Source of the DNA: Mycobacterium sp. SMC-2
Lineage (GTDB): Bacteria; Actinomycetota; Actinomycetes; Mycobacteriales; Mycobacteriaceae
Length of the DNA: 64,000 bases
Assembly (NCBI RefSeq): GCF_025263485.1
Contig: NZ_CP079863.1
Span: 2,170,001 to 2,234,000 of the forward strand
Direction: 5' to 3'
In this document: positions 1 to 64,000 of the stretch, in pieces
Layout: each line of letters starts with the position of its first letter
How positions within the stretch are numbered: the stretch's first letter is position 1
The notes under the pieces: model-generated
What the model was told of the DNA's origin: nothing
What the model saw: the letters and a program-made list of their open reading frames with translations, nothing else
Database searches by the model: none
Program-made: the position numbers and the translations under genes

Positions 1-1385
1 AGCAGGTCGCCCACCTCGCCGGTGCCCAGCCCGTCCAGCGCCGCCGCTTCGCTGCCCGGGACGGTCTTGACGAGCCGCCCCGACATCTTGGTCAGCGCCC
101 GGGTCGCGAACGGCGCGACCGCGTGCACCGGCAGCCCGCGCTTGCGGGCGGCCTTGCGCAGCCGCAGGAACACGATGGGCGACTCGTCTTCCGGCTCGAA
201 CCCGACCAGCAGCACCACCGGCGCGGATTCCAGATCGGAATAGCTGACGTCACGGCGGCCGGCGATGCGTGCCGCCAGGAAGTCGGCCTCTTCGGCCGAG
301 CTCGGACGGGCGCGGAAGTCGATGTCGTTGCTGTCCAAGACGATTCGGGCGAACTTGGAGTAGGCGTAGGCGTCTTCCAAGGTGGCCCGGCCGCCGACGA
401 GCACACCCGTGCGCCCGCGGGCCGCCTCGAGACCCCGGATCGCCGTCGCCATCGCGTGCGACCACGACGCGGGCACCAGCGCCCCGTCCGCATCGCGGAT
501 CAGGGGAGTGGTGATCACGTCCGGCTGGGTCGCGTAGGTGAACGCCCACCGGCCCTTGTCGCAGTTCCACTCCTCGTTGACCTCGGGGTCGTCCCCGGCC
601 AGGCGGCGCAGCACCTTGCCGCGGCGGTGGTCGGTGCGCTGGGCGCACCCCGACGCGCAGTGCTCGCAAATGCTCGGGCTGGAGACCAGGTCGAACGGGC
701 GGGCCCGGAAACGGTACGCGGTCCCCGTAAGCGCGCCCACCGGGCAGATCTGCACCGTGTTGCCCGAAAAGTACGAGTTGAACGGCTCGTTGGCGTAGAT
801 GCCGATCTGCTGCTGCGCGCCGCGCTCCAGCACGTCGATGAACTTGTCCCCGGCGATCTGGTCGGAGAACCGGGTGCAGCGCACGCACGAAATGCACCGC
901 TCGCGGTCCAGCAGCACCTGCGAGGAGATGTTGATCGGCTTGGCGAAGCGCCGTTTGCTGTCGTGGAAGCGGCTCTCGGGTCGGCCGTTGGACATCGCCT
1001 GGTTCTGCAGCGGGCATTCGCCGCCCTTGTCGCACATCGGGCAGTCCAGCGGATGGTTGATCAAGAGCAGCTCCATCACCAGGTGCTGCGCCTTGTCGGC
1101 GACCTCCGAGCTCAGTTGGGTGCGTACCACCATCCCGTCGGTGGCCGCCACCGTGCACGAGGTCATCGGCTTGCGCTGGCCCTCGATCTCCACGATGCAC
1201 TGCCGGCACGCGCCCACCGGGTCCAGCAACGGGTGTTCGCAGAACCGCGGGATCTGGATCCCCATCAATTCGGCGGCACGAATCACCAAAGTCCCTTTGG
1301 GAACAGTGATCTCGTTGTCGTCGATGGTCAACGTCACCATCTCCGCGTCCGCGACGTTCTTGTGGGTGTCGGCCGTCTGGGTCAT
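1..1385 (-). CDS. nuoG: NADH-quinone oxidoreductase subunit G (partial)
   Basis: Large iron-sulfur subunit of proton-pumping NADH:menaquinone oxidoreductase (complex I). It passes electrons from NuoE/F towards NuoB/D in the cytoplasmic arm. The 461 visible residues carry the cluster ligands in order: C49, C60, C63 and C77 for a [2Fe-2S] centre; H111, C115, C118 and C124 for the His-ligated cluster; C164, C167, C170 with C214; and C240, C243, C247 with C275, matching the extra N7-type cluster found in some bacteria. The ATG start shares one base with the nuoF stop (TGATG), so translation is probably coupled. The frame is open to the left edge, so the C-terminal part lies outside the window. 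Confidence 0.97.
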
Positions 1386-2716
1386 CAGTGCCGCTCTCCG
1401 TTCGAAGCGAGCATGGACTTTCGGGGGTCGAACGGGCAACCGCCGCCCTCGACGTGGGCGACGTACTCGTCGCGGAAGTATCGAATCGACGACTGCACCG
1501 GCATCGCCGCGCCATCGCCCAACGCGCAGAACGACTTTCCGAACAGAACGTCGGCGATGTCGAGGAGCGTGTCCAGATCCTCCTGGGTGCCCTGGCCGTT
1601 TTCCAGCCTGTCGTAGATCGGGACCAGCCAGTAGGTGCCCTCCCGGCACGGCGTGCATTTGCCGCACGACTCGTGCTTGTAGAACTCCGACCAGCGCCGG
1701 GCCGCGCGCACCACGCACGTCGTCTCGTCGAAAATCTGCAGCGCCTTGGTCCCCAGCATCGACCCGGCCCCGCCCACGCCCTCGTAGTCCAGCGGCACGT
1801 CGAGGTGCTCCTCGGTGAGGATCGGTGTCGACGACCCGCCCGGTGTCCAGAACTTGAGCCGATGCCCGGCCCGTACGCCGCCGGCGTATTGGAGCAACTC
1901 GCGCAACGTGATACCCAGGGGGGCCTCGTACTGGCCCGGGCGGGTGACGTGTCCGGACAGCGAATACAGCGTGAAGCCAGGCGATTTCTCGCTGCCCATC
2001 GACCGAAACCACTCGACACCGTTCAGAATGATCGGCGGCACGCTGGCAATCGATTCGACGTTGTTGATGACGGTGGGGCAGCCGTAAAGGCCGGACACCG
2101 CGGGGAACGGTGGCCGTAGCCGCGGCTGGCCGCGGCGGCCCTCCAGCGAATCCAGCAGCGCGGTTTCCTCACCGCAGATGTAGGCGCCCGCGCCCGCGTG
2201 CACCACCAACTCCAGATCGAAGCCCGAGCCGTTGATGTCGCGGCCCAGGTAGCCGGCGGCGTAGGCCTCGGCCACCGCGTTCTGCAGGCGGCGCAGCACG
2301 GGCAGGACTTCCCCGCGCACGTAGATGAACGCGTGGTGGGCGCGGATCGCGTACGCGGCGATGATGACACCCTCGACGAGGAGATGCGGTGCCGCCAGCA
2401 TCAGCGGCATGTCTTTACACGTACCGGGTTCCGACTCGTCGGCGTTGACCACCAGGTAATGCGGCTTGGCGGCCGCGCCGGTGTCGCCCTGCGGGATGAA
2501 CGACCACTTCGTCCCGGTCGAGAAGCCGGCGCCGCCGCGCCCGCGCAGCCCGGAGTCCTTGACGGTCGCGATCACGTCGTCGGGCGCCATGCTCAGCGCC
2601 TTCTTCATCGCCTGGTAGCCGTCGTGACGCCGGTAGGTCTCGAGAGTCCAGGACTCGGGGTCGTCCCAAAAGCGGCTGAGGACCGGGGTGAGCGGCGTGG
2701 CCTGAGCGCTGGTCAT
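1385..2716 (-). CDS. nuoF: NADH-quinone oxidoreductase subunit F
   Basis: NADH-oxidising flavoprotein of complex I, 443 residues, the usual length. It binds NADH, FMN and one [4Fe-4S] cluster. Visible motifs are [13 protein letters not shown] (FMN/NADH loop) near residue 55, the [19 protein letters not shown] segment near 165, and the C-terminal cluster motif [11 protein letters not shown] near 340. I chose the ATG giving MTSAQATPL because it sits four bases inside the end of nuoE and removes a long non-conserved extension. It lies fourth from last in the visible nuoABCDEFG run, coupled to nuoE and nuoG by overlaps. Confidence 0.98.
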
Positions 2717-3471
2717 GACTGGCTCTCCGGGGGAGTCGGTGCCTGCATGCCGTGTTCCTTCGCCACTTTCAGACCGGCCAGGGTGGCCTCGCCCGCGCCG
2801 CCCTGTCCTTGGTCGGGGCGCTCGTCGGGGAGGCCGGCCAGGATGCGCGACGTCTCGCGGAAGGCGCACAGCGGAGCGCCGCGGGTGGGCGGCCGGGGCT
2901 CACCGGAGCGCAACGAGTCGACGAGTTCGCGTGCGGATTCGGGCGTCTGGTTGTCGTAGAACTCCCAGTTGACCATCACCACCGGCGCGTAGTCGCAGGC
3001 GGCGTTGCACTCGATGTGTTGCAGGGTGACCGAGCCGTCGGCGGTGGTCTCGTCGTTGCCGATGCCCAAATGCTCTGTCAGGGAGTCGAATATCGCGTCA
3101 CCGCCCATGATGGCGCACAGCGTGTTGGTGCACACACCCACCAGATAGTCGCCGGTCGGCCCGCGGCGGTACATCGTGTAGAACGTCGCCACGGCCGCCA
3201 CCTCGGCGCCGGTCAGTCCGAGCTGCTCACCGCAGAACTCCAGACCCGCCGGGGTCAGGTAGGAGTCCTCGGCCTGCACCAGGTGCAGCAACGGCAGCAG
3301 CGCCGAGCGCTTGTTGGGGTAGCGGCCGATGATCTCCTTGGCGTCGAGCTCGAGCCGTGCCCGCACCTCCGGTGAATACGACTGCGGCGCACCCTCGACG
3401 ACGAACGCGTTGGGTTCCTCGGGCGGTGGCCCGAGCCGGAGGAAGACCGGCTGTCCCTGTGGGCCGGTCAC
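2713..3471 (-). CDS. nuoE: NADH-quinone oxidoreductase subunit E
   Basis: Thioredoxin-like [2Fe-2S] subunit that sits against NuoF at the NADH-oxidising tip of complex I, 252 residues. Ligands are visible as CTNTLC and CNAAC, spaced as in the 24 kDa subunit family. The start is GTG ([10 protein letters not shown]), overlapping the nuoD stop as GTGA. Longer in-frame extensions exist but read as the reverse of nuoD and are not conserved. The C-terminal tail beyond the thioredoxin fold is proline- and charge-rich, as in other mycobacterial NuoE proteins (family knowledge). Confidence 0.97.
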
Positions 3472-4805
3472 CGGTCCACCCCGCCCATGACCGGGTCGAT
3501 GCTGGCGACCGCGGTGATCAGGTCGGCCACCATGCCGCCCTCGCACATCGCGGCGACCGACTGCAGGTTGGTGAACGAGGGGTCCCGGAAGTGCACCCGG
3601 TAGGGGCGGGTCCCGCCGTCGCTCACCATGTGCACGCCCAGCTCCCCGCGCGGCGATTCCACCGCGGTGTAGACCTGGCCCGGCGGCACCCTGATGCCCT
3701 CGGTGACCAGCTTGAAGTGGTGGATCAATCCCTCCATCGAGCTGCCCATGATCTTGGCGATGTGCTCTTCTGAGTTACCCATGCCGTCCGGGCCCACCTT
3801 CAAATCGGCCGGCCAGGCGATCTTGCGGTCGGAGATCATGGTCGGGCCCGGCTGCAACTTGTCCAGACACTGCTCGACGATCTTGACCGACTCCCACATC
3901 TCGTTGACCCGAATCATGTAGCGGCCGTAAGCATCACACGTGTCGGCGGTCATGACGTCGAATTCGTAGTTTTCATATCCGCAGTACGGTTCGCTCTTTC
4001 GCAGGTCGTGCGGCAACCCGGTGGCGCGCAGGATCGGCCCGGTGATGCCCAGCGCCATGCACCCGGTCAGATCCAGGTAGCCGACGTCCTGGGTGCGGGC
4101 CTTCCAGATGGGGTTCTCGTTGAGCAGATCACCCATTTCGCGCAGCACCTGGCGCAGCGGCTTGAGGGCTTCGGCGATGTCGTCTTTTGCGTTGGGCGGC
4201 AGGTCCTGCGCCACGCCCCCCGGCCGGATGTAGGCGTGGTTCATCCGCAACCCGGAGATCATCTCGAACAAATTCAGCACGATCTCGCGCCCACGGAAAC
4301 CCACGAACATCGGCGTCATGGCGCCGAGTTCCATGCCACCGGTGGCCAGCGCGACCAGATGCGACGAGATCCGGTTGAGCTCCATCACCATCACCCGGAT
4401 GACGTTGACCCGCTCCGGTATCTGATCGGTGATGCCGAGCAGCTTCTCCACACCCAGGCAGTACGCGGCCTCGTTGAAAAACGGTGACAGGTAATCCATT
4501 CGGGTCACAAAGGTGACGCCCTGGGTCCAGAAGCGGTATTCGAGATTCTTCTCGATCCCGGTGTGCAGATAACCGATCCCGCAGCGCGCCTCGGTGACCG
4601 TTTCGCCCTCGATCTCGAGGATCAGCCGCAGCACCCCGTGGGTGGACGGGTGCTGGGGTCCCATGTTGACGACGATCCGTTCGCCGGGGTCCGCCTTGCG
4701 CGCGGCTTCGACGATCTGGTCCCAGTCCTGACCGCCGGCGACCAAGACGGTCTCTGGGCTTTCGGCGCCGCCTCCACCGTTGGTCGAGTCAGTGATTGTG
4801 CTCAT
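3468..4805 (-). CDS. nuoD: NADH-quinone oxidoreductase subunit D
   Basis: 49 kDa-type subunit of complex I. It forms the quinone pocket together with NuoB; 445 residues. The conserved [15 protein letters not shown] segment near residue 50 supplies the quinone-site His. The RTQDVGYL and RRFRDPSF-like C-terminal region ([12 protein letters not shown]) follow the NiFe-hydrogenase-related fold. The ATG start overlaps the nuoC stop (TGATG). The N-terminal ~40 residues are acidic and Gly-rich, typical of actinobacterial NuoD. Part of the coupled nuoA-G operon. Confidence 0.98.
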
Positions 4806-5512
4806 CAGTTGTAGGCTCTCCGCTCGTCGGGCGGGGGTATCTGCGCCCCTTTGTATTCGACGGGGATGCCGCCGAGGGGATAGTCCTTGCGCTGCGGATG
4901 CCCATGCCAGTCGTCGGGCATCTCGATGCGGGTCAGCGATGGATGCCCGTCGAAGATGATGCCGAAGAAGTCGTAGGTTTCGCGCTCGTGCCAGTCGGTG
5001 GTCGGATAGACCGAAAACAGCGACGGAATGTGCGGATCGCTGTCCGGCACAGCCACTTCCAGGCGGATACGGCGATTGTGCGTGATCGACTGCAGCGGGT
5101 AGACGGCGTGCAGTTCGCGGCCCGTCTCGTGCGGGTAGTGCACCCCGCTGACGCCCAGGCACATCTCGAAGCGCAGTTCCGGTTCGTCACGCAAACGCTG
5201 CGCGACCTGCGGCAGCAACTCCCGGCGAACGTCCACGGTCAGCTCGTCGCGGTACACCACGACTTTCTCTATCGCGTCGTTGAATTCGACACCGTGGCGC
5301 TTTAGCGCCTCGGCCAGCCGGTCCACCACGTCGTCGAAGTATCCGCCGTAGGGTCGCGGGGTGCTGCCCGGGAGCGTGACCTCGCGCACGAGCCGGCCGT
5401 ATCCCGACGTGTCACCGGTGTCGTACACACCGAACATGCCGTGCCGAACGTCAATGACTTCCTCGTCGCCGCTGGTTATCGCTTCCCGCGGGTCTTGGCG
5501 TGGTGAGCTCAT
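4805..5512 (-). CDS. nuoC: NADH-quinone oxidoreductase subunit C
   Basis: 30 kDa-type subunit of complex I, 235 residues, a peripheral-arm scaffold bound to NuoD. The family signature appears as the [16 protein letters not shown] stretch near residue 165, followed by RKDYPLGG. The N-terminal 45 residues (to GYGRLVREV) are an actinobacterial extension. The ATG overlaps the nuoB stop (ATGA at 5509-5512). No fusion to nuoD is present, unlike in Escherichia coli. Confidence 0.97.
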
Positions 5513-6063
5513 CGCAACAGTCCGCGCATCTCGATCGTCGGCTTGGCAGTCAGCGCCGCCTGTTCGGCCTCGGCGATGGCCTCTGCCCGGTTGACGCCCA
5601 GCGGCATCTGCTGAATCTTCTCGTGCAGCTTGAGGATTGCGTACAGCAGCATCTCCGGGCGCGGCGGGCAGCCGGGCAGGTAGATGTCCACCGGGACCAC
5701 ATGGTCCACGCCCTGCACGATCGCGTAGTTGTTGAACATCCCGCCGGACGACGCGCACACGCCCATGGCCAGCACCCACTTCGGCTCGGCCATCTGGTCG
5801 TAGATCTGGCGCAGCACCGGCGCCATCTTCTGGCTCACCCGCCCCGCCACGATCATCAGATCGGCCTGCCGCGGCGTCGCCGAGAACCGCTCCATGCCGA
5901 ACCGCGCGAGGTCGAATCTTGGCCCCGCGGTTGCCATCATCTCGATGGCACAGCAGGCCAACCCGAACGTCGCCGGCCACAACGAGTTCTTGCGGACGTA
6001 CCCGGCCACCTTCTCGACCGTTGACAGCAGAATCCCACCGGGCAGCTGTTCCTCGAGACCCAC
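5509..6063 (-). CDS. nuoB: NADH-quinone oxidoreductase subunit B
   Basis: PSST-type subunit carrying cluster N2, the last iron-sulfur centre before quinone; 184 residues. Ligand cysteines are visible as the tandem pair in LACCAIEMM (C37, C38), then VCASSGGMF (about C102) and LPGCPPRPE (about C132). The start is ATG ([10 protein letters not shown]). Only seven bases separate it from the nuoA stop. Partner of NuoC/NuoD in the same transcript. Confidence 0.98.
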
Positions 6064-6070
6064 GTCTACC

Positions 6071-6448
6071 TCAATCCCACGTCAGGCCGCCGCGGCGCCA
6101 CACATAGGCGTACGCCACGAAGACCGTGAGCATGAACACCACCATCTCGACCAACGCGAACGTTCCCAGCGCGTCGTAACTGACCGCCCAGGGATACAAG
6201 AACACGATTTCGATGTCGAAGACGATGAAGAGCATTGCGGTCAGGTAGTACTTCACCGGGAACCGCTGCCCGGGCGTCGCATGCGGGCCACTCACCGACG
6301 TTTCGGTCGGCTCGATGCCGCATTCGTATGCGGCCATCTTCGACTTGTTGTAGCGCGACGGGCCGGCGAGGCTCGCGATCACGACCGATCCCACGGCGAA
6401 GGCCGCGGCTATCCCTCCGAGCACCAGGATGGGTATGTAGACGTTCAA
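6071..6448 (-). CDS. nuoA: NADH-quinone oxidoreductase subunit A
   Basis: Small membrane subunit of complex I, 125 residues with three hydrophobic segments (about 4-28, 66-86 and 92-115). The family signature YECGIEP, containing the redox-switch Cys, is at about residue 40. Translation appears to start at TTG ([10 protein letters not shown]), with a GGAG ribosome site six bases upstream and no better ATG or GTG in frame. It is the first gene of the nuo operon, so the promoter should lie in 6449-6716. Confidence 0.96.
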
Positions 6449-6716
6449 GTCGCTCCAAGATCTCCTCGTACGGGTCGCCGGTGCGGCGGCCGGGCGGGGG
6501 CGGGCTGCTGTGACGGATCCGGGCTGCGGGCCGTCCCAGTGACCTTCAACATAGCGTCGCGAAGACGGGTGCGTTTTGTCGGGGTGGGGGTATTCGTCCC
6601 GTTTTTGTGTCGCCGCAACCGGGCGGCTTTGCGTCGCGCGCGGCCGGGGGCGCGCCGACGCGGGGCTCTCCTCCGCCGGTGCGGCGATGACCGCGGGATA
6701 ACCGCAGGTGAGAGTG

Positions 6717-7130
6717 CTAGCGGGTGGGGGTGCGGAGCAGTCCGAGGACCGTGCGGCCCAGCACGATGGGATCGAGGGGGTGCGGCACGGCGGATTCGGC
6801 CCGCGACCAGTTCGCCAGCCAGGCGTCGTCCGGCCGACCGGTGAGCACCACGATCGGCGGGCACGTCGCGAGTTCGTCTTTGAGTTGTTTGGCGATTCCC
6901 ATGCCGCCGGTGGGCGTGGCTTCGCCGTCCAGAATGGCCAAGTCGATGCCGCCCTCGTCCATGTGCCGCACCACCATCGGGGCGGTCGCCACCTCGAGAT
7001 AGGTCAGCTCGGGCAGATCCGGATGCAGATGCTTGCCCAGCGCCCGTATCACCCGTTCGCGGGTTTTGGCGTTATCGCTGTAGACCAGGATCCGCAGGGC
7101 GACGCTGGATTCGGGGCTGGAATCGGACAC
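6717..7130 (-). CDS. Orphan receiver-domain protein (Rv3143-like)
   Basis: Stand-alone receiver-fold protein of 137 residues with no output domain and a GTG start. The phosphoacceptor Asp is plausible in DLAILDGEATP (about residue 66), and VVLTGRP supplies the switch Thr. The acidic pair that normally binds Mg near the N-terminus is reduced to one Asp (YSDN), and the conserved C-terminal Lys-Pro is replaced by HPLDP. It may therefore be a pseudo-receiver. It lies directly upstream of nuoA in the same direction, 268 bp away, as its apparent counterpart Rv3143 does. I recall reports linking Rv3143 to Nuo activity. Its role here is inference. Confidence 0.85.
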   Translation of the reverse strand: MSDSSPESSVALRILVYSDNAKTRERVIRALGKHLHPDLPELTYLEVATAPMVVRHMDEGGIDLAILDGEATPTGGMGIAKQLKDELATCPPIVVLTGRPDDAWLANWSRAESAVPHPLDPIVLGRTVLGLLRTPTR

Positions 7131-7160
7131 GGTGCAGATGCTACTGGTGCCGGACCGGCT

Positions 7161-7697
7161 TCACTGGGCAGCCCGGACGAAGACGGTTTCCGCCGCCGCC
7201 GTCGCCGTCGGGCCGATCATGCCGAACCGGTTCCAGCCTAGGTCGAACTGGGTGCGATCGACCTTGGCCGATCCGGCGATCCGGATCGAGCCGTCGTCGA
7301 GCTCGGTGATCGTGGCGGACACGGGCACCGGCGCGGTGATGCCCTTGATCGTGAAGGCGGCCCGGAGGTCTGCGGACTTGCCTTCGGTCGGCTGCACCGC
7401 GGTGACGACGACGCCGATCTCACCGAAGCGCTCGACGTCGAAGAAGTCGGCCGAGCGCAGGTGCTTGTCGCGGCGGCCGATGCCGGTGTCCAGGGAGGCG
7501 GCGCGGATGTCGAGGCGGCCGTAAACCGCCCCCTTCCCCGTCAGCTGGCCGTCGCCGCTGAACTCGGTGAAGCGTCCCTTGACGTTCAGCAGGCCCCACA
7601 TGTTCGGGATCTTGAAAGTGATCGTCGAGCGGTCCGGGACCAGGTTCCACACGCCGGCCACGTCGGGATCATTCAGAAGTGTTTCCAGAGTCGTCAT
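7161..7697 (-). CDS. YceI-family lipid-binding protein
   Basis: YceI-like lipocalin-type beta-barrel protein, 178 residues. Family hallmarks are the opening AGVWNLVPDRSTITFKI, the central HLRSADFFDVERFGEI and the closing DRTQFDLGWN. The family binds isoprenoid or fatty amide ligands. No signal peptide is visible, so this copy is probably cytoplasmic. I chose ATG 7697 because GGGGG lies six bases upstream; a GTG two codons earlier is possible. It is the last gene of the accessory run that starts with the homogentisate dioxygenase-like gene, so it could carry a hydrophobic intermediate (inference). Confidence 0.88.
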   Translation of the reverse strand: MTTLETLLNDPDVAGVWNLVPDRSTITFKIPNMWGLLNVKGRFTEFSGDGQLTGKGAVYGRLDIRAASLDTGIGRRDKHLRSADFFDVERFGEIGVVVTAVQPTEGKSADLRAAFTIKGITAPVPVSATITELDDGSIRIAGSAKVDRTQFDLGWNRFGMIGPTATAAAETVFVRAAQ

Positions 7698-7730
7698 CGT
7701 CACCCCCAGCTGTCGTGGCGAATGTAACGC

Positions 7731-8120
7731 CTAGGCCAGCAACGGCGCGATCTCTGCGGGATCGAAGTACTCGTCGATCCGGTCGAGCCGGCCGTCGCCG
7801 CCCACCCTGATCACGATGCAGACCCGCATCGAGATCGATTGGCCGGCATGGCCGATGGCGTGCAGGACGTGCTGCTGGACGAAGCCGCCCTCGAAGAATT
7901 GCCGGTCCAGGACTTCGTAGTGGCGCTCGGTGGTCGCGGTGATGAACCAGTCGATCACCCGCAGGGCGCGGGCCTTGCCGTCCTCGCGGCGCGCGCCGAC
8001 CCGCCAGACCGCGATGTCGTCGCTCCACATCCGGTCCACCGCCGCGAAGTCGCCCTTCTCGATCGCCGTGAACAGGCGGTCGGCCGCGTCGGCAACGATT
8101 TCCGTATTCGCAGCGGGCAT
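7731..8120 (-). CDS. NTF2-like/SnoaL-fold protein
   Basis: 129-residue protein of the NTF2-like superfamily (SnoaL, limonene-epoxide hydrolase type). It starts with ADRLFTAIEKGDFAAVDRMWSDD and shows the typical cone-fold ending DGRLDRIDEYFDPAE. The acidic DEYFD near residue 118 is common in family members with hydrolase or isomerase roles, but I cannot assign a substrate. It sits nine bases after the DUF6285 gene and is likely cotranscribed with the kinase and dehydrogenase upstream. The start is ATG (MPAANTEIV). Confidence 0.82.
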   Translation of the reverse strand: MPAANTEIVADAADRLFTAIEKGDFAAVDRMWSDDIAVWRVGARREDGKARALRVIDWFITATTERHYEVLDRQFFEGGFVQQHVLHAIGHAGQSISMRVCIVIRVGGDGRLDRIDEYFDPAEIAPLLA

Positions 8121-8128
8121 GCTCGCTC

Positions 8129-8467
8129 CTATTCGCAGTCGTATCCGGGGTGGGCGGCCGCCAGCCGGCGCCGCACCAACGTGCGCAGGCAGGCGGTGAC
8201 TTCGAGGCCTCGCCCGTCCATCTCGCCGGCCCGTATCGCGGCGGCAAGCTCTTCCTCGTCGGCGAAGCCCAAGTCGGCCAGCGCCGCACGGGATTCGGCC
8301 TCGCTCTCGTCGAGCAGTTCGCGCTCGACGATGCGCAACGCGTTGGCGGCCACCCTCGCGTGGAAGTTGACCTGCCCGCTGGTCGCCGCCCGCACGTCGG
8401 TCTCCAGGAATTCGGCCACCGCGGTTACGAGTTCGGCCGCGAGCGGGCGGCCGTACGGTCCGATCAT
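8129..8467 (-). CDS. DUF6285 protein, LvaB-like kinase partner
   Basis: 112-residue helical protein of the DUF6285 family. The core MIGPYGRPLAAELVTAVAEF opens the protein and ANALRIVERELLDES is the central helix. In Pseudomonas putida a protein of this family (LvaB) is needed with the kinase LvaA to phosphorylate 4-hydroxyacyl-CoA (known from the family, recalled). The ATG shares a base with the kinase stop (TGATG), so the two are translationally coupled, as expected for complex partners. The assignment rests on family resemblance and neighbourhood, not on a search. Confidence 0.78.
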   Translation of the reverse strand: MIGPYGRPLAAELVTAVAEFLETDVRAATSGQVNFHARVAANALRIVERELLDESEAESRAALADLGFADEEELAAAIRAGEMDGRGLEVTACLRTLVRRRLAAAHPGYDCE

Positions 8468-9453
8468 CACGCGGCCCCTTCGAGCAGGTCGAGCAGGTCC
8501 CACTCGGTTTCGCACACGCGGCGACCGATCGTGGCCAGCTCCACCGAGCGGAACTGACCGGTCAAATGCCGCTCCGCCTGGTAGCGGCAGATGACGCCCC
8601 ACCGCAGCGTCGCCAGCACCAGCCACCAGTGAAACGCCACCCGGTCGACGCCAGTCCCGCCGGCCTGTTCGTAGTCCCGCAGGAAGCTCTCGACGCTGCC
8701 GAGGCCGCCGGCGCCGAGGCTGGCCGGGGCGCCGAAGCGCCAGGCGCGGATGCAGAACCAGGCCAGGTCGTCGTAGGGGTCGCCGCGGTGCACCAACTCC
8801 CAGTCGAGGACGGCGGCGAGGCGGGACCCGTCGACGATGAGGTTGCCCATCCGGTAGTCCCCGTGCACCAGCACGTCCCCCGACGGTTCCGGCCTGCGGG
8901 CCTCCAGCCAGCGAAACGCCCATTCGAAGGTGGCCGTGGTGTCGCCCATGGCGTCGAGCCGCTCGCGCCACTGCGCGAGCGGATCCTCGCGGGCCAGATC
9001 GGGGATGTTCGGGTCGGCGCGGTGGATGGCCGCCAGGGCCTGCGCGCATTGCCGCAGCAGAGTCGCGCGGGCCGCCTGCCCGCCCGCCTCGTCGAGCTGA
9101 CGCTGGATGCGCCGGACGATGGTCTCGCCCGCGATCGCGTCGCAGATCAGAAACGGATTGCCCAGTGCGGCAGGCGAATCGCCGGCGATGAGGACGTGGG
9201 GGACCGGGGCGCCTGCGGCAGCGGCGGCGGCCTGGGCGCGCGCCTCCAGCTCCATGCCGGCGTGCACGTCGTCGGGCGCGCCGGTGCGCAGGATCAGGGC
9301 TCGGCGCCGGTCACCGGTGACCGCGTCGAACGCCCACGTGGAGCGGCTGGCGCCGCCGGTCAGGGCGCGCAGGTTTTCCACCGCGACATCGGCGCCCAGC
9401 ACGCTCCCCAGTTTCAAGGCGAGTCGCGAGGCCAGCTCCTCGGTCGGCGTCAC
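8467..9453 (-). CDS. APH/ACAD10-type phosphotransferase, LvaA-like kinase
   Basis: Aminoglycoside-phosphotransferase-fold kinase, 328 residues. Visible motifs are LTGGASRSTWAF (nucleotide loop, near residue 31), the catalytic VHGDYRMGN (Asp near 197) and VLDWELVHRGDPYDDLAW, which supplies the Mg-binding Asp. This subfamily is not antibiotic-modifying. Its relatives next to acyl-CoA dehydrogenases (LvaA, ACAD10/11 N-terminal domain) phosphorylate 4-hydroxyacyl-CoAs. Here it lies between an acyl-CoA dehydrogenase (ATGA overlap) and a DUF6285 gene (TGATG overlap). This context makes a 4-hydroxyacyl-CoA kinase the best guess. Confidence 0.85.
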   Translation of the reverse strand: MTPTEELASRLALKLGSVLGADVAVENLRALTGGASRSTWAFDAVTGDRRRALILRTGAPDDVHAGMELEARAQAAAAAAGAPVPHVLIAGDSPAALGNPFLICDAIAGETIVRRIQRQLDEAGGQAARATLLRQCAQALAAIHRADPNIPDLAREDPLAQWRERLDAMGDTTATFEWAFRWLEARRPEPSGDVLVHGDYRMGNLIVDGSRLAAVLDWELVHRGDPYDDLAWFCIRAWRFGAPASLGAGGLGSVESFLRDYEQAGGTGVDRVAFHWWLVLATLRWGVICRYQAERHLTGQFRSVELATIGRRVCETEWDLLDLLEGAA

Positions 9454-10685
9454 TTGCCAAACTTAAACAGCCGCTGCGCCACCCGGCGAATCTGGATCTC
9501 CTCGGCTCCCTCGGTGATCCGGTAGCGACGGTGGTGGCGATAGATGTGCTCGAACGGCTCGTGCCGGCTGTAGCCCAGGCCGCCGAAGATCTGCATGGCT
9601 CGATCGGCGGCGTCGCAGACGAGTCGATTGGCCCGATAGTTGGCCATCGACACCTTGTCCGAGACCTCCATGTGGTGGTTCCGGTCCAGATGCCAGGCCG
9701 CGTACTGAACCAGCAGCCGCACCATCTGGGCCTCGGTCTGCAATTCGGCCAGCGGCCATTGCACGGCCTGGTTGACCGACAGCGGCTTGCCGAACACGGT
9801 CCGCCGCCCGGCGTATTCCGCGGCGCGGTCGATGCAGTACTGTGCCGCACCCAGGCTGCTAGCCGCCTGCCGAATCCGGTTCTCGTGCAGGAACGTCTGC
9901 GCGACTTCCAGGCCGCGGTCCACCTCGCCGAGCACCGCGTCACCGGGCACCCGGACGTCGGTCAGCTGAACCTCGCCGTGATCGGTCGGCATGTTGAACA
10001 TCCACCAGTAGTAGGGGACGTCGAACCCCGGCGCGTCCGTCGGCACCAGAAACGCCGTGATGCCCCGCGCCTGGCCCGGCTCACCGGACGTGCGAGCGAA
10101 GACCAGGTCGTGGGTCGCGCGGTGGACGCCGGTGTTGAACCGCTTGGCGCCGTTGATCACCCAGCCGTCGCCGTCGGCTTGTGCGCGCGTCTGGAGCCAG
10201 GTGGCGTCCGAGCCGTGCTGCGGCTCGGTCAGCCCGAACGCCATGGAGCGTTTCCCGGTGATCAGCGCCTCGGACCAGAGCCGCCGTTGCTCCTCGGTGC
10301 CGAAGCGCTCCATCATGATCACCTGCGGGAAGTTGCCGACGATCGAGGACTCGTTCTGCAGGTCGTTGTGCAGGCCGAGGCCCTTGTGCGCCAGGTGTTC
10401 CCGGATGACGGCCATGTCGACGTTGGTGCCGTCACGGCCACCCAGCGAGGCCGGTAGCCCGTACCGCAGCCAGCCCGCCTTGTCGGCTCGCCGGCGCATC
10501 TCGGCGAGCAGGTCCTCCCACTCGCGCGTCGGGATGCCGTCGTTGTCCCAGTCGGTGCGGGCATGCTCGCGGCGCTTGTCGAAATACTGGATGTGTTCGC
10601 GCTCCAGCGGTTTGATCTCCGCCTCGATGAACTCGTCCATCTCCGTGAGCACAGCCGGAAGGTGTTCGGGCAGTGTGAAATCCAC
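9450..10685 (-). CDS. Acyl-CoA dehydrogenase, LvaC/ACAD11-like
   Basis: Flavin-dependent acyl-CoA dehydrogenase-fold enzyme, 411 residues. FAD- and substrate-binding segments are AFGLTEPQHGSDATW (near 175) and GKPLSVNQAVQWPLAE (near 298). The C-terminal YRHHRRYRITEGAEEIQIRR closes the fold. The start is GTG, with AGGAGA five bases upstream. In ACAD10/11-type systems the dehydrogenase eliminates phosphate from the 4-phospho-acyl-CoA made by the kinase and converts it to a 3-hydroxyacyl-CoA; that is the proposed role here, by neighbourhood. An ordinary alpha,beta-dehydrogenase remains possible. It starts nine bases after the TetR gene. Confidence 0.9.
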   Translation of the reverse strand: MDFTLPEHLPAVLTEMDEFIEAEIKPLEREHIQYFDKRREHARTDWDNDGIPTREWEDLLAEMRRRADKAGWLRYGLPASLGGRDGTNVDMAVIREHLAHKGLGLHNDLQNESSIVGNFPQVIMMERFGTEEQRRLWSEALITGKRSMAFGLTEPQHGSDATWLQTRAQADGDGWVINGAKRFNTGVHRATHDLVFARTSGEPGQARGITAFLVPTDAPGFDVPYYWWMFNMPTDHGEVQLTDVRVPGDAVLGEVDRGLEVAQTFLHENRIRQAASSLGAAQYCIDRAAEYAGRRTVFGKPLSVNQAVQWPLAELQTEAQMVRLLVQYAAWHLDRNHHMEVSDKVSMANYRANRLVCDAADRAMQIFGGLGYSRHEPFEHIYRHHRRYRITEGAEEIQIRRVAQRLFKFGK

Positions 10686-10694
10686 AGTTTTCTC

Positions 10695-11324
10695 CTAAGT
10701 CTCCTTGCCGCTGCCGTAGAGAGTTTTCTTCCAGATCGTCGACAAGGTGGCAATGGCGTCCCGGTCGCTGATCTTGATGCCCAGGTTGGAGGGGCCGACG
10801 AAGACGGTGGTGAAGTTCTCGAACAGCAGGGCGATGGCCGCCGCTGTGTGTTGCGGGTCGAGTTCGGTTCCGTAGCCCTGCTCCTGGGCGCGGCGCACCG
10901 AGGCGGCGACGATGTCCATGCCAAACCGGCGGAATTCGTTCTGGACACCCGCGAATCGGCGCTGGGTGGCGGCGAGCTGGGCAACGGCGATCATGATGCC
11001 GATGTTCTGCTTGAACATGTTCCAGTAGCCGGTGACCACCGCGGTGAAGAACGCGTCGTCGTCGGGCGATGCCGGTAGCTCGAGGCTCAGCCCGGACGGG
11101 GTCAGGACGTCGTGCAAGAACGATTCGGCCAGGGCGGCGAGCAGGTCTTCCTTGTCGGCGAAATACCGGTAGAACACCGCGGGCGACTTGCCCGCCGCCG
11201 AGGTGATGTCGGCCAGCGTAGTGCCGTGAAAACCCCTTTCCGCGAACAGCTTCCGGGCGGCCTGCTCGATGGCCTGCCTGGTCTGGCGGCCCTTGGCCGT
11301 CAGCGTGTCCGGGGCGGGCATCAT
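10695..11324 (-). CDS. TetR-family transcriptional regulator
   Basis: 209-residue TetR repressor. The N-terminal helix-turn-helix is clear: RQAIEQAARKLFAERGF, then TTLADITSAAGKSPAVFYRY (residues about 15-57). A divergent ligand-binding domain follows. The gene is embedded in the operon, overlapping the HMG-CoA-lyase-like gene by ATGA and followed by the dehydrogenase, so it probably senses a pathway CoA ester or acid and controls the run autogenously (inference). A candidate target is the AT-rich dyad before the first gene at 15709-15738. Confidence 0.93.
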   Translation of the reverse strand: MMPAPDTLTAKGRQTRQAIEQAARKLFAERGFHGTTLADITSAAGKSPAVFYRYFADKEDLLAALAESFLHDVLTPSGLSLELPASPDDDAFFTAVVTGYWNMFKQNIGIMIAVAQLAATQRRFAGVQNEFRRFGMDIVAASVRRAQEQGYGTELDPQHTAAAIALLFENFTTVFVGPSNLGIKISDRDAIATLSTIWKKTLYGSGKET

Positions 11325-12217
11325 GTCCGGATCCCGTCGCCGGCGCGCAGCAAAGCGCTCGGCAGGGCATGGCCGACAACGGATTTGGCGACCTCGGCCG
11401 CGGAGATGGCGGCCTGCAGGTCGACGTCGACGTCGATGCCGCTGTCGGCCAGCAGGTACACCAGGTCCTCGGTGGCGATGTTGCCGGTGGCGCCCGGCGC
11501 GAACGGGCAACCGCCCAGCCCGCCCACCGAGGCGTCCAGCCGGGTCACCCCGGAGCTGACCGCGGCATAGGCGCTGGCCAGCCCGGCGCCGCGGGTGTTG
11601 TGGAAATGCCCGCCCAGCGGCAGGTCGCCGATCACCGGACGCAGCTGTGCGATCAGCGAACTCACCCGCCCCGGGGTGGTGGTGCCGATCGTGTCGGCGA
11701 TCGACAGGCGGTCGGCGCCGCGGTCGCGGGCGGCCGCGGCGATGTCGAGCACCCGCTGCGCCGGCGTGGGCCCTTCGAACGGTGAGTCCCACGCGGTGGC
11801 GATGATCACTTCGACGGTGACGTGACCGTCGCGCGCGATGGCCACGATCTCGTCGATCGCCGCGGTGGCCTCCGCGCTGGTGCGCCCGACGTTGGCCTTG
11901 CTGAACGTGTCGTCGGCGGCCACCACGTACTCGATCGAGCGCAGCCCCGCCGCGACGGCCCGCTTGGCCCCGTTCGGGCTGGCCACCAGGGCGGAGAACT
12001 CGATGTCGGGGTAGTCGCGCAGGTGCGCGGCGAGCTCGGCGGCGTCGGCCATCGACGGCACCTTCGACGGCGAGACGAACGCGGTGGCCTCGACCTCGCG
12101 AACGCCGGTCGCGGCGATGGCGGCCAGCAGTTCGAGCTTGGCGTCCAACGGGATCGGCGCTTCGATCTGCAGCCCGTCGCGCAGCGCGACCTCGCGGATG
12201 GTCACGTGTGTGTTCAC
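11321..12217 (-). CDS. HMG-CoA lyase-like protein
   Basis: DRE-TIM metallolyase of the HMG-CoA lyase family, 298 residues; such enzymes split 3-hydroxy-3-methylglutaryl-CoA to acetoacetate and acetyl-CoA. Visible hallmarks are REVALRDGLQIE at the N-terminus (catalytic R/D), TAFVSPSKVPSMAD, SIADTIGTTTP, GHFHNTRGAG (metal-binding HxH) and VGGLGGCPFAPGATGN, which has the mobile-loop Cys. The start is GTG, overlapping the CoA-transferase stop as GTGA. In this operon the real substrate might be another branched 3-hydroxyacyl-CoA. Confidence 0.92.
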   Translation of the reverse strand: MNTHVTIREVALRDGLQIEAPIPLDAKLELLAAIAATGVREVEATAFVSPSKVPSMADAAELAAHLRDYPDIEFSALVASPNGAKRAVAAGLRSIEYVVAADDTFSKANVGRTSAEATAAIDEIVAIARDGHVTVEVIIATAWDSPFEGPTPAQRVLDIAAAARDRGADRLSIADTIGTTTPGRVSSLIAQLRPVIGDLPLGGHFHNTRGAGLASAYAAVSSGVTRLDASVGGLGGCPFAPGATGNIATEDLVYLLADSGIDVDVDLQAAISAAEVAKSVVGHALPSALLRAGDGIRT

Positions 12218-13419
12218 AGCACCTCCTCGGCCCGCAGCTCCTCGAGCTCCTCGGCGCTCTTGCCCAGCAGCCCGATGTAGACGTCGTCGTTGTGCTGGCC
12301 CGGGCGGGCGGGGCCCGCGTTGCGGACGCTGCCCGGCGATTCGGAGAGCACCGGCACGATGCCCGGCCCCAGCACGTCGCGCCCGATGCGTTCGTCGAAG
12401 TGTTCGACCAGCATGCCGCGGGCCCGCAGCTGCGGATCGTTGACCACCTCCGCGACCGTGTTGATCGGCCCGGCGATCACCCCTGCGGCACTCAGGGTTT
12501 CGATGATGTCCCCCGGCGGGCGCTCCGCGGCCCACGCCCCGATGATCTCGTCGAGCTCGTCCTGGTTGCGGCCGCGGGCGGCGTGCGTGGCGAACCGGTC
12601 CTCGGTGGCCAGCTCGGGGCGCCCCATCGCCTTGCACAACCGGGCGAAGACGGTGTCCTGGTTTGCGGCGATCACCACCCACGAGCCGTCGGCGCTGCGA
12701 TAGATGTTGGACGGCGCGATGCCCTCCAGCCGGGTGCCCGACGGTCCGCGGACCACGCCGCCGACGTCGTAGTCGGGAATGGTGGATTCCTGGACGGCCA
12801 AACAGGATTCGGTCAGCGCGACGTCCACCACCTGGCCGCGCCCGGTGATGCCGCGGCGGTACAGCGCCGCCAGCGCGCCCTGCGCGCCGAACATGCCGGC
12901 CAGGGTGTCGCCGAGCGAGAGCGCGAGCCGGGGCGGCGGTCCGCCCGGGAAACCGTTGAGGTGGCGCAGTCCGCTGGCCGCCTCGGCCACCGAGGCGTAG
13001 CCGGCCTTGTGCGCCTCGGGCCCGGTCTGCCCGTAGCCGGACACCCGGACCAGGATGATGCCCGGGTTTCGGGTACTGAGCACGTCGTAGCCCAGGTCCC
13101 ATTTCTCCAGCGTCCCCGGGCGGAAGTTCTCCACGACGATGTCGGACTTCTCGACGAGCTCACAGAACAATTCGCGGCCGCGCGGGCGGCGCAGGTCCAG
13201 GGTGATCGCTCTCTTGTTGCGCGCGTGCACCGTCCAAAAGACATGCTGCCCGTCGACCTCGGCCTGGCCCCAGGTGCGCAACGGGTCCGGGGCACCGGGG
13301 GGTTCCACCTTGATGACGTCGGCGCCCATGTCGCCCAGCAGTCGTCCGGCGAACGGGCCCGCGATCAACGTGCCCAGTTCGAGCACCCGCACTCCGTCCA
13401 GTGGCCCGGCGACGCTCAT
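12214..13419 (-). CDS. CaiB/BaiF type III CoA-transferase
   Basis: Family III CoA-transferase, 401 residues, which moves CoA between carboxylic acids through an aspartyl-CoA intermediate. The N-terminus LDGVRVLELGTLIAGPFAGRLLGDMGADVIK (in parts) and KRAITLDLRRPRGRELF are diagnostic. The catalytic Asp lies in the ESCLAVQEST-preceding VVDVALTE segment near residue 190. The ATG overlaps the downstream end of the hydrolase gene as ATGA. It probably activates or exchanges CoA on an acid of the pathway ending in the HMG-CoA lyase-like enzyme (inference). Confidence 0.94.
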   Translation of the reverse strand: MSVAGPLDGVRVLELGTLIAGPFAGRLLGDMGADVIKVEPPGAPDPLRTWGQAEVDGQHVFWTVHARNKRAITLDLRRPRGRELFCELVEKSDIVVENFRPGTLEKWDLGYDVLSTRNPGIILVRVSGYGQTGPEAHKAGYASVAEAASGLRHLNGFPGGPPPRLALSLGDTLAGMFGAQGALAALYRRGITGRGQVVDVALTESCLAVQESTIPDYDVGGVVRGPSGTRLEGIAPSNIYRSADGSWVVIAANQDTVFARLCKAMGRPELATEDRFATHAARGRNQDELDEIIGAWAAERPPGDIIETLSAAGVIAGPINTVAEVVNDPQLRARGMLVEHFDERIGRDVLGPGIVPVLSESPGSVRNAGPARPGQHNDDVYIGLLGKSAEELEELRAEEVL

Positions 13420-14591
13420 CCGGCGCCCGCGAAGTCGTGGCGGACCAGCCAGTCGGTGACGATGTCGACGGCCGCGCGCAGCTTGTCGCGCTGGTCGGGG
13501 CCCGCGTAATAGTGTGTGGCGCCGGGGATTTCGTGCATCTCCTTGTCATGGTGCCCGATCGCCTCGAAGAGCCGCCGGGTGTGGCTGGGCGTGCAGGCAT
13601 CGTCGGCCAGGTTACCGATGACCAGCGCCGGGACCGCGAGGTCGGCACCGCAGGCTACCCCATCGCCGCGGGCGTCGTCGTAACTCCATTGCGAGAGCCA
13701 GCCGCGCAGCGTGGAGAACCGCGCCAGCCCCACCGGGCTCATGTTCACCACTTGAGGATCCCCCAGGTAGCAGGTTCCCGGGGTGCGTTCGTTGGGATCG
13801 ACGGTCGGGTCCAGCCAGCGCGGGTCGGCCATGGTGCCGTGCACCACGAAACAGAACTCGTCTTGCGGGCGCCCGGCCGCCTTTAACTCGGCGAGCTTGT
13901 CCCTGACCCACGCGGTGATGCGCCGGTTGCGCATCACCTGTGCGCTGCGGTAGCGGGCCAGGAATTCCTGGCTGTAGGGCGGCTGGTTCGGGTTGTCCGG
14001 GTTGTAGAGGTCCAGCTCGGGATCGCGCTTGGTGGGGTCGGATTCGTCGAGGATCGACGCGTCGAGCCATTCGGTCAGCGTGCCGTGCCGGCTGATGTGC
14101 GCCGCCAGCAGCATGATGCCGTCCGCGGGGGTCAGGTCCAAAGCGGTCAGGTCGGGGCCGTCACCGGACGGGCTCGACGTGATGGTGGGGTGCTGGGCCT
14201 GCTGCTGGTAGAACATCGACAGCGAGCCGCCGCCACTCCACCCGGCCAGCACCACCTTGGAATAGCCCAGCCGCTTCTTGGCGTCCTTGATGCACTCGCC
14301 GAGGTCCTCGACCACCTTCTCCATCAGCAGCGCCGAGTCGGTGCCGCGGAACCGGCTGTTGCAGTAGATGACGTGATGGCCGGCCCGGGCCAGCGCGCCC
14401 GTCATCGGCAGGTAGGCGCCGCCCCCGATCGGGTGCATGAACACCAGCACGGTGTCCGAGGGCTTGTCCTTCGGCCTGAGCAGGTAGCTCTCCAGCACGG
14501 TGATCTCGGCCAGCCCGCCGTAGACGTCGCGGACGGCGGAATTGTTCTGGAACGCAACGAGATAGGGGATGCGTTCGTACTCGTGCTTCAT
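13416..14591 (-). CDS. Alpha/beta hydrolase
   Basis: 391-residue alpha/beta-hydrolase. The oxyanion strand HPIGGG is near residue 80. The nucleophile elbow is LAGWSGGGS (Ser about 147). The acid lies in GNLADDACTP and the catalytic His in PGATHYYAGP near the C-terminus. A long insertion between the nucleophile and the acid (residues 165-290) forms a cap. It has no signal peptide. It is the second gene of the run, directly after the homogentisate dioxygenase-like gene (TGATG overlap), in the place where a ring-cleavage-product hydrolase would be expected. The substrate is unknown; an esterase or thioesterase is also possible. Confidence 0.85.
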   Translation of the reverse strand: MKHEYERIPYLVAFQNNSAVRDVYGGLAEITVLESYLLRPKDKPSDTVLVFMHPIGGGAYLPMTGALARAGHHVIYCNSRFRGTDSALLMEKVVEDLGECIKDAKKRLGYSKVVLAGWSGGGSLSMFYQQQAQHPTITSSPSGDGPDLTALDLTPADGIMLLAAHISRHGTLTEWLDASILDESDPTKRDPELDLYNPDNPNQPPYSQEFLARYRSAQVMRNRRITAWVRDKLAELKAAGRPQDEFCFVVHGTMADPRWLDPTVDPNERTPGTCYLGDPQVVNMSPVGLARFSTLRGWLSQWSYDDARGDGVACGADLAVPALVIGNLADDACTPSHTRRLFEAIGHHDKEMHEIPGATHYYAGPDQRDKLRAAVDIVTDWLVRHDFAGAG

Positions 14592-15682
14592 CAGTGTTGT
14601 CCTAGGTCGTGCGCCAGTACCTCGGCCGACGGGGTCAGTCGCCGGCGGGTGTCGACGGCGATCACCTGCCAATCGACGCGGGAGTACTCGTCGAACTTGC
14701 GGCGCGCCCGTTCCCGCGCCTTCTCCGGTGCGCCGTGGTGAACGCCCTGCGGCGCATGGGAAATCAGACCCGGCGGCATCGGGATGCCGTAGAGCGAGCC
14801 GCCGTGAAAGAAGGCGATCTCGTCATAGTCGACGTTGCGGTGGTACCACGGCGTGCGCTCGGTGCCGGCCACACCTTCGGCGGGCTTGGGCAGGAAGTTC
14901 ATCACGTAGACGCCGGTGGCCTGCATGAACAGGTGCACCGTCGGTGGCAGGTGCACGCTGTCGGAGGTGACCACGTTGTAGTCGGCGATGTTGAAGGTGA
15001 ACGCGAAGTTGTCACCCCGCCAGCCCTCGACGTCGAGCGGATTGTGTTGGTAGTAAAGCGTTGTCGGGCCGCCCTCGTGGATAAGCCGCACCTCGTACTC
15101 GTCGCGTCCGTCGTCGTCGACGGGTGCGGGGTCGGGGATGGTGGCCTGCGACGGGTCGAAGGGGAAGTGCCGGCCCAGCGGACCGGGCGGCGGCGCCCGG
15201 AACTCGTCGGTCGCCTCGACCATGAGCAGCGTCGTCTCGCTGTCGGGCACCTGGCGCCAGGTGCACGCCTTGGGCAGGTAGATCCAGTCGCCGTCGCGGT
15301 AGCGCAGCGGCCCGAACTCGGTCTCGACCAGACCGCCGCCCTGGTGCACGAAGCACAGCAGGTCGCCGTCCACGTGGCGGGTGTAGAACGGCATCGGCTC
15401 GTGGCGGCGGCTCAACAGGATTCGGCAGTCGGCGTTGCTGAACATCAGCAGCGGACCGCCGTCGGCGTCGGTGGCGTCACTGGGCTTGAGCTCGCCGGCC
15501 AGCACGTCGATGGGCCGCAGCGGGCCGACCGCGCGGTAGGCGGTGGGGTCGTGGCGGCGATAGAGGTTCGCCGTGCGGCCGGTGAATCCGCCCCGGCCCA
15601 GCTCGTCGTCCTTGAGCCCGTCGAGATCGGCGTGGAGTCGGCGTGGCGTTGTCCCTTTGCGCAAGTGGACGAAGGATTCCAT
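14591..15682 (-). CDS. Homogentisate 1,2-dioxygenase-family protein
   Basis: Cupin-type Fe(II) ring-cleavage dioxygenase of the HmgA family, 363 residues, shorter than the roughly 430 of classical HmgA. Conserved parts are the double-cupin N-terminal region with HQGGGLVETEFGPL and DGDWIYLPKA. The C-terminal metal site is TPWYHRNVDYDEIAFFHGG (His and Glu ligands), with ISHAPQGVHHG supplying the last His. It is the first gene of the 7161-15682 run. No fumarylacetoacetase or maleylacetoacetate isomerase lies beside it, so the substrate may differ from homogentisate. The ATG is preceded by an AT-rich promoter-like region. Confidence 0.87.
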   Translation of the reverse strand: MESFVHLRKGTTPRRLHADLDGLKDDELGRGGFTGRTANLYRRHDPTAYRAVGPLRPIDVLAGELKPSDATDADGGPLLMFSNADCRILLSRRHEPMPFYTRHVDGDLLCFVHQGGGLVETEFGPLRYRDGDWIYLPKACTWRQVPDSETTLLMVEATDEFRAPPPGPLGRHFPFDPSQATIPDPAPVDDDGRDEYEVRLIHEGGPTTLYYQHNPLDVEGWRGDNFAFTFNIADYNVVTSDSVHLPPTVHLFMQATGVYVMNFLPKPAEGVAGTERTPWYHRNVDYDEIAFFHGGSLYGIPMPPGLISHAPQGVHHGAPEKARERARRKFDEYSRVDWQVIAVDTRRRLTPSAEVLAHDLGQH

Positions 15683-15708
15683 GGATGACCCCCGGGGGCT
15701 GGCGTTCA

Positions 15709-15738
15709 GAAATTGAAAGTGACATTAGTTTTTGTTTC
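15709..15738. promoter_or_regulatory. AT-rich imperfect dyad before the catabolic operon
   Basis: GAAATTGAAA (15709-15718) and TTTTTGTTTC (15729-15738) form an imperfect inverted repeat, about 7 of 10 positions by eye. It lies 27 bp upstream of the homogentisate dioxygenase-like start, in a stretch much richer in A/T than its surroundings. It could hold the -10 region and the operator for the operon's TetR protein. This is a weak, visual call. Confidence 0.3.
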
Positions 15739-15796
15739 TGGACCACACAAGGGGTGGTCGCCTTGTCCACGAGACGTGATCCAGCCATCTCGCGCG

Positions 15797-16768
15797 TCAA
15801 TCGCGGACGCGCACCACGACCTTGCCCTTGGCCGTGCGGTTTTCCAGGGACGCGACGGCGGCGGCGGCCTCGTCCAGGGGGTAGACCTCCGGGGTGGGCG
15901 GAGCCAGCCGGCCCGAGCTGAGCAGCTTTTCGAGTCCGGCCCACTGCTCGGCCAGGGCGTTCGGATGCGTCGCCGTCCAGGCCCCCCAACCCACGCCGAC
16001 GACGTCAATGTTGTTGAGCAGCAACCGGTTCACCTTTACGGTCGGGATGTCTCCACCGGTGAAGCCGACGACCAGCAGCCGCCCGCCCGGGGCGAGCGAG
16101 CGTAGCGAGTCGGTGAACCGGTCGCCGCCGACCGGATCGAGCACGACGTCGACGCCGCGACCCCCGGTGAGCTCCTTGACCACGTCCTTGAACCCGTCGG
16201 CAAGCACCACATCGGTGGCCCCGGCGGCCGTCGCGACGTCCGCCTTCTGTTCCGTGCTGACCACCGCGATGGTGCGCGACGCCCCGAGCAGCGGCGCCAG
16301 CCGCAGCGTCGATGTCCCGATGCCGCCGGCGGCGCCGTGCACCAGCACCGTTTCGCCCTGGGCCAGCCGGCCGCGCACCGTGAGGGCGAAGTACACCGTC
16401 AGGTCGTTGAACAGCAGGCCGGCGCCGGCCTCGAAACTCACGTTGTCGGGGAGCTTGAACACCCGGTCGGGTTGCAGGATCGCGACTTCGGCCATGCCGC
16501 CGGACAGCATGGTCAGTCCCACGACCCGGTCCCCGGCCTGCACGTGTGCGCCATCCGGCGCCGAGCGCACCACACCGGCGATCTCGGCGCCCAGCACGAA
16601 CGGTGGCTCGGGGCGGTACTGATAGAGGCCCCGCGTGAGCAGCGCGTCGGGGAAGGCGGCGCCGGCGGCATGAACGTCGACGACAACGCCGTCACCGGAC
16701 GGTTCGTCGACCTCCGCCACCTCGATCGCGTCCGGACCATCCAGCCGAGTCACCCGCGCAGCACGCAT
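15797..16768 (-). CDS. fadB4: NADPH:quinone oxidoreductase-type MDR protein FadB4
   Basis: Medium-chain dehydrogenase/reductase, 323 residues, without structural zinc ligands. The substrate domain holds GAEIAGVVRSAP (near 66) and the cofactor site is VHGAAGGIGTSTLRLA (near 150), as in zeta-crystallin-type quinone oxidoreductases. Length and position next to fadE23/fadE24 match mycobacterial FadB4 (Rv3141), which despite its name is a quinone-reductase-like protein. The start MRAARVTRL was chosen over an upstream ATG that adds a non-conserved leader. It lies 22 bp after the next reductase gene. Confidence 0.9.
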   Translation of the reverse strand: MRAARVTRLDGPDAIEVAEVDEPSGDGVVVDVHAAGAAFPDALLTRGLYQYRPEPPFVLGAEIAGVVRSAPDGAHVQAGDRVVGLTMLSGGMAEVAILQPDRVFKLPDNVSFEAGAGLLFNDLTVYFALTVRGRLAQGETVLVHGAAGGIGTSTLRLAPLLGASRTIAVVSTEQKADVATAAGATDVVLADGFKDVVKELTGGRGVDVVLDPVGGDRFTDSLRSLAPGGRLLVVGFTGGDIPTVKVNRLLLNNIDVVGVGWGAWTATHPNALAEQWAGLEKLLSSGRLAPPTPEVYPLDEAAAAVASLENRTAKGKVVVRVRD

Positions 16769-16790
16769 GGTCGGACAGCCTACTGCCGAC

Positions 16791-17789
16791 TCAAAACCCC
16801 CCGGCGACCCGCACCACCGCCCGCCCGGTGAACTTGCCGGCGCGAACCTGATCGAGCACATCGACGACGTCCTTGACATCGACGTCGGTGGTGAGTGCGT
16901 CGAGATGACGCGGCCGCAACGAATCGCCCAGCAGCGCCCACAGTTTGCGTCGCCGGCCGATCGGCATCTGCACCGACTCCATTCCCAGCAGCGCGACGCC
17001 GCGCAGGATGAACGGCATCACCGTGGTGTGCAACGCCGGACCGCCGGTCAGCCCGCTGGCGGCGACCGCCCCACCGTAGTCGACCGCGCTGAGCACGTCG
17101 GCCAGCGTCGCGCCGCCCACGCAATCCACCGCGCCCGCCCACCGGGCCTTGGCCAACGGCCGCGGTTTGGCGTCGGGATCCTCCGGCAACCGGCCGATAA
17201 CCTCAGCGGCGCCAAGCTCTTTCAGCAGCCCGGCCGCCGGTTTTTTGCCGGTCGACGCCACCACCCGGTAGCCCGCGGCGGCCAACAGGTCCACGCTGAT
17301 CGAGCCCACGCCTCCGGAGGCGCCGGTGACGACGACCGACCCGGCGCCGGGTTCGATGCCCCAGTCCATCAGCGCCTGCACGCTCATCGCGGCGGTGAAG
17401 CCGGCGGTCCCGATCGCGGCGCCCTCGTGCGGGCTCAACGCGCCGAGCGCGACGACCTGGTCGCCGGGCAGGCGCGCGTATTCGGCGTAGCCGCCATGAT
17501 GGCCGGTTCCGATCTGGTACCCGTGGGCCAGCACCTTATCGCCGACGGTGAAGTCCGGTGACCCAGACTCGACCACCTCGCCGGTCAGGTCGATGCCCGG
17601 CACCACCGGATAGCTGCGCACCACGCCGCCGCCCGGGGTCAGCGCCAGCGCGTCCTTGTAGTTGACGCTCGAATAGAGCACGCGGATCGTCACCTCGCCG
17701 GGGGGCAGGTCCGAGTGGCTCAATGTCTCGACCGACGCGGTTATCCGGTCGCCATCTTCGCGGGCGACGAGCGCTTGAAACGTGTCCAT
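16791..17789 (-). CDS. YhdH/AcuI-type acrylyl-CoA reductase-like oxidoreductase
   Basis: MDR-superfamily oxidoreductase, 332 residues, of the YhdH/AcuI group. It opens with YSSVNYKDALALTP, VPGIDLTGEV and DKVLAHGYQIGTGHHGGYAEYA. The nucleotide site is VVTGASGGVGSISVDLL near residue 150, and GLTGGPALHTTVMPFILRGV is typical of the group. AcuI reduces acrylyl-CoA with NADPH; the substrate here is not proven. It has the same direction as fadB4 with a 22 bp gap, and both follow the two fadE genes, so the four may serve acyl-CoA oxidation and redox balance. Confidence 0.85.
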   Translation of the reverse strand: MDTFQALVAREDGDRITASVETLSHSDLPPGEVTIRVLYSSVNYKDALALTPGGGVVRSYPVVPGIDLTGEVVESGSPDFTVGDKVLAHGYQIGTGHHGGYAEYARLPGDQVVALGALSPHEGAAIGTAGFTAAMSVQALMDWGIEPGAGSVVVTGASGGVGSISVDLLAAAGYRVVASTGKKPAAGLLKELGAAEVIGRLPEDPDAKPRPLAKARWAGAVDCVGGATLADVLSAVDYGGAVAASGLTGGPALHTTVMPFILRGVALLGMESVQMPIGRRRKLWALLGDSLRPRHLDALTTDVDVKDVVDVLDQVRAGKFTGRAVVRVAGGF

Positions 17790-17811
17790 GGCTCGACGCT
17801 AACCACACCGT

Positions 17812-17985
17812 ATGGATTTTTTTCCACTCGGTCGCTTTTCGGTGTCCCGGGCGGGCCTCGGCGCCATGCAGTTGCCTGGCCCGAACGCGTTCGGCCCGCC
17901 GTGGGCCGCGACGAGGCGCTGGCCGTGCTGCGGCGGGCAGCTGGACGCCGTCGCCGACGAGTGCGCGCCGAACGTGAACTCACTG
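17812..17985 (+). pseudogene. Aldo/keto reductase 5' relic
   Basis: The plus strand reads FPLGRFSVSRAGLGAMQLPG, a typical aldo/keto reductase N-terminus, up to NAFGPP. Then the expected continuation GRDEALAVLRRA appears in a different frame from about 17898. After some 20 codons all similarity stops, with no barrel or catalytic Tyr region. It is a frameshifted stub squeezed between two minus-strand genes (16791-17789 and 18045-19250). A standing gene was probably deleted, leaving its 5' end. Confidence 0.72.
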
Positions 17986-18044
17986 CGAAAAAATCGCCGA
18001 TTGCTCGCAGTGGTTACACGTTCGCCGCAGAGTGGTTGCCAGAG

Positions 18045-19250
18045 CTATTTCAGCTCGGCCGACGACAGCCCCAGCAAGCGGCGGGCGACCACCAACTGCT
18101 GGATCTGCTGGGTGCCCTCGAAGATGTCCAGGATCTTCGAGTCGCGCGCCCACTTCTCCAGCATGGATTGCTCGGAATATCCTGTGGTGCCCGCCAATTC
18201 GACGGACTTGAGGGTGACGTCGCTGGCCATGCGGCCGGCCTTGGCCTTGCTCATCGACGCCTCTTTGGAGTTGGGGATCTTGTTGTCGGCCTGCCACGCG
18301 GCGCGCAGCGCCAGCAGGTAGGCGGCCTCCCAGTCGGCCTCCATGCGCAGGAATTCGGCCGCCGCGGCGCTCTGGGCGTGCGACGGTTTGTCGTAGGAGA
18401 TCTCCACCCCGGCCTCGGTGAGGATCTTGCGGATCTCCTCGAGGGCGGCGCGGCCCACGCCGATGGCCATGGCGGCCACGATGGGCCGGGTGTTGTCGAA
18501 GGTCTCCATGACGCCTGAGAAGCCCTTGCCGACTTCGATTTCCGGGTTGCCCAGCAGGTTTTCCTTCGGGATGCGGACGTTGTCGAACCGGATCGCCGCG
18601 GTGTCGGAACCCTTGATGCCGAGCTTGTGCTCGAGCCGTTCGACGGTGACACCGGGGTGCTCGCGCGGCACGATGAACGACTTGATCGCCGCGCGGCCCT
18701 GTGATTTGTCCAGCGTCGCCCACACCACGATGTGGGTGGCGCGCGAACCGGCCGTGACGAAGATCTTCTCGCCGTTGAGGATGTACTCGTCGCCGTCGAG
18801 CCTGGCGGTGGTGGACACCGCAGCCGAGTCGGAGCCGAAGCCCGGTTCGGTGATGGCCATCGCCGCCCACACCTTGCCCAGGCGCTCCAGCTGTTCCTCG
18901 GTGGCGACCGCGGAGATCGCCGCGTTTCCCAAACCTTGGTAGGGCACCGACAGCATCATCGCAACGTCACCCCAGCAGGCCTCCAGGGTCTGCAGCAGTG
19001 CCGCCATGTTGGCGCCGTTGTGGTTTCTGTCCCGGTCCCGGTTCTCGTCCCCCAGCGCGTCGGCCCCGGCGAATTCGATGGATTCCGAGGCGCCCGCGAA
19101 CAGGTTGTACAGCGTGTCGAGTTCGACCGGGTAGGCGTGTTCCTTCAGGTCGTATTTGCGGGCGATCGGCCGCATCAACTCCGCGGCGCCCTGATGGGTC
19201 TTGACGACCACCGCTTGCAGCTTGCGGGGCAGCTCCAGATTGATTGCCAT
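18045..19250 (-). CDS. fadE23: Acyl-CoA dehydrogenase FadE23
   Basis: Acyl-CoA dehydrogenase, 401 residues. FAD-contact segments are AMAITEPGFGSDSAAVSTTA (near 150) and IVPREHPGVTVERLEHKLGIKG (in parts). The C-terminal ILDIFEGTQQIQQLVVARRLLG carries the family ending. Length, partner gene and order match mycobacterial FadE23 (Rv3140). The ATG start (MAINLELPRK) excludes a longer leader that is not family-like. It follows fadE24 by 32 bp in the same direction, probably one transcript under the palindrome at 20730-20745. Such fused-order fadE pairs often make heteromeric dehydrogenases in mycobacteria (family knowledge). Confidence 0.93.
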   Translation of the reverse strand: MAINLELPRKLQAVVVKTHQGAAELMRPIARKYDLKEHAYPVELDTLYNLFAGASESIEFAGADALGDENRDRDRNHNGANMAALLQTLEACWGDVAMMLSVPYQGLGNAAISAVATEEQLERLGKVWAAMAITEPGFGSDSAAVSTTARLDGDEYILNGEKIFVTAGSRATHIVVWATLDKSQGRAAIKSFIVPREHPGVTVERLEHKLGIKGSDTAAIRFDNVRIPKENLLGNPEIEVGKGFSGVMETFDNTRPIVAAMAIGVGRAALEEIRKILTEAGVEISYDKPSHAQSAAAAEFLRMEADWEAAYLLALRAAWQADNKIPNSKEASMSKAKAGRMASDVTLKSVELAGTTGYSEQSMLEKWARDSKILDIFEGTQQIQQLVVARRLLGLSSAELK

Positions 19251-19282
19251 GATGCAACTTTCAGCTCGAATTGAGTAACGAC

Positions 19283-20686
19283 TCAGATGACGACAACGCC
19301 CTCGGCCACGCCGATGGCCCGCAGGTCGCGATACCAACGCTCGACCGGGTGTTCTTTCGTGAAGCCGTGGCCGCCGAGCAGCTGCACGCCGTCCAGGCCG
19401 ATCTGCATGCCCTTGTCGGTGCCCAGCCGCTTGGCCAGCGCCGCCTCGCGGATGAAGGGCAGGCCCTGCTCGGCGCGGGCCGCACCGCGCCAGGTGATCA
19501 GCCGCAGCCCGTCCAGCTCAATGGCGATGTTGGCGCACATGAACGCGACGGCCTGACGATGAGCGATCGGCTCGCCGAAGGCCTCGCGCTCCTTCACGTA
19601 GGGAACGACGTAGTCGAGCACCGCGTGCGAGGTGCCCACCGCCAGCGCCGCCCAGCCCAGCCGGGACAGGGCGATCGCCTCCGAGTAGTCGTCGTCGGTG
19701 GCCTCGTCCTCGCCCAGCCGCGCGCTCAGCGGGACCGTGACGCCGGAGAGCTCCACCTGGCCCAGCGCCGCTGCCCGGATGCCCATGCTCGGATCCGCCT
19801 TGACGCTAAGGCCTTTCGTCGACGATTCGACGACGAACAGGGCCGGCTTGCCATTCAGCTGCGCGCCGACGATGAACAACTCGGCGTCGGCCGCCGCCGG
19901 GACCAACGACTTCACGCCGTCGAGGCGGTAGCCGCTCGGCGTGCGCACCGCGGTGGCCTTCAGGTGGGTGGGGTCGAACAGAGGTTGCGGCTCGGCGATC
20001 GCGACGCAGGCCTGGGGAACGTTCTCCCCGGCGAACTCGTGCAGATAGGTGGCCTGCTGGTCCGCGCTGCCCCAGTGGGTCAGCGCGGAGGCCACGCCCC
20101 CCGGGGCCAGGATGGGCAACGCCAGACCCATGTCGCCGTAGGCGAGCGCCTCGGCCACCAGCACGTTGGTCACGCTGGAGCGGTGTGCGGCGATGCCGTC
20201 GAAGTCCTCGGGGATGTTGATGGCGGTGATGCCCAACTCCGCGGCCTTGGCGATCAGGTCGGGCGGGTAGCTCGCCGCCTCGTCGGCGTCGTGCGCCGCG
20301 GGCCGCAACACTTCCTCGGCGAATTCGTTGAGGGTCTCGACGATCATCTTCTGGTCGTCGTCGGGCGTCAGGTCGAAGTAGTCCTTGCCGCTCGACTTCA
20401 GCCGGGTGGGCCCGCCGCGCAGGTTCTGCAGCCGTTTGAACTGCCGGGAGGCATTGGCGGCCGTGGAGAAGATCGTCTTGGTGCCGTACTGCAGCCCGCG
20501 ATTGACCGGGTCGCGCAGCCTGTACTTGTCCAGGAACTCCTGGCCCATGAGCGGGGTGAGCAGCGCGATGGCGATGTCGACGCCCGTGCGCTTGTGTGGT
20601 TGCAGTCCGACCGCGCTGTGGTGGTCTTTCCGTTTGCGGCGGGAGCGGGCGGATTTTGAGTTTGAACCGGAACGAGTGTCGGTCAT
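19283..20686 (-). CDS. fadE24: Acyl-CoA dehydrogenase FadE24
   Basis: Acyl-CoA dehydrogenase-fold protein, 467 residues, longer than usual because of a basic N-terminal ~70 residues before the dehydrogenase domain. CVAIAEPQPLFDPTHLKA takes the place of the usual TEPxxGSD FAD motif, a divergence expected for the non-catalytic-looking half of a heteromer. The C-terminal LDGVQLLGGHGFTKEHPVERWYRD is well conserved. Size and position match FadE24 (Rv3139). First gene of the fadE24-fadE23 pair. Confidence 0.93.
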   Translation of the reverse strand: MTDTRSGSNSKSARSRRKRKDHHSAVGLQPHKRTGVDIAIALLTPLMGQEFLDKYRLRDPVNRGLQYGTKTIFSTAANASRQFKRLQNLRGGPTRLKSSGKDYFDLTPDDDQKMIVETLNEFAEEVLRPAAHDADEAASYPPDLIAKAAELGITAINIPEDFDGIAAHRSSVTNVLVAEALAYGDMGLALPILAPGGVASALTHWGSADQQATYLHEFAGENVPQACVAIAEPQPLFDPTHLKATAVRTPSGYRLDGVKSLVPAAADAELFIVGAQLNGKPALFVVESSTKGLSVKADPSMGIRAAALGQVELSGVTVPLSARLGEDEATDDDYSEAIALSRLGWAALAVGTSHAVLDYVVPYVKEREAFGEPIAHRQAVAFMCANIAIELDGLRLITWRGAARAEQGLPFIREAALAKRLGTDKGMQIGLDGVQLLGGHGFTKEHPVERWYRDLRAIGVAEGVVVI

Positions 20687-20729
20687 TGTCGCCAGCCTGA
20701 AGTAGTCGGGGCAATGCGGATAAGCCTAT

Positions 20730-20745
20730 CTTACTCTGGAGTAAG
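20730..20745. promoter_or_regulatory. Perfect palindromic operator candidate upstream of fadE24
   Basis: CTTACTC-TG-GAGTAAG is a perfect inverted repeat with 7-base arms and a 2-base centre. It starts 44 bp upstream of the fadE24 ATG and 21 bp from the 3' end of the hisN gene. Short-spacer dyads of this size are typical of TetR-family operators in mycobacterial lipid genes. Which regulator binds is unknown. Confidence 0.6.
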
Positions 20746-20766
20746 ATCACAGAGAACACTTGTTAA

Positions 20767-21552
20767 CTAATTCACAAGCGCCAGTGACCGGAGCACCCGC
20801 TCGTGCAGCGGCCCGTTCGTCGCCACGGCGCTGCCGCGGTGCGGCCCCGGGACGCCGTCCAGGCCGGTCATCGTCCCGCCGGCCTCGCGCACCAGGATGT
20901 CGAGCGCGGCCAGGTCCCATACCGACACCTCGGGTTCGGCGGCGATGTCGACGGCCCCCTCGGCCACCAGGCAATAGGACAGGAAATCGCCGAAGGCGCG
21001 CACCCGCCACACGGCGTCGGTCAGCGCGATGAAACGTTCCCGCAGCCCGCGCTCCGCCCACCCGGACAGGCTCGAGAACGAGAGGCTAGCCGAATCCAGT
21101 TGTGCCACAGAGGAAACCGACAGCCGGCGCGGTGTCGCGTCGTCGACCGCGACGAAGGCGCCCCGGCCGCGCGCCGCCCACCACCGACGCTGGAGCGCGG
21201 GGGCGCTGACGACCCCGACCACCGGCAGACCGTCCTCGAGCAGCGCGATCAGGCTGGCCCACACCGGCACGCCGCGCACGAAGTTCTTGGTGCCGTCGAT
21301 GGGGTCGATGATCCACTGCCGCCCGGTGAAAGCGGTGGTCCCGCCGAACTCCTCGCCGACGACGCTGTCGTGCGGCCGTTCCCGGCCCAGCGCTGCCCGC
21401 AGTTCGGATTCCACCCCGCGATCGGCGTCGGTCACCGGGGTCAGGTCGGGCTTGGTGTCCACGTGCAGGTCGAGCGCCCCGAACCGGGCGGAAGTCAGCG
21501 CGTCCGCGCGGTCGGCCAGCGTCAGCGCCAACGTCAGATCGTCCTGACTCAT
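20767..21552 (-). CDS. hisN: Inositol-monophosphatase-family phosphatase, HisN-like
   Basis: IMPase-superfamily Mg-dependent phosphatase, 261 residues. Metal ligands are visible in VVGEEFGG (Glu about 67), [13 protein letters not shown] (Asp/Asp near 82-85) and [17 protein letters not shown] (Asp near 210). The ortholog-like gene at this place in M. tuberculosis (Rv3137) is annotated as a monophosphatase assigned to histidinol-phosphate hydrolysis. The sequence alone cannot separate this from inositol phosphatase activity. The ATG lies opposite the start of the divergent small membrane gene with no spacer, so at least one of them must be leaderless or share promoter sequence with coding DNA. 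Confidence 0.88.
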
Positions 21553-21904
21553 GACGCAGTCCTACCATGGCCGGGTGTGGGAATTCGGTGTGCTCATCCT
21601 GTTGGTGGCCGTGTTGGCGGTCGCCCTTGCCCAGCGGTTCCTCCCTCGCGGACCCCGCGGCGAGCAGCTGAACGGCACGCTGCTGGTGACCGGGGTGAGC
21701 CCGCGGCCGGAGGCCACCGGTGAGCAGTTCGTCACCATTTCCGGTGTGATCAACGGTCCCACGGTCAGCGAACATGCGGTGTATCAGCGCATGGCGGTCG
21801 ATGTCGAGCATTGGCCGACCATGGGCCAGTTGTTCCCGGTGGTGTATTCGCCGAAGAATCCGGACAACTGGAGGTTCGCGCCGCCCGAGCCACCCCCGGC
21901 GTAG
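21551..21904 (+). CDS. Small membrane protein, hypothetical
   Basis: 117 residues if it starts at ATG 21551, or 109 from GTG 21575 ([10 protein letters not shown]). The second puts a single transmembrane helix directly at the N-terminus (about residues 4-22), followed by [11 protein letters not shown] and a soluble domain with a possible beta-rich core ([34 protein letters not shown]). I do not recognise a named function. It is divergent from hisN and convergent with the PPE gene five bases away. Codon usage is like its neighbours. Confidence 0.7.
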
Positions 21905-21909
21905 CGTCG

Positions 21910-23037
21910 TCACCCGGCGGCGGGCGGGCGCGCCATCACCGTGATGCGGACGCCGTAGCGCGGGACGACGCCCGACGCCCGCGAAACGGTGCCCCCCGGC
22001 AGGCCCGGCGCGCCGGGCACCGCGGTCGGCGATCCGGCCAACTCGTCGCCTCCGGGGAGGGTGGGCAGGCCGCCGCCCGGCAATGCCGTGACCGAACCGC
22101 CCGCGGGCGCGGTCCAACCGGCCGGCACCGACATCGACCCGATCGTTCCGGCGCGGGCGAGCGTCGCGGTGATGTTGCCCAGGCCCGCACCGCCGCCAAG
22201 GCTCGGCGCACCGCTCAGCGGAGGCGCCGGCGCCGCCTCGATCGCCGAGGCCGGCAACATGCCCAGGTCGTGTTCGGCCTGAATGATTCCGGCGGGCATC
22301 GCCTCCATCTTCCACATGCCGTTCAGGGAAGTGCCGACCGCGAGGATGGCGTTGAGGACGGTGAAGTCGCTGGGCAGGATCGACGGTCCAGCGGCCGCCG
22401 CCGTCTGCGCCGGAAGGGTTGGTGCCGCGGCGATGACCTGAGTCACCGGGCTGGCGCCGGCGCCGTTGACCGCCTGGGCTACCGCGTCGGTCTGCGCGGT
22501 CAGGCCTGCCGGGTCCGTCGTGCGGCGCGGCGGGGAGAACGGCCTCAACCGTGTGGCCAGCGCCGAATTGGCCGCGTAGCCATACATCGCTGCGGCGTCC
22601 TGCGCCCAGTACTCCGCGTACTCCGCCTCGGTGGCCGCGATGGCCGCGGTGTTCTGGCCGAAGAAGTTCGTCGCCACCAGCACCGCCAGCCGGACGCGGT
22701 TGGCGGTGACGTCCGCGGGCGGCACCGTCATCGCATACGCCAGCTCGTAGGCCGCGGCGGCCGCGCGGGCCTGCATCGCCGCCTGCGTCGCCTGCTCGGC
22801 GGTTGTCTGCAGCCAATGCATATAGGGCGCGGCGGTGGCCGACATCGACTGTGCGGCGGGCCCACGCCAGTATGAGCCGGTGAGGCCGGACAGCACCGAT
22901 TCATAGGTCTGCGCCGTGGTGTCCAATTCGGCGGCCAGCGAATCCCAGCTCCCCGCGGCAGCCAGAAGTGACCCCGAACCCGGGCCGCAGTACATCCGGG
23001 CGGAGTTGATCTCTGGCGGCAGAAACGCGAAATCCAT
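21910..23037 (-). CDS. PPE family protein, SVP subfamily
   Basis: PPE protein, 375 residues, exported by a type VII (ESX) system in mycobacteria. The N-terminal PPE domain (about 1-180) opens with FLPPEINSARMY and has WRGPAA in place of the WxG turn. The C-terminal region holds the SVP signature GSMSVPAGW near 305. The tail ends RYGVRITVMARPPAAG, nearly the same as in the tandem neighbour. The PE partner is not encoded beside it. Together with 23095-24213 it is a tandem duplicate at the position of PPE50/PPE51 in M. tuberculosis. Confidence 0.94.
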   Translation of the reverse strand: MDFAFLPPEINSARMYCGPGSGSLLAAAGSWDSLAAELDTTAQTYESVLSGLTGSYWRGPAAQSMSATAAPYMHWLQTTAEQATQAAMQARAAAAAYELAYAMTVPPADVTANRVRLAVLVATNFFGQNTAAIAATEAEYAEYWAQDAAAMYGYAANSALATRLRPFSPPRRTTDPAGLTAQTDAVAQAVNGAGASPVTQVIAAAPTLPAQTAAAAGPSILPSDFTVLNAILAVGTSLNGMWKMEAMPAGIIQAEHDLGMLPASAIEAAPAPPLSGAPSLGGGAGLGNITATLARAGTIGSMSVPAGWTAPAGGSVTALPGGGLPTLPGGDELAGSPTAVPGAPGLPGGTVSRASGVVPRYGVRITVMARPPAAG

Positions 23038-23094
23038 TGCGGTGCAGCGTATTGAACAGCGGACCGAAGAGACGGTCCGCGGCCTGGCGACCGG

Positions 23095-24213
23095 TCAGCC
23101 GGCCGCCGGCGGGCGCGGCATCACCGTGAGCCGGACGCCGTACCGGGGCGGGACGCCTATGCCCGCGGAGCGCGCGGCCGCACCACCCGGCATCCCTGGG
23201 TAACCGGGGTAGCCCGCCGCGACGGCCTCGTCGGTCGTTCCCGGGAGCAGGGTCATGCCGGCGGGCTCGAAGGCCGTGACGTGGCTGGTCGACGGTGCTG
23301 CCCAGCTGGCCGGCACGGACATCGGTCCGATGGTCCCGGCGCGGGACAGGGTGGCGCTGATGTTGCCCAGACCGACGCCACCGCCGACTTGGGGCGCCGC
23401 GGTCAGCGCCGGGGCCAGTGCGGTGGGCGCCGCGGCCGCCGCCTTGGGCAACATGCCCAGATTGTTCTCCGCCCCAATGATTCCCGAGGTGAACGCCTCC
23501 ATGTAGTAGGTGCCGTTGAGCGCGGTGTTGGTCGCCTGGATGGCGTCGAGGATGGTGAAATCGCTGGGCACGACCGCCGGATCGGTCGCCGCCGCGGTGA
23601 CCGGCTGATTCGCCGTAATCTGCGGGTTAGCGGTGAGGGCGCTATTGACCGCCCGGGTGACCGAGGCGTTCTGAGCGGCCAGCCCGGAGGAGTTGGTGGA
23701 CTGATTCGGGGAGAAGTAGCGCGGCAGCTGCGTCGCCGCCCCCGAGGAGGCGGCGTAGCCGGACATAGCGGTGGCGTCCTGGGCCCAATAGTCGGCGTAC
23801 TGCGCCTCGGTGGTCGCGATCGCCCCGGTGTTCTGGCCCAACACATTCGTCGCCACCAGCGACGCCAGCAGTGTGCGGTTGGCCGTGATCGCCGGTGGGG
23901 GCACCGTCATCGCGAATGCCTGCTCGTAGGCCGCCGCAGCGGCCCTGGCCTGCAAGGCCGTTTGCTTGGTCTGCTCGGCGGTGGCCAGCAGCCAGCCGAC
24001 ATAGTGGGCGGCCGAGGCCGCCATGGCCTCCGCTGCCGGGCCGCGCCACTGCAAGTCGAGGCCCGAAAGCACCGACTCATACGACTCGGCCGTGGTGGCC
24101 AGGTCGGCCGATAGCGAGTCCCAGCTCCCCGCGGCGGCCAGCAGTGAGCCGGAGCCTGGGCCGGCGTACATCCGGGTGGAGTTGATTTCGGGCGGGAGAA
24201 ATGCGTAATCCAT
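23095..24213 (-). CDS. PPE family protein, SVP subfamily (PPE51-like)
   Basis: PPE protein, 372 residues, sharing the architecture and most motifs of the gene immediately downstream: FLPPEINSTRMYAGPG at the start, LQWRGPAAEAMAA, EAQYADYWAQDA near 150, GPMSVPASW near 300, and a RYGVRLTVMPRPPAAG ending. The position beside the hisN/fadE24/fadE23 block matches PPE51 (Rv3136), which I recall as involved in carbon-source uptake across the mycomembrane; that role is not shown here. It is 57 bp upstream of the second copy. Confidence 0.94.
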   Translation of the reverse strand: MDYAFLPPEINSTRMYAGPGSGSLLAAAGSWDSLSADLATTAESYESVLSGLDLQWRGPAAEAMAASAAHYVGWLLATAEQTKQTALQARAAAAAYEQAFAMTVPPPAITANRTLLASLVATNVLGQNTGAIATTEAQYADYWAQDATAMSGYAASSGAATQLPRYFSPNQSTNSSGLAAQNASVTRAVNSALTANPQITANQPVTAAATDPAVVPSDFTILDAIQATNTALNGTYYMEAFTSGIIGAENNLGMLPKAAAAAPTALAPALTAAPQVGGGVGLGNISATLSRAGTIGPMSVPASWAAPSTSHVTAFEPAGMTLLPGTTDEAVAAGYPGYPGMPGGAAARSAGIGVPPRYGVRLTVMPRPPAAG

Positions 24214-24333
24214 TGTCTTACCTCGTCGTAGGTCGATGTAGGAGATGAGCCGCTCGGTGTCGGCGCTGCGTTGAATCCAAAAGAGTGCGCATCCGGCGCG
24301 CGCGGGAGAAGCGAAACCTACGGGGCTGCTGGC

Positions 24334-24406
24334 GGGGCATGCGCGCGCGGCGCGCGGGACGGCCCGTGGTCGGGGTGCGTCCCGAAACCGACAAGGCGCA
24401 TGCCCC
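24334..24406. repeat. Nested inverted repeat between SPFH and PPE genes
   Basis: Three stems lie inside one another: GGGGCATGCGC (24334-24344) with GCGCATGCCCC (24396-24406), an 11-bp perfect outer stem; CGGGAC (24355-24360) with GTCCCG (24379-24384); and CCCG (24363-24366) with CGGG (24371-24374). It lies 64 bp downstream of the SPFH stop and 120 bp upstream of the PPE start, on their common strand. It could be a terminator without U-tract for the NO reductase operon, an attenuator, or a structured leader of the PPE transcript. Confidence 0.6.
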
Positions 24407-24469
24407 CGAGTATCGCGTTCCGAGTGGCGTCCGGGGCGCGGTTGGAGTGAATTGCCGGGGCGGCGGTAA

Positions 24470-25267
24470 TCAGCCTCGGTTGTTGAAATTGTCGACGACG
24501 CCCTGTAGTACCTCGGGGTGCCGCAAGAACGGCGTGATGATGTCGACCGGCAACGGGAAGACGACGGTCGAATTCTGGTCCGCCCCTAATTCCAAGAGCG
24601 TTTGGAGATAACGCAACTGCAGCGAGGCGGGGCTCTTCGAGAGCGTCTCCGCCGCCTCGCGCAGCTCTTCGGAGGCCTGCAATTCCCCGCGGGCGTTGAT
24701 GACTTTCGCGCGGCGTTCGCGCTCGGCTTCGGCCTCGCGGGCCATGGCCCGCTGCATCGACTCGGGAATTTCGACGTCTTTGATCTCCACGACGCGGACC
24801 TGAACGCCCCAGGGTTCGGTCTGCTTTTCGATGATCGTGCGCAGATCGCTGTTGAGGTCCTCCCGGTGCGCCAGCAGGGTGTCCAAGTCGGCCCGGCCGA
24901 GCAGCGAACGCAGCGTCGTCTGGGCGATCTGAGAAGTGGCCACCGCGTAGTTCTCCACCGCCAGAATGGCTTTCAGCGGCTCCATCACCTGGAACATGAC
25001 GACGGCGTTGACCCGAGCCGGCACGTTGTCGCGGGTGATCACTTCCTGCGGGGGGATGGTCAGCGTCACCAGCCGCTGGTCGACACGAATCATCTTGTCC
25101 ACGAAGGGGAGAAGGAAGCGCAGTCCGGGACCGTACAGCGGGCGCACGTGTCCCATCCGGAAGACGACGCCGCGTTCGTACTCGCGCAGCACTGCCAGCG
25201 ACCACGTCGCAAGCACGGCGGCCGCGACGATCGCGGCGATGACCGCGACGATCACAACGGTGGTCAT
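24470..25267 (-). CDS. SPFH/stomatin-like membrane protein (slipin)
   Basis: Stomatin-type SPFH protein, 265 residues: one N-terminal transmembrane helix (about 3-25), then the SPFH domain with REYERGVVFRMGHVRPLYGPG, VDQRLVTLTIPPQEVITRDN and VVEIKDVEIPESMQRAM. A charged coiled-coil follows (AREAEAERERRAKVINARGE). Such proteins scaffold membrane microdomains and assist membrane proteins. It overlaps the next gene upstream by ATGA and lies downstream of the NO reductase in the same run, suggesting help in assembly or quality control of that complex (inference). No NfeD partner is present. Confidence 0.92.
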   Translation of the reverse strand: MTTVVIVAVIAAIVAAAVLATWSLAVLREYERGVVFRMGHVRPLYGPGLRFLLPFVDKMIRVDQRLVTLTIPPQEVITRDNVPARVNAVVMFQVMEPLKAILAVENYAVATSQIAQTTLRSLLGRADLDTLLAHREDLNSDLRTIIEKQTEPWGVQVRVVEIKDVEIPESMQRAMAREAEAERERRAKVINARGELQASEELREAAETLSKSPASLQLRYLQTLLELGADQNSTVVFPLPVDIITPFLRHPEVLQGVVDNFNNRG

Positions 25268-25890
25268 GTCGTCTTGCCCTCCTTGCTGTCCCAGCTGCCC
25301 CAGCGAGTGGAAAACCTGTCTATCGCCGCGGCGGCCTGATCCTCCAGGGCGGTGCGGTGCGGCAGGTGCTGCGGTGCGTTGGACGGGGTGTTCCACAGGT
25401 GGCGGACCAGTGGCAGGCCGAGCAGCGCGACAACTCCGATGGTGCCCGTCAAGACCAACACCTCGGCGCCCGAGTGGTTGGCGACCAAGGTTGCCAATGG
25501 CAGCACGATTCCGAACGCGGCCACGCAGCAGGCGATCCCGCGGTGAAACCGCCCGGCGTCCGAATGCGGCCAGGGGTCCACCTCGCGGCTGATCTCCCGG
25601 CCGTGATCGGATGTCGTGCAGCTGGATTTGACGGGGCAGCTGTTGCACACCACCGGTTGGGCGCGGTATCGCATGACCCGGTGCCGCGGGTCGAACGACG
25701 TCGGCCAGAGCCAATGGTCCTGTGGACACACCCAGGCGTCATGGTCGGGCCGGTAGGTGAATTGGCCTGTGCGCCAACGGGCCGCGCGCGCCGACGCCCG
25801 TCGGGCCATCGAGTCGAAACTCCAGCCGATGGCCAGCAGCGCCAGGGAGTACCCGGCAATCAGCCACACGGACGTAGCCGGTTGAGTCAC
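25264..25890 (-). CDS. Membrane protein with transposase-like Cys ribbon
   Basis: 208-residue protein with a hydrophobic N-terminus (about 8-24), a cytosolic stretch and two more hydrophobic segments near 120-165. In the loop, VVCNSCPVKSSCTTSDHGRE places three cysteines in CxxCxxxxxC form, followed by ISREVDPWPH. That loop closely resembles the zinc-ribbon region of IS1182-type transposases (established motif, recognised by eye), but no DDE residues exist here. It sits between NO reductase (3 bp gap) and the SPFH gene (ATGA overlap). Possible roles are metal or redox sensing, or assembly; none is proven. Confidence 0.75.
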   Translation of the reverse strand: MTQPATSVWLIAGYSLALLAIGWSFDSMARRASARAARWRTGQFTYRPDHDAWVCPQDHWLWPTSFDPRHRVMRYRAQPVVCNSCPVKSSCTTSDHGREISREVDPWPHSDAGRFHRGIACCVAAFGIVLPLATLVANHSGAEVLVLTGTIGVVALLGLPLVRHLWNTPSNAPQHLPHRTALEDQAAAAIDRFSTRWGSWDSKEGKTT

Positions 25891-25893
25891 CGG

Positions 25894-28218
25894 TCACTCC
25901 CTTGCCGACACTGCCGCGCCGCTCTCCGGCTCGGTGGGGGACTGAGTGTACAGCGGATGTTCGGGCAACTCTTGAACGGTTGAACCCGCGCGGAAATGCC
26001 GCAAGGCGGTCCAGGCGATCCAGACGAAGGGCAAGACGCCGCCGACGATCAGGATGAGGTCGCCCGGCATCCGTAGCCATTCGATCACCGCATTGCCGGG
26101 TTTGGTGATGTAGCCCAGCGAGCGCGCCTCGAAGTAGCCGTCGTTGACCGAGTGGTAGAGCTGCAGAACGCCCAGCGGCAGCAGGGTGACGAACACCATC
26201 CATGCCAAACCGATGTTCATGCACCAGAACGAGATTCGTGCAAGCTTCTCGGGCCACTTGTCGGCCGGGATGATGTACCGGAACGCGAACATGGCCAGGC
26301 CGACCGCGAGCATGCCGTAGACGCCCATCATCGCGCCGTGCGCGTGGTTGGCCGTCAGCGCGGTGCCGATCTGGTAGTAGGACACGATCGGCAGGTTGAT
26401 CAGGAAGCCGAAGATCCCGGCGCCCAGGAAGTTCCAGAAGCCCACCGCGACCAGGAACATCACCGCCCAGCGATGGGGGAAGGGGTTGGCGTCGCCGGAC
26501 TGCTGGCGCGCGCCTAATTGCAGGAACGCCCACGCCTCGACGGTCAGGAAGGTCAGCGGGATGACCTCGGCGGCCGAGAAGAACGCGCCCAGCGCCATGT
26601 GTTCCACCGGCGTGCCCGAGAAGTACAGGTGGTGCATGGTGCCGATCACGCCGCCCGCGGAGTACAGGATGACGTCGAGGAAGATCACGCCCAGCGCGAT
26701 CCGTTCGCGCACCACACCGAGTAGCACGAACATGTACGCCACCATCACGGTGGTGAACAGTTCGAGGAAGTCCTCCACCCACAGGTGCACGACCCAGAAC
26801 CGCCAGAATTCGGCAACGGTGTAATGGGTTCCGCTGCTGGCCAACAGCCCGACGGTGTAGAACGCCGGGATCGCCAGCCCGGAGAAGAAGAACAACCAGG
26901 GCATGTTCATCTTCGACTCGCCCTTGAGCCGGGCGCGCATGCCCCGGAAGATGATCGCGATCCACACGAACATGCCGATGATCAGCAGGATCTGAAACAG
27001 CCGCGGCAGGTCCAGGTACTCCCACTGCTGGGACAGCAGCCCGTGCGGGATCACCCCGTAGATGGACAGCGCCTCGCAAATCAGCGAGCCGAACACCACC
27101 ACCGCGACCGCGCCCAGCAACACGTAGGCCAGCACACCCTGACGGCGCGGCTCGCGGCGGGCGATGAACGGCACCAGGAAGATGCCGCCGGCCAGGAAAG
27201 CCGCCGCGGTCCAGAACAGCGCCAGTTGCACATGCCACGTGCGGGCCAGGTTGTACGGCAGCACCCGGGCCAGATCCAGGCCGAAGAAGGTCGACAGGTC
27301 GGCCCGATAATGCTCGGCCGCCGCGCCCAGCAGCGTCTGCGCCAGGAACAGCACCGACACGATCGCGAAGAACCACACACAGGCGCGCTGCGCCGGCGTC
27401 AGGCTCACCTCGCCGGGCTGACGGAACGACAGCGTGGAGGTCTCGGCGCTGTGCCAGCCGACCTTCTGGCTCCAGCGGCCGTAGACCGCGAACATGGCGC
27501 CGATGCCACCGAGCAACGCGATCAGCGACAGCGCGGACCACACGATCACCGGGGCGGTGGGACCGTTGTCGACCCGCGGCTCGGCCGGCCAGTTATTGGT
27601 GTAGGTGTACTTGTGCCCGGGGCGTTCGGCCGCGCCTGCCCAGGCCGTCCACGCGAAGAACGCCGTCAGGTCGTGGATCTGCGCCTTGTCGGTGATGGCC
27701 TGCGGTAGCAGGCCGTATTTGGTCGAGTTCTCGCCGAAGTAGCCGGCGTAGTGGCTTTGGATGCGGTCGAACGCCGCGGCCTGCCGCGCGGTAAAGACCA
27801 ACGTCTTGGTGTCGGGGTTGTAGCGGTTGGTGCGGAATTCGGTGACCACCCGATCGCGCGGATCGGTCACACCCTGCGCCCTCAGTTGGTCGGCGACGTC
27901 CTGCGTGGCCATCCGCAGGTATTCGGCGGTGTAGTCGGGTCCCAGGTATGCGCCGTGCCCCAGCACCGAGCCGTATTCCATGAGGCCCCGAGCCTGGTAG
28001 AGCTCCTGTCCCCGGGTGATGTCGTCGCCGGTGAACAGCAGCTGGCCGGACTCGCTGACGACCTTGTCCGGCATGGGCATCGACGCCGAGTACGTCCGGT
28101 AGGCCAGGATGCCCATGACCAGGAAGCCGAAGATCATCACCAGCGCGACGCCCTGGATCCACCCTTTGCCCACCAAGGGCCGGGAGGATTCCCGCTGAGC
28201 GGTCGGTTGAGTGGCCAT
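25894..28218 (-). CDS. norB: Quinol-type nitric oxide reductase (qNOR)
   Basis: Single-subunit nitric oxide reductase, 774 residues, which reduces 2 NO to N2O with electrons from quinol. The N-terminal extension (about 40-220) replaces the cytochrome c subunit. Fourteen or so hydrophobic helices follow. Heme-copper-fold ligands are visible in ARTWHVQLALFW (His), VVHLWVEDFLELFTTV (His and Glu near the non-heme iron), GTMHHLYFSGTP (His pair) and TANHAHGAMMGVYGM (heme His). The start at MATQPTAQRE has GGGAGA eight bases upstream; an ATG 18 codons earlier has none. First gene of a run with the Cys-ribbon and SPFH proteins. It protects against NO or supports denitrification. Confidence 0.95.
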   Translation of the reverse strand: MATQPTAQRESSRPLVGKGWIQGVALVMIFGFLVMGILAYRTYSASMPMPDKVVSESGQLLFTGDDITRGQELYQARGLMEYGSVLGHGAYLGPDYTAEYLRMATQDVADQLRAQGVTDPRDRVVTEFRTNRYNPDTKTLVFTARQAAAFDRIQSHYAGYFGENSTKYGLLPQAITDKAQIHDLTAFFAWTAWAGAAERPGHKYTYTNNWPAEPRVDNGPTAPVIVWSALSLIALLGGIGAMFAVYGRWSQKVGWHSAETSTLSFRQPGEVSLTPAQRACVWFFAIVSVLFLAQTLLGAAAEHYRADLSTFFGLDLARVLPYNLARTWHVQLALFWTAAAFLAGGIFLVPFIARREPRRQGVLAYVLLGAVAVVVFGSLICEALSIYGVIPHGLLSQQWEYLDLPRLFQILLIIGMFVWIAIIFRGMRARLKGESKMNMPWLFFFSGLAIPAFYTVGLLASSGTHYTVAEFWRFWVVHLWVEDFLELFTTVMVAYMFVLLGVVRERIALGVIFLDVILYSAGGVIGTMHHLYFSGTPVEHMALGAFFSAAEVIPLTFLTVEAWAFLQLGARQQSGDANPFPHRWAVMFLVAVGFWNFLGAGIFGFLINLPIVSYYQIGTALTANHAHGAMMGVYGMLAVGLAMFAFRYIIPADKWPEKLARISFWCMNIGLAWMVFVTLLPLGVLQLYHSVNDGYFEARSLGYITKPGNAVIEWLRMPGDLILIVGGVLPFVWIAWTALRHFRAGSTVQELPEHPLYTQSPTEPESGAAVSARE

Positions 28219-28429
28219 ATGCGAGTCTCCCGTCTTCGCCAGTTTGCGCGTCGCCTGTGGGCCCAGTGGCATCTATATCCGACCAATGCGTCTGCGGGAG
28301 AGGCTTTCCCGTCACGACGTGGTGGCTGAGTGACCGAAAGCTCCCCCGCCTACACCTCAGCAGAGGAAACCGCGATGAGCAATAGCCATCCAGCTCCGGT
28401 GGGGCCGTACGCGCTGGTGGGGCAGTCGA

Positions 28430-29797
28430 TCAGCCGTGGCTGATCCGCAGCAGCTCGGTCACGTTGGGCAGTTTGACGCGGGGGCGACCGAGCGCCTCAC
28501 CGGCGGCGCGCTCATGACGGTCGATGAGCTTCCAGTGCGCGGAGGTAACCAGCTTGGGCTGGCGTGAGGCGAGCCAGGCGGCCAGCTTGTCGGCATGGTC
28601 GTCGGGGAAGTCCGCGAGACCGCTTTCTGTCGCCCGGTCCAGATCGGCGAGCAGGGTGTCGACGGTGTCCTGGGAGTCCTTCTTATTGGTACCGATCACG
28701 CCCGTCGGCCCGCGCTTGATCCAACCGACGACGTATTCGTTGCGGCTGCCCTCCACCCGGCCCGCGGTGTTTGGGATCGTCGCGGTCTGGTCGTCGAACG
28801 GCAGGCCAGGAGTGGGCACGCCGCGGTAGCCGACCGACCGTACCACCAGCTGAACGGGCAGCTCCTCGCGCTCGCCGGTGTCCTTGGCGGACACCCGCCC
28901 GTTGTCGTCGGTGACCAGTTCGTTGCGGCCCAGCACGATGCTTTGCACTTTGCCGTCGCCCTTGATCTCGATCGGTGAAGTCATGAACCGGAAAACGATT
29001 CGACGATGGCCGGGCCGCGGCGCGCGCGCGGCGTAATCGCGCAACACTTTGATGTTCAGCTTCGTCGTCTTGCCGGCCGCGTCCGCGTCCTCCTCGGTGA
29101 TGCCCTCCAGCTGGGCCGGATCGACGATCACGTCGACGCCTTCCAGGTCGGCCAGCTCCCGCAACTCCAGCGTGGTGAAAGCGGTCTGCAGCGGCCCGCG
29201 TCGCCCGATGATCACCACTTCCTCGACACCGCAGGGCCGCAGCGACTCCAAGGCGTGGTCGGCGATGTCGGTGCGTGCGAGCTCATCGGGATCGGTCACC
29301 AGGATGCGGGCGACGTCGAGGGCGACGTTGCCGTTGCCGACGACCACCGCCCGGGCGCCCGAGAGGTCCGGCGCGCTTTCTTGGAAGTGCGGATGCGCGT
29401 TGTACCAGCCCACGAATTCGACGGCCGCCATGCTGCCGGGCAGGTCCTCGCCGGGAATCTTCAACGCGCGGTCGGACTGCGCCCCGACGGCATAGACGAC
29501 GGCGTCGTAGCGTTCGGCCAGCTCGCCGGGTTGCACGTGTTCGCCGACCACCACGTTGCCGAAGAACCTGAAGCGGGGGTCTTCGGCGGTCTTCTCGAAC
29601 TGCTTGCTGATCGACTTGATTTTGGGGTGGTCGGGGGCGACGCCGGATCGCACCAACCCCCACGGGGTCGGCAGCATTTCCAGCATGTCGACGGCCATAT
29701 CCATGTCGTCCGCCGCGTCGGCCGCCTTGAGCAGGGACGACGCGGCGAAGTACCCGGACGGTCCGGAGCCGACGATTGCAACGTGGTATGGGCGCAT
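28430..29797 (-). CDS. fprA: NADPH-ferredoxin reductase FprA
   Basis: FAD-containing ferredoxin-NADP reductase of the adrenodoxin-reductase type, 455 residues, which feeds electrons to ferredoxins for cytochromes P450 and other systems. The N-terminal Rossmann motif is VAIVGSGPSGYFAASSLL. LPTPWGLVRSGVAPDHP is a family signature, VVVGNGNVALDVARIL binds NADP (near 155), and GWIKRGPTGVIGTNKKDSQ is near 370. Length and context (divergent from prfB) match mycobacterial FprA. The ATG is at 29797. Confidence 0.96.
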   Translation of the reverse strand: MRPYHVAIVGSGPSGYFAASSLLKAADAADDMDMAVDMLEMLPTPWGLVRSGVAPDHPKIKSISKQFEKTAEDPRFRFFGNVVVGEHVQPGELAERYDAVVYAVGAQSDRALKIPGEDLPGSMAAVEFVGWYNAHPHFQESAPDLSGARAVVVGNGNVALDVARILVTDPDELARTDIADHALESLRPCGVEEVVIIGRRGPLQTAFTTLELRELADLEGVDVIVDPAQLEGITEEDADAAGKTTKLNIKVLRDYAARAPRPGHRRIVFRFMTSPIEIKGDGKVQSIVLGRNELVTDDNGRVSAKDTGEREELPVQLVVRSVGYRGVPTPGLPFDDQTATIPNTAGRVEGSRNEYVVGWIKRGPTGVIGTNKKDSQDTVDTLLADLDRATESGLADFPDDHADKLAAWLASRQPKLVTSAHWKLIDRHERAAGEALGRPRVKLPNVTELLRISHG

Positions 29798-29959
29798 ACT
29801 CGACCTTCTACTGGTGCCCGGTTAGCGCGCGGGGGCTGTGGGCGCGCGGCGCGGGGTGCACGTGATCGTGACTCGATGCTAAACGCATGACCGCTGGTCG
29901 TGGCTTGCGCACTCGCCGGGAGCCGAGGCGCCTTCAGATGCCCGGTAACGTTGTTCGCT

Positions 29960-31066
29960 GTGGAACCCGACCGTCAAGCCGACATCGCCGCCCTTGACTC
30001 CACCCTGACCACGGTGGAGCGGGTGCTCGATGTGGACGGTCTGCGCAGCCGCATCGAGAAGCTCGAACATGAGGCGTCCGACCCCCAATTGTGGGACGAC
30101 CAGGCCCGCGCGCAGCGGGTGACCAGTGAGTTGTCTCACGCTCAGGGGGAGCTGCGCCGGATCGAGGAGTTGCGGCGCCGCCTCGACGACCTGCCCGTGC
30201 TCTACGAGCTGGCGGCCGAGGAGGGTTCCGCCGACGCGCTCGCCGAGGCGGACGCGGAACTGAAGGCGCTGCGCGCCGATATAGAGGCCACCGAGGTGCG
30301 CACCCTGCTCTCGGGCGAGTACGACGAGCGTGAGGCGCTGGTCACCATTCGGTCGGGCGCCGGTGGGGTGGACGCCGCGGACTGGGCCGAGATGCTGATG
30401 CGGATGTACATCCGGTGGGCCGAGCAGCACAAGTACCCCGTCGAGGTGTTCGACACCTCTTACGCGGAGGAGGCGGGCATCAAGAGCGCGACGTTCGCGG
30501 TGCACGCTCCGTTCGCCTACGGCACGTTATCCGTCGAGCAGGGCACGCATCGGTTGGTGCGGATCAGCCCGTTCGACAACCAGAGTCGACGCCAGACGTC
30601 GTTCGCCGAAGTCGAGGTCCTTCCCGTGGTGGACACGACCGATCACATCGATATCCCGGAAGGCGATGTGCGCGTTGACGTTTACCGCTCCAGCGGGCCC
30701 GGCGGCCAATCGGTGAACACCACCGACTCGGCGGTGCGTTTAACCCACATCCCAACGGGTATCGTCGTGACTTGCCAGAACGAAAAATCGCAACTGCAGA
30801 ACAAGATCTCGGCGATGCGCGTGCTTCAGGCAAAGTTGTTGGAGCGCAAGCGTTCCGAAGAACGCGCGGAGCTGGACGCGCTGAAAGGCGAAGGCGGCAG
30901 TTCGTGGGGCAACCAGATGCGCTCCTACGTACTGCACCCGTATCAGATGGTCAAGGATCTGCGGACGGAGTACGAGGTCGGCAACCCGGCGGCCGTCCTG
31001 GACGGAGACATCGACGGGTTCTTGGAAGCGGGAATCCGGTGGCGCAACCGAAAAGATGACGACTAA
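29960..31066 (+). CDS. prfB: Peptide chain release factor 2
   Basis: Class I release factor for UGA and UAA, 368 residues. The tripeptide anticodon-like SPF is in [15 protein letters not shown] (near 195). The catalytic GGQ lies in [20 protein letters not shown] (near 240). No in-frame stop or programmed frameshift site occurs, unlike E. coli prfB. The start is GTG (VEPDRQADI), and TAACGT sits eight bases upstream, so the mRNA may be leaderless. It overlaps the MscS gene by 11 bp and heads the prfB-mscS-ftsEX-smpB set. Confidence 0.97.
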
Positions 31067-32051
31067 CTCAACCCTTCTTGCCTCGATCGCCTCGACGAAG
31101 GCGCTGGGCTGGCACGACTTCTGGCGCGGGGACGTGGGGCAATGGATCATCACCCGCGGTCTGCGGATCGTCATGGTGCTGATCGTGGCGGTGCTGGCGG
31201 CCCGGTTCGTCAACTGGGTGGCGCAGCAGGTGACCCGCCAGCTCAACCTGGGCTTCACCGAGAGTGACGCGCTGGTGCGTTCGGAAGCCTCCAAGCACCG
31301 CCAGGCCATGGCGTCGGTGATCTCCTGGGTGTCGGTGGTGCTCATCGGCATCTGGGTGATGATGCAGATCGCCGACGTGCTGCAGTTCTCGGTGGGCGGA
31401 TTGGTCGCGCCGGCCACCGTGGTCGGCGCCGCGTTGGGTTTCGGCGCGCAGCAGTTGGTCAGAGACCTGCTGTCCGGGTTCTTCATCCTGGCGGAGCGGC
31501 AGTACGGCTTCGGGGACCTGGTCACCCTGACCGTCGTTGCGGCGACCGAGGCCAGCGGCACCGTCGAGAACGTGACGTTGCGAGTGACCCGGCTGCGCTC
31601 ACCGGACGGCGAGGTGTTGACCATCCCCAACGGGCAGATCGTCAAGGTGGTCAACCAGTCCAAGGATTGGGCCCGCGCGGTGGTGGACATCCCGGTGTCG
31701 ACGAGCGCCGACCTGAACCGGGTCAACGAGGTCTTGCACCAGGAATGCGACCGCGCCATGGACAACCCGCTGCTGGGTGAATTGCTGTTGGATGCGCCCA
31801 CCGTGATGGGCGTGGAGAGCATCGAAGTCGACACCGTCACCCTGCGCCTGGTGGCCCGCACCCTGCCCGGCAAGCAGTTCGAGGCCGGCCGGCAGCTGCG
31901 TGTCCTGGTGATCCGGGCGCTGGCCCGCGTGGGCATCGTGACCGCGGCGGACGCCACGGTGGGCTTGGTGGAAGACCCGGCCGTGCCGGCCGCCCAGGCC
32001 TCCGAGGAGCGAATCGACGACGACGTCCAAGGCGCGGTGCAGAAGCGTTGA
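31056..32051 (+). CDS. MscS-family mechanosensitive channel
   Basis: 331-residue membrane protein of the small-conductance mechanosensitive channel family. Hydrophobic segments occur at about 30-50, 82-104 and 112-130; the third holds a Gly/Ala-rich pore helix ([20 protein letters not shown]), as in MscS TM3. The beta domain follows with [10 protein letters not shown] and [20 protein letters not shown]. The C-terminal vestibule region is about 200-310. Its start ATG lies within the end of prfB. Likely a turgor-release channel; position matches Rv3104c. Confidence 0.9.
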
Positions 32052-32530
32052 AATTCACCCTGAGCATCTTCGAGAAGCGCAGCGAGGACTCGGATGCGAA
32101 TGCAGACCGTCGCTGGCCGCGCTACATGTTCGGCGGGCGAGTCCGCACGTCGACCGTCGTGTTGATCATCGCGTTCTTCGCCGTGTGGTGGGTCTACGAC
32201 ACCTACCGCCCGGAACCGGCGGCCAAGCCACCGCCGCAGCAGGTGGTGCCACCGGGTTTCGTGCCCGACCCCAACTACACCTGGGTGCCACGCAGCCGCC
32301 TGCAGCAGCCGCCGGCCACCGTCACGTTCACGCCGACCCCGACGAGCACGCCGCCCCCACCGCCGCCGCCGGTGACGACGACGACAACCCCGCCGGGGCA
32401 GCTGCCGCAGCTGCCGTGCCTGCTGCCGCCGCCCTTCTGCCCGCCCAGCACGAGCCCGCCCACGCCGTCGCCTCAGCTACCCCAGCCGGGGCCCGGCCCG
32501 GAGCCCAGTCCACCGCCGCCAGCCAGTTGA
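32048..32530 (+). CDS. Proline-rich single-pass membrane protein
   Basis: 160 residues. A cytosolic N-terminus (about 1-35) leads to one transmembrane helix ([17 protein letters not shown], about 37-53). An extracytoplasmic tail of about 105 residues follows, made almost entirely of Pro, Thr and Ser with a run of seven prolines. It starts at TTG, overlapping the MscS stop as TTGA. The position just before ftsEX matches Rv3103c of M. tuberculosis. Such tails may span or sense the peptidoglycan layer; a link to the FtsEX-cell wall system is plausible from operon order only. Confidence 0.85.
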
Positions 32531-32573
32531 CTTGGCTTGCCAGCGAAATTCACGGCTACACTGGCGTGCCGTG

Positions 32574-33263
32574 ATGATCACCCTGGACCATGTCAGCAAA
32601 AAGTACAAAGCGTCGGCCCGTCCGGCGTTGGAGGACGTCAACGTCAAAATCGACAAGGGTGAATTCGTCTTCCTGATCGGCCCGTCGGGCTCGGGCAAGT
32701 CGACGTTCATGCGCCTGCTGCTCGGCGAGGAGAACCCGACCACCGGCGACATCCGGGTGTCGAAGTTCCACGTCAACAAGCTGCGCGGGCGTCACATACC
32801 GAAGCTGCGTCAGGTGATCGGAACCGTCTTCCAGGACTTTCGTCTGCTGCAGCAGAAGACCGTGTACGAAAACGTCGCCTTCGCGCTGGAGGTGATCGGC
32901 AGACGGAGGGACGCGATCAACCGGGTGGTGCCCGAGGTGCTGGAAACGGTCGGCCTGTCGGGCAAGGCGAACCGGCTGCCCCACGAGTTGTCCGGTGGCG
33001 AGCAGCAACGCGTGGCGATCGCCCGGGCCTACGTCAACCGGCCCCTGGTTCTGCTGGCCGACGAGCCGACTGGCAATCTCGACCCGGACACCAGTAAGGA
33101 CATCATGGATTTGTTGGAGCGGATCAACCGCACGGGGACGACGGTGGTGATGGCGACGCACGACCATCACATCGTCGACTCGATGCGTCAGCGCGTCGTG
33201 GAGCTCTCGCAGGGGCGGTTGGTTCGGGACGAGCAGCGCGGCATCTATGGGATGGACCGCTAA
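32574..33263 (+). CDS. ftsE: Cell division ATP-binding protein FtsE
   Basis: ABC ATPase, 229 residues. The Walker A motif is GPSGSGKS (near 36), the Q-loop lies in [10 protein letters not shown], the signature is [10 protein letters not shown] (near 138), Walker B is [12 protein letters not shown] and the H-loop is MATHDHH. With FtsX it powers periplasmic peptidoglycan hydrolase activation at the septum. The start is ATG ([11 protein letters not shown]). Its TAA stop directly abuts the ftsX start codon with no spacer. Confidence 0.98.
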
Positions 33264-34157
33264 GTGCGCTTTGGCTTCCTGTTCAACGAGGTCCTGACCG
33301 GCCTTCGTCGCAACGTGACGATGACCGCGGCCATGATCCTCACCACGGCCATCTCCATCGGCCTGTTCGGTGGCGGTCTGCTGGTGGTCCGGTTGGCCGA
33401 CAACTCGCGGGAGATCTATCTCGACCGCGTCGAGACGCAGGTGTTCCTCACCGACGACATCTCCGCCAACGACGCGACGTGCGCGTCCGGGCCGTGTAAA
33501 GCGTTGCGGGACAAGATCGATGCACGACAGGACGTCAAATCGGTGCGCTTCGTCAACCGGCAGGACGCCTACAACGACGCGATGAAGAAGTTCCCCGAGT
33601 TCAAGGACGTGGCGGGCAAGGAGTCGTTTCCCGCGTCGTTCATCGTCAAGCTGAACAATCCCGAACAGCACGCGGAGTTCGACGCCGCGATGCAGGGCCA
33701 GCCCGGTGTGCGCAGCCTCCTCAACGAAAAGGATTTGATCGACCGGCTGTTCGCCGTTCTGGACGGTTTGCGGGACGCCGCGTTCGCCGTCGCCCTGGTG
33801 CAGGCCGTCGGGGCGATCTTGCTGATTGCCAACATGGTCCAAGTCGCGGCGTATACACGTCGCACCGAAATCGGGATCATGCGGTCGGTCGGCGCCAGCC
33901 GCTGGTACACCCAGCTGCCCTTCTTGGTGGAGGCGATGCTGGCCGCGGCCATCGGTGTGGTTATCGCGATCGTCGGGCTGACCCTGGTGCGGGCCTGGTT
34001 CCTGGACAACGCGCTGAGCCAGTTCTACCAAGCTCATTTGATCGCGAAGGTCGACTATGCCGACATCCTCTACATCTCGCCGTGGTTGTTCCTGCTCGGT
34101 GTGGCGATGGCCGGCCTGACCGCCTACGCCACGTTGCGCATCTACATACGGCGGTAG
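33264..34157 (+). CDS. ftsX: Cell division protein FtsX
   Basis: 297-residue membrane partner of FtsE with four transmembrane segments (about 20-45, 172-195, 220-250 and 267-290). The large extracellular domain between TM1 and TM2 contains a Cys pair ([11 protein letters not shown], about residues 71-76) that is probably disulfide-bonded, as I recall for mycobacterial FtsX. It passes the ATPase signal to a RipC-type hydrolase outside (family knowledge). GTG start immediately after ftsE. Confidence 0.97.
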
Positions 34158-34159
34158 CT

Positions 34160-34669
34160 ATGGCAAAGGATCCCGGCCGGGCCAAGGGGGCGGGCGGCAA
34201 GCGCGGCGGCAAACAGATTGTGGCCACCAATCGCAAAGCACGGCACAACTATTCGATCCTCGAGGAATTCGAGGCCGGGGTGGCTTTGCAGGGCACCGAG
34301 GTGAAAAGCCTGCGCGAGGGGCATGCTTCCCTGGCCGACGCTTTCGCAACCGTGGACGACGGCGAAGTGTGGTTGCGCAACTTGTACATTCCCGAGTACC
34401 AGCACGGTAGCTGGACCAACCATGAGCCTCGTCGCAATCGAAAGTTGTTGTTACATAGGGCACAAATCGACCGCCTGGTCGGCAAGATACGAGATGGTAA
34501 CCTCGCGCTGGTGCCGATGTCTCTGTATTTCTCCGAAGGAAAGGTGAAGGTCGAGCTCGCGTTGGCGCGCGGCAAGCGAGCGCACGACAAACGCCAGGAC
34601 ATGGCCCGCCGCGATGCCCAGCGCGAAGTGGTCCGTGAGTTGGGTCGCCGAGCCAAGGGCATGAACTGA
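34160..34669 (+). CDS. smpB: SsrA-binding protein SmpB
   Basis: tmRNA-binding partner in trans-translation, 169 residues. Family segments are NRKARHNYSILEEFEAGV, LQGTEVKSLREG, NLYIPEY, EPRRNRKLLLH and the C-terminal basic helix RGKRAHDKRQDMARRD. The N-terminal 20 residues are a Gly/Lys-rich extension. ATG two bases after the ftsX stop. The tmRNA itself lies 1.8 kb downstream on the same strand, after a permease and an enzyme gene. Confidence 0.98.
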   Translation: MAKDPGRAKGAGGKRGGKQIVATNRKARHNYSILEEFEAGVALQGTEVKSLREGHASLADAFATVDDGEVWLRNLYIPEYQHGSWTNHEPRRNRKLLLHRAQIDRLVGKIRDGNLALVPMSLYFSEGKVKVELALARGKRAHDKRQDMARRDAQREVVRELGRRAKGMN

Positions 34670-35511
34670 TCGGGGCCGCTTACGCCGAGCTGTCGGCCGT
34701 CACGTACGGCGTCAGCGACTTTGTGGGCGGTGTAGCCGCTCGACGGGTGGCCGCGCTGCGCGTGATGCTGGTGGTGTACCCGATCGAGGCGATCTTGCTG
34801 GGCGCGCTGGCCTTCGCCGTGGGCGGGCCGATTTCGCGCGGTGCCGTCTTCTGGGGCTGCCTCTACGGCGTCGGGATGGCCGTCGGCATGTGGGCGTTCT
34901 TCGCCGCGCTGGGTGCGGGGCCGATTTCGGTGGTCTCACCGCTGGCGGCCGTGCTGAACGCGGCCGTGCCGGTCGCGGTGGGAGTGGCACTCGGGGAGCG
35001 GCCGGGGCCGGGGGCCTCGGTGGGCGTCGTACTGGCTCTCGTCGCGGTCATGCTGGTGAGCCGAGAGGCCACCGCCGAGGGAGTCACGCCGTACCGATTT
35101 ACGCCCAAGGTGGCCTGGCTCACGCTGGTGGCCGGCTCGGCGATGGGGCTGAACCTGGTGTTTCTCCATCAGGCGCCGCACGCGTGCAAACTGTGGCCGC
35201 TGGTGTTCGCCCGGCTCTCGGCCACCGTGGTGATCTTCGTGATGGCCGCCGTCAGCGACAACTTGCGCGCGCCGCGCGGGAAGCCACTGACGCTGGCGTG
35301 GGCCGTGGCGTTGCTGGACATCTGCGCCAACGTGACCATGCTGCTGGCACTGCAGACGTGGCTGCTTTCGCTGGCCAGCATCCTGATCTCGCTCTACCCG
35401 GCGGCAACCGTCGTGCTGGCGATGTTGGTGCTGCGCGAGCGGCTGAGCCGCTGGCAGGGGTTCGGCATGGTGATGACCATGGGCTCCGTGGCGATGATCG
35501 CCGCCAGCTGA
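34666..35511 (+). CDS. EamA/DMT-family permease, possible CTG start
   Basis: Ten-helix drug/metabolite-transporter-type membrane protein, about 281 residues. The family's first-helix motif reads AELSAVTYGVSDFVGGVAARR, and it begins well upstream of the first conventional start, GTG 34723. That GTG would cut off most of helix 1. No ATG, GTG or TTG occurs in frame between the preceding stop at 34636 and this GTG. CTG at 34666 overlaps the smpB TGA as CTGA, exactly like the ATGA/GTGA couplings elsewhere in the window, so I start there. The substrate is unknown. Confidence 0.75.
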   Translation: MIGAAYAELSAVTYGVSDFVGGVAARRVAALRVMLVVYPIEAILLGALAFAVGGPISRGAVFWGCLYGVGMAVGMWAFFAALGAGPISVVSPLAAVLNAAVPVAVGVALGERPGPGASVGVVLALVAVMLVSREATAEGVTPYRFTPKVAWLTLVAGSAMGLNLVFLHQAPHACKLWPLVFARLSATVVIFVMAAVSDNLRAPRGKPLTLAWAVALLDICANVTMLLALQTWLLSLASILISLYPAATVVLAMLVLRERLSRWQGFGMVMTMGSVAMIAAS

Positions 35512-35555
35512 CGGCCGCGTGCCGGTCCGGCGGCCGACCGGCCTACTATCCGACC

Positions 35556-36401
35556 ATGGCCGATCGCCCCGTCACCAAGCTGGACAAGTCCCAGGTCCTC
35601 GCCGGTCTGTTCGCGGTGTGGGACGACATCAGCGCGCTGCTCGACGGGTTGCCGGAAGCGGACTGGGAGGCGGCCAGTCCGCTGCCGGGCTGGGACGTCA
35701 AGGCGCTGGTGGCGCACATGATCGGTACCGAGTCTTTCCTCGCCGGCATCCCGGCGCCCCAGCCCGACGTCGACGTCTCGGCGCTCGAGCACGTCCGGAA
35801 CGACATCGGCGTGATGAACGAGTGCTGGGTGCGTCATCTGCGCGCGGAAACCGGCGCCGACCTGCTCAAACGGTTCAGGGTCGGCACCGATGACCGGCGC
35901 AAGGCGCTGACCGGCATGTCCGCCGAGGAGTGGGACGCGGTGGCGCTGACGCCGGTGGGCCCGGAGAGCTACGGGCGTTTCATGCGGGTCCGGGTGTTCG
36001 ACTGCTGGATGCATGAGCAGGACATCCGCGAGGCGCTGCGACGGCCGTCGTCCGATGATCAGCTTGTCTCGCCGGCGTCCGAACTGTCCCTCGACGAGAT
36101 AACCGGTTCGATGGGTTTCGTGGTGGGCAAGCGGGCCAAAGCGCCCGAGGGATCGCGGGTCTTGTTCGAGCTGACCGGCCCGCTTTCCCGCAGCATCCGC
36201 GTCAGCGTCGACGGCCGGGCCCAAGTGGTGGACGACTTCGGCGGCCTGGAGCCCACGGCAACGATCCGGCTGGACGGCTTGCAGTTCACCAGGCTCGCAG
36301 GTGGACGGCCGTTGTGCCCCGCACGGTCGCAGGACATCGAACTCGGCGGGGATAAGGAAGTGGGCGCCCAGGTCGTCGAGCATCTGAACTTCGTGATCTG
36401 A
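35556..36401 (+). CDS. Maleylpyruvate isomerase-family mycothiol-dependent protein
   Basis: 281 residues. The N-terminal DinB-like/MDMPI helical domain (about 15-165) has WEAASPLPGWDVKALVAHMIG, whose His is a metal ligand in the family, and FDCWMHEQDIREAL, which supplies further ligands. A C-terminal SCP2-like domain follows (FELTGPLSRSIRVSVDG, in parts, then ATIRLDGLQFTRLAGGR). Members use mycothiol in isomerase or transferase reactions; the substrate here is unknown. The ATG at MADRPVTKL follows the permease by 44 bp. It is separate from the tmRNA gene, which starts 90 bp later. Confidence 0.88.
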   Translation: MADRPVTKLDKSQVLAGLFAVWDDISALLDGLPEADWEAASPLPGWDVKALVAHMIGTESFLAGIPAPQPDVDVSALEHVRNDIGVMNECWVRHLRAETGADLLKRFRVGTDDRRKALTGMSAEEWDAVALTPVGPESYGRFMRVRVFDCWMHEQDIREALRRPSSDDQLVSPASELSLDEITGSMGFVVGKRAKAPEGSRVLFELTGPLSRSIRVSVDGRAQVVDDFGGLEPTATIRLDGLQFTRLAGGRPLCPARSQDIELGGDKEVGAQVVEHLNFVI

Positions 36402-36430
36402 TCGCAGCGCCCGTCCGGAACATAACTTCG

Positions 36431-36458
36431 TTGCCGCGTGTTGATAGCGGCGTACCAT
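36431..36458 (+). promoter_or_regulatory. Candidate ssrA promoter
   Basis: TTGCCG (36431-36436) and TACCAT (36453-36458) are separated by 16 bp and fit a SigA-type promoter loosely. Transcription would begin around 36465, about 27 bases before the mature tmRNA 5' end, leaving a short leader for RNase P to remove. Visual call. Confidence 0.45.
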
Positions 36459-36491
36459 TGATTGTCCTGCCGAAATTCGGCGGGGGTGCGA

Positions 36492-36859
36492 GGGGCTGAA
36501 CGGCTTCGACTTCGCGCATCGAATCAAGGGAAGCGTGCCGGTGCAGGCAAGAGACCACCGTAAGCGTCGTTGCAACCAGATAAGCGCCGATTCACATCAG
36601 CGCGACTACGCTCTCGCTGCCTAAGCGACAGCTAGTCCGTCAGACCGGGAAAGCCCTCGACCCGGAGCCTGGCGTCAGCTAGAGGGATCCACCGATGAGT
36701 TCGGTCGCGGGACTCATCGGGACACCAACAGCGACTGGGATCGTCATCCTGGCTGGTTCGCGTGACCGGGAGATCCGAGCAGAGGCACAGCGAACTGCGC
36801 ACGGAGAAGTCTTGAGGGAATGCCGTAGGACCCGGGTTCGATTCCCGGCAGCTCCACCA
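36492..36859 (+). ncRNA. ssrA: Transfer-messenger RNA (tmRNA)
   Basis: 368-nt tmRNA. The 5' end GGGGCTGAACGGCTTCGACT pairs with the 3' acceptor arm, which reads GGGTTCGATTCCCGGCAGCT and then CCACCA (36854-36859). The resume codon and tag frame run from 36586 to 36624 and encode ADSHQRDYALAA followed by TAA. Tag and length equal those I know for M. tuberculosis. It rescues ribosomes stalled on broken mRNA together with SmpB. The CCA end is directly followed by integrase-like sequence, so the 3' end of this gene is a likely attachment site. Confidence 0.98.
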
Positions 36860-36934
36860 GAAAACCGCAGGTCGCAGAACCTAAATCTGCCAGACATCGG
36901 AGCGATTCAAGATTCCGGGTATAAGCTGCCCGGT

Positions 36935-37280
36935 CCGTGGCTTCGATCGCACCCGCCAGCGCAAGGACGGCAGCGCCTACACCAGCGTTCCGTACGTCCA
37001 TAACGGCAAACAACCCTCGTCTTCTTCAACGACCGCGGTGAGGCGCTGAAGTTCCAGGCTGTCTGCAACCGGCTCGGCCCAGCCGAGGCTCTGAAGGTCT
37101 GGAAGACCACCGCACCCGGTAACGCCGTCAAGAGCTACGTCGATGAGGATCCGGACGTGCTTTCTGGTGTCGGAGAAGAAGACCGTGCCGGAGTACCGGT
37201 GATACATGGCCTGTGACAAAGAGCGGGTGATCAGCCGTATCCCGCTATCGACGCTGAGCCGGACCGACATCAGCAAGTGG
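36935..37280 (+). pseudogene. Degraded phage-type integrase at the tmRNA 3' end
   Basis: Three frames in turn give integrase N-terminal sequence. RTRQRKDGSAYTSVPYVHNG comes first (arm-binding domain). After a shift near 37010, FFNDRGEALKFQAVCNRLGP appears. After another near 37150 comes SEKKTVPEYR, an in-frame TGA, and then RIPLSTLSRTDISKW of the core-binding domain. Nothing of the catalytic tyrosine domain remains. It begins about 75 bp after the tmRNA CCA end, on the same strand, the usual layout of a tmRNA-targeting island. The gene is dead. Confidence 0.85.
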
Positions 37281-37339
37281 GGACGAATACCAGTTGCTGA
37301 AGGCCTTCTTGGCGGGGCTGACGTCCCTCAGTTTCCGGC

Positions 37340-37657
37340 TCAGTGCTCGAAGGTGACCGTTTCGTCTTGCCGGTACTCGTGAGAAATGTTCACCACAGCG
37401 ATGCCAATCGTGAGCTGCGTTTCATTGGGTAAGTGGTGGATCGCCTGCAGCGGGCCGCTGACGTGAACGTTCCACTGCGTGTGTGTCGATTTGTACCTCG
37501 CGACCCTATCCAGGTCCGACGCGTTCAGTTCAGCGATCTTCTTTGTCTCCATGAGCCACGAGCCTGCCAGGTTGGCCTCGGTGTCAGGCCGGATTTCACC
37601 ATGAACGCTCCAGCGGGGAATGATCCACAAGTCGGGACGCAAGTTCGGTAGGCGCAC
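37340..37657 (-). CDS. Hypothetical protein downstream of patatin
   Basis: 105 residues from GTG 37657 (MRLPNLRPDLWIIPRW). Soluble, with beta-strand-rich spacing (HVSGPLQAIHHLPNETQLTIGIAVVNIS) and no signal peptide, membrane helix or cysteine. I recognise no family. Codon third positions are less G/C-rich than in the housekeeping genes around the window, which fits acquired DNA. It starts 21 bp after the patatin-like gene on the same strand, so the two are probably one operon. It lies next to the dead integrase. Confidence 0.6.
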   Translation of the reverse strand: MRLPNLRPDLWIIPRWSVHGEIRPDTEANLAGSWLMETKKIAELNASDLDRVARYKSTHTQWNVHVSGPLQAIHHLPNETQLTIGIAVVNISHEYRQDETVTFEH

Positions 37658-37678
37658 CGAGCTCGGCTGCGACCCGGA

Positions 37679-38881
37679 TCACTCGCCTTGCCAGCGTACT
37701 TCGCCAGTTGGGAGTCCTTTGAACAATGCTTGTGCGTCGCGCTGGCCCAGTTCGATGGATGCCTCAATGAAATCCTGATCGAAGTACAGGAAGCTGAGCA
37801 CGTCGCCGCGGCGCGGGCCGTCGCCCTCGAGGAGGTGTCCCATCGCGTCGAGCTCGAGCTGGCGTAGCCTGTGAAAGACATCGCCGGAATGTGTGCGGTG
37901 ACTGTGGAGAATGTCGGTTGCCAAGTGTCCCAGTGTTTCTCGGTACTTTGGACCGACGAATAGGTATGGGACCTTCCTGCGCAAACGGCCGGTCGCCGTC
38001 ACTTCCTTGCCTGACACCAGGGCGTTGACCTTAGCCAGCGTTCGCAGGTCCTCGACCATGCGGTCGACGAGGACGATGTCCAGCAGCTGGACGAGGATGT
38101 CGTCCACATCAGGAGGAAGGGGGGCAGGTTTGGGCGTCGCCGTGTTGTCGCGGATGGGATGCGTGGGGACGACAACCAAGCAATCCACGTCCAGCGACAG
38201 CGCCGGTTTCAGCGGTGTGTTGAGCCGCAACCCGCCATCGAGGAACCAGCCCGCTGAGCCCGATGGTTTCTGCACCCGAACAGCCGGGAACACGACCGGG
38301 ATGGCCGAGGAGGCGAGCACATGCTCGGGTTGCATGTGCACCCCGACGTAGTCGATCGGCCGGTCGTCGTCACTGGGCGGCACCGGCACGCCGTCTTCGC
38401 GGTCGACGAAGACAACGGAGCGGTTGTCATCGCCAGATGTGGCCACGACGGCCAGTGTGAGCTTTTTCTCGATGATGTTCTGGCGAAGTCTTCTGATGTC
38501 GATCGAGTTCTCCGCCTTGCGCCGCAACGGCGCGGTGTCAAGCAGGTGAGTGAATCGCACACCGGGCACTCGCAGGAGTTGACCCACCAAATGTGCGGCC
38601 ACGCAAGGGAAGCCGAGAACCGGCGAGCGGTACACGTCGGCGACAGAGATGCTGCGCCACAAGTCCAGGACGCGACCAGCTTGTTCGGCCGGCGGGCAAT
38701 GGGCGTATGCCGCGAACAGGGTCGCGTTGATCGCGCCCGCGCTGGTGCCGATGTACACCGTCGGCTCGTAACCAGCGGTACGCAGCTGCGGAACCAGAAC
38801 CGACAGCGCGCCCGCTTCGTATCCGCCACGCGCACCCGCACCCGCCACGACGACCGCGACCCGCTTTCGCTCGGTGGTCAT
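37679..38881 (-). CDS. Patatin-like phospholipase
   Basis: Patatin-family serine lipase, 400 residues. The oxyanion loop is AGAGARGGYEAG (near 14). The nucleophile elbow is YIGTSAGAINAT (Ser about 46), and the catalytic Asp is in FLDGGLRLNTPLKPA (near 218), forming the Ser-Asp dyad. The C-terminal 150 residues hold no recognised domain. The start is ATG 38881, with GTG one codon earlier as an alternative. Patatin enzymes in mobile islands can be toxins or anti-phage effectors as well as metabolic lipases. It is paired with the 105-residue gene downstream and no nucleotide cyclase lies nearby. Confidence 0.9.
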   Translation of the reverse strand: MTTERKRVAVVVAGAGARGGYEAGALSVLVPQLRTAGYEPTVYIGTSAGAINATLFAAYAHCPPAEQAGRVLDLWRSISVADVYRSPVLGFPCVAAHLVGQLLRVPGVRFTHLLDTAPLRRKAENSIDIRRLRQNIIEKKLTLAVVATSGDDNRSVVFVDREDGVPVPPSDDDRPIDYVGVHMQPEHVLASSAIPVVFPAVRVQKPSGSAGWFLDGGLRLNTPLKPALSLDVDCLVVVPTHPIRDNTATPKPAPLPPDVDDILVQLLDIVLVDRMVEDLRTLAKVNALVSGKEVTATGRLRRKVPYLFVGPKYRETLGHLATDILHSHRTHSGDVFHRLRQLELDAMGHLLEGDGPRRGDVLSFLYFDQDFIEASIELGQRDAQALFKGLPTGEVRWQGE

Positions 38882-39391
38882 CACCGCCGAATCCTATCGT
38901 TTCGGCATATGCCGGTGTCGCGGTTTCGCTGGCAGCATTGACTGACGTTTCGCCCAGGGTCAATCGCCGAGCACATCCCGCAGACGTTCGTAGTCGACGC
39001 CGACGATTCCTGAACGCGCGATAGGCGTTCAGCGAAGAGCGGGGCATGGTTTCCCAGCCCCGTGTGGTGGATGTCGATGAGGGACAAGCGTTTTCGAGAT
39101 TGACCTCCCACTGGGGAAACGCTTGAGGGGTCGACTGAACAAGCGTGCTTTAGGGGCCCTTGCGAATTGTCTCGTGCGGGATAGCCCCGGCGGCGTCGCC
39201 TCGATCGCTGAGTGATGGCGCCGGACGCAGTGCAAAGAAAAGCCCCAGTCTCGCCGCGGAGTTCTATCCACCGCCGCCGGTGGCGACCGCAGCCAGCGCC
39301 CAGAAACGGCTTGGAAAAACGACTAAGCAGGAGACCCGTACCCGCGGTTAGTACGCACGCGGGTACGGCTCCATTCATCCCGTGCCGACGG
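38882..39391. other. Gene-poor stretch between patatin and cold-shock genes
   Basis: About 510 bp. The left part holds the patatin upstream region. A short minus-strand reading VGVDYERLRDVLGD then stop (around 38960-39005) looks like the 3' end of a lost gene, but is too short to name. The right end holds the hairpin at 39336-39368. I see no other coding sequence. Confidence 0.5.
39336..39368 (-). terminator. Hairpin downstream of the cold-shock gene
   Basis: CCGTACCCGCG (39336-39346) and CGCGGGTACGG (39358-39368) form an 11-bp perfect stem with an 11-base loop. It lies 23 bp past the cold-shock protein stop on the minus strand. There is no strong U-tract, as is common in mycobacteria. Confidence 0.65.
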
Positions 39392-39592
39392 TCAGAGTGC
39401 CCGCACGCGGCTGGCCTGCGGGCCCTTGGCGCCCTGGGTGACCTCGAACTCCACCTGTTGGTTCTCCTCGAGGCTACGGAAGCCGTTGCCGTCGATCTCG
39501 GAGTAGTGCACGAAGACGTCCGGGCCGTCGGTGCGCGCGATGAAGCCGAAGCCTTTTTCGGCGTTGAACCACTTCACAGTTCCCTGTGTCAT
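39392..39592 (-). CDS. Cold-shock domain protein (CspA family)
   Basis: 66-residue OB-fold nucleic-acid-binding protein. The family ladder is complete: [17 protein letters not shown] with RNP1 (KGFGFI), DVFVHYSEI with RNP2 (VFVHY) and the ending [11 protein letters not shown]. It acts as an RNA chaperone. It lies in the accessory stretch after the tmRNA. The 283-bp upstream gap may carry a long 5' leader, as is usual for cold-shock genes; I could not define a promoter in it. Confidence 0.95.
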
Positions 39593-39875
39593 TGTTTCCC
39601 CTTGTCAGGATTCCGGGCCGCACTCTGCGGTCCGGTGAGCGGTCGAGCAGACGACTGCTTCTCGGCTTGCCCTGCAAGGAGAAAAGAGATGCCCGCACCA
39701 AGGTTCTGGGCGAGCGTGCATGAAACACGAACACTTAAAACTTCGACCTGCCACTACAACGATCTACTGATGAATTTGTTCCTGGCTATACGTCCGGGGC
39801 GGCGACACCGTCGTGGTGTGGACGTGAGACCAGCTGGGCCCCAATCTGCTCCATATTTATGAGCCTGGGAGTAGG

Positions 39876-40103
39876 TTGACTCAAGTGAGCGCCAGTGGTC
39901 CCTTTCCCGACGATCTCCCTCTCGCCGATGCTCTCGAGCAGCAGCGGCCCGCAGCTGAGGCCGCCGACCTGGAAACCGTCGACCCCGAGGAGCGCGTTCC
40001 GATCGAAAACGGCGATACGCCGCTGGAAACCAATGTGGCGGACTGGCAGGAGCAGCACCAGGTCGTCGAAACTCATGACGAAAACGAGGTCCGTGAAGAG
40101 TGA
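39876..40103 (+). CDS. Small acidic hypothetical protein
   Basis: 75 residues from TTG 39876, or 72 from GTG 39885 (VSASGPFPDDLPLA). Strongly acidic and low in hydrophobics (ETVDPEERVPIENGDTPLE), so probably disordered. I recall similar short acidic proteins in other mycobacteria but no function. GGGAG lies four bases before the TTG, which favours the longer form slightly. Codon usage and composition support translation. Confidence 0.65.
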   Translation: MTQVSASGPFPDDLPLADALEQQRPAAEAADLETVDPEERVPIENGDTPLETNVADWQEQHQVVETHDENEVREE

Positions 40104-40183
40104 GGTAACGGCGAGGGCCGCCCGATGGCTACTGCGTTGCCCAACTCAACGGCGTTCAGGAGGCGAGGCGGGTTAAGGACAAG

Positions 40184-40228
40184 GCCCTGACCGACCCGTC
40201 AGTCTGCCCATGCACGCTTGGTCAGGGC
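40184..40228 (+). terminator. Hairpin after the small acidic gene
   Basis: GCCCTGACC (40184-40192) and GGTCAGGGC (40220-40228) make a 9-bp perfect stem with a 27-base loop, 80 bp past the stop of the small acidic gene. It could terminate that transcript. Confidence 0.45.
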
Positions 40229-40283
40229 GCCGACGACGCCTCGCTCAGTGGCTAAGTGCTGGCCGCCCCGTAGGCTTTCCGCT

Positions 40284-40478
40284 GTGGGGTTCAAGGTCTA
40301 TGGGTACAAGTCCGAACCGTTCGACGAGTTTGGCGACGGAGACAGGTACAAGGTCATCGAAGGCGGCGCACTCGAGATTTGGCACGAGGACGGGTCGAAG
40401 CTGACCATCAGCCCGACACGCTGGGGTTGGGTGGAGGAAGATGCGCCCGACCCGAGGACACGGCCCGCGCACGCATGA
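40284..40478 (+). CDS. Small hypothetical protein
   Basis: 64 residues from GTG 40284 (VGFKVYGYKSEPFDEFGDGD). Contains alternating short strands (YKVIEGGALEIWHEDGSKLT) and a WGWVEEDAPDP end, and looks like a small beta-sheet protein. It has no signal peptide or membrane helix. I do not recognise a family. A longer frame upstream exists but is out of character (Arg/Pro-rich), so the GTG is preferred. Confidence 0.5.
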   Translation: MGFKVYGYKSEPFDEFGDGDRYKVIEGGALEIWHEDGSKLTISPTRWGWVEEDAPDPRTRPAHA

Positions 40479-40548
40479 GCCGCTCCGACCCAGTCGCCGC
40501 ATTCGCTGAACTCCGCCGGTGACCGTCAGGATCGCGTCGACCCGGTTG

Positions 40549-40631
40549 CGCAGAAGCGCCGGACGTCGACTCCGCCCGCCGCCAGCAGATCGTCAACGCG
40601 GCGGTTGAACCGTCGCCACGATACGGGCGTG
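40549..40631 (-). pseudogene. Internally deleted relic of the amidase gene
   Basis: The minus strand reads NRRVDDLLAAGGVDVRRFC, matching KRRIDDLLAAGGVDLQRFC at the C-terminus of the intact amidase at 43919-44686; at DNA level roughly 52 of 60 positions agree by eye. Only 8 bp away, at 40617-40631, sits CACGATACGGGCGTG, which recurs exactly over the amidase start codon (44684-44698). So both ends of the gene are present with the middle missing. The surrounding 40479-40775 holds no other gene. Confidence 0.75.
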
Positions 40632-40775
40632 ATGCCGCGGGAAGTCTTAATCGCCTTGCCAGTACTAGTGTTTGTAGGCGGCGCGGTGACGATCACCCCG
40701 CAGCACTGAGCTGCAGCTCTTGCAAATCGCCAGCGGCGGCCACGGCCCCGAAGGGTTCATGAAGAGGAGCGCGTA

Positions 40776-41507
40776 ATGACGGATGCCGCCTGGACCCTCT
40801 ACGCCGAGGAGATGCACAACGTCGATGGCTGGTTCTTCGAGGCCGATGTCTCGCTATTCACCAAGCTGCTCGCCTGCCAGGGGGCCGAAGGCGTCAGGGG
40901 CGACATGCTGGAGATCGGCACATATCAAGGCAAGTCCGCCATCTTGATGGGCTACGGCCTCCGCGACGAGGAAGAACTGGTGATCTGCGATCTGTTCGAC
41001 GCCGTGATGGATCATGCCGACATGTCGTCGACCCCACGCCAGCAGTATTCGGGCCTGAACCAGCAGCAGTTCTTGGCCAATTGGGATCGGTTCCACGCGC
41101 GCCGGCCGGTGCTCGAAGTCTGCGAATCATCGGAGCTCGATCTCGGAGAACGGGCGCTCCGTTTCATCCACGTCGACGGCTGTCACAGTTACGGGTGCGT
41201 CGCGAAAGACATCAGCCTCGCAGTGGCTCACACGGCCGAACGGGGGGTGATCGCGATAGACGACTACCGAGGGGTCGAAACCCCCGGCGTGGCCGCGGCC
41301 GTCTGGCAGGCCGTCGGCAACGGCGTCTTGTTCCCGTTCGCTGCGACGTATATGAAGATCTACGCCTGCGCGTCGGCCGCTGACCGAAGTTACTGGTTGG
41401 AGCGGCTGCGGGAGTGCGCCGACATCTGCGCCTTCCCCGACTTCGACTTGCCCTCGTATCGCAGTGTGTCCGCCGCGCAACTTGAGCACTCGATCGCCGA
41501 GCCCTGA
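40776..41507 (+). CDS. Class I SAM-dependent methyltransferase (Methyltransf_24/CmcI-like)
   Basis: 243-residue Rossmann-fold methyltransferase. The SAM-binding motif I is DMLEIGTYQGKSA (near 45), acidic residues follow in ELVICDLFD (near 70), and the metal/substrate site appears as FIHVDGCHSYG (near 130) and VIAIDDYRGVE (near 158). The group O-methylates sugars or antibiotics. AAGAGGAG precedes the ATG. It runs convergently onto the glycosyltransferase with no spacer (stops at 41507 and 41508), which suggests a common origin. It may cap a sugar of a surface glycolipid (inference). Confidence 0.85.
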   Translation: MTDAAWTLYAEEMHNVDGWFFEADVSLFTKLLACQGAEGVRGDMLEIGTYQGKSAILMGYGLRDEEELVICDLFDAVMDHADMSSTPRQQYSGLNQQQFLANWDRFHARRPVLEVCESSELDLGERALRFIHVDGCHSYGCVAKDISLAVAHTAERGVIAIDDYRGVETPGVAAAVWQAVGNGVLFPFAATYMKIYACASAADRSYWLERLRECADICAFPDFDLPSYRSVSAAQLEHSIAEP

Positions 41508-42707
41508 TCACTCCGCGGTGCCCGTCCGCCGATCAGCCAACGGGCCCAGGCGGACCTCCTCCTCCAAGAGATCGGCGGCAGTGGCGGCGCTTTCGGCGGG
41601 TGTTCTCATCTGGGCGGCGACCTCACGGGTCCGAGCGACGCACTGCGGAGTGAGGATGGACCGCAGGTCGGTGACCAGCGAGCCCAGGGTGGTTTCGAAG
41701 AACGGCCGTCCGATGCCGACTCCCAGTTGGTTGACCGCGGCGGCCCACATCGGCTGATCGACCGAGACGGCAAGCGCCAACGTGGGGATTCCGGCTCGTA
41801 TGCCCGCGAACGTGGTGCCGGGGCCCCCGTGGTGGACGACCGCGCGGCAAGCCGGAAAGACCTCCGAGTGGTTGACCGCGCTCACGACTTTGACGTGGTC
41901 GGAACCCGACATTTCGGTCAGATTACTCACGCCGCTGCAAATCAACGCCCGCTCGCCTAGCTGCGCGCAAGCCGCGCTGATCATCGCGAAAACGTCTGCG
42001 GGGGAAGCGACTCGCGCGCTACTGCCAAAGCCGAAGTAGATCGGCGGCGTTCCCGCGGCAATCCACGACGACACCTCGTCGTCGACCGCCGTCGGCAACT
42101 CCAACGTCAGCCCGCCAACGAACGGCCGCCGGACGTCGCTTTTCGCCCACTCGGCCGCCAGCCCGGGAAAGAAGAGTTCGTCGTAGGCCTGGATCTCCAG
42201 CGGTTGTCGCGCCGAGGGTCCCGTTTCCTTTGGCAGGCCCAGCGCCTCACGTTGAGCGTCTCCGGAGACTCTGGTGATGTGCGCGCCCGTGCTGTCCGGC
42301 TCTATCGGGTAGATGCGCAGCGCAGCCGGTGGAATGTCGTGGTACTCGGCAACATTGGCGGCCAAGCCCTGCTCGCTCGCGTCCGTCAGCAGCAGGTCGG
42401 CACCATCGGCCAGCGAGGTGAGCGCGTTGCCCAGCTGCGGCCAGAGTTGGGTGAGATCGTTCAAAATCTCCCACATCATGCTGATGGGGTTAGGCGTATC
42501 CCCGTATTTACGGGCGATATTCGCGTTCTGCACCGTCTGGTCCGGGCCGTGGGGCACCACGGTCAGCCCCGCCGACTCGACGAAACCGACATAGTTAGGC
42601 GGGACCGCCATCAGTACATCGTGACCTCGGTGCTGGAGCTCCCGCCCGATGGCCGCGCATGGCTCGATATCGCCTCGAGTTCCCAAGGACGCCAGTACAA
42701 ATCTCAT
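41508..42707 (-). CDS. UGT-like (GT1) glycosyltransferase
   Basis: 399-residue GT-B enzyme of the type found in mycobacterial glycopeptidolipid and phenolic glycolipid clusters. The N-terminus is MRFVLASLGTRGDIEPCAAIGREL. The C-terminal donor site reads YFGFGSSARVASPAD (near 225) and VVHHGGPGTTFAGIRAGIP (near 290). It would move a sugar from a nucleotide or dTDP donor to a lipid or peptide acceptor. It follows the UDP-glucuronate decarboxylase-like gene by 46 bp, so the donor could be the product of that gene. The exact acceptor is unknown. Confidence 0.9.
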   Translation of the reverse strand: MRFVLASLGTRGDIEPCAAIGRELQHRGHDVLMAVPPNYVGFVESAGLTVVPHGPDQTVQNANIARKYGDTPNPISMMWEILNDLTQLWPQLGNALTSLADGADLLLTDASEQGLAANVAEYHDIPPAALRIYPIEPDSTGAHITRVSGDAQREALGLPKETGPSARQPLEIQAYDELFFPGLAAEWAKSDVRRPFVGGLTLELPTAVDDEVSSWIAAGTPPIYFGFGSSARVASPADVFAMISAACAQLGERALICSGVSNLTEMSGSDHVKVVSAVNHSEVFPACRAVVHHGGPGTTFAGIRAGIPTLALAVSVDQPMWAAAVNQLGVGIGRPFFETTLGSLVTDLRSILTPQCVARTREVAAQMRTPAESAATAADLLEEEVRLGPLADRRTGTAE

Positions 42708-42753
42708 CGCCGCAACCGGGGCACGCGATGGTCGTGCTTGTCGACATCAACGA

Positions 42754-43722
42754 TCACTGCGCGGTCCTTTGTGAGCCAGATCCGATGATTCCTCTGAAAT
42801 ACTCGATCGTCCGCGCGGCCCCCTGTTCGAAAGTGACTTCCGGGCGCCAGCCGAGCCTGGACTCGGCGAGGCTGATATCCGGCTGGCGTTTCTTCGGATC
42901 GTCCGGAGGCAGATCCCTGAAGACGGTCGCCGAAGCCGATCCGGTCATTTCCCTGATGATGCGTGCGGTCTCGCTGACCGTGACTTCGGCAGTGCTGCCC
43001 AGGTTGACGGGTCCGGTGAACGAGGTTTCGCTCGCAGCCATCTTCACCAGCCCGTCGATCAGATCGTCGACGTAGCAGAAGGAACGGGTTTGGCTGCCGT
43101 CTCCGAAGACGGTGATCGGTTCCCCTCGCAGCGCCTGGACGATGAACGAGGAGATGATTCGGCCGTCCTCCGGGTCCATCCTGGGGCCGTAGGTGTTGAA
43201 GATGCGGACGATCTTGATTCGGACGCCGTCGCGACGCGCGTATTCGAGCATCAGCGTCTCCGCGACGCGCTTACCCTCTTCGTAGCAGCTCCGCAGGCCG
43301 AAGCAATTGACGTTGCCCCAGTAGCTCTCGCTTTGGGGATGGATCAAAGGATCCCCGTAGACCTCGCTGGTGGAAGCCTGCAGAATCGTCGCCCCCTTCT
43401 CGCGTGCCAGTTCGAGGAGGTTCCTGGTTCCGACGTAGTTGGTCTCCAGGGTGAACAGGGGATCGCGCTGGTAGGTGCGCGGCGACCCGGGGCAAGCCAT
43501 GTTGAAGATGACGTCCAGCGGGCCTGTCACGGCCGCGCCAACCGGCCGGGTGATGTCGTGCTCGAAGAAGGTAAAGCCGGGGTCTCCCTCGAGCTGCATC
43601 ATGTTCTCGCGCGCGCCGGTGCAGAAGTTGTCGAGGCCGATGACCTCGATACCGTCGCGTCGAAGACGATCGCACAGGTGGGACCCCAAGAAGCCAGCGG
43701 CGCCCGCAACGAGGGCTCTCAC
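42754..43722 (-). CDS. UDP-glucuronate decarboxylase-like NAD epimerase/dehydratase
   Basis: Extended SDR enzyme, 322 residues. The NAD site is [16 protein letters not shown]. The catalytic Ser/Thr segment is [15 protein letters not shown], followed by ESYWGNVN, with the Tyr-Lys pair in [30 protein letters not shown] and [15 protein letters not shown] complete the UXS-type signature. Such enzymes convert UDP-glucuronate to UDP-xylose, which is unusual for mycobacteria. An alternative is a related dTDP-sugar epimerase. Upstream gene of the pair with the glycosyltransferase. Confidence 0.85.
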
Positions 43723-43918
43723 CTAATTGTTCTCCTCATTCGGCCCTCGCCGTACTACTCGAAGCCCTCGCCCGATGGCGCTTAGCATCATAGATGTTTC
43801 GGCTGTCGAACACGACCGACGTGACACGCTGCCGGACCGAAATGGAACGAACCGGCTCCGTTTTGCATTGATACTTCAGCTCTTTCGGCTCGACCGCCGG
43901 GTCGGTGCGCCGGCCATG

Positions 43919-44686
43919 TCAGTTGCCCGCCTCGATGGCCGCGACTCGTGCGGCCGCATCAGATCCGCAGAAGCGCTGGAGGTCCACTCCGCCCGCGGCC
44001 AGCAGATCGTCGATACGGCGTTTGAGGTCACCCGAGGAAAGGTGCGCATACAGGTTTTTGCCCGGACAAGAGGTTTGGGCCAGGTCGCGATGGCCCGCCA
44101 ACGTGGCGGTCGCTATCCGAAAATTCTGGGCGGCCCATGCGAACGCGCGAGCCGCTCCCTGAAGCTGGGCCTCCGGCACCGCCTCTTGATCAAAGTCTCC
44201 TTCGCAGAGGACCAGGAAATGGCCCGTGGTGTCGTAATCCGTCGCGGTGTCGCCCGCGAATTCGGTGCTCCGGAGTTCGTAGATGTTGCCATCGCGGTCG
44301 ACGCCGACGTGATAGGCGATGTCGATCCACCCGTGCTGATCCTGGTGGTACCGCTGATCCTGTCGGAGATGCCCTGGGGCGTTGCGGTTGTCGCCGAGGA
44401 CGACGGCCTCGTGGTGGAGGGTCATCCGGGTGATGGTGTGGCGCTTCCCCCCAGGTCGGGCCGGTCGCGCGCCCCAGGCGTCTCGGCATAGCAACAAAGC
44501 CGAGGTGGTCGCGGTCAGGTGCAGGCTGGACGTCGACGTTGCGGAAGGAGTCGAAGCTGGCGTGGCGCCGGCGCCGATCAGGGACGCCACGCCCACGCTG
44601 CCGGCCACCCCTAACAGCTGCCGGCGGCTGATAGCGGCCGGCCATGCATGGGGCCGGCCCGGCGCAGGTTCACACACCGCCCTCAC
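43919..44686 (-). CDS. Tat-exported N-acetylmuramoyl-L-alanine amidase (PGRP domain)
   Basis: 255 residues from GTG 44686. A twin-arginine signal ISRRQLLGVAGSVGVASLIG runs at about 18-37, followed by a Thr/Ser linker. The amidase_2/PGRP domain (about 70-225) has zinc-type residues in TRMTLHHEAV (His), IAYHVGVDRDGNIYE, and TLAGHRDLAQTSCPGK (His and Cys). It cleaves the bond between muramic acid and the stem peptide outside the cell. A conserved C-terminal helix LKRRIDDLLAAGGVDLQ is duplicated in the relic at 40549. Alone, 196 bp from the sugar gene and 83 bp from the divergent hydrolase. Confidence 0.88.
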   Translation of the reverse strand: MRAVCEPAPGRPHAWPAAISRRQLLGVAGSVGVASLIGAGATPASTPSATSTSSLHLTATTSALLLCRDAWGARPARPGGKRHTITRMTLHHEAVVLGDNRNAPGHLRQDQRYHQDQHGWIDIAYHVGVDRDGNIYELRSTEFAGDTATDYDTTGHFLVLCEGDFDQEAVPEAQLQGAARAFAWAAQNFRIATATLAGHRDLAQTSCPGKNLYAHLSSGDLKRRIDDLLAAGGVDLQRFCGSDAAARVAAIEAGN

Positions 44687-44769
44687 GATACGGGCGTGCT
44701 GCTGGAGCGCGGGCTGCGTTCGGTCCTTGACGCCGCCAAGATCCGAAAACCAAAATCGCAGGTAACGAG

Positions 44770-46320
44770 ATGAGCTCCACAACGAACCCACCAGTTGCCG
44801 TACGTTTTCGCGGTGCGATGCGCACCGCCATCGCCGCCGGGACCGCCTTCCTTGCGCTGACCGCGGCTTGCTCGCGTGGCAACGCGGGGCAGGCAGCGCC
44901 GGGTGCAAGCACGCAGGCTCCCAAACCGGACGTCGCGACAGTCGTCGAACTGCCCGATCCCGCTCCCGCAATCGATTTCGCACCAATCTCCACGCTGATC
45001 AACGATGCGATTGCGGCGGACAAGCTGCCGGGGGCCGTGGTTTTGATCGGTCACGGCGGCAGGATCGCCTTCCACCGGGCCTATGGCTCGCGCAAGCTTA
45101 CGGGCGAACCCGGGCTGGATGGATCGCCCGCGCCCGCCGAGCCGATGACCGAGGACACGATCTTCGACTTGGCCTCCCTGACGAAGATCCTCGCGACCGC
45201 GACGGCCGTCATGCAGCTGTACGAACAAGGCAAGGTGCAGTTCGACGATCCCGTGCAGCGGTACCTTCCGGACTTCAACCCGGCCAATGATCCGCCGCGG
45301 GCGAAGGTGACCGTCCGTACGTTGCTCACGCACACCTCAGGGCTGCCGGGGGACGTCAACCTGGGGGATCCGTGGGGACTGGAAGGGGCCGTTCCAGCGG
45401 AGGGCATTCATCGTGCGCTCACGACGCCGTTGGAGTCGGGTCCCGGCCAGGGTTTCCGCTACTCGGACATCAATTTCATTCTGCTCGGCGCGCTGGTCGA
45501 GAGGGTCACAGGCGACACCCTGGACGTCTACGTGCAGCGACACGTGTTCGAACCGCTCGGCTTGCAAGACACCCGTTACCTTCCGCCGGCCAAAGCGTGC
45601 GGTCCCCACACGACGCTCGGGGCCGCGATCGCCTGGGCTCCCGCGCCCACCGGCCGGGGCCCGGACGCTTGCCCTGCGGGCACCTGGAGCACCGGTCTCC
45701 TCTCGCGCATCGCACCGACGGCGCGTGACGAAGAGGGCAGGGCCGATCCGAGCAGGAATCCCGATCTCGACCACCTGCTCCGGGGCACCGTTCAGGACAC
45801 GACGGCGCGACGCATGGGTGGGGTGGCCGGGCATGCGGGCGTGTTCTCGACCGCACGCGATGTCGGTGTCTTCGCGCAGGCCCTGCTCGATCGGCTCGCG
45901 GGGCGTCCGAGTGAATTCCCTTTGGAACAAGCGACTTTGCAGTTGATGACCGCCCCCCAGCAACCGGGGCATGCGCCTCAACAGCTCGAAGCGGCGAACG
46001 CCGCCACCCGGGCGGCCGTCGCGAAGAGACCGAACGCCAGAGACCCGCTGCTCGCTCCGCGCTATCCGGCGATCGCGGGGCAGAACCTGCGCGGCTTCGG
46101 CTGGGATATCGATACGGGCCAGTCCACGGCGCGGGGGATGCTCTTCCCCATCGGAAGCTTCGGCCACACCGGCTTCACCGGAACCTCGTTGTGGATCGAT
46201 CCGGGCTCAGATACCTATGTAGTTCTGCTCGCGAACTCGATCCACACGCGGGGCAGTCCACCGATGTCGGATCTGCGCGGGGAGGTTGCGACGGCAGCGG
46301 CGCGGGCCCTTGGTATCTAG
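44770..46320 (+). CDS. Beta-lactamase-family serine hydrolase lipoprotein
   Basis: 516 residues. The signal peptide ends in the lipobox LTAAC (Cys about 34), so it is probably anchored outside the membrane. The class C beta-lactamase/esterase fold shows the SxxK motif in LASLTKILAT (near 136), the YxN-like RYSDINFILLG (near 233) and a C-terminal GHTGFTGTSLW (HTG) near 461. Insertions near 275-330 exceed the usual domain. Functions in the family include D-amino peptidase, esterase or peptidoglycan modification. Its TAG stop shares CTAG with the convergent M15 gene. Confidence 0.87.
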   Translation: MSSTTNPPVAVRFRGAMRTAIAAGTAFLALTAACSRGNAGQAAPGASTQAPKPDVATVVELPDPAPAIDFAPISTLINDAIAADKLPGAVVLIGHGGRIAFHRAYGSRKLTGEPGLDGSPAPAEPMTEDTIFDLASLTKILATATAVMQLYEQGKVQFDDPVQRYLPDFNPANDPPRAKVTVRTLLTHTSGLPGDVNLGDPWGLEGAVPAEGIHRALTTPLESGPGQGFRYSDINFILLGALVERVTGDTLDVYVQRHVFEPLGLQDTRYLPPAKACGPHTTLGAAIAWAPAPTGRGPDACPAGTWSTGLLSRIAPTARDEEGRADPSRNPDLDHLLRGTVQDTTARRMGGVAGHAGVFSTARDVGVFAQALLDRLAGRPSEFPLEQATLQLMTAPQQPGHAPQQLEAANAATRAAVAKRPNARDPLLAPRYPAIAGQNLRGFGWDIDTGQSTARGMLFPIGSFGHTGFTGTSLWIDPGSDTYVVLLANSIHTRGSPPMSDLRGEVATAAARALGI

Positions 46321-47027
46321 GGCCGCTCGAAGTGTTGATAGTCGAGGGGGGCCGTCCACTCGCCACCCCAGCGCCAGCCACGATCTGTGAAGACGTGCAC
46401 CGCCGGGTCACCGTGGTGCAGGAGTCCCGGGTCGGTGCGGCTGCGATCCAGGTAGGCCGCCGCATTCTGCGGCTCGAAGTACCCGCTGGCATACAGGCAC
46501 GGGTTGACAAGCGGGTTGAGGTCGACGGCCCGGCCATAAGCGTGTGGAGACCATTCGGATGTTCCCGGGATGGTTCGGCAGTTGAACGCCGACGTGTTGT
46601 TGTCCTCCATCGATAACTCGTCGTCGGCGGCCGGATAGCGTTCGACCGTGCCGATCTTTTCGATGGGGTAGCCCAGCCGGTAGAGCCGGTCGAAGATCGC
46701 GATGACCTCCGGCGCCAGGTCCTGATGGACGATCAATGCGCCGCGGTGGGTCTGGCCGTCGAAGCCGAGATGGTTGACCCGGACCCGTCGCAGCTGTGCC
46801 GGCTCGACAGGGCAGCCCGGCCGCCAGCTCGCGCCGAGTTCGGCGACGGTGACCGGCTCCACGGCCGGACCCACGGTTGCCCGCGGTGCGTCGGCCGGCG
46901 GTGTCGCCGAAACGGACGGTGATGGCGTGTCCGGACGAGGTGGCGGGGGAGCGGTGCACTGCACCAGCACGACAATCGCCGCAAGCATTTCGGCCAGTAC
47001 GGCACCCCGCCGGTCAATGGGAAGCAT
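46317..47027 (-). CDS. M15-family peptidase lipoprotein (D-Ala-D-Ala carboxypeptidase-like)
   Basis: 236 residues. The signal ends at IVVLVQC, a lipobox-like Cys at about 24, then a Pro/Thr linker. The metallopeptidase core has NTSAFNCRTIPGTSEWSPHAYG, in which the His, with AVDLNP (Asp) and the final WTAPLDYQHFE (Asp, His), forms the zinc and catalytic set of VanY-type peptidases. It trims peptidoglycan stem or cross-bridges. The ATG is at 47027. Convergent with the serine hydrolase by a 4-bp overlap. Together with the amidase it makes a small envelope-remodelling group. Confidence 0.88.
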   Translation of the reverse strand: MLPIDRRGAVLAEMLAAIVVLVQCTAPPPPRPDTPSPSVSATPPADAPRATVGPAVEPVTVAELGASWRPGCPVEPAQLRRVRVNHLGFDGQTHRGALIVHQDLAPEVIAIFDRLYRLGYPIEKIGTVERYPAADDELSMEDNNTSAFNCRTIPGTSEWSPHAYGRAVDLNPLVNPCLYASGYFEPQNAAAYLDRSRTDPGLLHHGDPAVHVFTDRGWRWGGEWTAPLDYQHFERP

Positions 47028-47106
47028 TTGGGGCGAGAGGTCCTCGTCTCGTGGGATTTCTCCCCGCCCACAGTAAGCCGAGTTCCGCTCAAGCTCGGGA
47101 CCGCCC

Positions 47107-47994
47107 TCAGGACGGACGCGCCACGATCACAGGGATTTTGGCCCGATTGACCACCGTCGCCCCGACCGAGCCCAACAACGTGCCGGCGAACCCGCCGCGG
47201 CCGTGGCTGCCGACCACCAGCAGTTGCGCCCGTTCCGACGCCTTGAGGAGCCAACGCGCCGGATCGCCGATTTCGACGCTGCGACGGATTTGCACGTTGG
47301 GATAGCGTTCATGCCAACCCGCCAGCCGCTCGGCGAGCGTCTCCTCCTCCTCGGATAGCTGGGCATCCCATTCGGAGTCTTGGAACAACTTTCTCGAGTC
47401 GGACACCCGGGGATCGGCCCATGCGTGCAAGGCGATCAGGTTGACACCTCGTCGTGACGCTTCCTCGAATGCGATCGCGGTCGCCGCCTCCGATGCCGGC
47501 GAGCCGTCGATGCCCAACAGCACCGGTGCGGCGGCGCCGGCCCGCGCGGCGTCGTGGATCACGGCGACCGGGCAGTGCGCGCGGTAGACCAATCCCGAAC
47601 TCACCGAGCCAAGCAAGCTGTGGGCCACGACGCCGCCATGTCCCCGATGGCCTACCACGACCATCTCCACCTCTCTGGAAAGCGCGACGAGCGTCGGGAC
47701 GACCGCCGAATGCAACACTTTGCCGTCGATCTGCACGGCGCCGCGCCCACCGGTGCTCTCCTCGGCGACCGCGATCGCCGACTGGATGAATTCGCGTGCC
47801 CGCTCCTGCGAGTGCGTGGGGTCGGCCAGCGCGGTGGACTGGAACCACGCCGGTACGGGGGCGTCGACGACATGGACGAGAGTGAGCGGCACCTGCCGCA
47901 GCGCGGCGTCACGGGCCGCCCATCGGACGGCACCCAGTGCCGCGGCCGAGCCGTCAACGCCTACCAAGATCGCGCGACGTAGTGGTTGCCGCAT
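47107..47994 (-). CDS. Universal stress protein, tandem Usp domains
   Basis: 295 residues made of two Usp domains (about 5-145 and 155-293). Each carries the ATP-binding motif: VGHRGHGGVVAHSLLGSVSS in the first and VGSHGRGGFAGTLLGSVGAT in the second, with the opening ILVGVDGSAAAL and VLLGIDGSPASE. Mycobacterial tandem Usp proteins bind ATP or cAMP and rise in dormancy (family knowledge). The ATG MRQPLRRAIL was chosen over a longer leader with no family match. I see no DosR box upstream. Confidence 0.93.
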   Translation of the reverse strand: MRQPLRRAILVGVDGSAAALGAVRWAARDAALRQVPLTLVHVVDAPVPAWFQSTALADPTHSQERAREFIQSAIAVAEESTGGRGAVQIDGKVLHSAVVPTLVALSREVEMVVVGHRGHGGVVAHSLLGSVSSGLVYRAHCPVAVIHDAARAGAAAPVLLGIDGSPASEAATAIAFEEASRRGVNLIALHAWADPRVSDSRKLFQDSEWDAQLSEEEETLAERLAGWHERYPNVQIRRSVEIGDPARWLLKASERAQLLVVGSHGRGGFAGTLLGSVGATVVNRAKIPVIVARPS

Positions 47995-48279
47995 GTCAGC
48001 TCGTTTCTTGCGTACCCCCGGGGCAGGATCATCCAGGGCGGCCCCGATTGTCAGGGCCGAAGCGACGCAAGCGAGAGGACCAAAGGCACCGATGTGGCAC
48101 CGCTCCATGGAGTTTCGCAGGTCACAGCGCTAACGCCGCCTTTTCGAGTGCTAGGCTTCGGGGGCTCAATCTGCTCCACGGCGGCCGTCCGCGAGCCGGG
48201 GAGCCAGATGGCCATTAATTTTCTGCCCCCCGGGGTATAAGTGATCTTGAACCGTGACTACGCCCCGAATCGAGGAGAA

Positions 48280-48597
48280 GTGATCAGAAAGCTGCTTCTT
48301 GCCCTGACGTTCGTCATCGCGTTGGTCGCTCCGGCTTCCATGGCGGGGGCGTTTGCCACGGCCCACGCTGACCCGATCGGCTTCCCGCCGGACTGGCCTT
48401 TCTACGAGATGCAGACCGAACAGACCATGTGCAGGGCCATGGCTCAGGGGTGGTCGCGCGCCGAGATAGTCGGCGCGATGCAACAGGCGAACAACCAGAG
48501 CGTGACGGGGCTGAATCCCGATCAGGCCGCCAAGCGCGCCAACATGTGGGTCGACCTGGGCCGAATCAAGTACTGCCCCGGCGCTGTCGCCAATTGA
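48280..48597 (+). CDS. DUF732 secreted protein
   Basis: 105 residues from GTG 48280, or 118 from GTG 48241. A signal peptide IRKLLLALTFVIALVAP with an Ala-rich cleavage region (ATAHADP) leads to a small helical domain with Cys pairs (QTMCRAMAQGWS near 62, IKYCPG near 99), as in the mycobacterial DUF732 family. The family is exported and of unknown function. GAGGAG precedes the chosen GTG, but by only two to three bases. Confidence 0.78.
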   Translation: MIRKLLLALTFVIALVAPASMAGAFATAHADPIGFPPDWPFYEMQTEQTMCRAMAQGWSRAEIVGAMQQANNQSVTGLNPDQAAKRANMWVDLGRIKYCPGAVAN

Positions 48598-48625
48598 TCC
48601 GCGTAACCGCCGCTCGCTCGCGCCG

Positions 48626-48841
48626 CTAGCAGAGGGCGGCGCAAAACCACGCGCTGGCCACCAGGGCGATCACGAGTGCGGCGGTGGCGTGCCCCGTGGA
48701 CGCCGCCACAATGACCCCTGTGATCGCGGCGATGAGAGCTATGACCACGACCAAGGCCAGCAGTATCCGGTGTGAATGAACCGCTCCGCTAGGACGCGGT
48801 GCGACGACGACATACTTGCTCGGGCCATGGGCTGCGGCCAT
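48626..48841 (-). CDS. Small membrane protein, hypothetical
   Basis: 71 residues. A polar N-terminus (AAAHGPSKYVVVAPRP) is followed by two hydrophobic helices (about 21-43 and 48-68) ending in WFCAALC. GGAG lies seven bases before the ATG. No known family. It converges towards the DUF732 gene 28 bp away. Short but with good codon usage and signal. Confidence 0.65.
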   Translation of the reverse strand: MAAAHGPSKYVVVAPRPSGAVHSHRILLALVVVIALIAAITGVIVAASTGHATAALVIALVASAWFCAALC

Positions 48842-48953
48842 AGGAGCTCCAATCAAGTTGTGACCTCGGATACAAAGAAAGCACAAATGTGCCCTGCATC
48901 ACAAGCTGTCGCGGGCGATGTTATGGAGTTGCGCGAGTAAACGGAACCGGGAG

Positions 48954-49817
48954 CTACGAATCCTGCGCGGTTTCCAGCAACCGCAGCGGGTGCAGACCGT
49001 CGACCGCGCCGACGAACGGCGGGTGGATGCTGTAGCCGAGCATGCGGCGAATGTCATCGGAGACCGCGCGAGCGATGTCCCGCGATATCGACAAGGTGAA
49101 GGCTTCCATCGGTCGCAACCACGGTTGGCAGTACTGGGCGGTCACGGCGAGACGGTCGCGGTCGGTGCTGTTGGCGCCCCCGCCATGCCAGAGCGTCCCC
49201 ACGAAGAAGACACACGAGCCGGCCGGCATCACGACCGGTAGGGCCTGATCGTCCGGGCCGGGCCGGCGCTTGCCCCAGCGGTGGCTGCCGGGGTAGAGGA
49301 TGGTGGCGCCGTTGTCGGCGCTGAAGTCGTCGATCGCCCAGATCGTCGCCGCCGCCAAAGGTTCTCGCGGACGCGGGATCGGGTAGAACCCGTCGTCGTG
49401 GTGAGCCAGCTGCGCGGCCTCGCCCGGCTGAATGTTGATGGCCTGCAACGCCGAAAGCAGGTAGTTCGGCATCAGCAGGCGATCGAGCACCGCCAGCACC
49501 CGGGGATTGTCGACGATCCCGTCGCACACGCGGGTCCGGCTCAGCAGGCTGTAGACGCGCTGGGTGCGCCGGCCCTCGAAGGAATTGCGCCCGGTGTGCC
49601 CGAGCCAGGGGCGCACGACCTCACGGATCTGCTGGCACTGCCCGGGGGTGAGTAGGCCCTCCCAGATGACATAGCCGTCGCGGTGCAGAGCCGCCATGTC
49701 GGCGTCGACGATCGCGCTCTCGACCGAGCTTCCACCGCTCGGCGTCCGCCTGTACCGCTGCGCCAAGTCGCCCCTGAGGTCTTCCAGCGTCGTGACCGGC
49801 TCGTCGTCGATGTTCAT
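48954..49817 (-). CDS. Phytanoyl-CoA dioxygenase-family (PhyH) protein
   Basis: Fe(II)/2-oxoglutarate oxygenase of the PhyH family, 287 residues. The metal triad is visible as LAHHDDGFYPI (HxD, near 149) and GTLWHGGGAN (His near 224). The 2-oxoglutarate-binding Arg is in STDRDRLAV a few residues later. AALHRDGYVIWEGLLTP is the family N-terminal start. Substrates in the family range from phytanoyl-CoA to secondary metabolites. The ATG MNIDDEPVTT removes an upstream leader. No metabolic neighbours point to a substrate. Confidence 0.9.
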   Translation of the reverse strand: MNIDDEPVTTLEDLRGDLAQRYRRTPSGGSSVESAIVDADMAALHRDGYVIWEGLLTPGQCQQIREVVRPWLGHTGRNSFEGRRTQRVYSLLSRTRVCDGIVDNPRVLAVLDRLLMPNYLLSALQAINIQPGEAAQLAHHDDGFYPIPRPREPLAAATIWAIDDFSADNGATILYPGSHRWGKRRPGPDDQALPVVMPAGSCVFFVGTLWHGGGANSTDRDRLAVTAQYCQPWLRPMEAFTLSISRDIARAVSDDIRRMLGYSIHPPFVGAVDGLHPLRLLETAQDS

Positions 49818-49907
49818 TGGCACTCGTCCTTCATCCCGGTCCCACACTAAGCCGAGTTGACACAGGCCGACAGGACAAACGCCGAGCATCTGTACGAGGA
49901 TGAAGCG

Positions 49908-50148
49908 GTGCGAATGCTTCTCGTTTTGGCGAGCTTCGCCACCGCAGTTGCCGCGGCCACGCCCGCACCGGCCGATCCGGGCGGGCGCCGTCGCCATCCG
50001 GGTCGGCAAGAAGGCGTGCGAGCTGATGGACCAGGGTCAGTCCGGAGCCGACGTCATCGAGGGCGTGACGTCGGAGAACGCTGGGTTCACGGTGTCGGAC
50101 ACCGGCATGTTCCCGTGGGTCCCGTTACCGCCGCCAGGTGCCGGATAG
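49908..50148 (+). pseudogene. Frameshifted DUF732-like gene
   Basis: From GTG 49908 the frame gives a signal peptide (MLLVLASFATAVAAAT, then PAPADPGG). The DUF732-like domain ACELMDQGQSGADVIEGVTS appears only in another frame from about 49985 to the stop at 50148. The link between them is also shorter than in intact family members, so a small deletion probably caused the shift. Neither frame alone makes a full protein. Compare the intact DUF732 gene at 48280. Confidence 0.7.
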
Positions 50149-50208
50149 GCGGAAACCCGCCGGGCGAACGTTTGCGCTACGCGACGTCGATGGGAGGAGT
50201 GTTCGATT

Positions 50209-50460
50209 GTGGAGCTACTGCGGCGCACCTTGCGGTATCAAGTCAGGATCGGCGCCCTGATCGAACTGGCGCTGTGGCTGGCGATCCCATACCTGTGTAT
50301 CGGGTTCGTGTGGACCCTTTTTCACACCGAGGAGGCTCAACAAATTCAGGCTCGGGTGGAGGCCGTGTTCCCCGCCGGAGCCGACGTCGTGGCCTTCGGC
50401 CTGACCACGGCACTGTGGCCCGCCTCCATACAAATCGCCCACGCGTGCCCCGCGCAGTGA
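50209..50460 (+). CDS. Small membrane protein, hypothetical
   Basis: 83 residues from GTG 50209, with GGGAGGAG about ten bases upstream. One clear helix (LIELALWLAIPYLCIGFVW, about 17-35) and a second hydrophobic stretch near the C-terminus (VVAFGLTTALWPASIQIA) surround a short loop. No known family. It lies 15 bp before the next small membrane gene and could be cotranscribed with it. Confidence 0.65.
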   Translation: MELLRRTLRYQVRIGALIELALWLAIPYLCIGFVWTLFHTEEAQQIQARVEAVFPAGADVVAFGLTTALWPASIQIAHACPAQ

Positions 50461-50475
50461 CTTAGGCTGCCGAGC

Positions 50476-50886
50476 ATGTCAATCGATCGATCGGCACTTC
50501 TGGCGGGCAGCATCCGATTCACCTCCGGCGTCTGGTTCCTGGTAGACCCCCTGAACGCGAACCGGTTCTGGGGGGACCCGGAAGAGCCGACGCCGACGGC
50601 GCGACTGTTGCTGCGCTCCATGGGATATCGCGACGCTCTGATCGGTGGGCTGCTCGCCGCGTCGGCGTTGCGCGGCAAGAACACGCGCGGCTGGTTTCTC
50701 GCGTCCGGCGGTGCCGACGCGGCCGACCTGCTCGGCGGCCTCAGCGTCCATCGCGACCTGAAGCCCTCGCAACGGATCATCGGGCTGGGTGGCGCCGTCG
50801 TCGGCATCGGTGTTGGGTTGTGGGGCGCGGCGCGCCGCGAGACGGGCGGTCGCCGTCGCCGGAACAAGATAGATGCGGTTGACTGA
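50476..50886 (+). CDS. Membrane protein, hypothetical
   Basis: 136 residues with three or four hydrophobic stretches (about 9-24, 52-66, 76-90 and 101-118) and a basic C-terminus (ARRETGGRRRRNKIDAVD). An FWGDPEEPTPTARLLLRSMGYRD segment near 32 recurs in actinobacterial membrane proteins I remember only as uncharacterised. The ATG is at 50476. It is followed five bases later by the LLM oxidoreductase gene on the same strand. Confidence 0.7.
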   Translation: MSIDRSALLAGSIRFTSGVWFLVDPLNANRFWGDPEEPTPTARLLLRSMGYRDALIGGLLAASALRGKNTRGWFLASGGADAADLLGGLSVHRDLKPSQRIIGLGGAVVGIGVGLWGAARRETGGRRRRNKIDAVD

Positions 50887-50891
50887 GCGCC

Positions 50892-51719
50892 ATGGGTTTA
50901 GGGGTGCTGACATTCGTAACCGATGAGGGCATCGGCCCGGCGGAGCTGGGGCAGGCGCTCGAGCAGCGTGGATTGGAGTCGCTTTTCCTCGCCGAGCACA
51001 CCCACATCCCAGCGGGCGACGTAACCCCCTACCCGGCCGGCGGTCCCATCCCGCCGAAGTACTACCGCACCCTGGATCCGTTCGTGGCGTTGACCGCCGC
51101 GGCCGCCGTCACCGAGCGGCTGGTCCTGGGCACCGGCATCGCGCTGGTTCCCCAGCGCGACCCGATCCACACCGCCAAAGAAGTGGCGTCGCTGGATCTG
51201 GTGTCGCGGGGACGATTCCGGTTCGGCGTGGGCGTGGGCTGGCTGCGCGAGGAAATCGCCAACCACGGTGTCGACCCGTCGGTTCGGGGACGCGTGGCCG
51301 ACGAGCGACTGGACGCGATGATCGAGATCTGGACCCACGAAAAGGCGGAATTCCACGGCGAATTCGTGAACTTCGACCCCATCTACAGTTGGCCTAAGCC
51401 AGTGCAGACGCCCTACCCGCCGCTGTACTTCGGCGGCGGCCCCGCGGCCTTCAAGCGCATCGTCCGGCTGCAGGGCGGGTGGCTGTCGATGACACCCTCG
51501 GCGGAGGTCTTGGCGCCGCAGTTGGCGCAACTGCGCGACGTGGCCGGTCCGGACGTGCCGGTGATCAGCTTCCATGGCGGCGCCCCGACGGCCGACGAGC
51601 TCGTGGGCTACCGCGATCTCGGGGTGGAGCACCTGCTCATCGAACTGCCCACCGAGCCTCGCGACGAGACCCTTCGCCGTCTCGATGAGCTGCAAACCCA
51701 GTCCGCGAAGCTGGCATAA
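50892..51719 (+). CDS. LLM-class F420-dependent oxidoreductase
   Basis: Luciferase-like TIM-barrel oxidoreductase, 275 residues. Signature segments are LESLFLAEHTHIP (near 30), RLVLGTGIALVPQRDP (near 80), FGVGVGWLREEIANHGVDP and WPKPVQTPYPPLYFGGGP near 165. Mycobacterial members usually take electrons from coenzyme F420. The substrate is unknown. The ATG is at 50892. The stop is two bases from the convergent selO stop. Confidence 0.88.
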   Translation: MGLGVLTFVTDEGIGPAELGQALEQRGLESLFLAEHTHIPAGDVTPYPAGGPIPPKYYRTLDPFVALTAAAAVTERLVLGTGIALVPQRDPIHTAKEVASLDLVSRGRFRFGVGVGWLREEIANHGVDPSVRGRVADERLDAMIEIWTHEKAEFHGEFVNFDPIYSWPKPVQTPYPPLYFGGGPAAFKRIVRLQGGWLSMTPSAEVLAPQLAQLRDVAGPDVPVISFHGGAPTADELVGYRDLGVEHLLIELPTEPRDETLRRLDELQTQSAKLA

Positions 51720-51721
51720 AG

Positions 51722-53182
51722 CTAAGTGCCACAGAACGTTTGGTACTTGCCGAAGTCCTGCGGCGCCGGACTCGCGTAGCGTTCCAGACCCGGCTTCTCG
51801 TCATACGGCGCGGCCACCGCGGCCAGGAGCTGTTCGACCGGGCCGAGATCGCCCGCGGTCGCGGCCGCGAGCGCTTCCTCGACGAGGTGGTTGCGCGGAA
51901 TGTAGATCGGGTTGGCCCGAGCCATGGCGTCCGCGTCGGGGCGTAGGGCTTGCCAACGCGACAGCCACGCGTCGAAGCCGGCCAAGTCGATGAAGAGACC
52001 GCGCGCGGGTTCGGCGTCGCCTCTTGCCGCCCGGCCGAGGTGGCGGAAAAACGAGGTGTAGTCGACGTGGCTGTCGTTGAGCAAGACGAGCAACTCGTCG
52101 ACCAGAGCCGCGGCGTCCTGGGCTTCGATGTGGGGCAGACCAAGTTTGGCGCGCGTCCCGGACGACCACACGGCGTCGTACTCGCGCTGAAACACCCCGA
52201 ACGCGTTCTCCGCGAGCGCGACCGCCTCCTCGACATCGTCGGAGAGCAGCGGAAGCAGGGTCTCGGCGAAACGGGCAAGGTTCCAGCCCGCGACCATGGG
52301 CTGGTTGCCGTACGCGTAGCGCCCCCAGAAGTCGATGGAACTGAACACCGTTTCGGGGTCGTAGGCCTCCATGAAGGCGCACGGCCCGTAGTCGATCGTT
52401 TCACCGGAGATCGTCATGTTGTCGGTGTTCATTACCCCGTGGACGAATCCGATCAGCATCCATCGCGCGATGAGCGATGCCTGGACGGCCACGACTCCCT
52501 CGAACAACGCGAGGTAGGGGCGTTCGGCATTGGCGGCGCCGGGATGGTGGCGGGCGATCGCATGGTCGGCGAGACGCCGCAGCAGGCCGATGTCGCCCGT
52601 CGAGGCGGCGAACTGGAAGCTGCCCACCCGCAGGTGGCTGCTGGCCACGCGGGCCAGCACCGCCCCGGGCAGTTCCGCCTCACGCAGGACGGGGCGGCCG
52701 GTGCCCACGACGGCCAACGACCGCGTCGTCGGCACCCCGAGCGCATGCATCGCCTCGCTGACGATGTATTCGCGCAGCATCGGCCCCACGGCCGCCAGAC
52801 CGTCGCCGCCCCGCGCGAACGGTGTCGGCCCGGAGCCCTTCAGGTGGATGTCGCGCAGGCGCCCGTCGTCACCGACGAGCTCGCCGAGCAGTAGTGCGCG
52901 GCCGTCGCCCAACCGGGGGACGAAGCCGCCGAACTGATGACCCGCGTACGCCTGCGCCACCGGAACGGCGGTGCTGGGCACCAAATCGCCCACCAGAAAG
53001 CGCAGCCCGTCGGGACTCCGCAGCCAGGCGGCGTCCAGGCCGAGGTCCGCGGCGAGCCGCTCGTTGAACGCAAGCAATCGCAGCTCGCCCGGCGACTCCG
53101 CTTGCCAGCGCACGGCCATCTCCGGCAACTCGCGGAAGAACCGGTCTTGTAGGGCAACGGTCATATCCGGGGCGAAACTCAC
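51722..53182 (-). CDS. selO: Protein adenylyltransferase SelO
   Basis: Pseudokinase-fold enzyme of the SelO/YdiU (UPF0061) family, 486 residues, which AMPylates proteins in redox stress (family knowledge). Visible are [35 protein letters not shown] (nucleotide handling, near 115), [20 protein letters not shown] (active-site loop, near 248) and a C-terminal tail ending FCGT, whose Cys is at the site of the family's redox Cys or Sec. It is encoded alone, between an LLM oxidoreductase and the iron-protein pair. Confidence 0.95.
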
Positions 53183-53202
53183 CTCGACGAGCCTACGGCG
53201 AG

Positions 53203-53772
53203 TTACGAGCCGAGGGCCTGCCCGATGAGATCGCGGGCGCGGTCGAGCATCGACGCGAAAGGTCCGAGAGCGAAATTCAGCTTCGCCGATTCCACGCCGG
53301 GATGCGGGTGGGTAGGTGCGATGGCCTGAGCCACCCGCACCGCCGTGCCCATCCGCTTGAGGTCGGCCTCGTCGAGTTCCTTGTTCAGCACGGGGAACTC
53401 CTCGCTTTCCTCCTGCTGCGCATGCTCCAGCACGGCCGCGCGTAGCTTCGTGAGCTCATCGATGAACTGCTGTGAGGTGATGTCGAGGTCCTCGATGCTC
53501 GACAGCAACTCCTTGGCCTCGTGCTCTTCTTTGAGTCGGGCGTCGACGATCGCGTCGCCGGCGTCGGCCTCGCGGCGCACGCGCGGGTGCACCACCATTT
53601 CCTCGGCCGTCTCGTGTACGGCCAGCAGTTGACGCAGCGTGGCGAACGGCTTTTCACGCGCCTGCGGATCTGACGCGTGCAGCACCTCGTCGAACAGGTC
53701 CTCGATGAGGTTGTGCTGCGCTTTCAGGAATGCGACGACTTCGTCGGGCGATTGCACAATCATGTCGGCCAT
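53203..53772 (-). CDS. Hemerythrin HHE-domain protein
   Basis: 189 residues. A four-helix hemerythrin-like domain (about 15-130) supplies the diiron ligands [35 protein letters not shown] and [12 protein letters not shown]. The C-terminal ~60 residues are non-domain. Such mycobacterial proteins bind O2 or act in oxidative and nitrosative stress. The ATG (MADMIVQ) is preceded by a SigF-like promoter at 53839-53863, so it is probably induced in stress or stationary phase. Divergent from the ferritin-like gene, 293 bp apart. Confidence 0.9.
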
Positions 53773-53838
53773 CGCCGATACCTCCAGTTTTCGGGTATTA
53801 AGTGCACGCACTAGGGGCTGTGTGCGCTTCGACCACGA

Positions 53839-53863
53839 ATACCCGCTGCGTAACGGCCTAAAC
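53839..53863 (-). promoter_or_regulatory. SigF-type promoter for the hemerythrin gene
   Basis: On the minus strand GTTT (53860-53863) and GGGTAT (53839-53844) are separated by 15 bp. This matches the mycobacterial SigF pattern GTTT-N15-17-GGGTAT. It lies 67 bp upstream of the hemerythrin ATG. Confidence 0.7.
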
Positions 53864-53980
53864 GCCATGCCGCACCCAGGTGAAGCCGCTCCGAAGATGC
53901 TGTCGGACAACAACTTCCGTGCTACTGAGCGGTCGGAATGTCATCCGCAAAGCGAGATGCGTCACATGGCGAAGCTTGAT

Positions 53981-54007
53981 GTTATCTCTGCGCCCCCGAG
54001 TGGGTAG
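53981..54007 (+). promoter_or_regulatory. Weak SigF-like promoter for the ferritin-like gene
   Basis: GTTA (53981-53984) and GGGTAG (54002-54007), 17 bp apart, are each one base from the SigF pattern and point towards the gene at 54066. Visual call, weaker than the divergent site. Confidence 0.35.
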
Positions 54008-54065
54008 CCGCTGAAAAGGCGCTTTCATGCCGATCCAAACAATCCACGCAGGAGGCGGATTTCTC

Positions 54066-55031
54066 ATGACTTCATCGGACAAGACGACCGTGCTGGCGCA
54101 GTTGCGCGCGCTGCACCAGCTGACCAACACGGAGATCCAGGTCGCGGAAACGCGCATCGCGCAGGCGCGTACGGAGGCCGTTCAACGTGAGTTGACGCAG
54201 AACGCGTCGAATGGGCGCGATCGATCCGAGGCCATCGAAAAGGCGATCCGGGAGCTCGGCGGCGTCCCCGACATCGTCGGCCCCTTCCTGGGCCGCGCCG
54301 CCGCGGCGGTCAAGGCCCTGACCGAGCAGGCCCAACCGTTCGACGAGGCGCTTCTGGGCGACCTCGCGCTGGAGGGCCAACTGCTCGACCGCGCCCGCTA
54401 CCTCAAAGCCCTGGCCGTCGCCGCCAAGCTTCCGGAGATCGAGGATCTGGCGACCGGGCTGATCACCGCTCACTCCGCCACCGTCGACTGGCTGACGACC
54501 GTGCTTGCCGAAGACGCGCTCGGCGGCCCGGCCGCGCTGCGCCGCACACCGCTGCAGGCTGCGGCCGGTACCGCGGTGAAGCTGGTGAACCTGCCGGTTG
54601 AGTGGTCGGTCCGAGGCGTCGACAGGGCCGCCGACGCGCTGCGCTCCGCCCGGCCGACCTTCAACGAGCTGGTGAGTCGGGGCGCGCACGCCGGCGACGT
54701 GGCAACGCGGGCGCTCGCCGCGTCGCGCAACGCCGCCCTCGAGGCGGCCGAGAAGGTCACCCGCAACGAGGGCGCCCGGCAGACCGCCGACGCCCTGCAC
54801 GCGGCCCGCACCGCCGTGGGAGTCCTCGACGCCGACGAGCTGCCCATACCCAACTACGACGAGCTCACCGTCAGCGACGCAGTGGCCGAGATGAAGGAAC
54901 TCACCAATCCGAGCGACGTGCGGGCGATCATCGCTTACGAAGAGGCGAACAAGAACCGCCAGCGTGTCGTGTCGGCGGCTCAGACGCGCGTCGCCGCGAT
55001 CGCGCAGGAGGTCGTCGGGATCAACAACTAG
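54066..55031 (+). CDS. Ferritin-like domain protein
   Basis: 321 residues. The N-terminal helix bundle (about 10-140) has ALHQLTNTEIQVAETRIAQA, and ALEGQLLDRARYLKALA contains acidic residues for a possible diiron site. A long Ala-rich helical C-terminal half follows (RGVDRAADALRSARPTF and on). GGAGG sits 11 bases before the ATG. I recall related genes in mycobacteria and rhodococci beside stress genes; the function is not proven. Divergent from the hemerythrin gene and ended by the hairpin at 55050. Confidence 0.75.
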   Translation: MTSSDKTTVLAQLRALHQLTNTEIQVAETRIAQARTEAVQRELTQNASNGRDRSEAIEKAIRELGGVPDIVGPFLGRAAAAVKALTEQAQPFDEALLGDLALEGQLLDRARYLKALAVAAKLPEIEDLATGLITAHSATVDWLTTVLAEDALGGPAALRRTPLQAAAGTAVKLVNLPVEWSVRGVDRAADALRSARPTFNELVSRGAHAGDVATRALAASRNAALEAAEKVTRNEGARQTADALHAARTAVGVLDADELPIPNYDELTVSDAVAEMKELTNPSDVRAIIAYEEANKNRQRVVSAAQTRVAAIAQEVVGINN

Positions 55032-55049
55032 CCGAGGGCTGTTCAGAAA

Positions 55050-55087
55050 GGCCGCCCGGGCGAGGGTTCATACCCGCCCGGGCGGCC
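55050..55087 (+). terminator. Strong GC hairpin terminator
   Basis: GGCCGCCCGGGCG (55050-55062) pairs perfectly with CGCCCGGGCGGCC (55075-55087), a 13-bp stem with a 12-base loop, 18 bp after the ferritin-like stop. There is no U-tract, as often in mycobacteria. Confidence 0.8.
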
Positions 55088-55189
55088 TCGCCATTTCTTC
55101 GATTTCCCGGGGCATGCCCAACCGCCCGTTTCGGGATATCGCTACGGTTAAGGCACCAGCCCGACGATTGACAACCACGAAAAGACGAG

Positions 55190-56110
55190 ATGTACGACCA
55201 GATCAACAGCAGTGCGACGGACCCCGACGACATCGGCTATCGCATCGATCCCGTCCTGGCCCGCAGTTGGCTATTGGTCAACGGTGCGCACGGCGACCGG
55301 TTCCAATCCGCGGCGCACTCCCGGGCCGACATCGTCGTGCTCGACATCGAGGACGCCGTCGCTCCCAAAGACAAGCACGCCGCCCGCGACAACGTGGTGA
55401 GTTGGTTGGGCGCCGGCAACACCGACTGGGTGCGTGTCAACGGCTTCGGCACGCCCTGGTGGGCCGACGACCTCGCTGCGCTGGCCGGCACCCCGGTCGG
55501 CGGGGTGATGCTGGCGATGGTCGAATCTGTGGACCACGTCACCGAGACCGCGCAGCGGCTGCCCAACGTGCCGATCGTCGCGCTGGTGGAGACGGCCCGC
55601 GGCCTGGAACGCATCACCGAAATCGCCGCGGCGAAGGGCACCTTCCGACTCGCCTTCGGCATCGGCGATTTCCGCCGCGACACCGGTTTCGGGGAAGACC
55701 CGAGCACGCTGGCCTATGCCCGGTCGCGCTTCACCATCGCCGCGAAGGCGGCCAGCCTGCCCAGCGCCATCGACGGGCCCACGATCGGCTCCAACGCCCT
55801 GAAACTGATCGAGGCGACGGCCGTGTCCGTGGAATTCGGGATGACGGGCAAGATCTGCCTGACCCCGGACCAATGCGCCGTGGTGAACGAGGGCCTGTCG
55901 CCATCGCAGGACGAAATCTCTTGGGCCAAGGAGTTCTTCGCCGAGTTCGAACGGGACGGGGGAGAGATCCGCAACGGCTCCGACCTGCCGCGGATCGCGC
56001 GGGCCACGAAGATCCTCGAGCTGGCCCGCGCCTACGGCATTGAATCGACGGACTTCGACGAGGAAGAGCGGGAGCACTCGCCCGCGCCGTCGGACACCTA
56101 TCACTACTGA
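55190..56110 (+). CDS. HpcH/HpaI-family CoA ester lyase (CitE-like)
   Basis: 306 residues of the citrate lyase beta-like family. Segments [34 protein letters not shown] (Mg-binding Glu/Asp near 55), [16 protein letters not shown] and [14 protein letters not shown] (Glu near 145) follow the family order. The C-terminus [20 protein letters not shown] is typical. Family members split malyl-, citramalyl- or citryl-type CoA thioesters. The position matches Rv3075c in M. tuberculosis. No CitD or CitF lies beside it. The ATG is MYDQINSSA. Confidence 0.9.
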
Positions 56111-56129
56111 GCGGCAGAACGGGCCCGAG

Positions 56130-56828
56130 ATGAGCGTTGTCGTCGATTTCCATTTCGACCCGATGTGCCCGTTCGCCTACCAGACCTCGTTGTGGATCCG
56201 CGACGTCCGCGAGCAACTCGGCATCACCGTGGATTGGCGATTCTTCAGCCTCGAAGAGGTCAACCGGTCAGAGGGCCAGAAGCACCCGTGGGAACGGGAG
56301 TGGTCCTACGGATGGTCCCTGATGCGGATCGGGGCGCTGCTGCGCCGAACCGACATGTCGCTGCTGGATCGGTGGTACGCCGCCATCGGACGTGAACTTC
56401 ACACGCTGGGCGGCAAACCGCACGACCCCGCGGTCGCCCGGCGCCTGCTGAGCGACATCGGCGCCGAGGCGTCGGTTTTCGACGCCGCTCTGGACGACCC
56501 GACCACCCACGACGAGATACGCCACGACCATCAACGGGTCATCGACGCCGGTGGCTATGGGGTGCCGACGCTATTTCTCCTGGGACAGTGCCTGTTTGGC
56601 CCGGTACTGGTGGACCCGCCGACGGGGCCGAAGGCCCTGACACTGTGGAACGTCGTCACCGGCATGGCCGAGCTGCCCCACGTGTACGAGCTGCAGCGGC
56701 CCAAGTCGCCCGCAGATGTCGAGCTGATCGGTCGCACGCTGCGTCCGTACCTCGACGGGCGCGACTGGGTCAGCATCAATCGCGGTGAGGTCATCGACGT
56801 CGAGCGCCTCACCGGCCAGGGAACCTAG
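56130..56828 (+). CDS. DsbA-family/thiol oxidoreductase-like protein
   Basis: 232-residue thioredoxin-fold protein of the DsbA/FrnE-like type. The N-terminal active site is [14 protein letters not shown], so CPFA instead of CxxC, leaving a single thiol as in GST-kappa or mycothiol-linked members. A helical insertion follows (about 65-150), then the cis-Pro loop [11 protein letters not shown] (near 150). It is cytoplasmic. It overlaps the convergent HNH gene by sharing CTAG. The redox partner is probably mycothiol (inference). Confidence 0.85.
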
Positions 56829-58099
56829 GCCGCGTGCCGCGCGAGCGAGACCCCGATGCGGATCTCCACCTCGCTGACCGTGATCACCAGCGCGCGGGGC
56901 GGGGCCGTCGACCGGTAGCTCTTGCCCGTGGGCGTCGTGAATAGTGCTGTGTGGGTGTGGTTTTCGTCAACCGCGGTGCTTACCCGCCAGCCCGCGTTTT
57001 CCTTGACGTAGTTGCAGCCCTCGCACAGTCCCAGACCATTGTCCGCGGTGGTCGCGCCGCTCTCGGCCCACGGTTGTGCGTGGTCGCGGTGCCTGATCGG
57101 GGCGTCGCAGTAGGGGGTGCGGCACCGTTGATCGCGTAGCCCGATGAAGGTGGCCAGCCCGCGCGGGAAAATGCGTGCTCGAGACTCCATGGCCACCAGC
57201 GCACCGGTCCGGGGATGCGCATAGAGCCTGCGCAGGGTTGCGCGCGAACGTCGGTCGGAGACAGCGCTAGCGACCATGGCGCGCGCGACCGCCGCGGGGA
57301 TGGGCCCGTAGCCGCGGATGTCGGCCGGCGCATGGTCACTGCCCAGCAGCGTCTCGTCGGAGAGCACCAGGTTGACCGCGATCGGAGTGGGGACCGCCGC
57401 GCTGCGGCCGGTGACCCTTTCGACCAGCGTGTCGGCCATTACCTGCCCGCGCGATCGCCCGTCACCGCGGGTGTCCGCTTCGCGGCGCAGCGCGGCGTAC
57501 ACCGAAACGCCTTGGGCCACCGGCAGTAACGCGGTGAGATACGTCATCGTGTCGGGCGCCGGCCGGATGGTGACCGTGCGTTCCTGCTCCGCCTTGGCTG
57601 AACGCTCGACGACGGCGTGTGGGTCCAGCCGGTAGGCGATCGCCTTTGCGGCCGCGGCCACGCGGGCATCGCCCATGCCATGCAGGCTCGCCGGGTCGGC
57701 GCACAGTTCCGCGTCCAACGTGCGGCGGTCGTCGATGTCCAGGCAGGCGCTCTCACGGACGATCAGCGTCGCTCGCCACTCCGACAGCACACCGCATTCC
57801 AGCGCCGCCAGCGTGTGTGGCATCTCGTGCACCAGGGCTTTGGCGAAGCCCAGGTGCCGCCCGCCTCGCGCGGGGGCGTCGCGTCTTGCCAGCGCGACCT
57901 CGCTGGCCACGCCCCGCCCGCGCCGCGCGGCGGGTACCTTAGCCTCGGCCTCGGAAGCCCGGCGCATGGCGTCCAGCGCGGCGGCCGCCCGGGCCTGGCC
58001 CGCGGCGGCCGCGGACTTGGCCGTCTCCAGCTCGGCGATGCGCTCGATCAGCGCCGATTCGTCGGCCGCCGGGTCGACCGCGGCTAATTCCTCGAACAT
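56825..58099 (-). CDS. DUF222/13E12-family HNH endonuclease-domain protein
   Basis: 424 residues from ATG 58099. The N-terminal DUF222 domain (about 1-300) leads to a C-terminal HNH nuclease: [20 protein letters not shown], in which the Cys pair and His start the motif, then [20 protein letters not shown]. The 13E12 repeat family has many copies in mycobacteria, and its position matches Rv3074. A LexA box overlaps the start codon (58092-58107), so it should be induced by DNA damage. The target DNA and role are unknown. An alternative ATG ten codons upstream would lie before the box. Confidence 0.9.
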
Positions 58100-58107
58100 A
58101 CATTCGA
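58092..58107. promoter_or_regulatory. LexA (SOS) box over the HNH gene start
   Basis: TCGAACATACATTCGA differs by one base from the mycobacterial LexA consensus TCGAAC-N4-GTTCGA. It covers the probable start codon of the HNH gene (58097-58099). I recall Rv3074 among M. tuberculosis LexA targets, which fits. Confidence 0.8.
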
Positions 58108-58273
58108 TAATAAGGACGCCCGCCGACATTGATTCTGTTCAGGCGACCCGATTAAGGATGGTCGCGGTGGCCACTACCGGTGGTGACTCGCCGTTCTGAC
58201 TGACGCCCTGTTGGGTTGTCTTGGAATTGATCTGTCCCACCGGTCAGTGGTTGCCGAAGGATGCCCCCGGCGG

Positions 58274-58350
58274 GGCGGACATGACTTAATCAGGAGCCTG
58301 GCAGTTCCCTCTTCAATGTCTTGTCTGCCCGCCCGGCCGGGGTGTCCGCC
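58274..58350 (+). ncRNA. Candidate bridge RNA region of the IS110 element
   Basis: Within the left non-coding region GGCGGACA (58274-58281) pairs with TGTCCGCC (58343-58350), enclosing about 60 bases. CCCC/GGGG-type short stems lie just before it (58264-58275). IS110 elements are known to encode a structured bridge RNA in this place, which programs target and donor choice. Loops and boundaries cannot be assigned by eye. Confidence 0.4.
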
Positions 58351-58383
58351 ATTCCGCTACCCGCAGAAGGAGACACCACCATC

Positions 58384-59583
58384 GTGACAGCTTCACGCGT
58401 CGTCGTCATCGGCGCCGACACCCATTTGGATACCGTCCACCTAGCCGTTTTGGATACGACGGGAAAACCGTTGGCCGATACCAAGTTTCGGACGCGCCCC
58501 GTCGACTATTTCGTGGCGGTCAAATGGGCGCAAAGCTTCGGACAGGTGCAAATCGCAGGTATCGAGGGCACCAGCTCCTATGGCGCCGGGCTGACTCGGG
58601 CTTTCCAGGACGCCGGGATCGAGGTCGCCGAAGTCAACCGGCCTGACCGCGCAGCCCGTCGACGACAAGGCAAATCCGACCCATTGGATGCCTACGCTGC
58701 GGCCCGGGCCGCGCTGGCCGGTCACGGATTGGCCGTGCCCAAAGATGAACACACCCACGCATTGCGGGCCCTGCTGATCGCGCGTCGCGGGGCCGTCAAA
58801 GCGCGCACCCCCGCAATCAACCAGATCAAAGCGTTGCTCGTCACCGCCCCCGCCGAGTTGCGAGAACACTACCGGCGTCACACCCCGACTCAACTGACCC
58901 GTGCGCTGGCCCGCTGCCGGCCCAGCACCCAGTCCGACCCGACCAGTGCCGCCATCCTCGCCGGGTGCAAAGCACTGGCTCAACGAACCGAGTTCCTCAA
59001 GCATCAGGAAAAAGACCTGACCACCGAACTCGACGCACTAATCACCACGATCAATCCCGGCCTGCGTGCGGCCTACGGCGTTGGGCCCGATACCGCCGCT
59101 CAGCTGATCATCACCGCCGGCACCAACCCGCACCGCCTGCGCAGCGAGGCGGCCTTCGCAATGTTATGCGGCGCAGCTCCCATCCCGGCGTCTTCAGGGA
59201 AGACGTCTCGTCATCGACTCTCCCGGGGCGGAGATCGAGCCGCCAACCAAGCGCTGCACCGCATCGCACTGGTCCGGATGTCAAACCATCCCAGCACCCG
59301 CGACTACGTCACACGCCAACTCGCCAACGGCCGTTCCAAGCGCGACATCCTGCGGCTGCTCAAACGCGCCATCGCCCGCGAAACCTTCAGGCTGCTCACC
59401 CGGCAATGCGACATCGACGACTACAGCGACCTGCGCCCAGCCCGTCAAACCAAGAACATCACGGTCACCGCCGCAGCCCAACACCTCGGTGTCTGGCCAA
59501 CGGTCATCTCCCGGATAGAACGAGGACTCCAACGTGACGACACCCTCGCCGACAACTACCGCCAATGGCTAGCAGCGGCCTAA
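58384..59583 (+). CDS. IS110-family transposase with C-terminal HTH
   Basis: 399 residues from GTG 58384, with AGAAGGAG 10-15 bases upstream. The RuvC-like DEDD domain shows VIGADTHLDTVHLAV (Asp), IAGIEGTSSYGAGL (Glu) and GKSDPLDAYAAARAAL (Asp/Asp). The second domain has the Ser-recombinase-like LCGAAPIPASSGKTSRHRLS, followed by DRAANQALHRIALVRM. After that a helix-turn-helix like those of XRE regulators appears (TAAAQHLGVWPTVISRIERG), uncommon in short IS110 enzymes. The gene looks intact and may be active. Confidence 0.93.
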   Translation: MTASRVVVIGADTHLDTVHLAVLDTTGKPLADTKFRTRPVDYFVAVKWAQSFGQVQIAGIEGTSSYGAGLTRAFQDAGIEVAEVNRPDRAARRRQGKSDPLDAYAAARAALAGHGLAVPKDEHTHALRALLIARRGAVKARTPAINQIKALLVTAPAELREHYRRHTPTQLTRALARCRPSTQSDPTSAAILAGCKALAQRTEFLKHQEKDLTTELDALITTINPGLRAAYGVGPDTAAQLIITAGTNPHRLRSEAAFAMLCGAAPIPASSGKTSRHRLSRGGDRAANQALHRIALVRMSNHPSTRDYVTRQLANGRSKRDILRLLKRAIARETFRLLTRQCDIDDYSDLRPARQTKNITVTAAAQHLGVWPTVISRIERGLQRDDTLADNYRQWLAAA

Positions 59584-59636
59584 AACACCCTTGACACGAA
59601 TAGGAGCATCAAACGCCCGTCACTACGCTGGCGAGT

Positions 59637-59993
59637 ATGAGCGCCAAGAAACGGATCCGGGTGGCGCGGCTTTACGAGGACGTCACCGCAGACGACGGCC
59701 AGCGGGTGCTGGTCGACCGGGTTTGGCCGCGGGGAGTGCGCAAGAACGACCCGCGGGTGGGCACCTGGTGCAAGGACGTCGCGCCGTCGAAGGACCTCCG
59801 CGAGTGGTATCAACACCGGCCCGAGCGGTTCGACGAATTCGCTTCCCGGTACAAGGCGGAATTGCGGGACAACCCGGCGCTGGAGGAGTTGCGCGGGATC
59901 GCGAGGCACGGCGTCGTCACCCTGGTGACCGCGACCCGCGAGGTGGACATCAGCCAGGCGGCCGTCCTTGCGGAGCTGCTGAAAAGCCGCTGA
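59637..59993 (+). CDS. DUF488-family protein
   Basis: 118 residues of the DUF488 family: IRVARLYEDVTADDGQRVLV, DRVWPRGVRK, WCKDVAPSKDLREWYQH and the ending VTLVTATREVDISQAAVL. The position equals Rv3073c. Function is unknown; some members are linked to nucleotide or stress processes. The ATG is MSAKKRIRV, 53 bp after the transposase stop. It runs into the LLM gene 20 bp later. Confidence 0.88.
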   Translation: MSAKKRIRVARLYEDVTADDGQRVLVDRVWPRGVRKNDPRVGTWCKDVAPSKDLREWYQHRPERFDEFASRYKAELRDNPALEELRGIARHGVVTLVTATREVDISQAAVLAELLKSR

Positions 59994-60013
59994 GCGCGTG
60001 AGACGATCGGGCG

Positions 60014-60889
60014 ATGCGGCTGGGATTGCATGCCCTGGGGATCGGTGCGGGCGCCGATCGCGCGGTGATCGATGCCGTCGCGTCGACTGCGGACACTTGC
60101 GGCTTCGCCACGCTGTGGGTGGGTGAACACGTCGTCATGGTCGACCGGCCGGCTTCGCGCTATCCCTACTCCGACGACGGCGTCATCGCGGTTCCGGCAC
60201 AAGCGGATTGGCTTGATCCGATGATCGCGCTGAGCTTCGCCGCCGCGGCATCGTCGCGAATCGGGCTGGCAACGGGCGTGCTCCTGCTGCCCGAACACAA
60301 CCCCGTGGTGGCGGCGAAGCAGGCCGCCAGCCTGGATCGGCTCAGCGGTGGGCGGCTGGCGCTGGGGGTCGGTGTGGGGTGGTCCAGGGAGGAATTCGCC
60401 GCGCTTTCGGTGCCGTTCGCCAACCGCGGTGCGCGCACCGCCGAATACGCCGCCGCGATGCGCACGTTGTGGCGTGACGACGTCGCTTCGTTCGATGGTG
60501 ATTTCGTCCGCTTCGGCTCTATTCGCGTCAATCCCAAACCGGTGCGAGACCGTCGTATCCCGATCGTGGTTGGCGGCAATAGCGATTCGGCGCTGCGGCG
60601 GGTGGCCGTGTGGGGCGATGGCTGGTACGGGTTCAACATCGACGGCCTGGCGGCCGTGCGCGATCGCGTCGCCACGCTGGAGCGGCTATGCGCCGAGGCC
60701 GGACGTGATCGTGCGCAGCTGCGGCTGTCGGTGGCGCTGCGTGATCCCAGCGTGGGGGATATCCCCGCCCTAGCCGAGTTGGGCGTCGACGAATTGGTTC
60801 TCGTCGAGGCGCCCCCTGACCGGCCCGACGCGGCCGCCGATTGGGTCTCGGCATTGGCTGACCATTGGATGACGGCGGCCCAAACGTGA
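60014..60889 (+). CDS. LLM-class F420-dependent oxidoreductase
   Basis: Luciferase-like monooxygenase-fold protein, 291 residues. Segments include FATLWVGEHVVMVDRP (near 36), GLATGVLLLPEHNPVVAAKQ, GRLALGVGVGWSREEFAALS and RRIPIVVGGNSDSALRRVAV. The position equals Rv3072c. The cofactor is most likely F420, the substrate unknown. The ATG is at 60014. The stop overlaps the next start as GTGA. Confidence 0.9.
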   Translation: MRLGLHALGIGAGADRAVIDAVASTADTCGFATLWVGEHVVMVDRPASRYPYSDDGVIAVPAQADWLDPMIALSFAAAASSRIGLATGVLLLPEHNPVVAAKQAASLDRLSGGRLALGVGVGWSREEFAALSVPFANRGARTAEYAAAMRTLWRDDVASFDGDFVRFGSIRVNPKPVRDRRIPIVVGGNSDSALRRVAVWGDGWYGFNIDGLAAVRDRVATLERLCAEAGRDRAQLRLSVALRDPSVGDIPALAELGVDELVLVEAPPDRPDAAADWVSALADHWMTAAQT

Positions 60890-61503
60890 GCGATGCCGGA
60901 CCCATACTCCCGCGGGAGTTGACCGACATTCCCGACGAGGTCCGCGCCGTCCCGCCGCCGCCCATACCCGGGTTGCCCGAGCCGTACGGCCTGCGTCTTG
61001 CCGATCCCGATGCGGACGCTGAGATGGTCGCCGAGTGGATGAGCCGGCCGCACCTGGTTGAAGCGTGGGAATCCGCCTGGCCGGTGGCGCGCTGGCGGCG
61101 TTATTTGCGGGCGCAGCTCGAAGGCGGCTTCTCTAGACCGTTCATAGCCACGCTCGATTCGGTACCCCGCGCCTACATCGAGTTGTACAGGGCGGCAAAG
61201 GATTCCATCGCCAACCGGTATGACTACCACCCCCACGACCTGGGCCTGCACGTCGCGGTCGCCGATCTGGATTACATCAGGCGGGGACACGTCAGTTACC
61301 TGCTGCCACATTTGGTTGGCAGCATTTTGGGCCTTGATCCGCGATGTCGGCGCATCATGTTCGATCCCGACCACCGAAACGTCTTCGCGCGCACGTTCTG
61401 TGAGCGGGGCGGCTGCGCCTTTCTCGGCGAGCACGACATGTCGAACCGGCGGATGGCGCTGTATGTGCTGCCTCGCACGCCCGACGACGTTCCCCGCGGT
61501 TGA
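60886..61503 (+). CDS. GNAT acyltransferase, IucB/MbtK-like
   Basis: 205 residues from GTG 60886, overlapping the LLM stop as GTGA. The fold is that of siderophore lysine N-acyltransferases: MVAEWMSRPHLVEAWESAWP (near 45), RAYIELYRAAKDSIANRY (Glu near 103), LGLHVAVADLDYIRRGHVSY and IMFDPDHRNVFARTFCERGG. Mycobacterial MbtK acylates the lysine of mycobactin. This copy sits away from any mbt genes and may act on another amine. It converges with crcB one base after its stop. Confidence 0.85.
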   Translation: MSDAGPILPRELTDIPDEVRAVPPPPIPGLPEPYGLRLADPDADAEMVAEWMSRPHLVEAWESAWPVARWRRYLRAQLEGGFSRPFIATLDSVPRAYIELYRAAKDSIANRYDYHPHDLGLHVAVADLDYIRRGHVSYLLPHLVGSILGLDPRCRRIMFDPDHRNVFARTFCERGGCAFLGEHDMSNRRMALYVLPRTPDDVPRG

Positions 61504-61504
61504 C

Positions 61505-61888
61505 TCAGAGCTGCCCGGCGATCCACTGCCCGAGGAACGCCGCCGCCTCGCCCAGCAGGATGCTCACGACGATGTTGGCAAGCGCCGCCCGCGTCTGACG
61601 CTCCTCGCCGAGCCGCTGCGTTTCGAGCATCCAGGTGGAAAAGGTGGTGTAGGCGCCGACGAACGCGGTGCCGGCCAACAGGGCCGCTTCCCTGCTCAGC
61701 ACCAGGCCCCCGAGAAAGCCCAGCAGCGCGGCGCCGCTGACGTTCACGACCAATGTGCCGAACGGAAACGATTGCGCCACCCGGCGCGCCACCGCGCGGT
61801 CGACCACAAAGCGCAGCACCGAACCGATGCCGCCGATCAGCGCGACACCGGCCCACACCGCGGCCGTCGTGACCGCGCCGGCCGTCAT
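61505..61888 (-). CDS. crcB2: Fluoride channel CrcB/Fluc, second subunit
   Basis: 127-residue four-helix fluoride exporter. [33 protein letters not shown] and [19 protein letters not shown] are family motifs, with pore Asn, Phe and Thr residues. Fluc works as a dual-topology dimer; here two unequal genes overlap (ATGA), so a heterodimer is likely. The ATG is at 61888. Confidence 0.93.
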
Positions 61889-62280
61889 CCGCGCACCCGC
61901 ACCCGGCGCACCAGTTTTGTGGCCAGGTGCACGGCCAGCAAGCCAAGCACGATGGTGGTGGCGGTATAGCTCGCGGCCAGGGCCCAATGGCCGCGCTCGA
62001 CCATCCTCAGCGTTTCGACCTGCATCGTGGAGAAGGTGGTGAGCCCGCCGCACAAGCCGGTGCCCAGCAGGGGGCGCCGATAACTCGACAGCGGCAGCCG
62101 CTCCAGCAGCCGGGTGGTGAAGTAGCCCACCAGGAAGGCGCCGACGATGTTCACCGTGAACGTCGGCCACGGCCACCTCGCCGGGTCGCCGGCCGTGAGC
62201 GCGCCCACGGCGGCGCGGGCCAGCGAGCCCAGCGCACCGCCCGCGAAAACCGCCGCCAACTCGCGATAGTCGTGTGCCAC
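61885..62280 (-). CDS. crcB1: Fluoride channel CrcB/Fluc, first subunit
   Basis: 131 residues, four helices. [31 protein letters not shown] and [17 protein letters not shown] are the conserved pore segments. It ends with a basic patch ([10 protein letters not shown]), in contrast to its partner, as expected for opposite insertion. It is divergent from pgm with 99 bp between, and I see no crcB riboswitch in that gap. Confidence 0.93.
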
Positions 62281-62379
62281 GCCTGATCCCTTCCCCTTTG
62301 CCAGGACTTACGGGTGGGTGAATCCGGGACGTCAGAAAAGTACCTGACAAGTCAGCGACGTGCGGCGCGGGCAGAATTG

Positions 62380-64000
62380 ATGACCATGGCCCACCCCCGC
62401 GCCGGTCAGCCGGCCCAGCCCGAAGACCTCGTCGATCTGCCACACCTGGTGACGGCCTACTACACGGTTGCGCCCGATCCCGACGACGTGGCCCAGCAGG
62501 TGGCGTTCGGCACCTCGGGGCACCGCGGGTCGGCGCTGGGCGGGGCGTTCAACGAGGCCCACATCCTGGCCATCACCCAGGCCATCGTCGAGTACCGCGC
62601 CGCCCACGGCACCACCGGCCCGTTGTTCATCGGTCGTGACACGCATGGCCTTTCGGAGCCGGCGTGGGTTTCGGCGCTGGAGGTGCTGGCCGCCAACGAC
62701 GTCGTCGCGGTCATCGACTCCCGCGACCGCTACACCCCGACACCGGCGGTCAGCCACGCCATCCTCGCCTACAACCGCGGGCGCACGGACGGGCTTGCAG
62801 ACGGCATCGTCGTCACGCCGTCGCACAACCCCCCACCGGACGGCGGCTTCAAGTACAACCCGCCCAACGGCGGCCCGGCGGACACCGACGCGACGAACGC
62901 AATCGCCAAGCGCGCCAACGAGATTCTGAGCGACGGTTCCGGAGTCAAGCGGGTACCGCTCGCCCGAGCCCTGCGGACCGTCCAGCGCCACGACTATCTG
63001 GGCAACTATGTCGACGACCTGCCCAACGTGGTCGACATCGGCGCGATTCGCGCGGCCGGGGTGCGGATCGGGGCCGACCCGCTGGGTGGGGCGAGCGTCG
63101 ACTACTGGGGTGAGATCGCCGAGCGGCACGGTCTCGACCTGACGGTGGTCAACCCGTTGGTCGACGCGACGTGGCGATTCATGACGCTCGATCATGACGG
63201 CAAGATCCGGATGGACTGCAGCTCGCCGGACGCGATGGCTGGGCTCATTTCGATGATCGCCACCTGCGACCGCTACCAGATCGCCACCGGCAACGACGCC
63301 GACTCCGACCGCCACGGCATCGTCACGCCCGACGGGGGGCTGCTCAACCCCAACCACTATCTGGCGGTGGCCATCGACTACCTCTACACGCACCGGCCGG
63401 CCTGGCCGGACGGCATCGCCGTCGGCAAGACCGCGGTCAGCTCGTCGATCATCGACCGGGTGGTGGCCGGCATCGGTCGCAAGCTCGTCGAAGTGCCGGT
63501 CGGGTTCAAGTGGTTCGTCGACGGCCTGATCGGCGGCACCATCGGGTTCGGCGGCGAGGAGTCCGCGGGGGCGTCGTTCCTGCGGCGCGACGGCTCGGTG
63601 TGGACCACCGACAAGGACGGCATCATCCTGGCGCTGCTGGCCTCCGAGATCCTGGCCGTCACCGGGTTGACCCCGTCGCAGCGCTACCAGCAGCTGACCG
63701 CCGAGTACGGCACGCCCTTCTACGCGCGGGTCGACGCGCCCGCCGATCGTGACCAGAAAGCCCGGCTGGCCAAGCTCTCTGCCGAGCAGGTGACCGCGAC
63801 CGAGGTGGCAGGCGAGCCGATCGCCGCGAAACTCACCGCCGCCCCCGGCAACGGCGCCGCCTTGGGCGGATTGAAGGTGACGACCGCCAACGCATGGTTT
63901 GCCGCGCGCCCGTCGGGCACCGAGGACGTCTACAAAATCTATGCGGAGTCTTTCAACGGCCCCGAGCATTTAGCGGAGGTGCAAGGAGCCGCGCGCGAGG
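62380..64000 (+). CDS. pgm: Phosphoglucomutase, alpha-D-glucose-specific (partial)
   Basis: Interconverts glucose-1-phosphate and glucose-6-phosphate. About 540 residues are visible, and the frame is open to the right edge. The N-terminal [20 protein letters not shown] precedes the phosphoserine site [18 protein letters not shown] (Ser near 147). The metal loop is [15 protein letters not shown] (near 305), and the sugar loop [16 protein letters not shown] is near 390. The start may be ATG 62380 or ATG 62386. The position equals PgmA (Rv3068c). Only the last few residues are missing. Confidence 0.96.

What the first reader, a model, noticed from the sequence alone, without database searches (positions are those of the whole stretch)
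8129..10685. LvaC-LvaA-LvaB-like triad: possible 4-hydroxyacyl-CoA kinase pathway in a mycobacterium
Seen: acyl-CoA dehydrogenase, APH-fold kinase (VHGDYRMGN) and a DUF6285 protein follow each other with 4-bp and 1-bp overlaps, so they are coupled. Known: in Pseudomonas putida LvaA (APH-like) with LvaB (DUF6285) phosphorylates 4-hydroxyvaleryl-CoA and LvaC (acyl-CoA dehydrogenase fold) converts it to the 3-hydroxy form; mammalian ACAD10/11 fuse kinase and dehydrogenase for the same chemistry. Inference: this mycobacterium degrades gamma-hydroxy acids or lactones (host lipid peroxidation products, levulinate-like acids) by this route.
Basis: partly seen in the sequence, partly recalled or inferred. 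Interest (0 to 1): 0.75.

Follow-up and report, generated by a model that had tools for sequence, protein, structure and literature searches.

The report
Second type of kinase-coupled fatty-acid enzyme trio
A mycobacterial trio of genes makes a kinase, its small helper subunit and a fat-burning-type enzyme; it resembles a known bacterial and mammalian trick for removing hydroxyl groups from fatty acids, but the last enzyme has a clearly different active site, so its exact reaction is open and testable.

Summary
In detail: an acyl-CoA dehydrogenase (ACAD), an APH-fold kinase and a 112-residue DUF6285 protein lie on the minus strand with 4-bp and 1-bp overlaps. They end a coupled eight-gene mycobacterial operon. 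Kinase and DUF6285 are of the LvaA/LvaB kind (34% and 32% identity to an lvaRABCDE-ordered locus). The ACAD is not an LvaC/ACAD10/ACAD11 type: at the catalytic Asp and the three phosphate-contact positions (R626, H634, R637 of ACAD11) it has Glu, Phe, Gln and Ser. None of 88 such ACADs, window included, has any of the three; they form their own clade. LvaC-type ACADs sit elsewhere in 10 of 10 mycobacterial genomes tested. This second ACAD type is still tied to kinase-DUF6285 pairs: 13 of 13 Actinomycetota and 29 of 30 Pseudomonadota genomes with it carry DUF6285; the thirtieth has a diverged fused copy. Kinase and DUF6285 are fused in 17 of 80 loci. Most likely it is a second version of phosphorylation-driven hydroxyacyl-CoA processing, with unknown substrate. 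The 4-hydroxyacyl assignment is not supported as stated.

The parts
9450..10685 (-). ACAD of the separate 'W type' (motif FLHENRIRQAASS, catalytic-position Glu392 in ITEG): the dehydrogenase of the trio
8467..9453 (-). APH-fold kinase, LvaA-like, of the DUF6285-paired kinase clade (catalytic D199, N204, metal-binding D217; WRFG and GRR motifs)
8129..8467 (-). DUF6285 protein (LvaB-like), predicted kinase subunit
   Evidence: PF19802 86 bits; fused to the kinase in 17 of 80 loci with the same ACAD type
10695..11324 (-). TetR-family regulator inside the operon
   Evidence: PF00440; present in 29 of 30 mycobacterial loci
11321..12217 (-). HMG-CoA lyase-like protein
   Evidence: PF00682; NF004283 269 bits over cut-off 246; 30 of 30 mycobacterial loci
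12214..13419 (-). Class III (CaiB-type) CoA transferase
   Evidence: PF02515 417 bits; 30 of 30 mycobacterial loci
13416..14591 (-). Alpha/beta hydrolase (start taken at ATG 14591, 1-bp overlap with the gene before)
   Evidence: weak Pfam/NCBIfam hydrolase and lactonase matches (searched from 14615); 29 of 30 loci; start read
14591..15682 (-). Homogentisate 1,2-dioxygenase-like protein, first gene of the coupled run
   Evidence: TIGR01015 50 bits, far under its cut-off of 511; PDB 3zds E 5e-12; 29 of 30 loci
7731..8120 (-). SnoaL-like protein just downstream; recurrent neighbour, not shown to belong
   Evidence: 26 of 30 mycobacterial loci
7161..7703 (-). YceI-like protein downstream; recurrent neighbour, not shown to belong
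   Evidence: 26 of 30 mycobacterial loci

Best explanation
The trio is a second type of kinase-DUF6285-ACAD module. The kinase, with DUF6285 as an integral subunit, phosphorylates a hydroxyl group of a hydroxyacyl-CoA. The neighbouring FAD-dependent ACAD takes up the phosphoacyl-CoA and turns it into an enoyl-CoA for beta-oxidation. The ACAD does so with a Glu base and a pocket that differs from the Asp/R-H-R pocket of LvaC and ACAD10/11, so it probably handles a different hydroxyacyl-CoA or releases phosphate differently. In mycobacteria the substrate is probably a hydroxy or lactone-derived acid, supplied by the hydrolase and CoA transferase of the same operon and finished by the HMG-CoA lyase-like enzyme. 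Shown here: family membership, operon, co-occurrence, natural fusion, separate ACAD clade. Inferred: every chemical step and the substrate.
For: Co-occurrence: 13 of 13 Actinomycetota (of 296 searched) and 29 of 30 Pseudomonadota (of 398 searched) genomes with the W-type ACAD have DUF6285, against 13 of 283 and 10 of 368 without it (Fisher p 6e-16 and 2e-34). The thirtieth has a diverged fused kinase-DUF6285 next to the ACAD (L261). The link holds when the genes are apart: in 6 of the 13 Actinomycetota genomes they are on different contigs or over 1 Mb apart. Kinase and DUF6285 are one protein in 17 of 80 loci, and one natural fusion models as a compact unit (pTM 0.91). In a kinase tree of 132 rows, all 112 DUF6285-paired kinases (with 2 unpaired) form one clade of 114 (SH-aLRT 93, under the tool's mark of 95), in which kinases next to W-type and to LvaC-type ACADs are mixed. 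So the same kinase-DUF6285 module serves both ACAD types, which suggests one kind of kinase product. The catalytic kinase residues are intact in 132 of 132 rows. Enoyl-CoA hydratases (8) and acyl-CoA ligases (7) are among the commoner of 171 neighbour proteins scanned outside mycobacteria.
Against: No activity of any W-type ACAD or its kinase is known to me. The residues that hold the phosphate in ACAD11 are replaced by F265, Q273 and S276 in the window, and none of the three is present in 88 of 88 W-type ACADs; a phosphoacyl substrate must therefore bind in an unproven way. 18 of 80 W-type loci have neither kinase nor DUF6285 nearby; of the 25 loci without DUF6285, 20 genomes were searched and 3 had none. 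Most neighbour proteins outside mycobacteria fall in no recurrent family. Genomes in the tallies share ancestry, so the Fisher values overstate independence; completeness is not told.
Confidence: 0.5

Rival explanations
1. One reading: a standard LvaABC pathway. The kinase makes 4-phosphoacyl-CoA and the ACAD eliminates phosphate exactly as LvaC/ACAD10/11 do, for gamma-hydroxy acids or levulinate-like acids.
Against: No Asp base, no R626/H634/R637; Ala or Leu at these three was the most disruptive in ACAD10/11 (PMC12440821 section 7; a Glu in place of the Asp was not reported in the parts I read). Separate clade. 10 of 10 mycobacterial genomes tested hold 1-3 LvaC-type ACADs elsewhere. No SDR or ligase in the operon.
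Confidence: 0.15
2. The ACAD is an ordinary alpha,beta-dehydrogenase passing electrons to ETF (oxidative, not redox-neutral). The kinase acts before or after it, for example 4-phosphoacyl-CoA is oxidised to 4-phospho-2-enoyl-CoA and phosphate then leaves to give a 2,4-dienoyl-CoA.
For: Canonical Glu at the base position in 88 of 88. Positions 626, 634 and 637 are uncharged as in many ordinary ACADs. The first half of this route is the one proposed for ACAD10 (PMC11342911 section 13).
Against: Ordinary ACADs do not need a dedicated kinase, yet the link to kinase-DUF6285 is near-absolute in two phyla. The conserved motifs ENRIRQAAS and FEHIYRHHRRYRITEG are unlike the other ACADs aligned.
Confidence: 0.2
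3. The kinase-DUF6285 pair phosphorylates a hindered (for example tertiary) alcohol that is then dehydrated, as 25-hydroxy steroid kinase does for sterol side chains; the ACAD works on the resulting acyl-CoA.
Against: Only about 20% identity; APH-fold kinases with other substrates score nearly as high. Nothing in the trio points to sterols.
Confidence: 0.1

Closest known systems
LvaA-LvaB-LvaC of the Pseudomonas putida levulinate operon (passages in PMC6692424; Rand et al. 2017 not held)
   Same: Three-gene module; DUF6285-paired APH kinase; an ACAD-fold enzyme. LvaB was reported to interact with LvaA in a pulldown (PMC6692424 passage), matching the fusions seen here.
   Different: The ACAD is of another clade with Glu and RxRQ instead of Asp and HCMR; no LvaD/LvaE; different operon partners.
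Mammalian ACAD10/ACAD11 (PMC12440821 passages and section 7; PMC11342911 passages and section 13)
   Same: Kinase plus ACAD chemistry; predicted ACAD fold closest to ACAD11.
   Different: No kinase-ACAD fusion and no Asp/R-H-R site in the window; LvaB is not mentioned in either paper's main text (0 occurrences). ACAD11 was not in the kinase tree; by sequence the window kinase scores 30-34 bits against it and 154 bits against the lva-type kinase of L258 (different programs).
25-hydroxy steroid kinase of Sterolibacterium denitrificans (PMC8449060 abstract; PDB 9fsg, 9ft5)
   Same: APH-fold kinase that turns a hydroxyl into a leaving group.
   Different: Sterol substrate; about 20% identity. Whether it has an ACAD or DUF6285 partner was not looked at.

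Membership tests
LvaC / ACAD10 / ACAD11 ACAD type | Catalytic Asp (D753 of mouse ACAD11) | tested here: not met
   Glu392 in the window; Glu in 88 of 88 W-type ACADs
LvaC / ACAD10 / ACAD11 ACAD type | R626, H634 and R637 (HCMR motif) for the phosphate | tested here: not met
   F265, Q273, S276; none of the three in 88 of 88
LvaC / ACAD10 / ACAD11 ACAD type | Groups with LvaC-type sequences in a tree | tested here: not met
   Separate clades, support 100 and 100/100
LvaA-type kinase | Kinase catalytic Asp, Asn and metal Asp | tested here: met
   D199, N204, D217; all three in 132 of 132 rows
LvaA-type kinase | Clade of DUF6285-paired kinases that includes lva-type loci | tested here: met
   114-row clade, SH-aLRT 93; 34% identity to the kinase of L258
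LvaA-type kinase | Phosphorylates 4-hydroxyacyl-CoA | not testable with these tools
   Needs an enzyme assay
LvaB / DUF6285 | PF19802 above its cut-off, next to the kinase | tested here: met
   86.2 bits against 28.1, 1-bp overlap
lva levulinate operon | SDR (LvaD), ligase (LvaE) and sigma-54 regulator LvaR in the cluster | tested here: not met
   Absent from 15682..8129; a TetR, CoA transferase, HMG-CoA lyase-like, hydrolase and dioxygenase-like protein instead

The most novel reading that the evidence does not exclude
Bacteria and some archaea have two separate enzyme types for removing hydroxyl groups from acyl-CoAs by phosphorylation: the known Asp/HCMR type (LvaC, ACAD10/11) and this Glu/RxRQ type, both fed by the same DUF6285-kinase module. 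The second has its own phosphate site, perhaps the conserved RHHRRYR stretch beside the catalytic Glu, and its own substrate class.
Probability: 0.4. Interest if true: 0.8.

Novelty: new variant of a known kind. Interest (0 to 1): 0.6.

Why it matters
It separates two ACAD types that annotation and operon resemblance would lump together. It shows that DUF6285, a term on which no held paper was found, is very probably a kinase partner, and that in the two phyla sampled most DUF6285 genomes (42 of 65) carry the new ACAD type. It offers a compact three-protein system, sometimes fused, for finding an unknown hydroxyacyl-CoA pathway; the ACAD is present in 188 of 198 genomes of the Mycobacterium group searched. 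It also warns against reading an 'aminoglycoside phosphotransferase' label as drug resistance.

Tried and rejected
Searches that led nowhere: window DUF6285 against PDB sequences (one match, E 0.4). DUF6285 by tblastn in plasmid records (3 and 6 records). 'DUF6285' in papers (0); levulinic + mycobacterium + 4-hydroxyvaler (2 papers; only the listing was seen). Two searches on operon and ACAD words (23 papers of which 10 listed; 2 papers) and '4-phosphoacyl-CoA' (14 papers, 8 listed) showed nothing on this trio in titles or abstract starts, apart from the ACAD10/11 papers; other bodies were not read. Neighbour families outside mycobacteria: a tally of 171 of 244 picked neighbour proteins gave no universal fourth gene.

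The haloarchaeal 157-170 aa proteins in the DUF6285 place match the DUF6285 profile only weakly (probability 11%): left open. A larger tree test holding W and LvaC types together did not finish. In that tree the W type branches nearest L010, L009 (second ACAD; both Glu) and L271, the LvaC type nearest L273 and L290 (both Glu). L271 shows Asp at the base column and Arg at 637 but not R626 or H634, so Asp alone does not mark the LvaC type. Chance as a cause of the trio was rejected by conservation. The kinase as an aminoglycoside resistance enzyme was judged unlikely: APH(3') model 43.5 bits against a cut-off of 205. Coordinates of the predicted structures were not given, so the pocket could not be inspected.

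Full report
THE OBSERVATION. On the minus strand the ACAD runs 10685..9450, the kinase 9453..8467 and DUF6285 8467..8129, with GTGA and TGATG overlaps. Pfam gives Acyl-CoA_dh, APH (111 bits) and DUF6285 (86 bits, cut-off 28). The trio ends a longer run of coupled genes: a homogentisate-dioxygenase-like protein (15682..14591), an alpha/beta hydrolase (from 14591), a CaiB-type CoA transferase, an HMG-CoA lyase-like protein and a TetR regulator, with overlaps of 1-4 bp up to TetR and a 9-bp gap before the ACAD. In 30 loci of mycobacterial name, CoA transferase, HMG-CoA lyase, ACAD, kinase and DUF6285 are present in 30 of 30, and the dioxygenase-like protein, the hydrolase and TetR in 29 of 30 (two further look-alike loci labelled Bifidobacterium were left out). 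The closest named DUF6285 is from Mycobacterium nebraskense (96%).

THE KINASE AND DUF6285. No PDB relative of DUF6285 was found by sequence (one match, E 0.4). One unnamed pseudomonadotal genome (G712, locus L258) has, in order, a divergent PrpR-like sigma-54 regulator, APH kinase, DUF6285 (72.5 bits), ACAD, SDR and AMP-binding ligase. This is the order of lvaR and lvaA-E, PP_2790-2795 in PMC6692424 (passages; the number of LvaB is not given there). P. putida KT2440 itself was not searched. The window kinase is 34% (154 bits) and DUF6285 32% (24 bits, E 2e-4 for the pair) identical to its counterparts there. In a kinase tree of 132 rows, all 112 DUF6285-paired kinases and 2 unpaired ones fall in one clade of 114 (SH-aLRT 93); 8 of 9 kinases next to LvaC-type ACADs without DUF6285 lie outside it. 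DUF6285-paired kinases share residues that unpaired ones mostly lack, such as R239 (100% against 35%), W285 (100% against 15%) and E315 (95% against 10%; 112 and 20 rows). In 17 of 80 loci kinase and DUF6285 are in one reading frame. The model of one such fusion is confident (mean pLDDT 92.8, pTM 0.91). DUF6285 is thus very probably a kinase subunit.

LVAC-TYPE ACADS ARE ELSEWHERE IN MYCOBACTERIA. 10 of 10 mycobacterial genomes tested have 1-3 ACADs similar to the Azospirillum protein at E <= 1e-60 (17 matches). 17 of 17 have R626, H634, R637 and Asp in the alignment. None has DUF6285 within the roughly 1.5 kb fetched on either side; 5 of the 17 loci show an APH kinase. Each of these genomes has exactly one DUF6285 match, beside the window-type ACAD.

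CO-OCCURRENCE. In 296 Actinomycetota genomes, 13 have the window-type ACAD and 26 DUF6285; all 13 have both (one of the 13, G080, by a weak match, E 3e-6). In 398 Pseudomonadota genomes, 30 have the ACAD, 39 DUF6285 and 29 both. The exception has a diverged kinase-DUF6285 fusion beside the ACAD that the Pfam search missed (L261). The centre genomes G001 and G030 were chosen for having the ACAD; without them Fisher p is 7e-15 and 2e-33. Shared ancestry makes these values too strong, but the pairing also holds where the genes are unlinked: in 6 of 13 Actinomycetota genomes they are on different contigs or over 1 Mb apart. Of the 10 Pseudomonadota genomes with DUF6285 and no window-type ACAD, 8 have an LvaC-type ACAD within about 0.2 kb of the kinase-DUF6285 pair. 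Of the 13 such Actinomycetota genomes, 3 have one within about 1 kb, some stretches being cut by contig ends. Two genomes with the window-type ACAD (G017, G028) carry a second DUF6285 pair within 2 kb of an LvaC-type ACAD, and L262 (G360) has both ACAD types within 3 kb of one pair. So one kinase-DUF6285 module goes with either of two ACAD types.

RESULTS AGAINST A TIGHT LINK. Of 80 window-type loci, 55 have DUF6285 and 62 a kinase nearby; 18 have neither, some of them short contigs. Of the 25 loci without DUF6285, 20 genomes were searched: 17 have DUF6285 somewhere, 3 do not. Haloarchaeal loci L002, L004, L005 and L014 have a kinase and, in the DUF6285 place, a 157-170 aa protein of doubtful kinship (probability 11%); L009 has neither by these profiles.

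NOVELTY. No held paper contains the term DUF6285. The other paper searches listed none that by title or abstract start treats a trio with this ACAD type. Only open-licence papers were searched, lists were partly capped, and Rand et al. 2017 was not held, so prior mention cannot be excluded. I rate it a new variant of a known kind.

Noticed in passing
window 21910-24213 (minus strand): Two adjacent PPE/PPE-SVP genes (PF00823 224 and 214 bits), upstream of a HisN-like phosphatase (20767-21552) and a second ACAD (19283-20686).
   Followed up: no
L013 (Azospirillum sp. B510 plasmid pAB510b), 6366-9706: An IS21 element lies between two genes annotated as histidine phosphatase right after an LvaC-type triad; Thermus thermophilus HB8 (L123) has the same order with one uninterrupted phosphatase gene.
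   Followed up: no
L058, L068, L069: Contigs labelled Bifidobacterium breve MAG carry mycobacterial-like or acidimicrobial-like copies of the ACAD in the tree, so these labels look wrong.
   Followed up: partly
L002, L005 (haloarchaeal plasmids): The ACAD-kinase pair sits beside hydantoinase genes and an LLM flavin-dependent oxidoreductase, in L005 also acetone carboxylase gamma and acetoacetate decarboxylase family genes, a possible substrate hint.
   Followed up: no
G860:C12:71456-72685: The one window-type ACAD among the listed matches that shows an in-frame TGA (part of the matches is not listed).
   Followed up: no
window 14591-15682: Homogentisate-dioxygenase-like protein scoring far under the family cut-off (50 against 511 bits); its own function is open.
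   Followed up: partly
   Followed up: no
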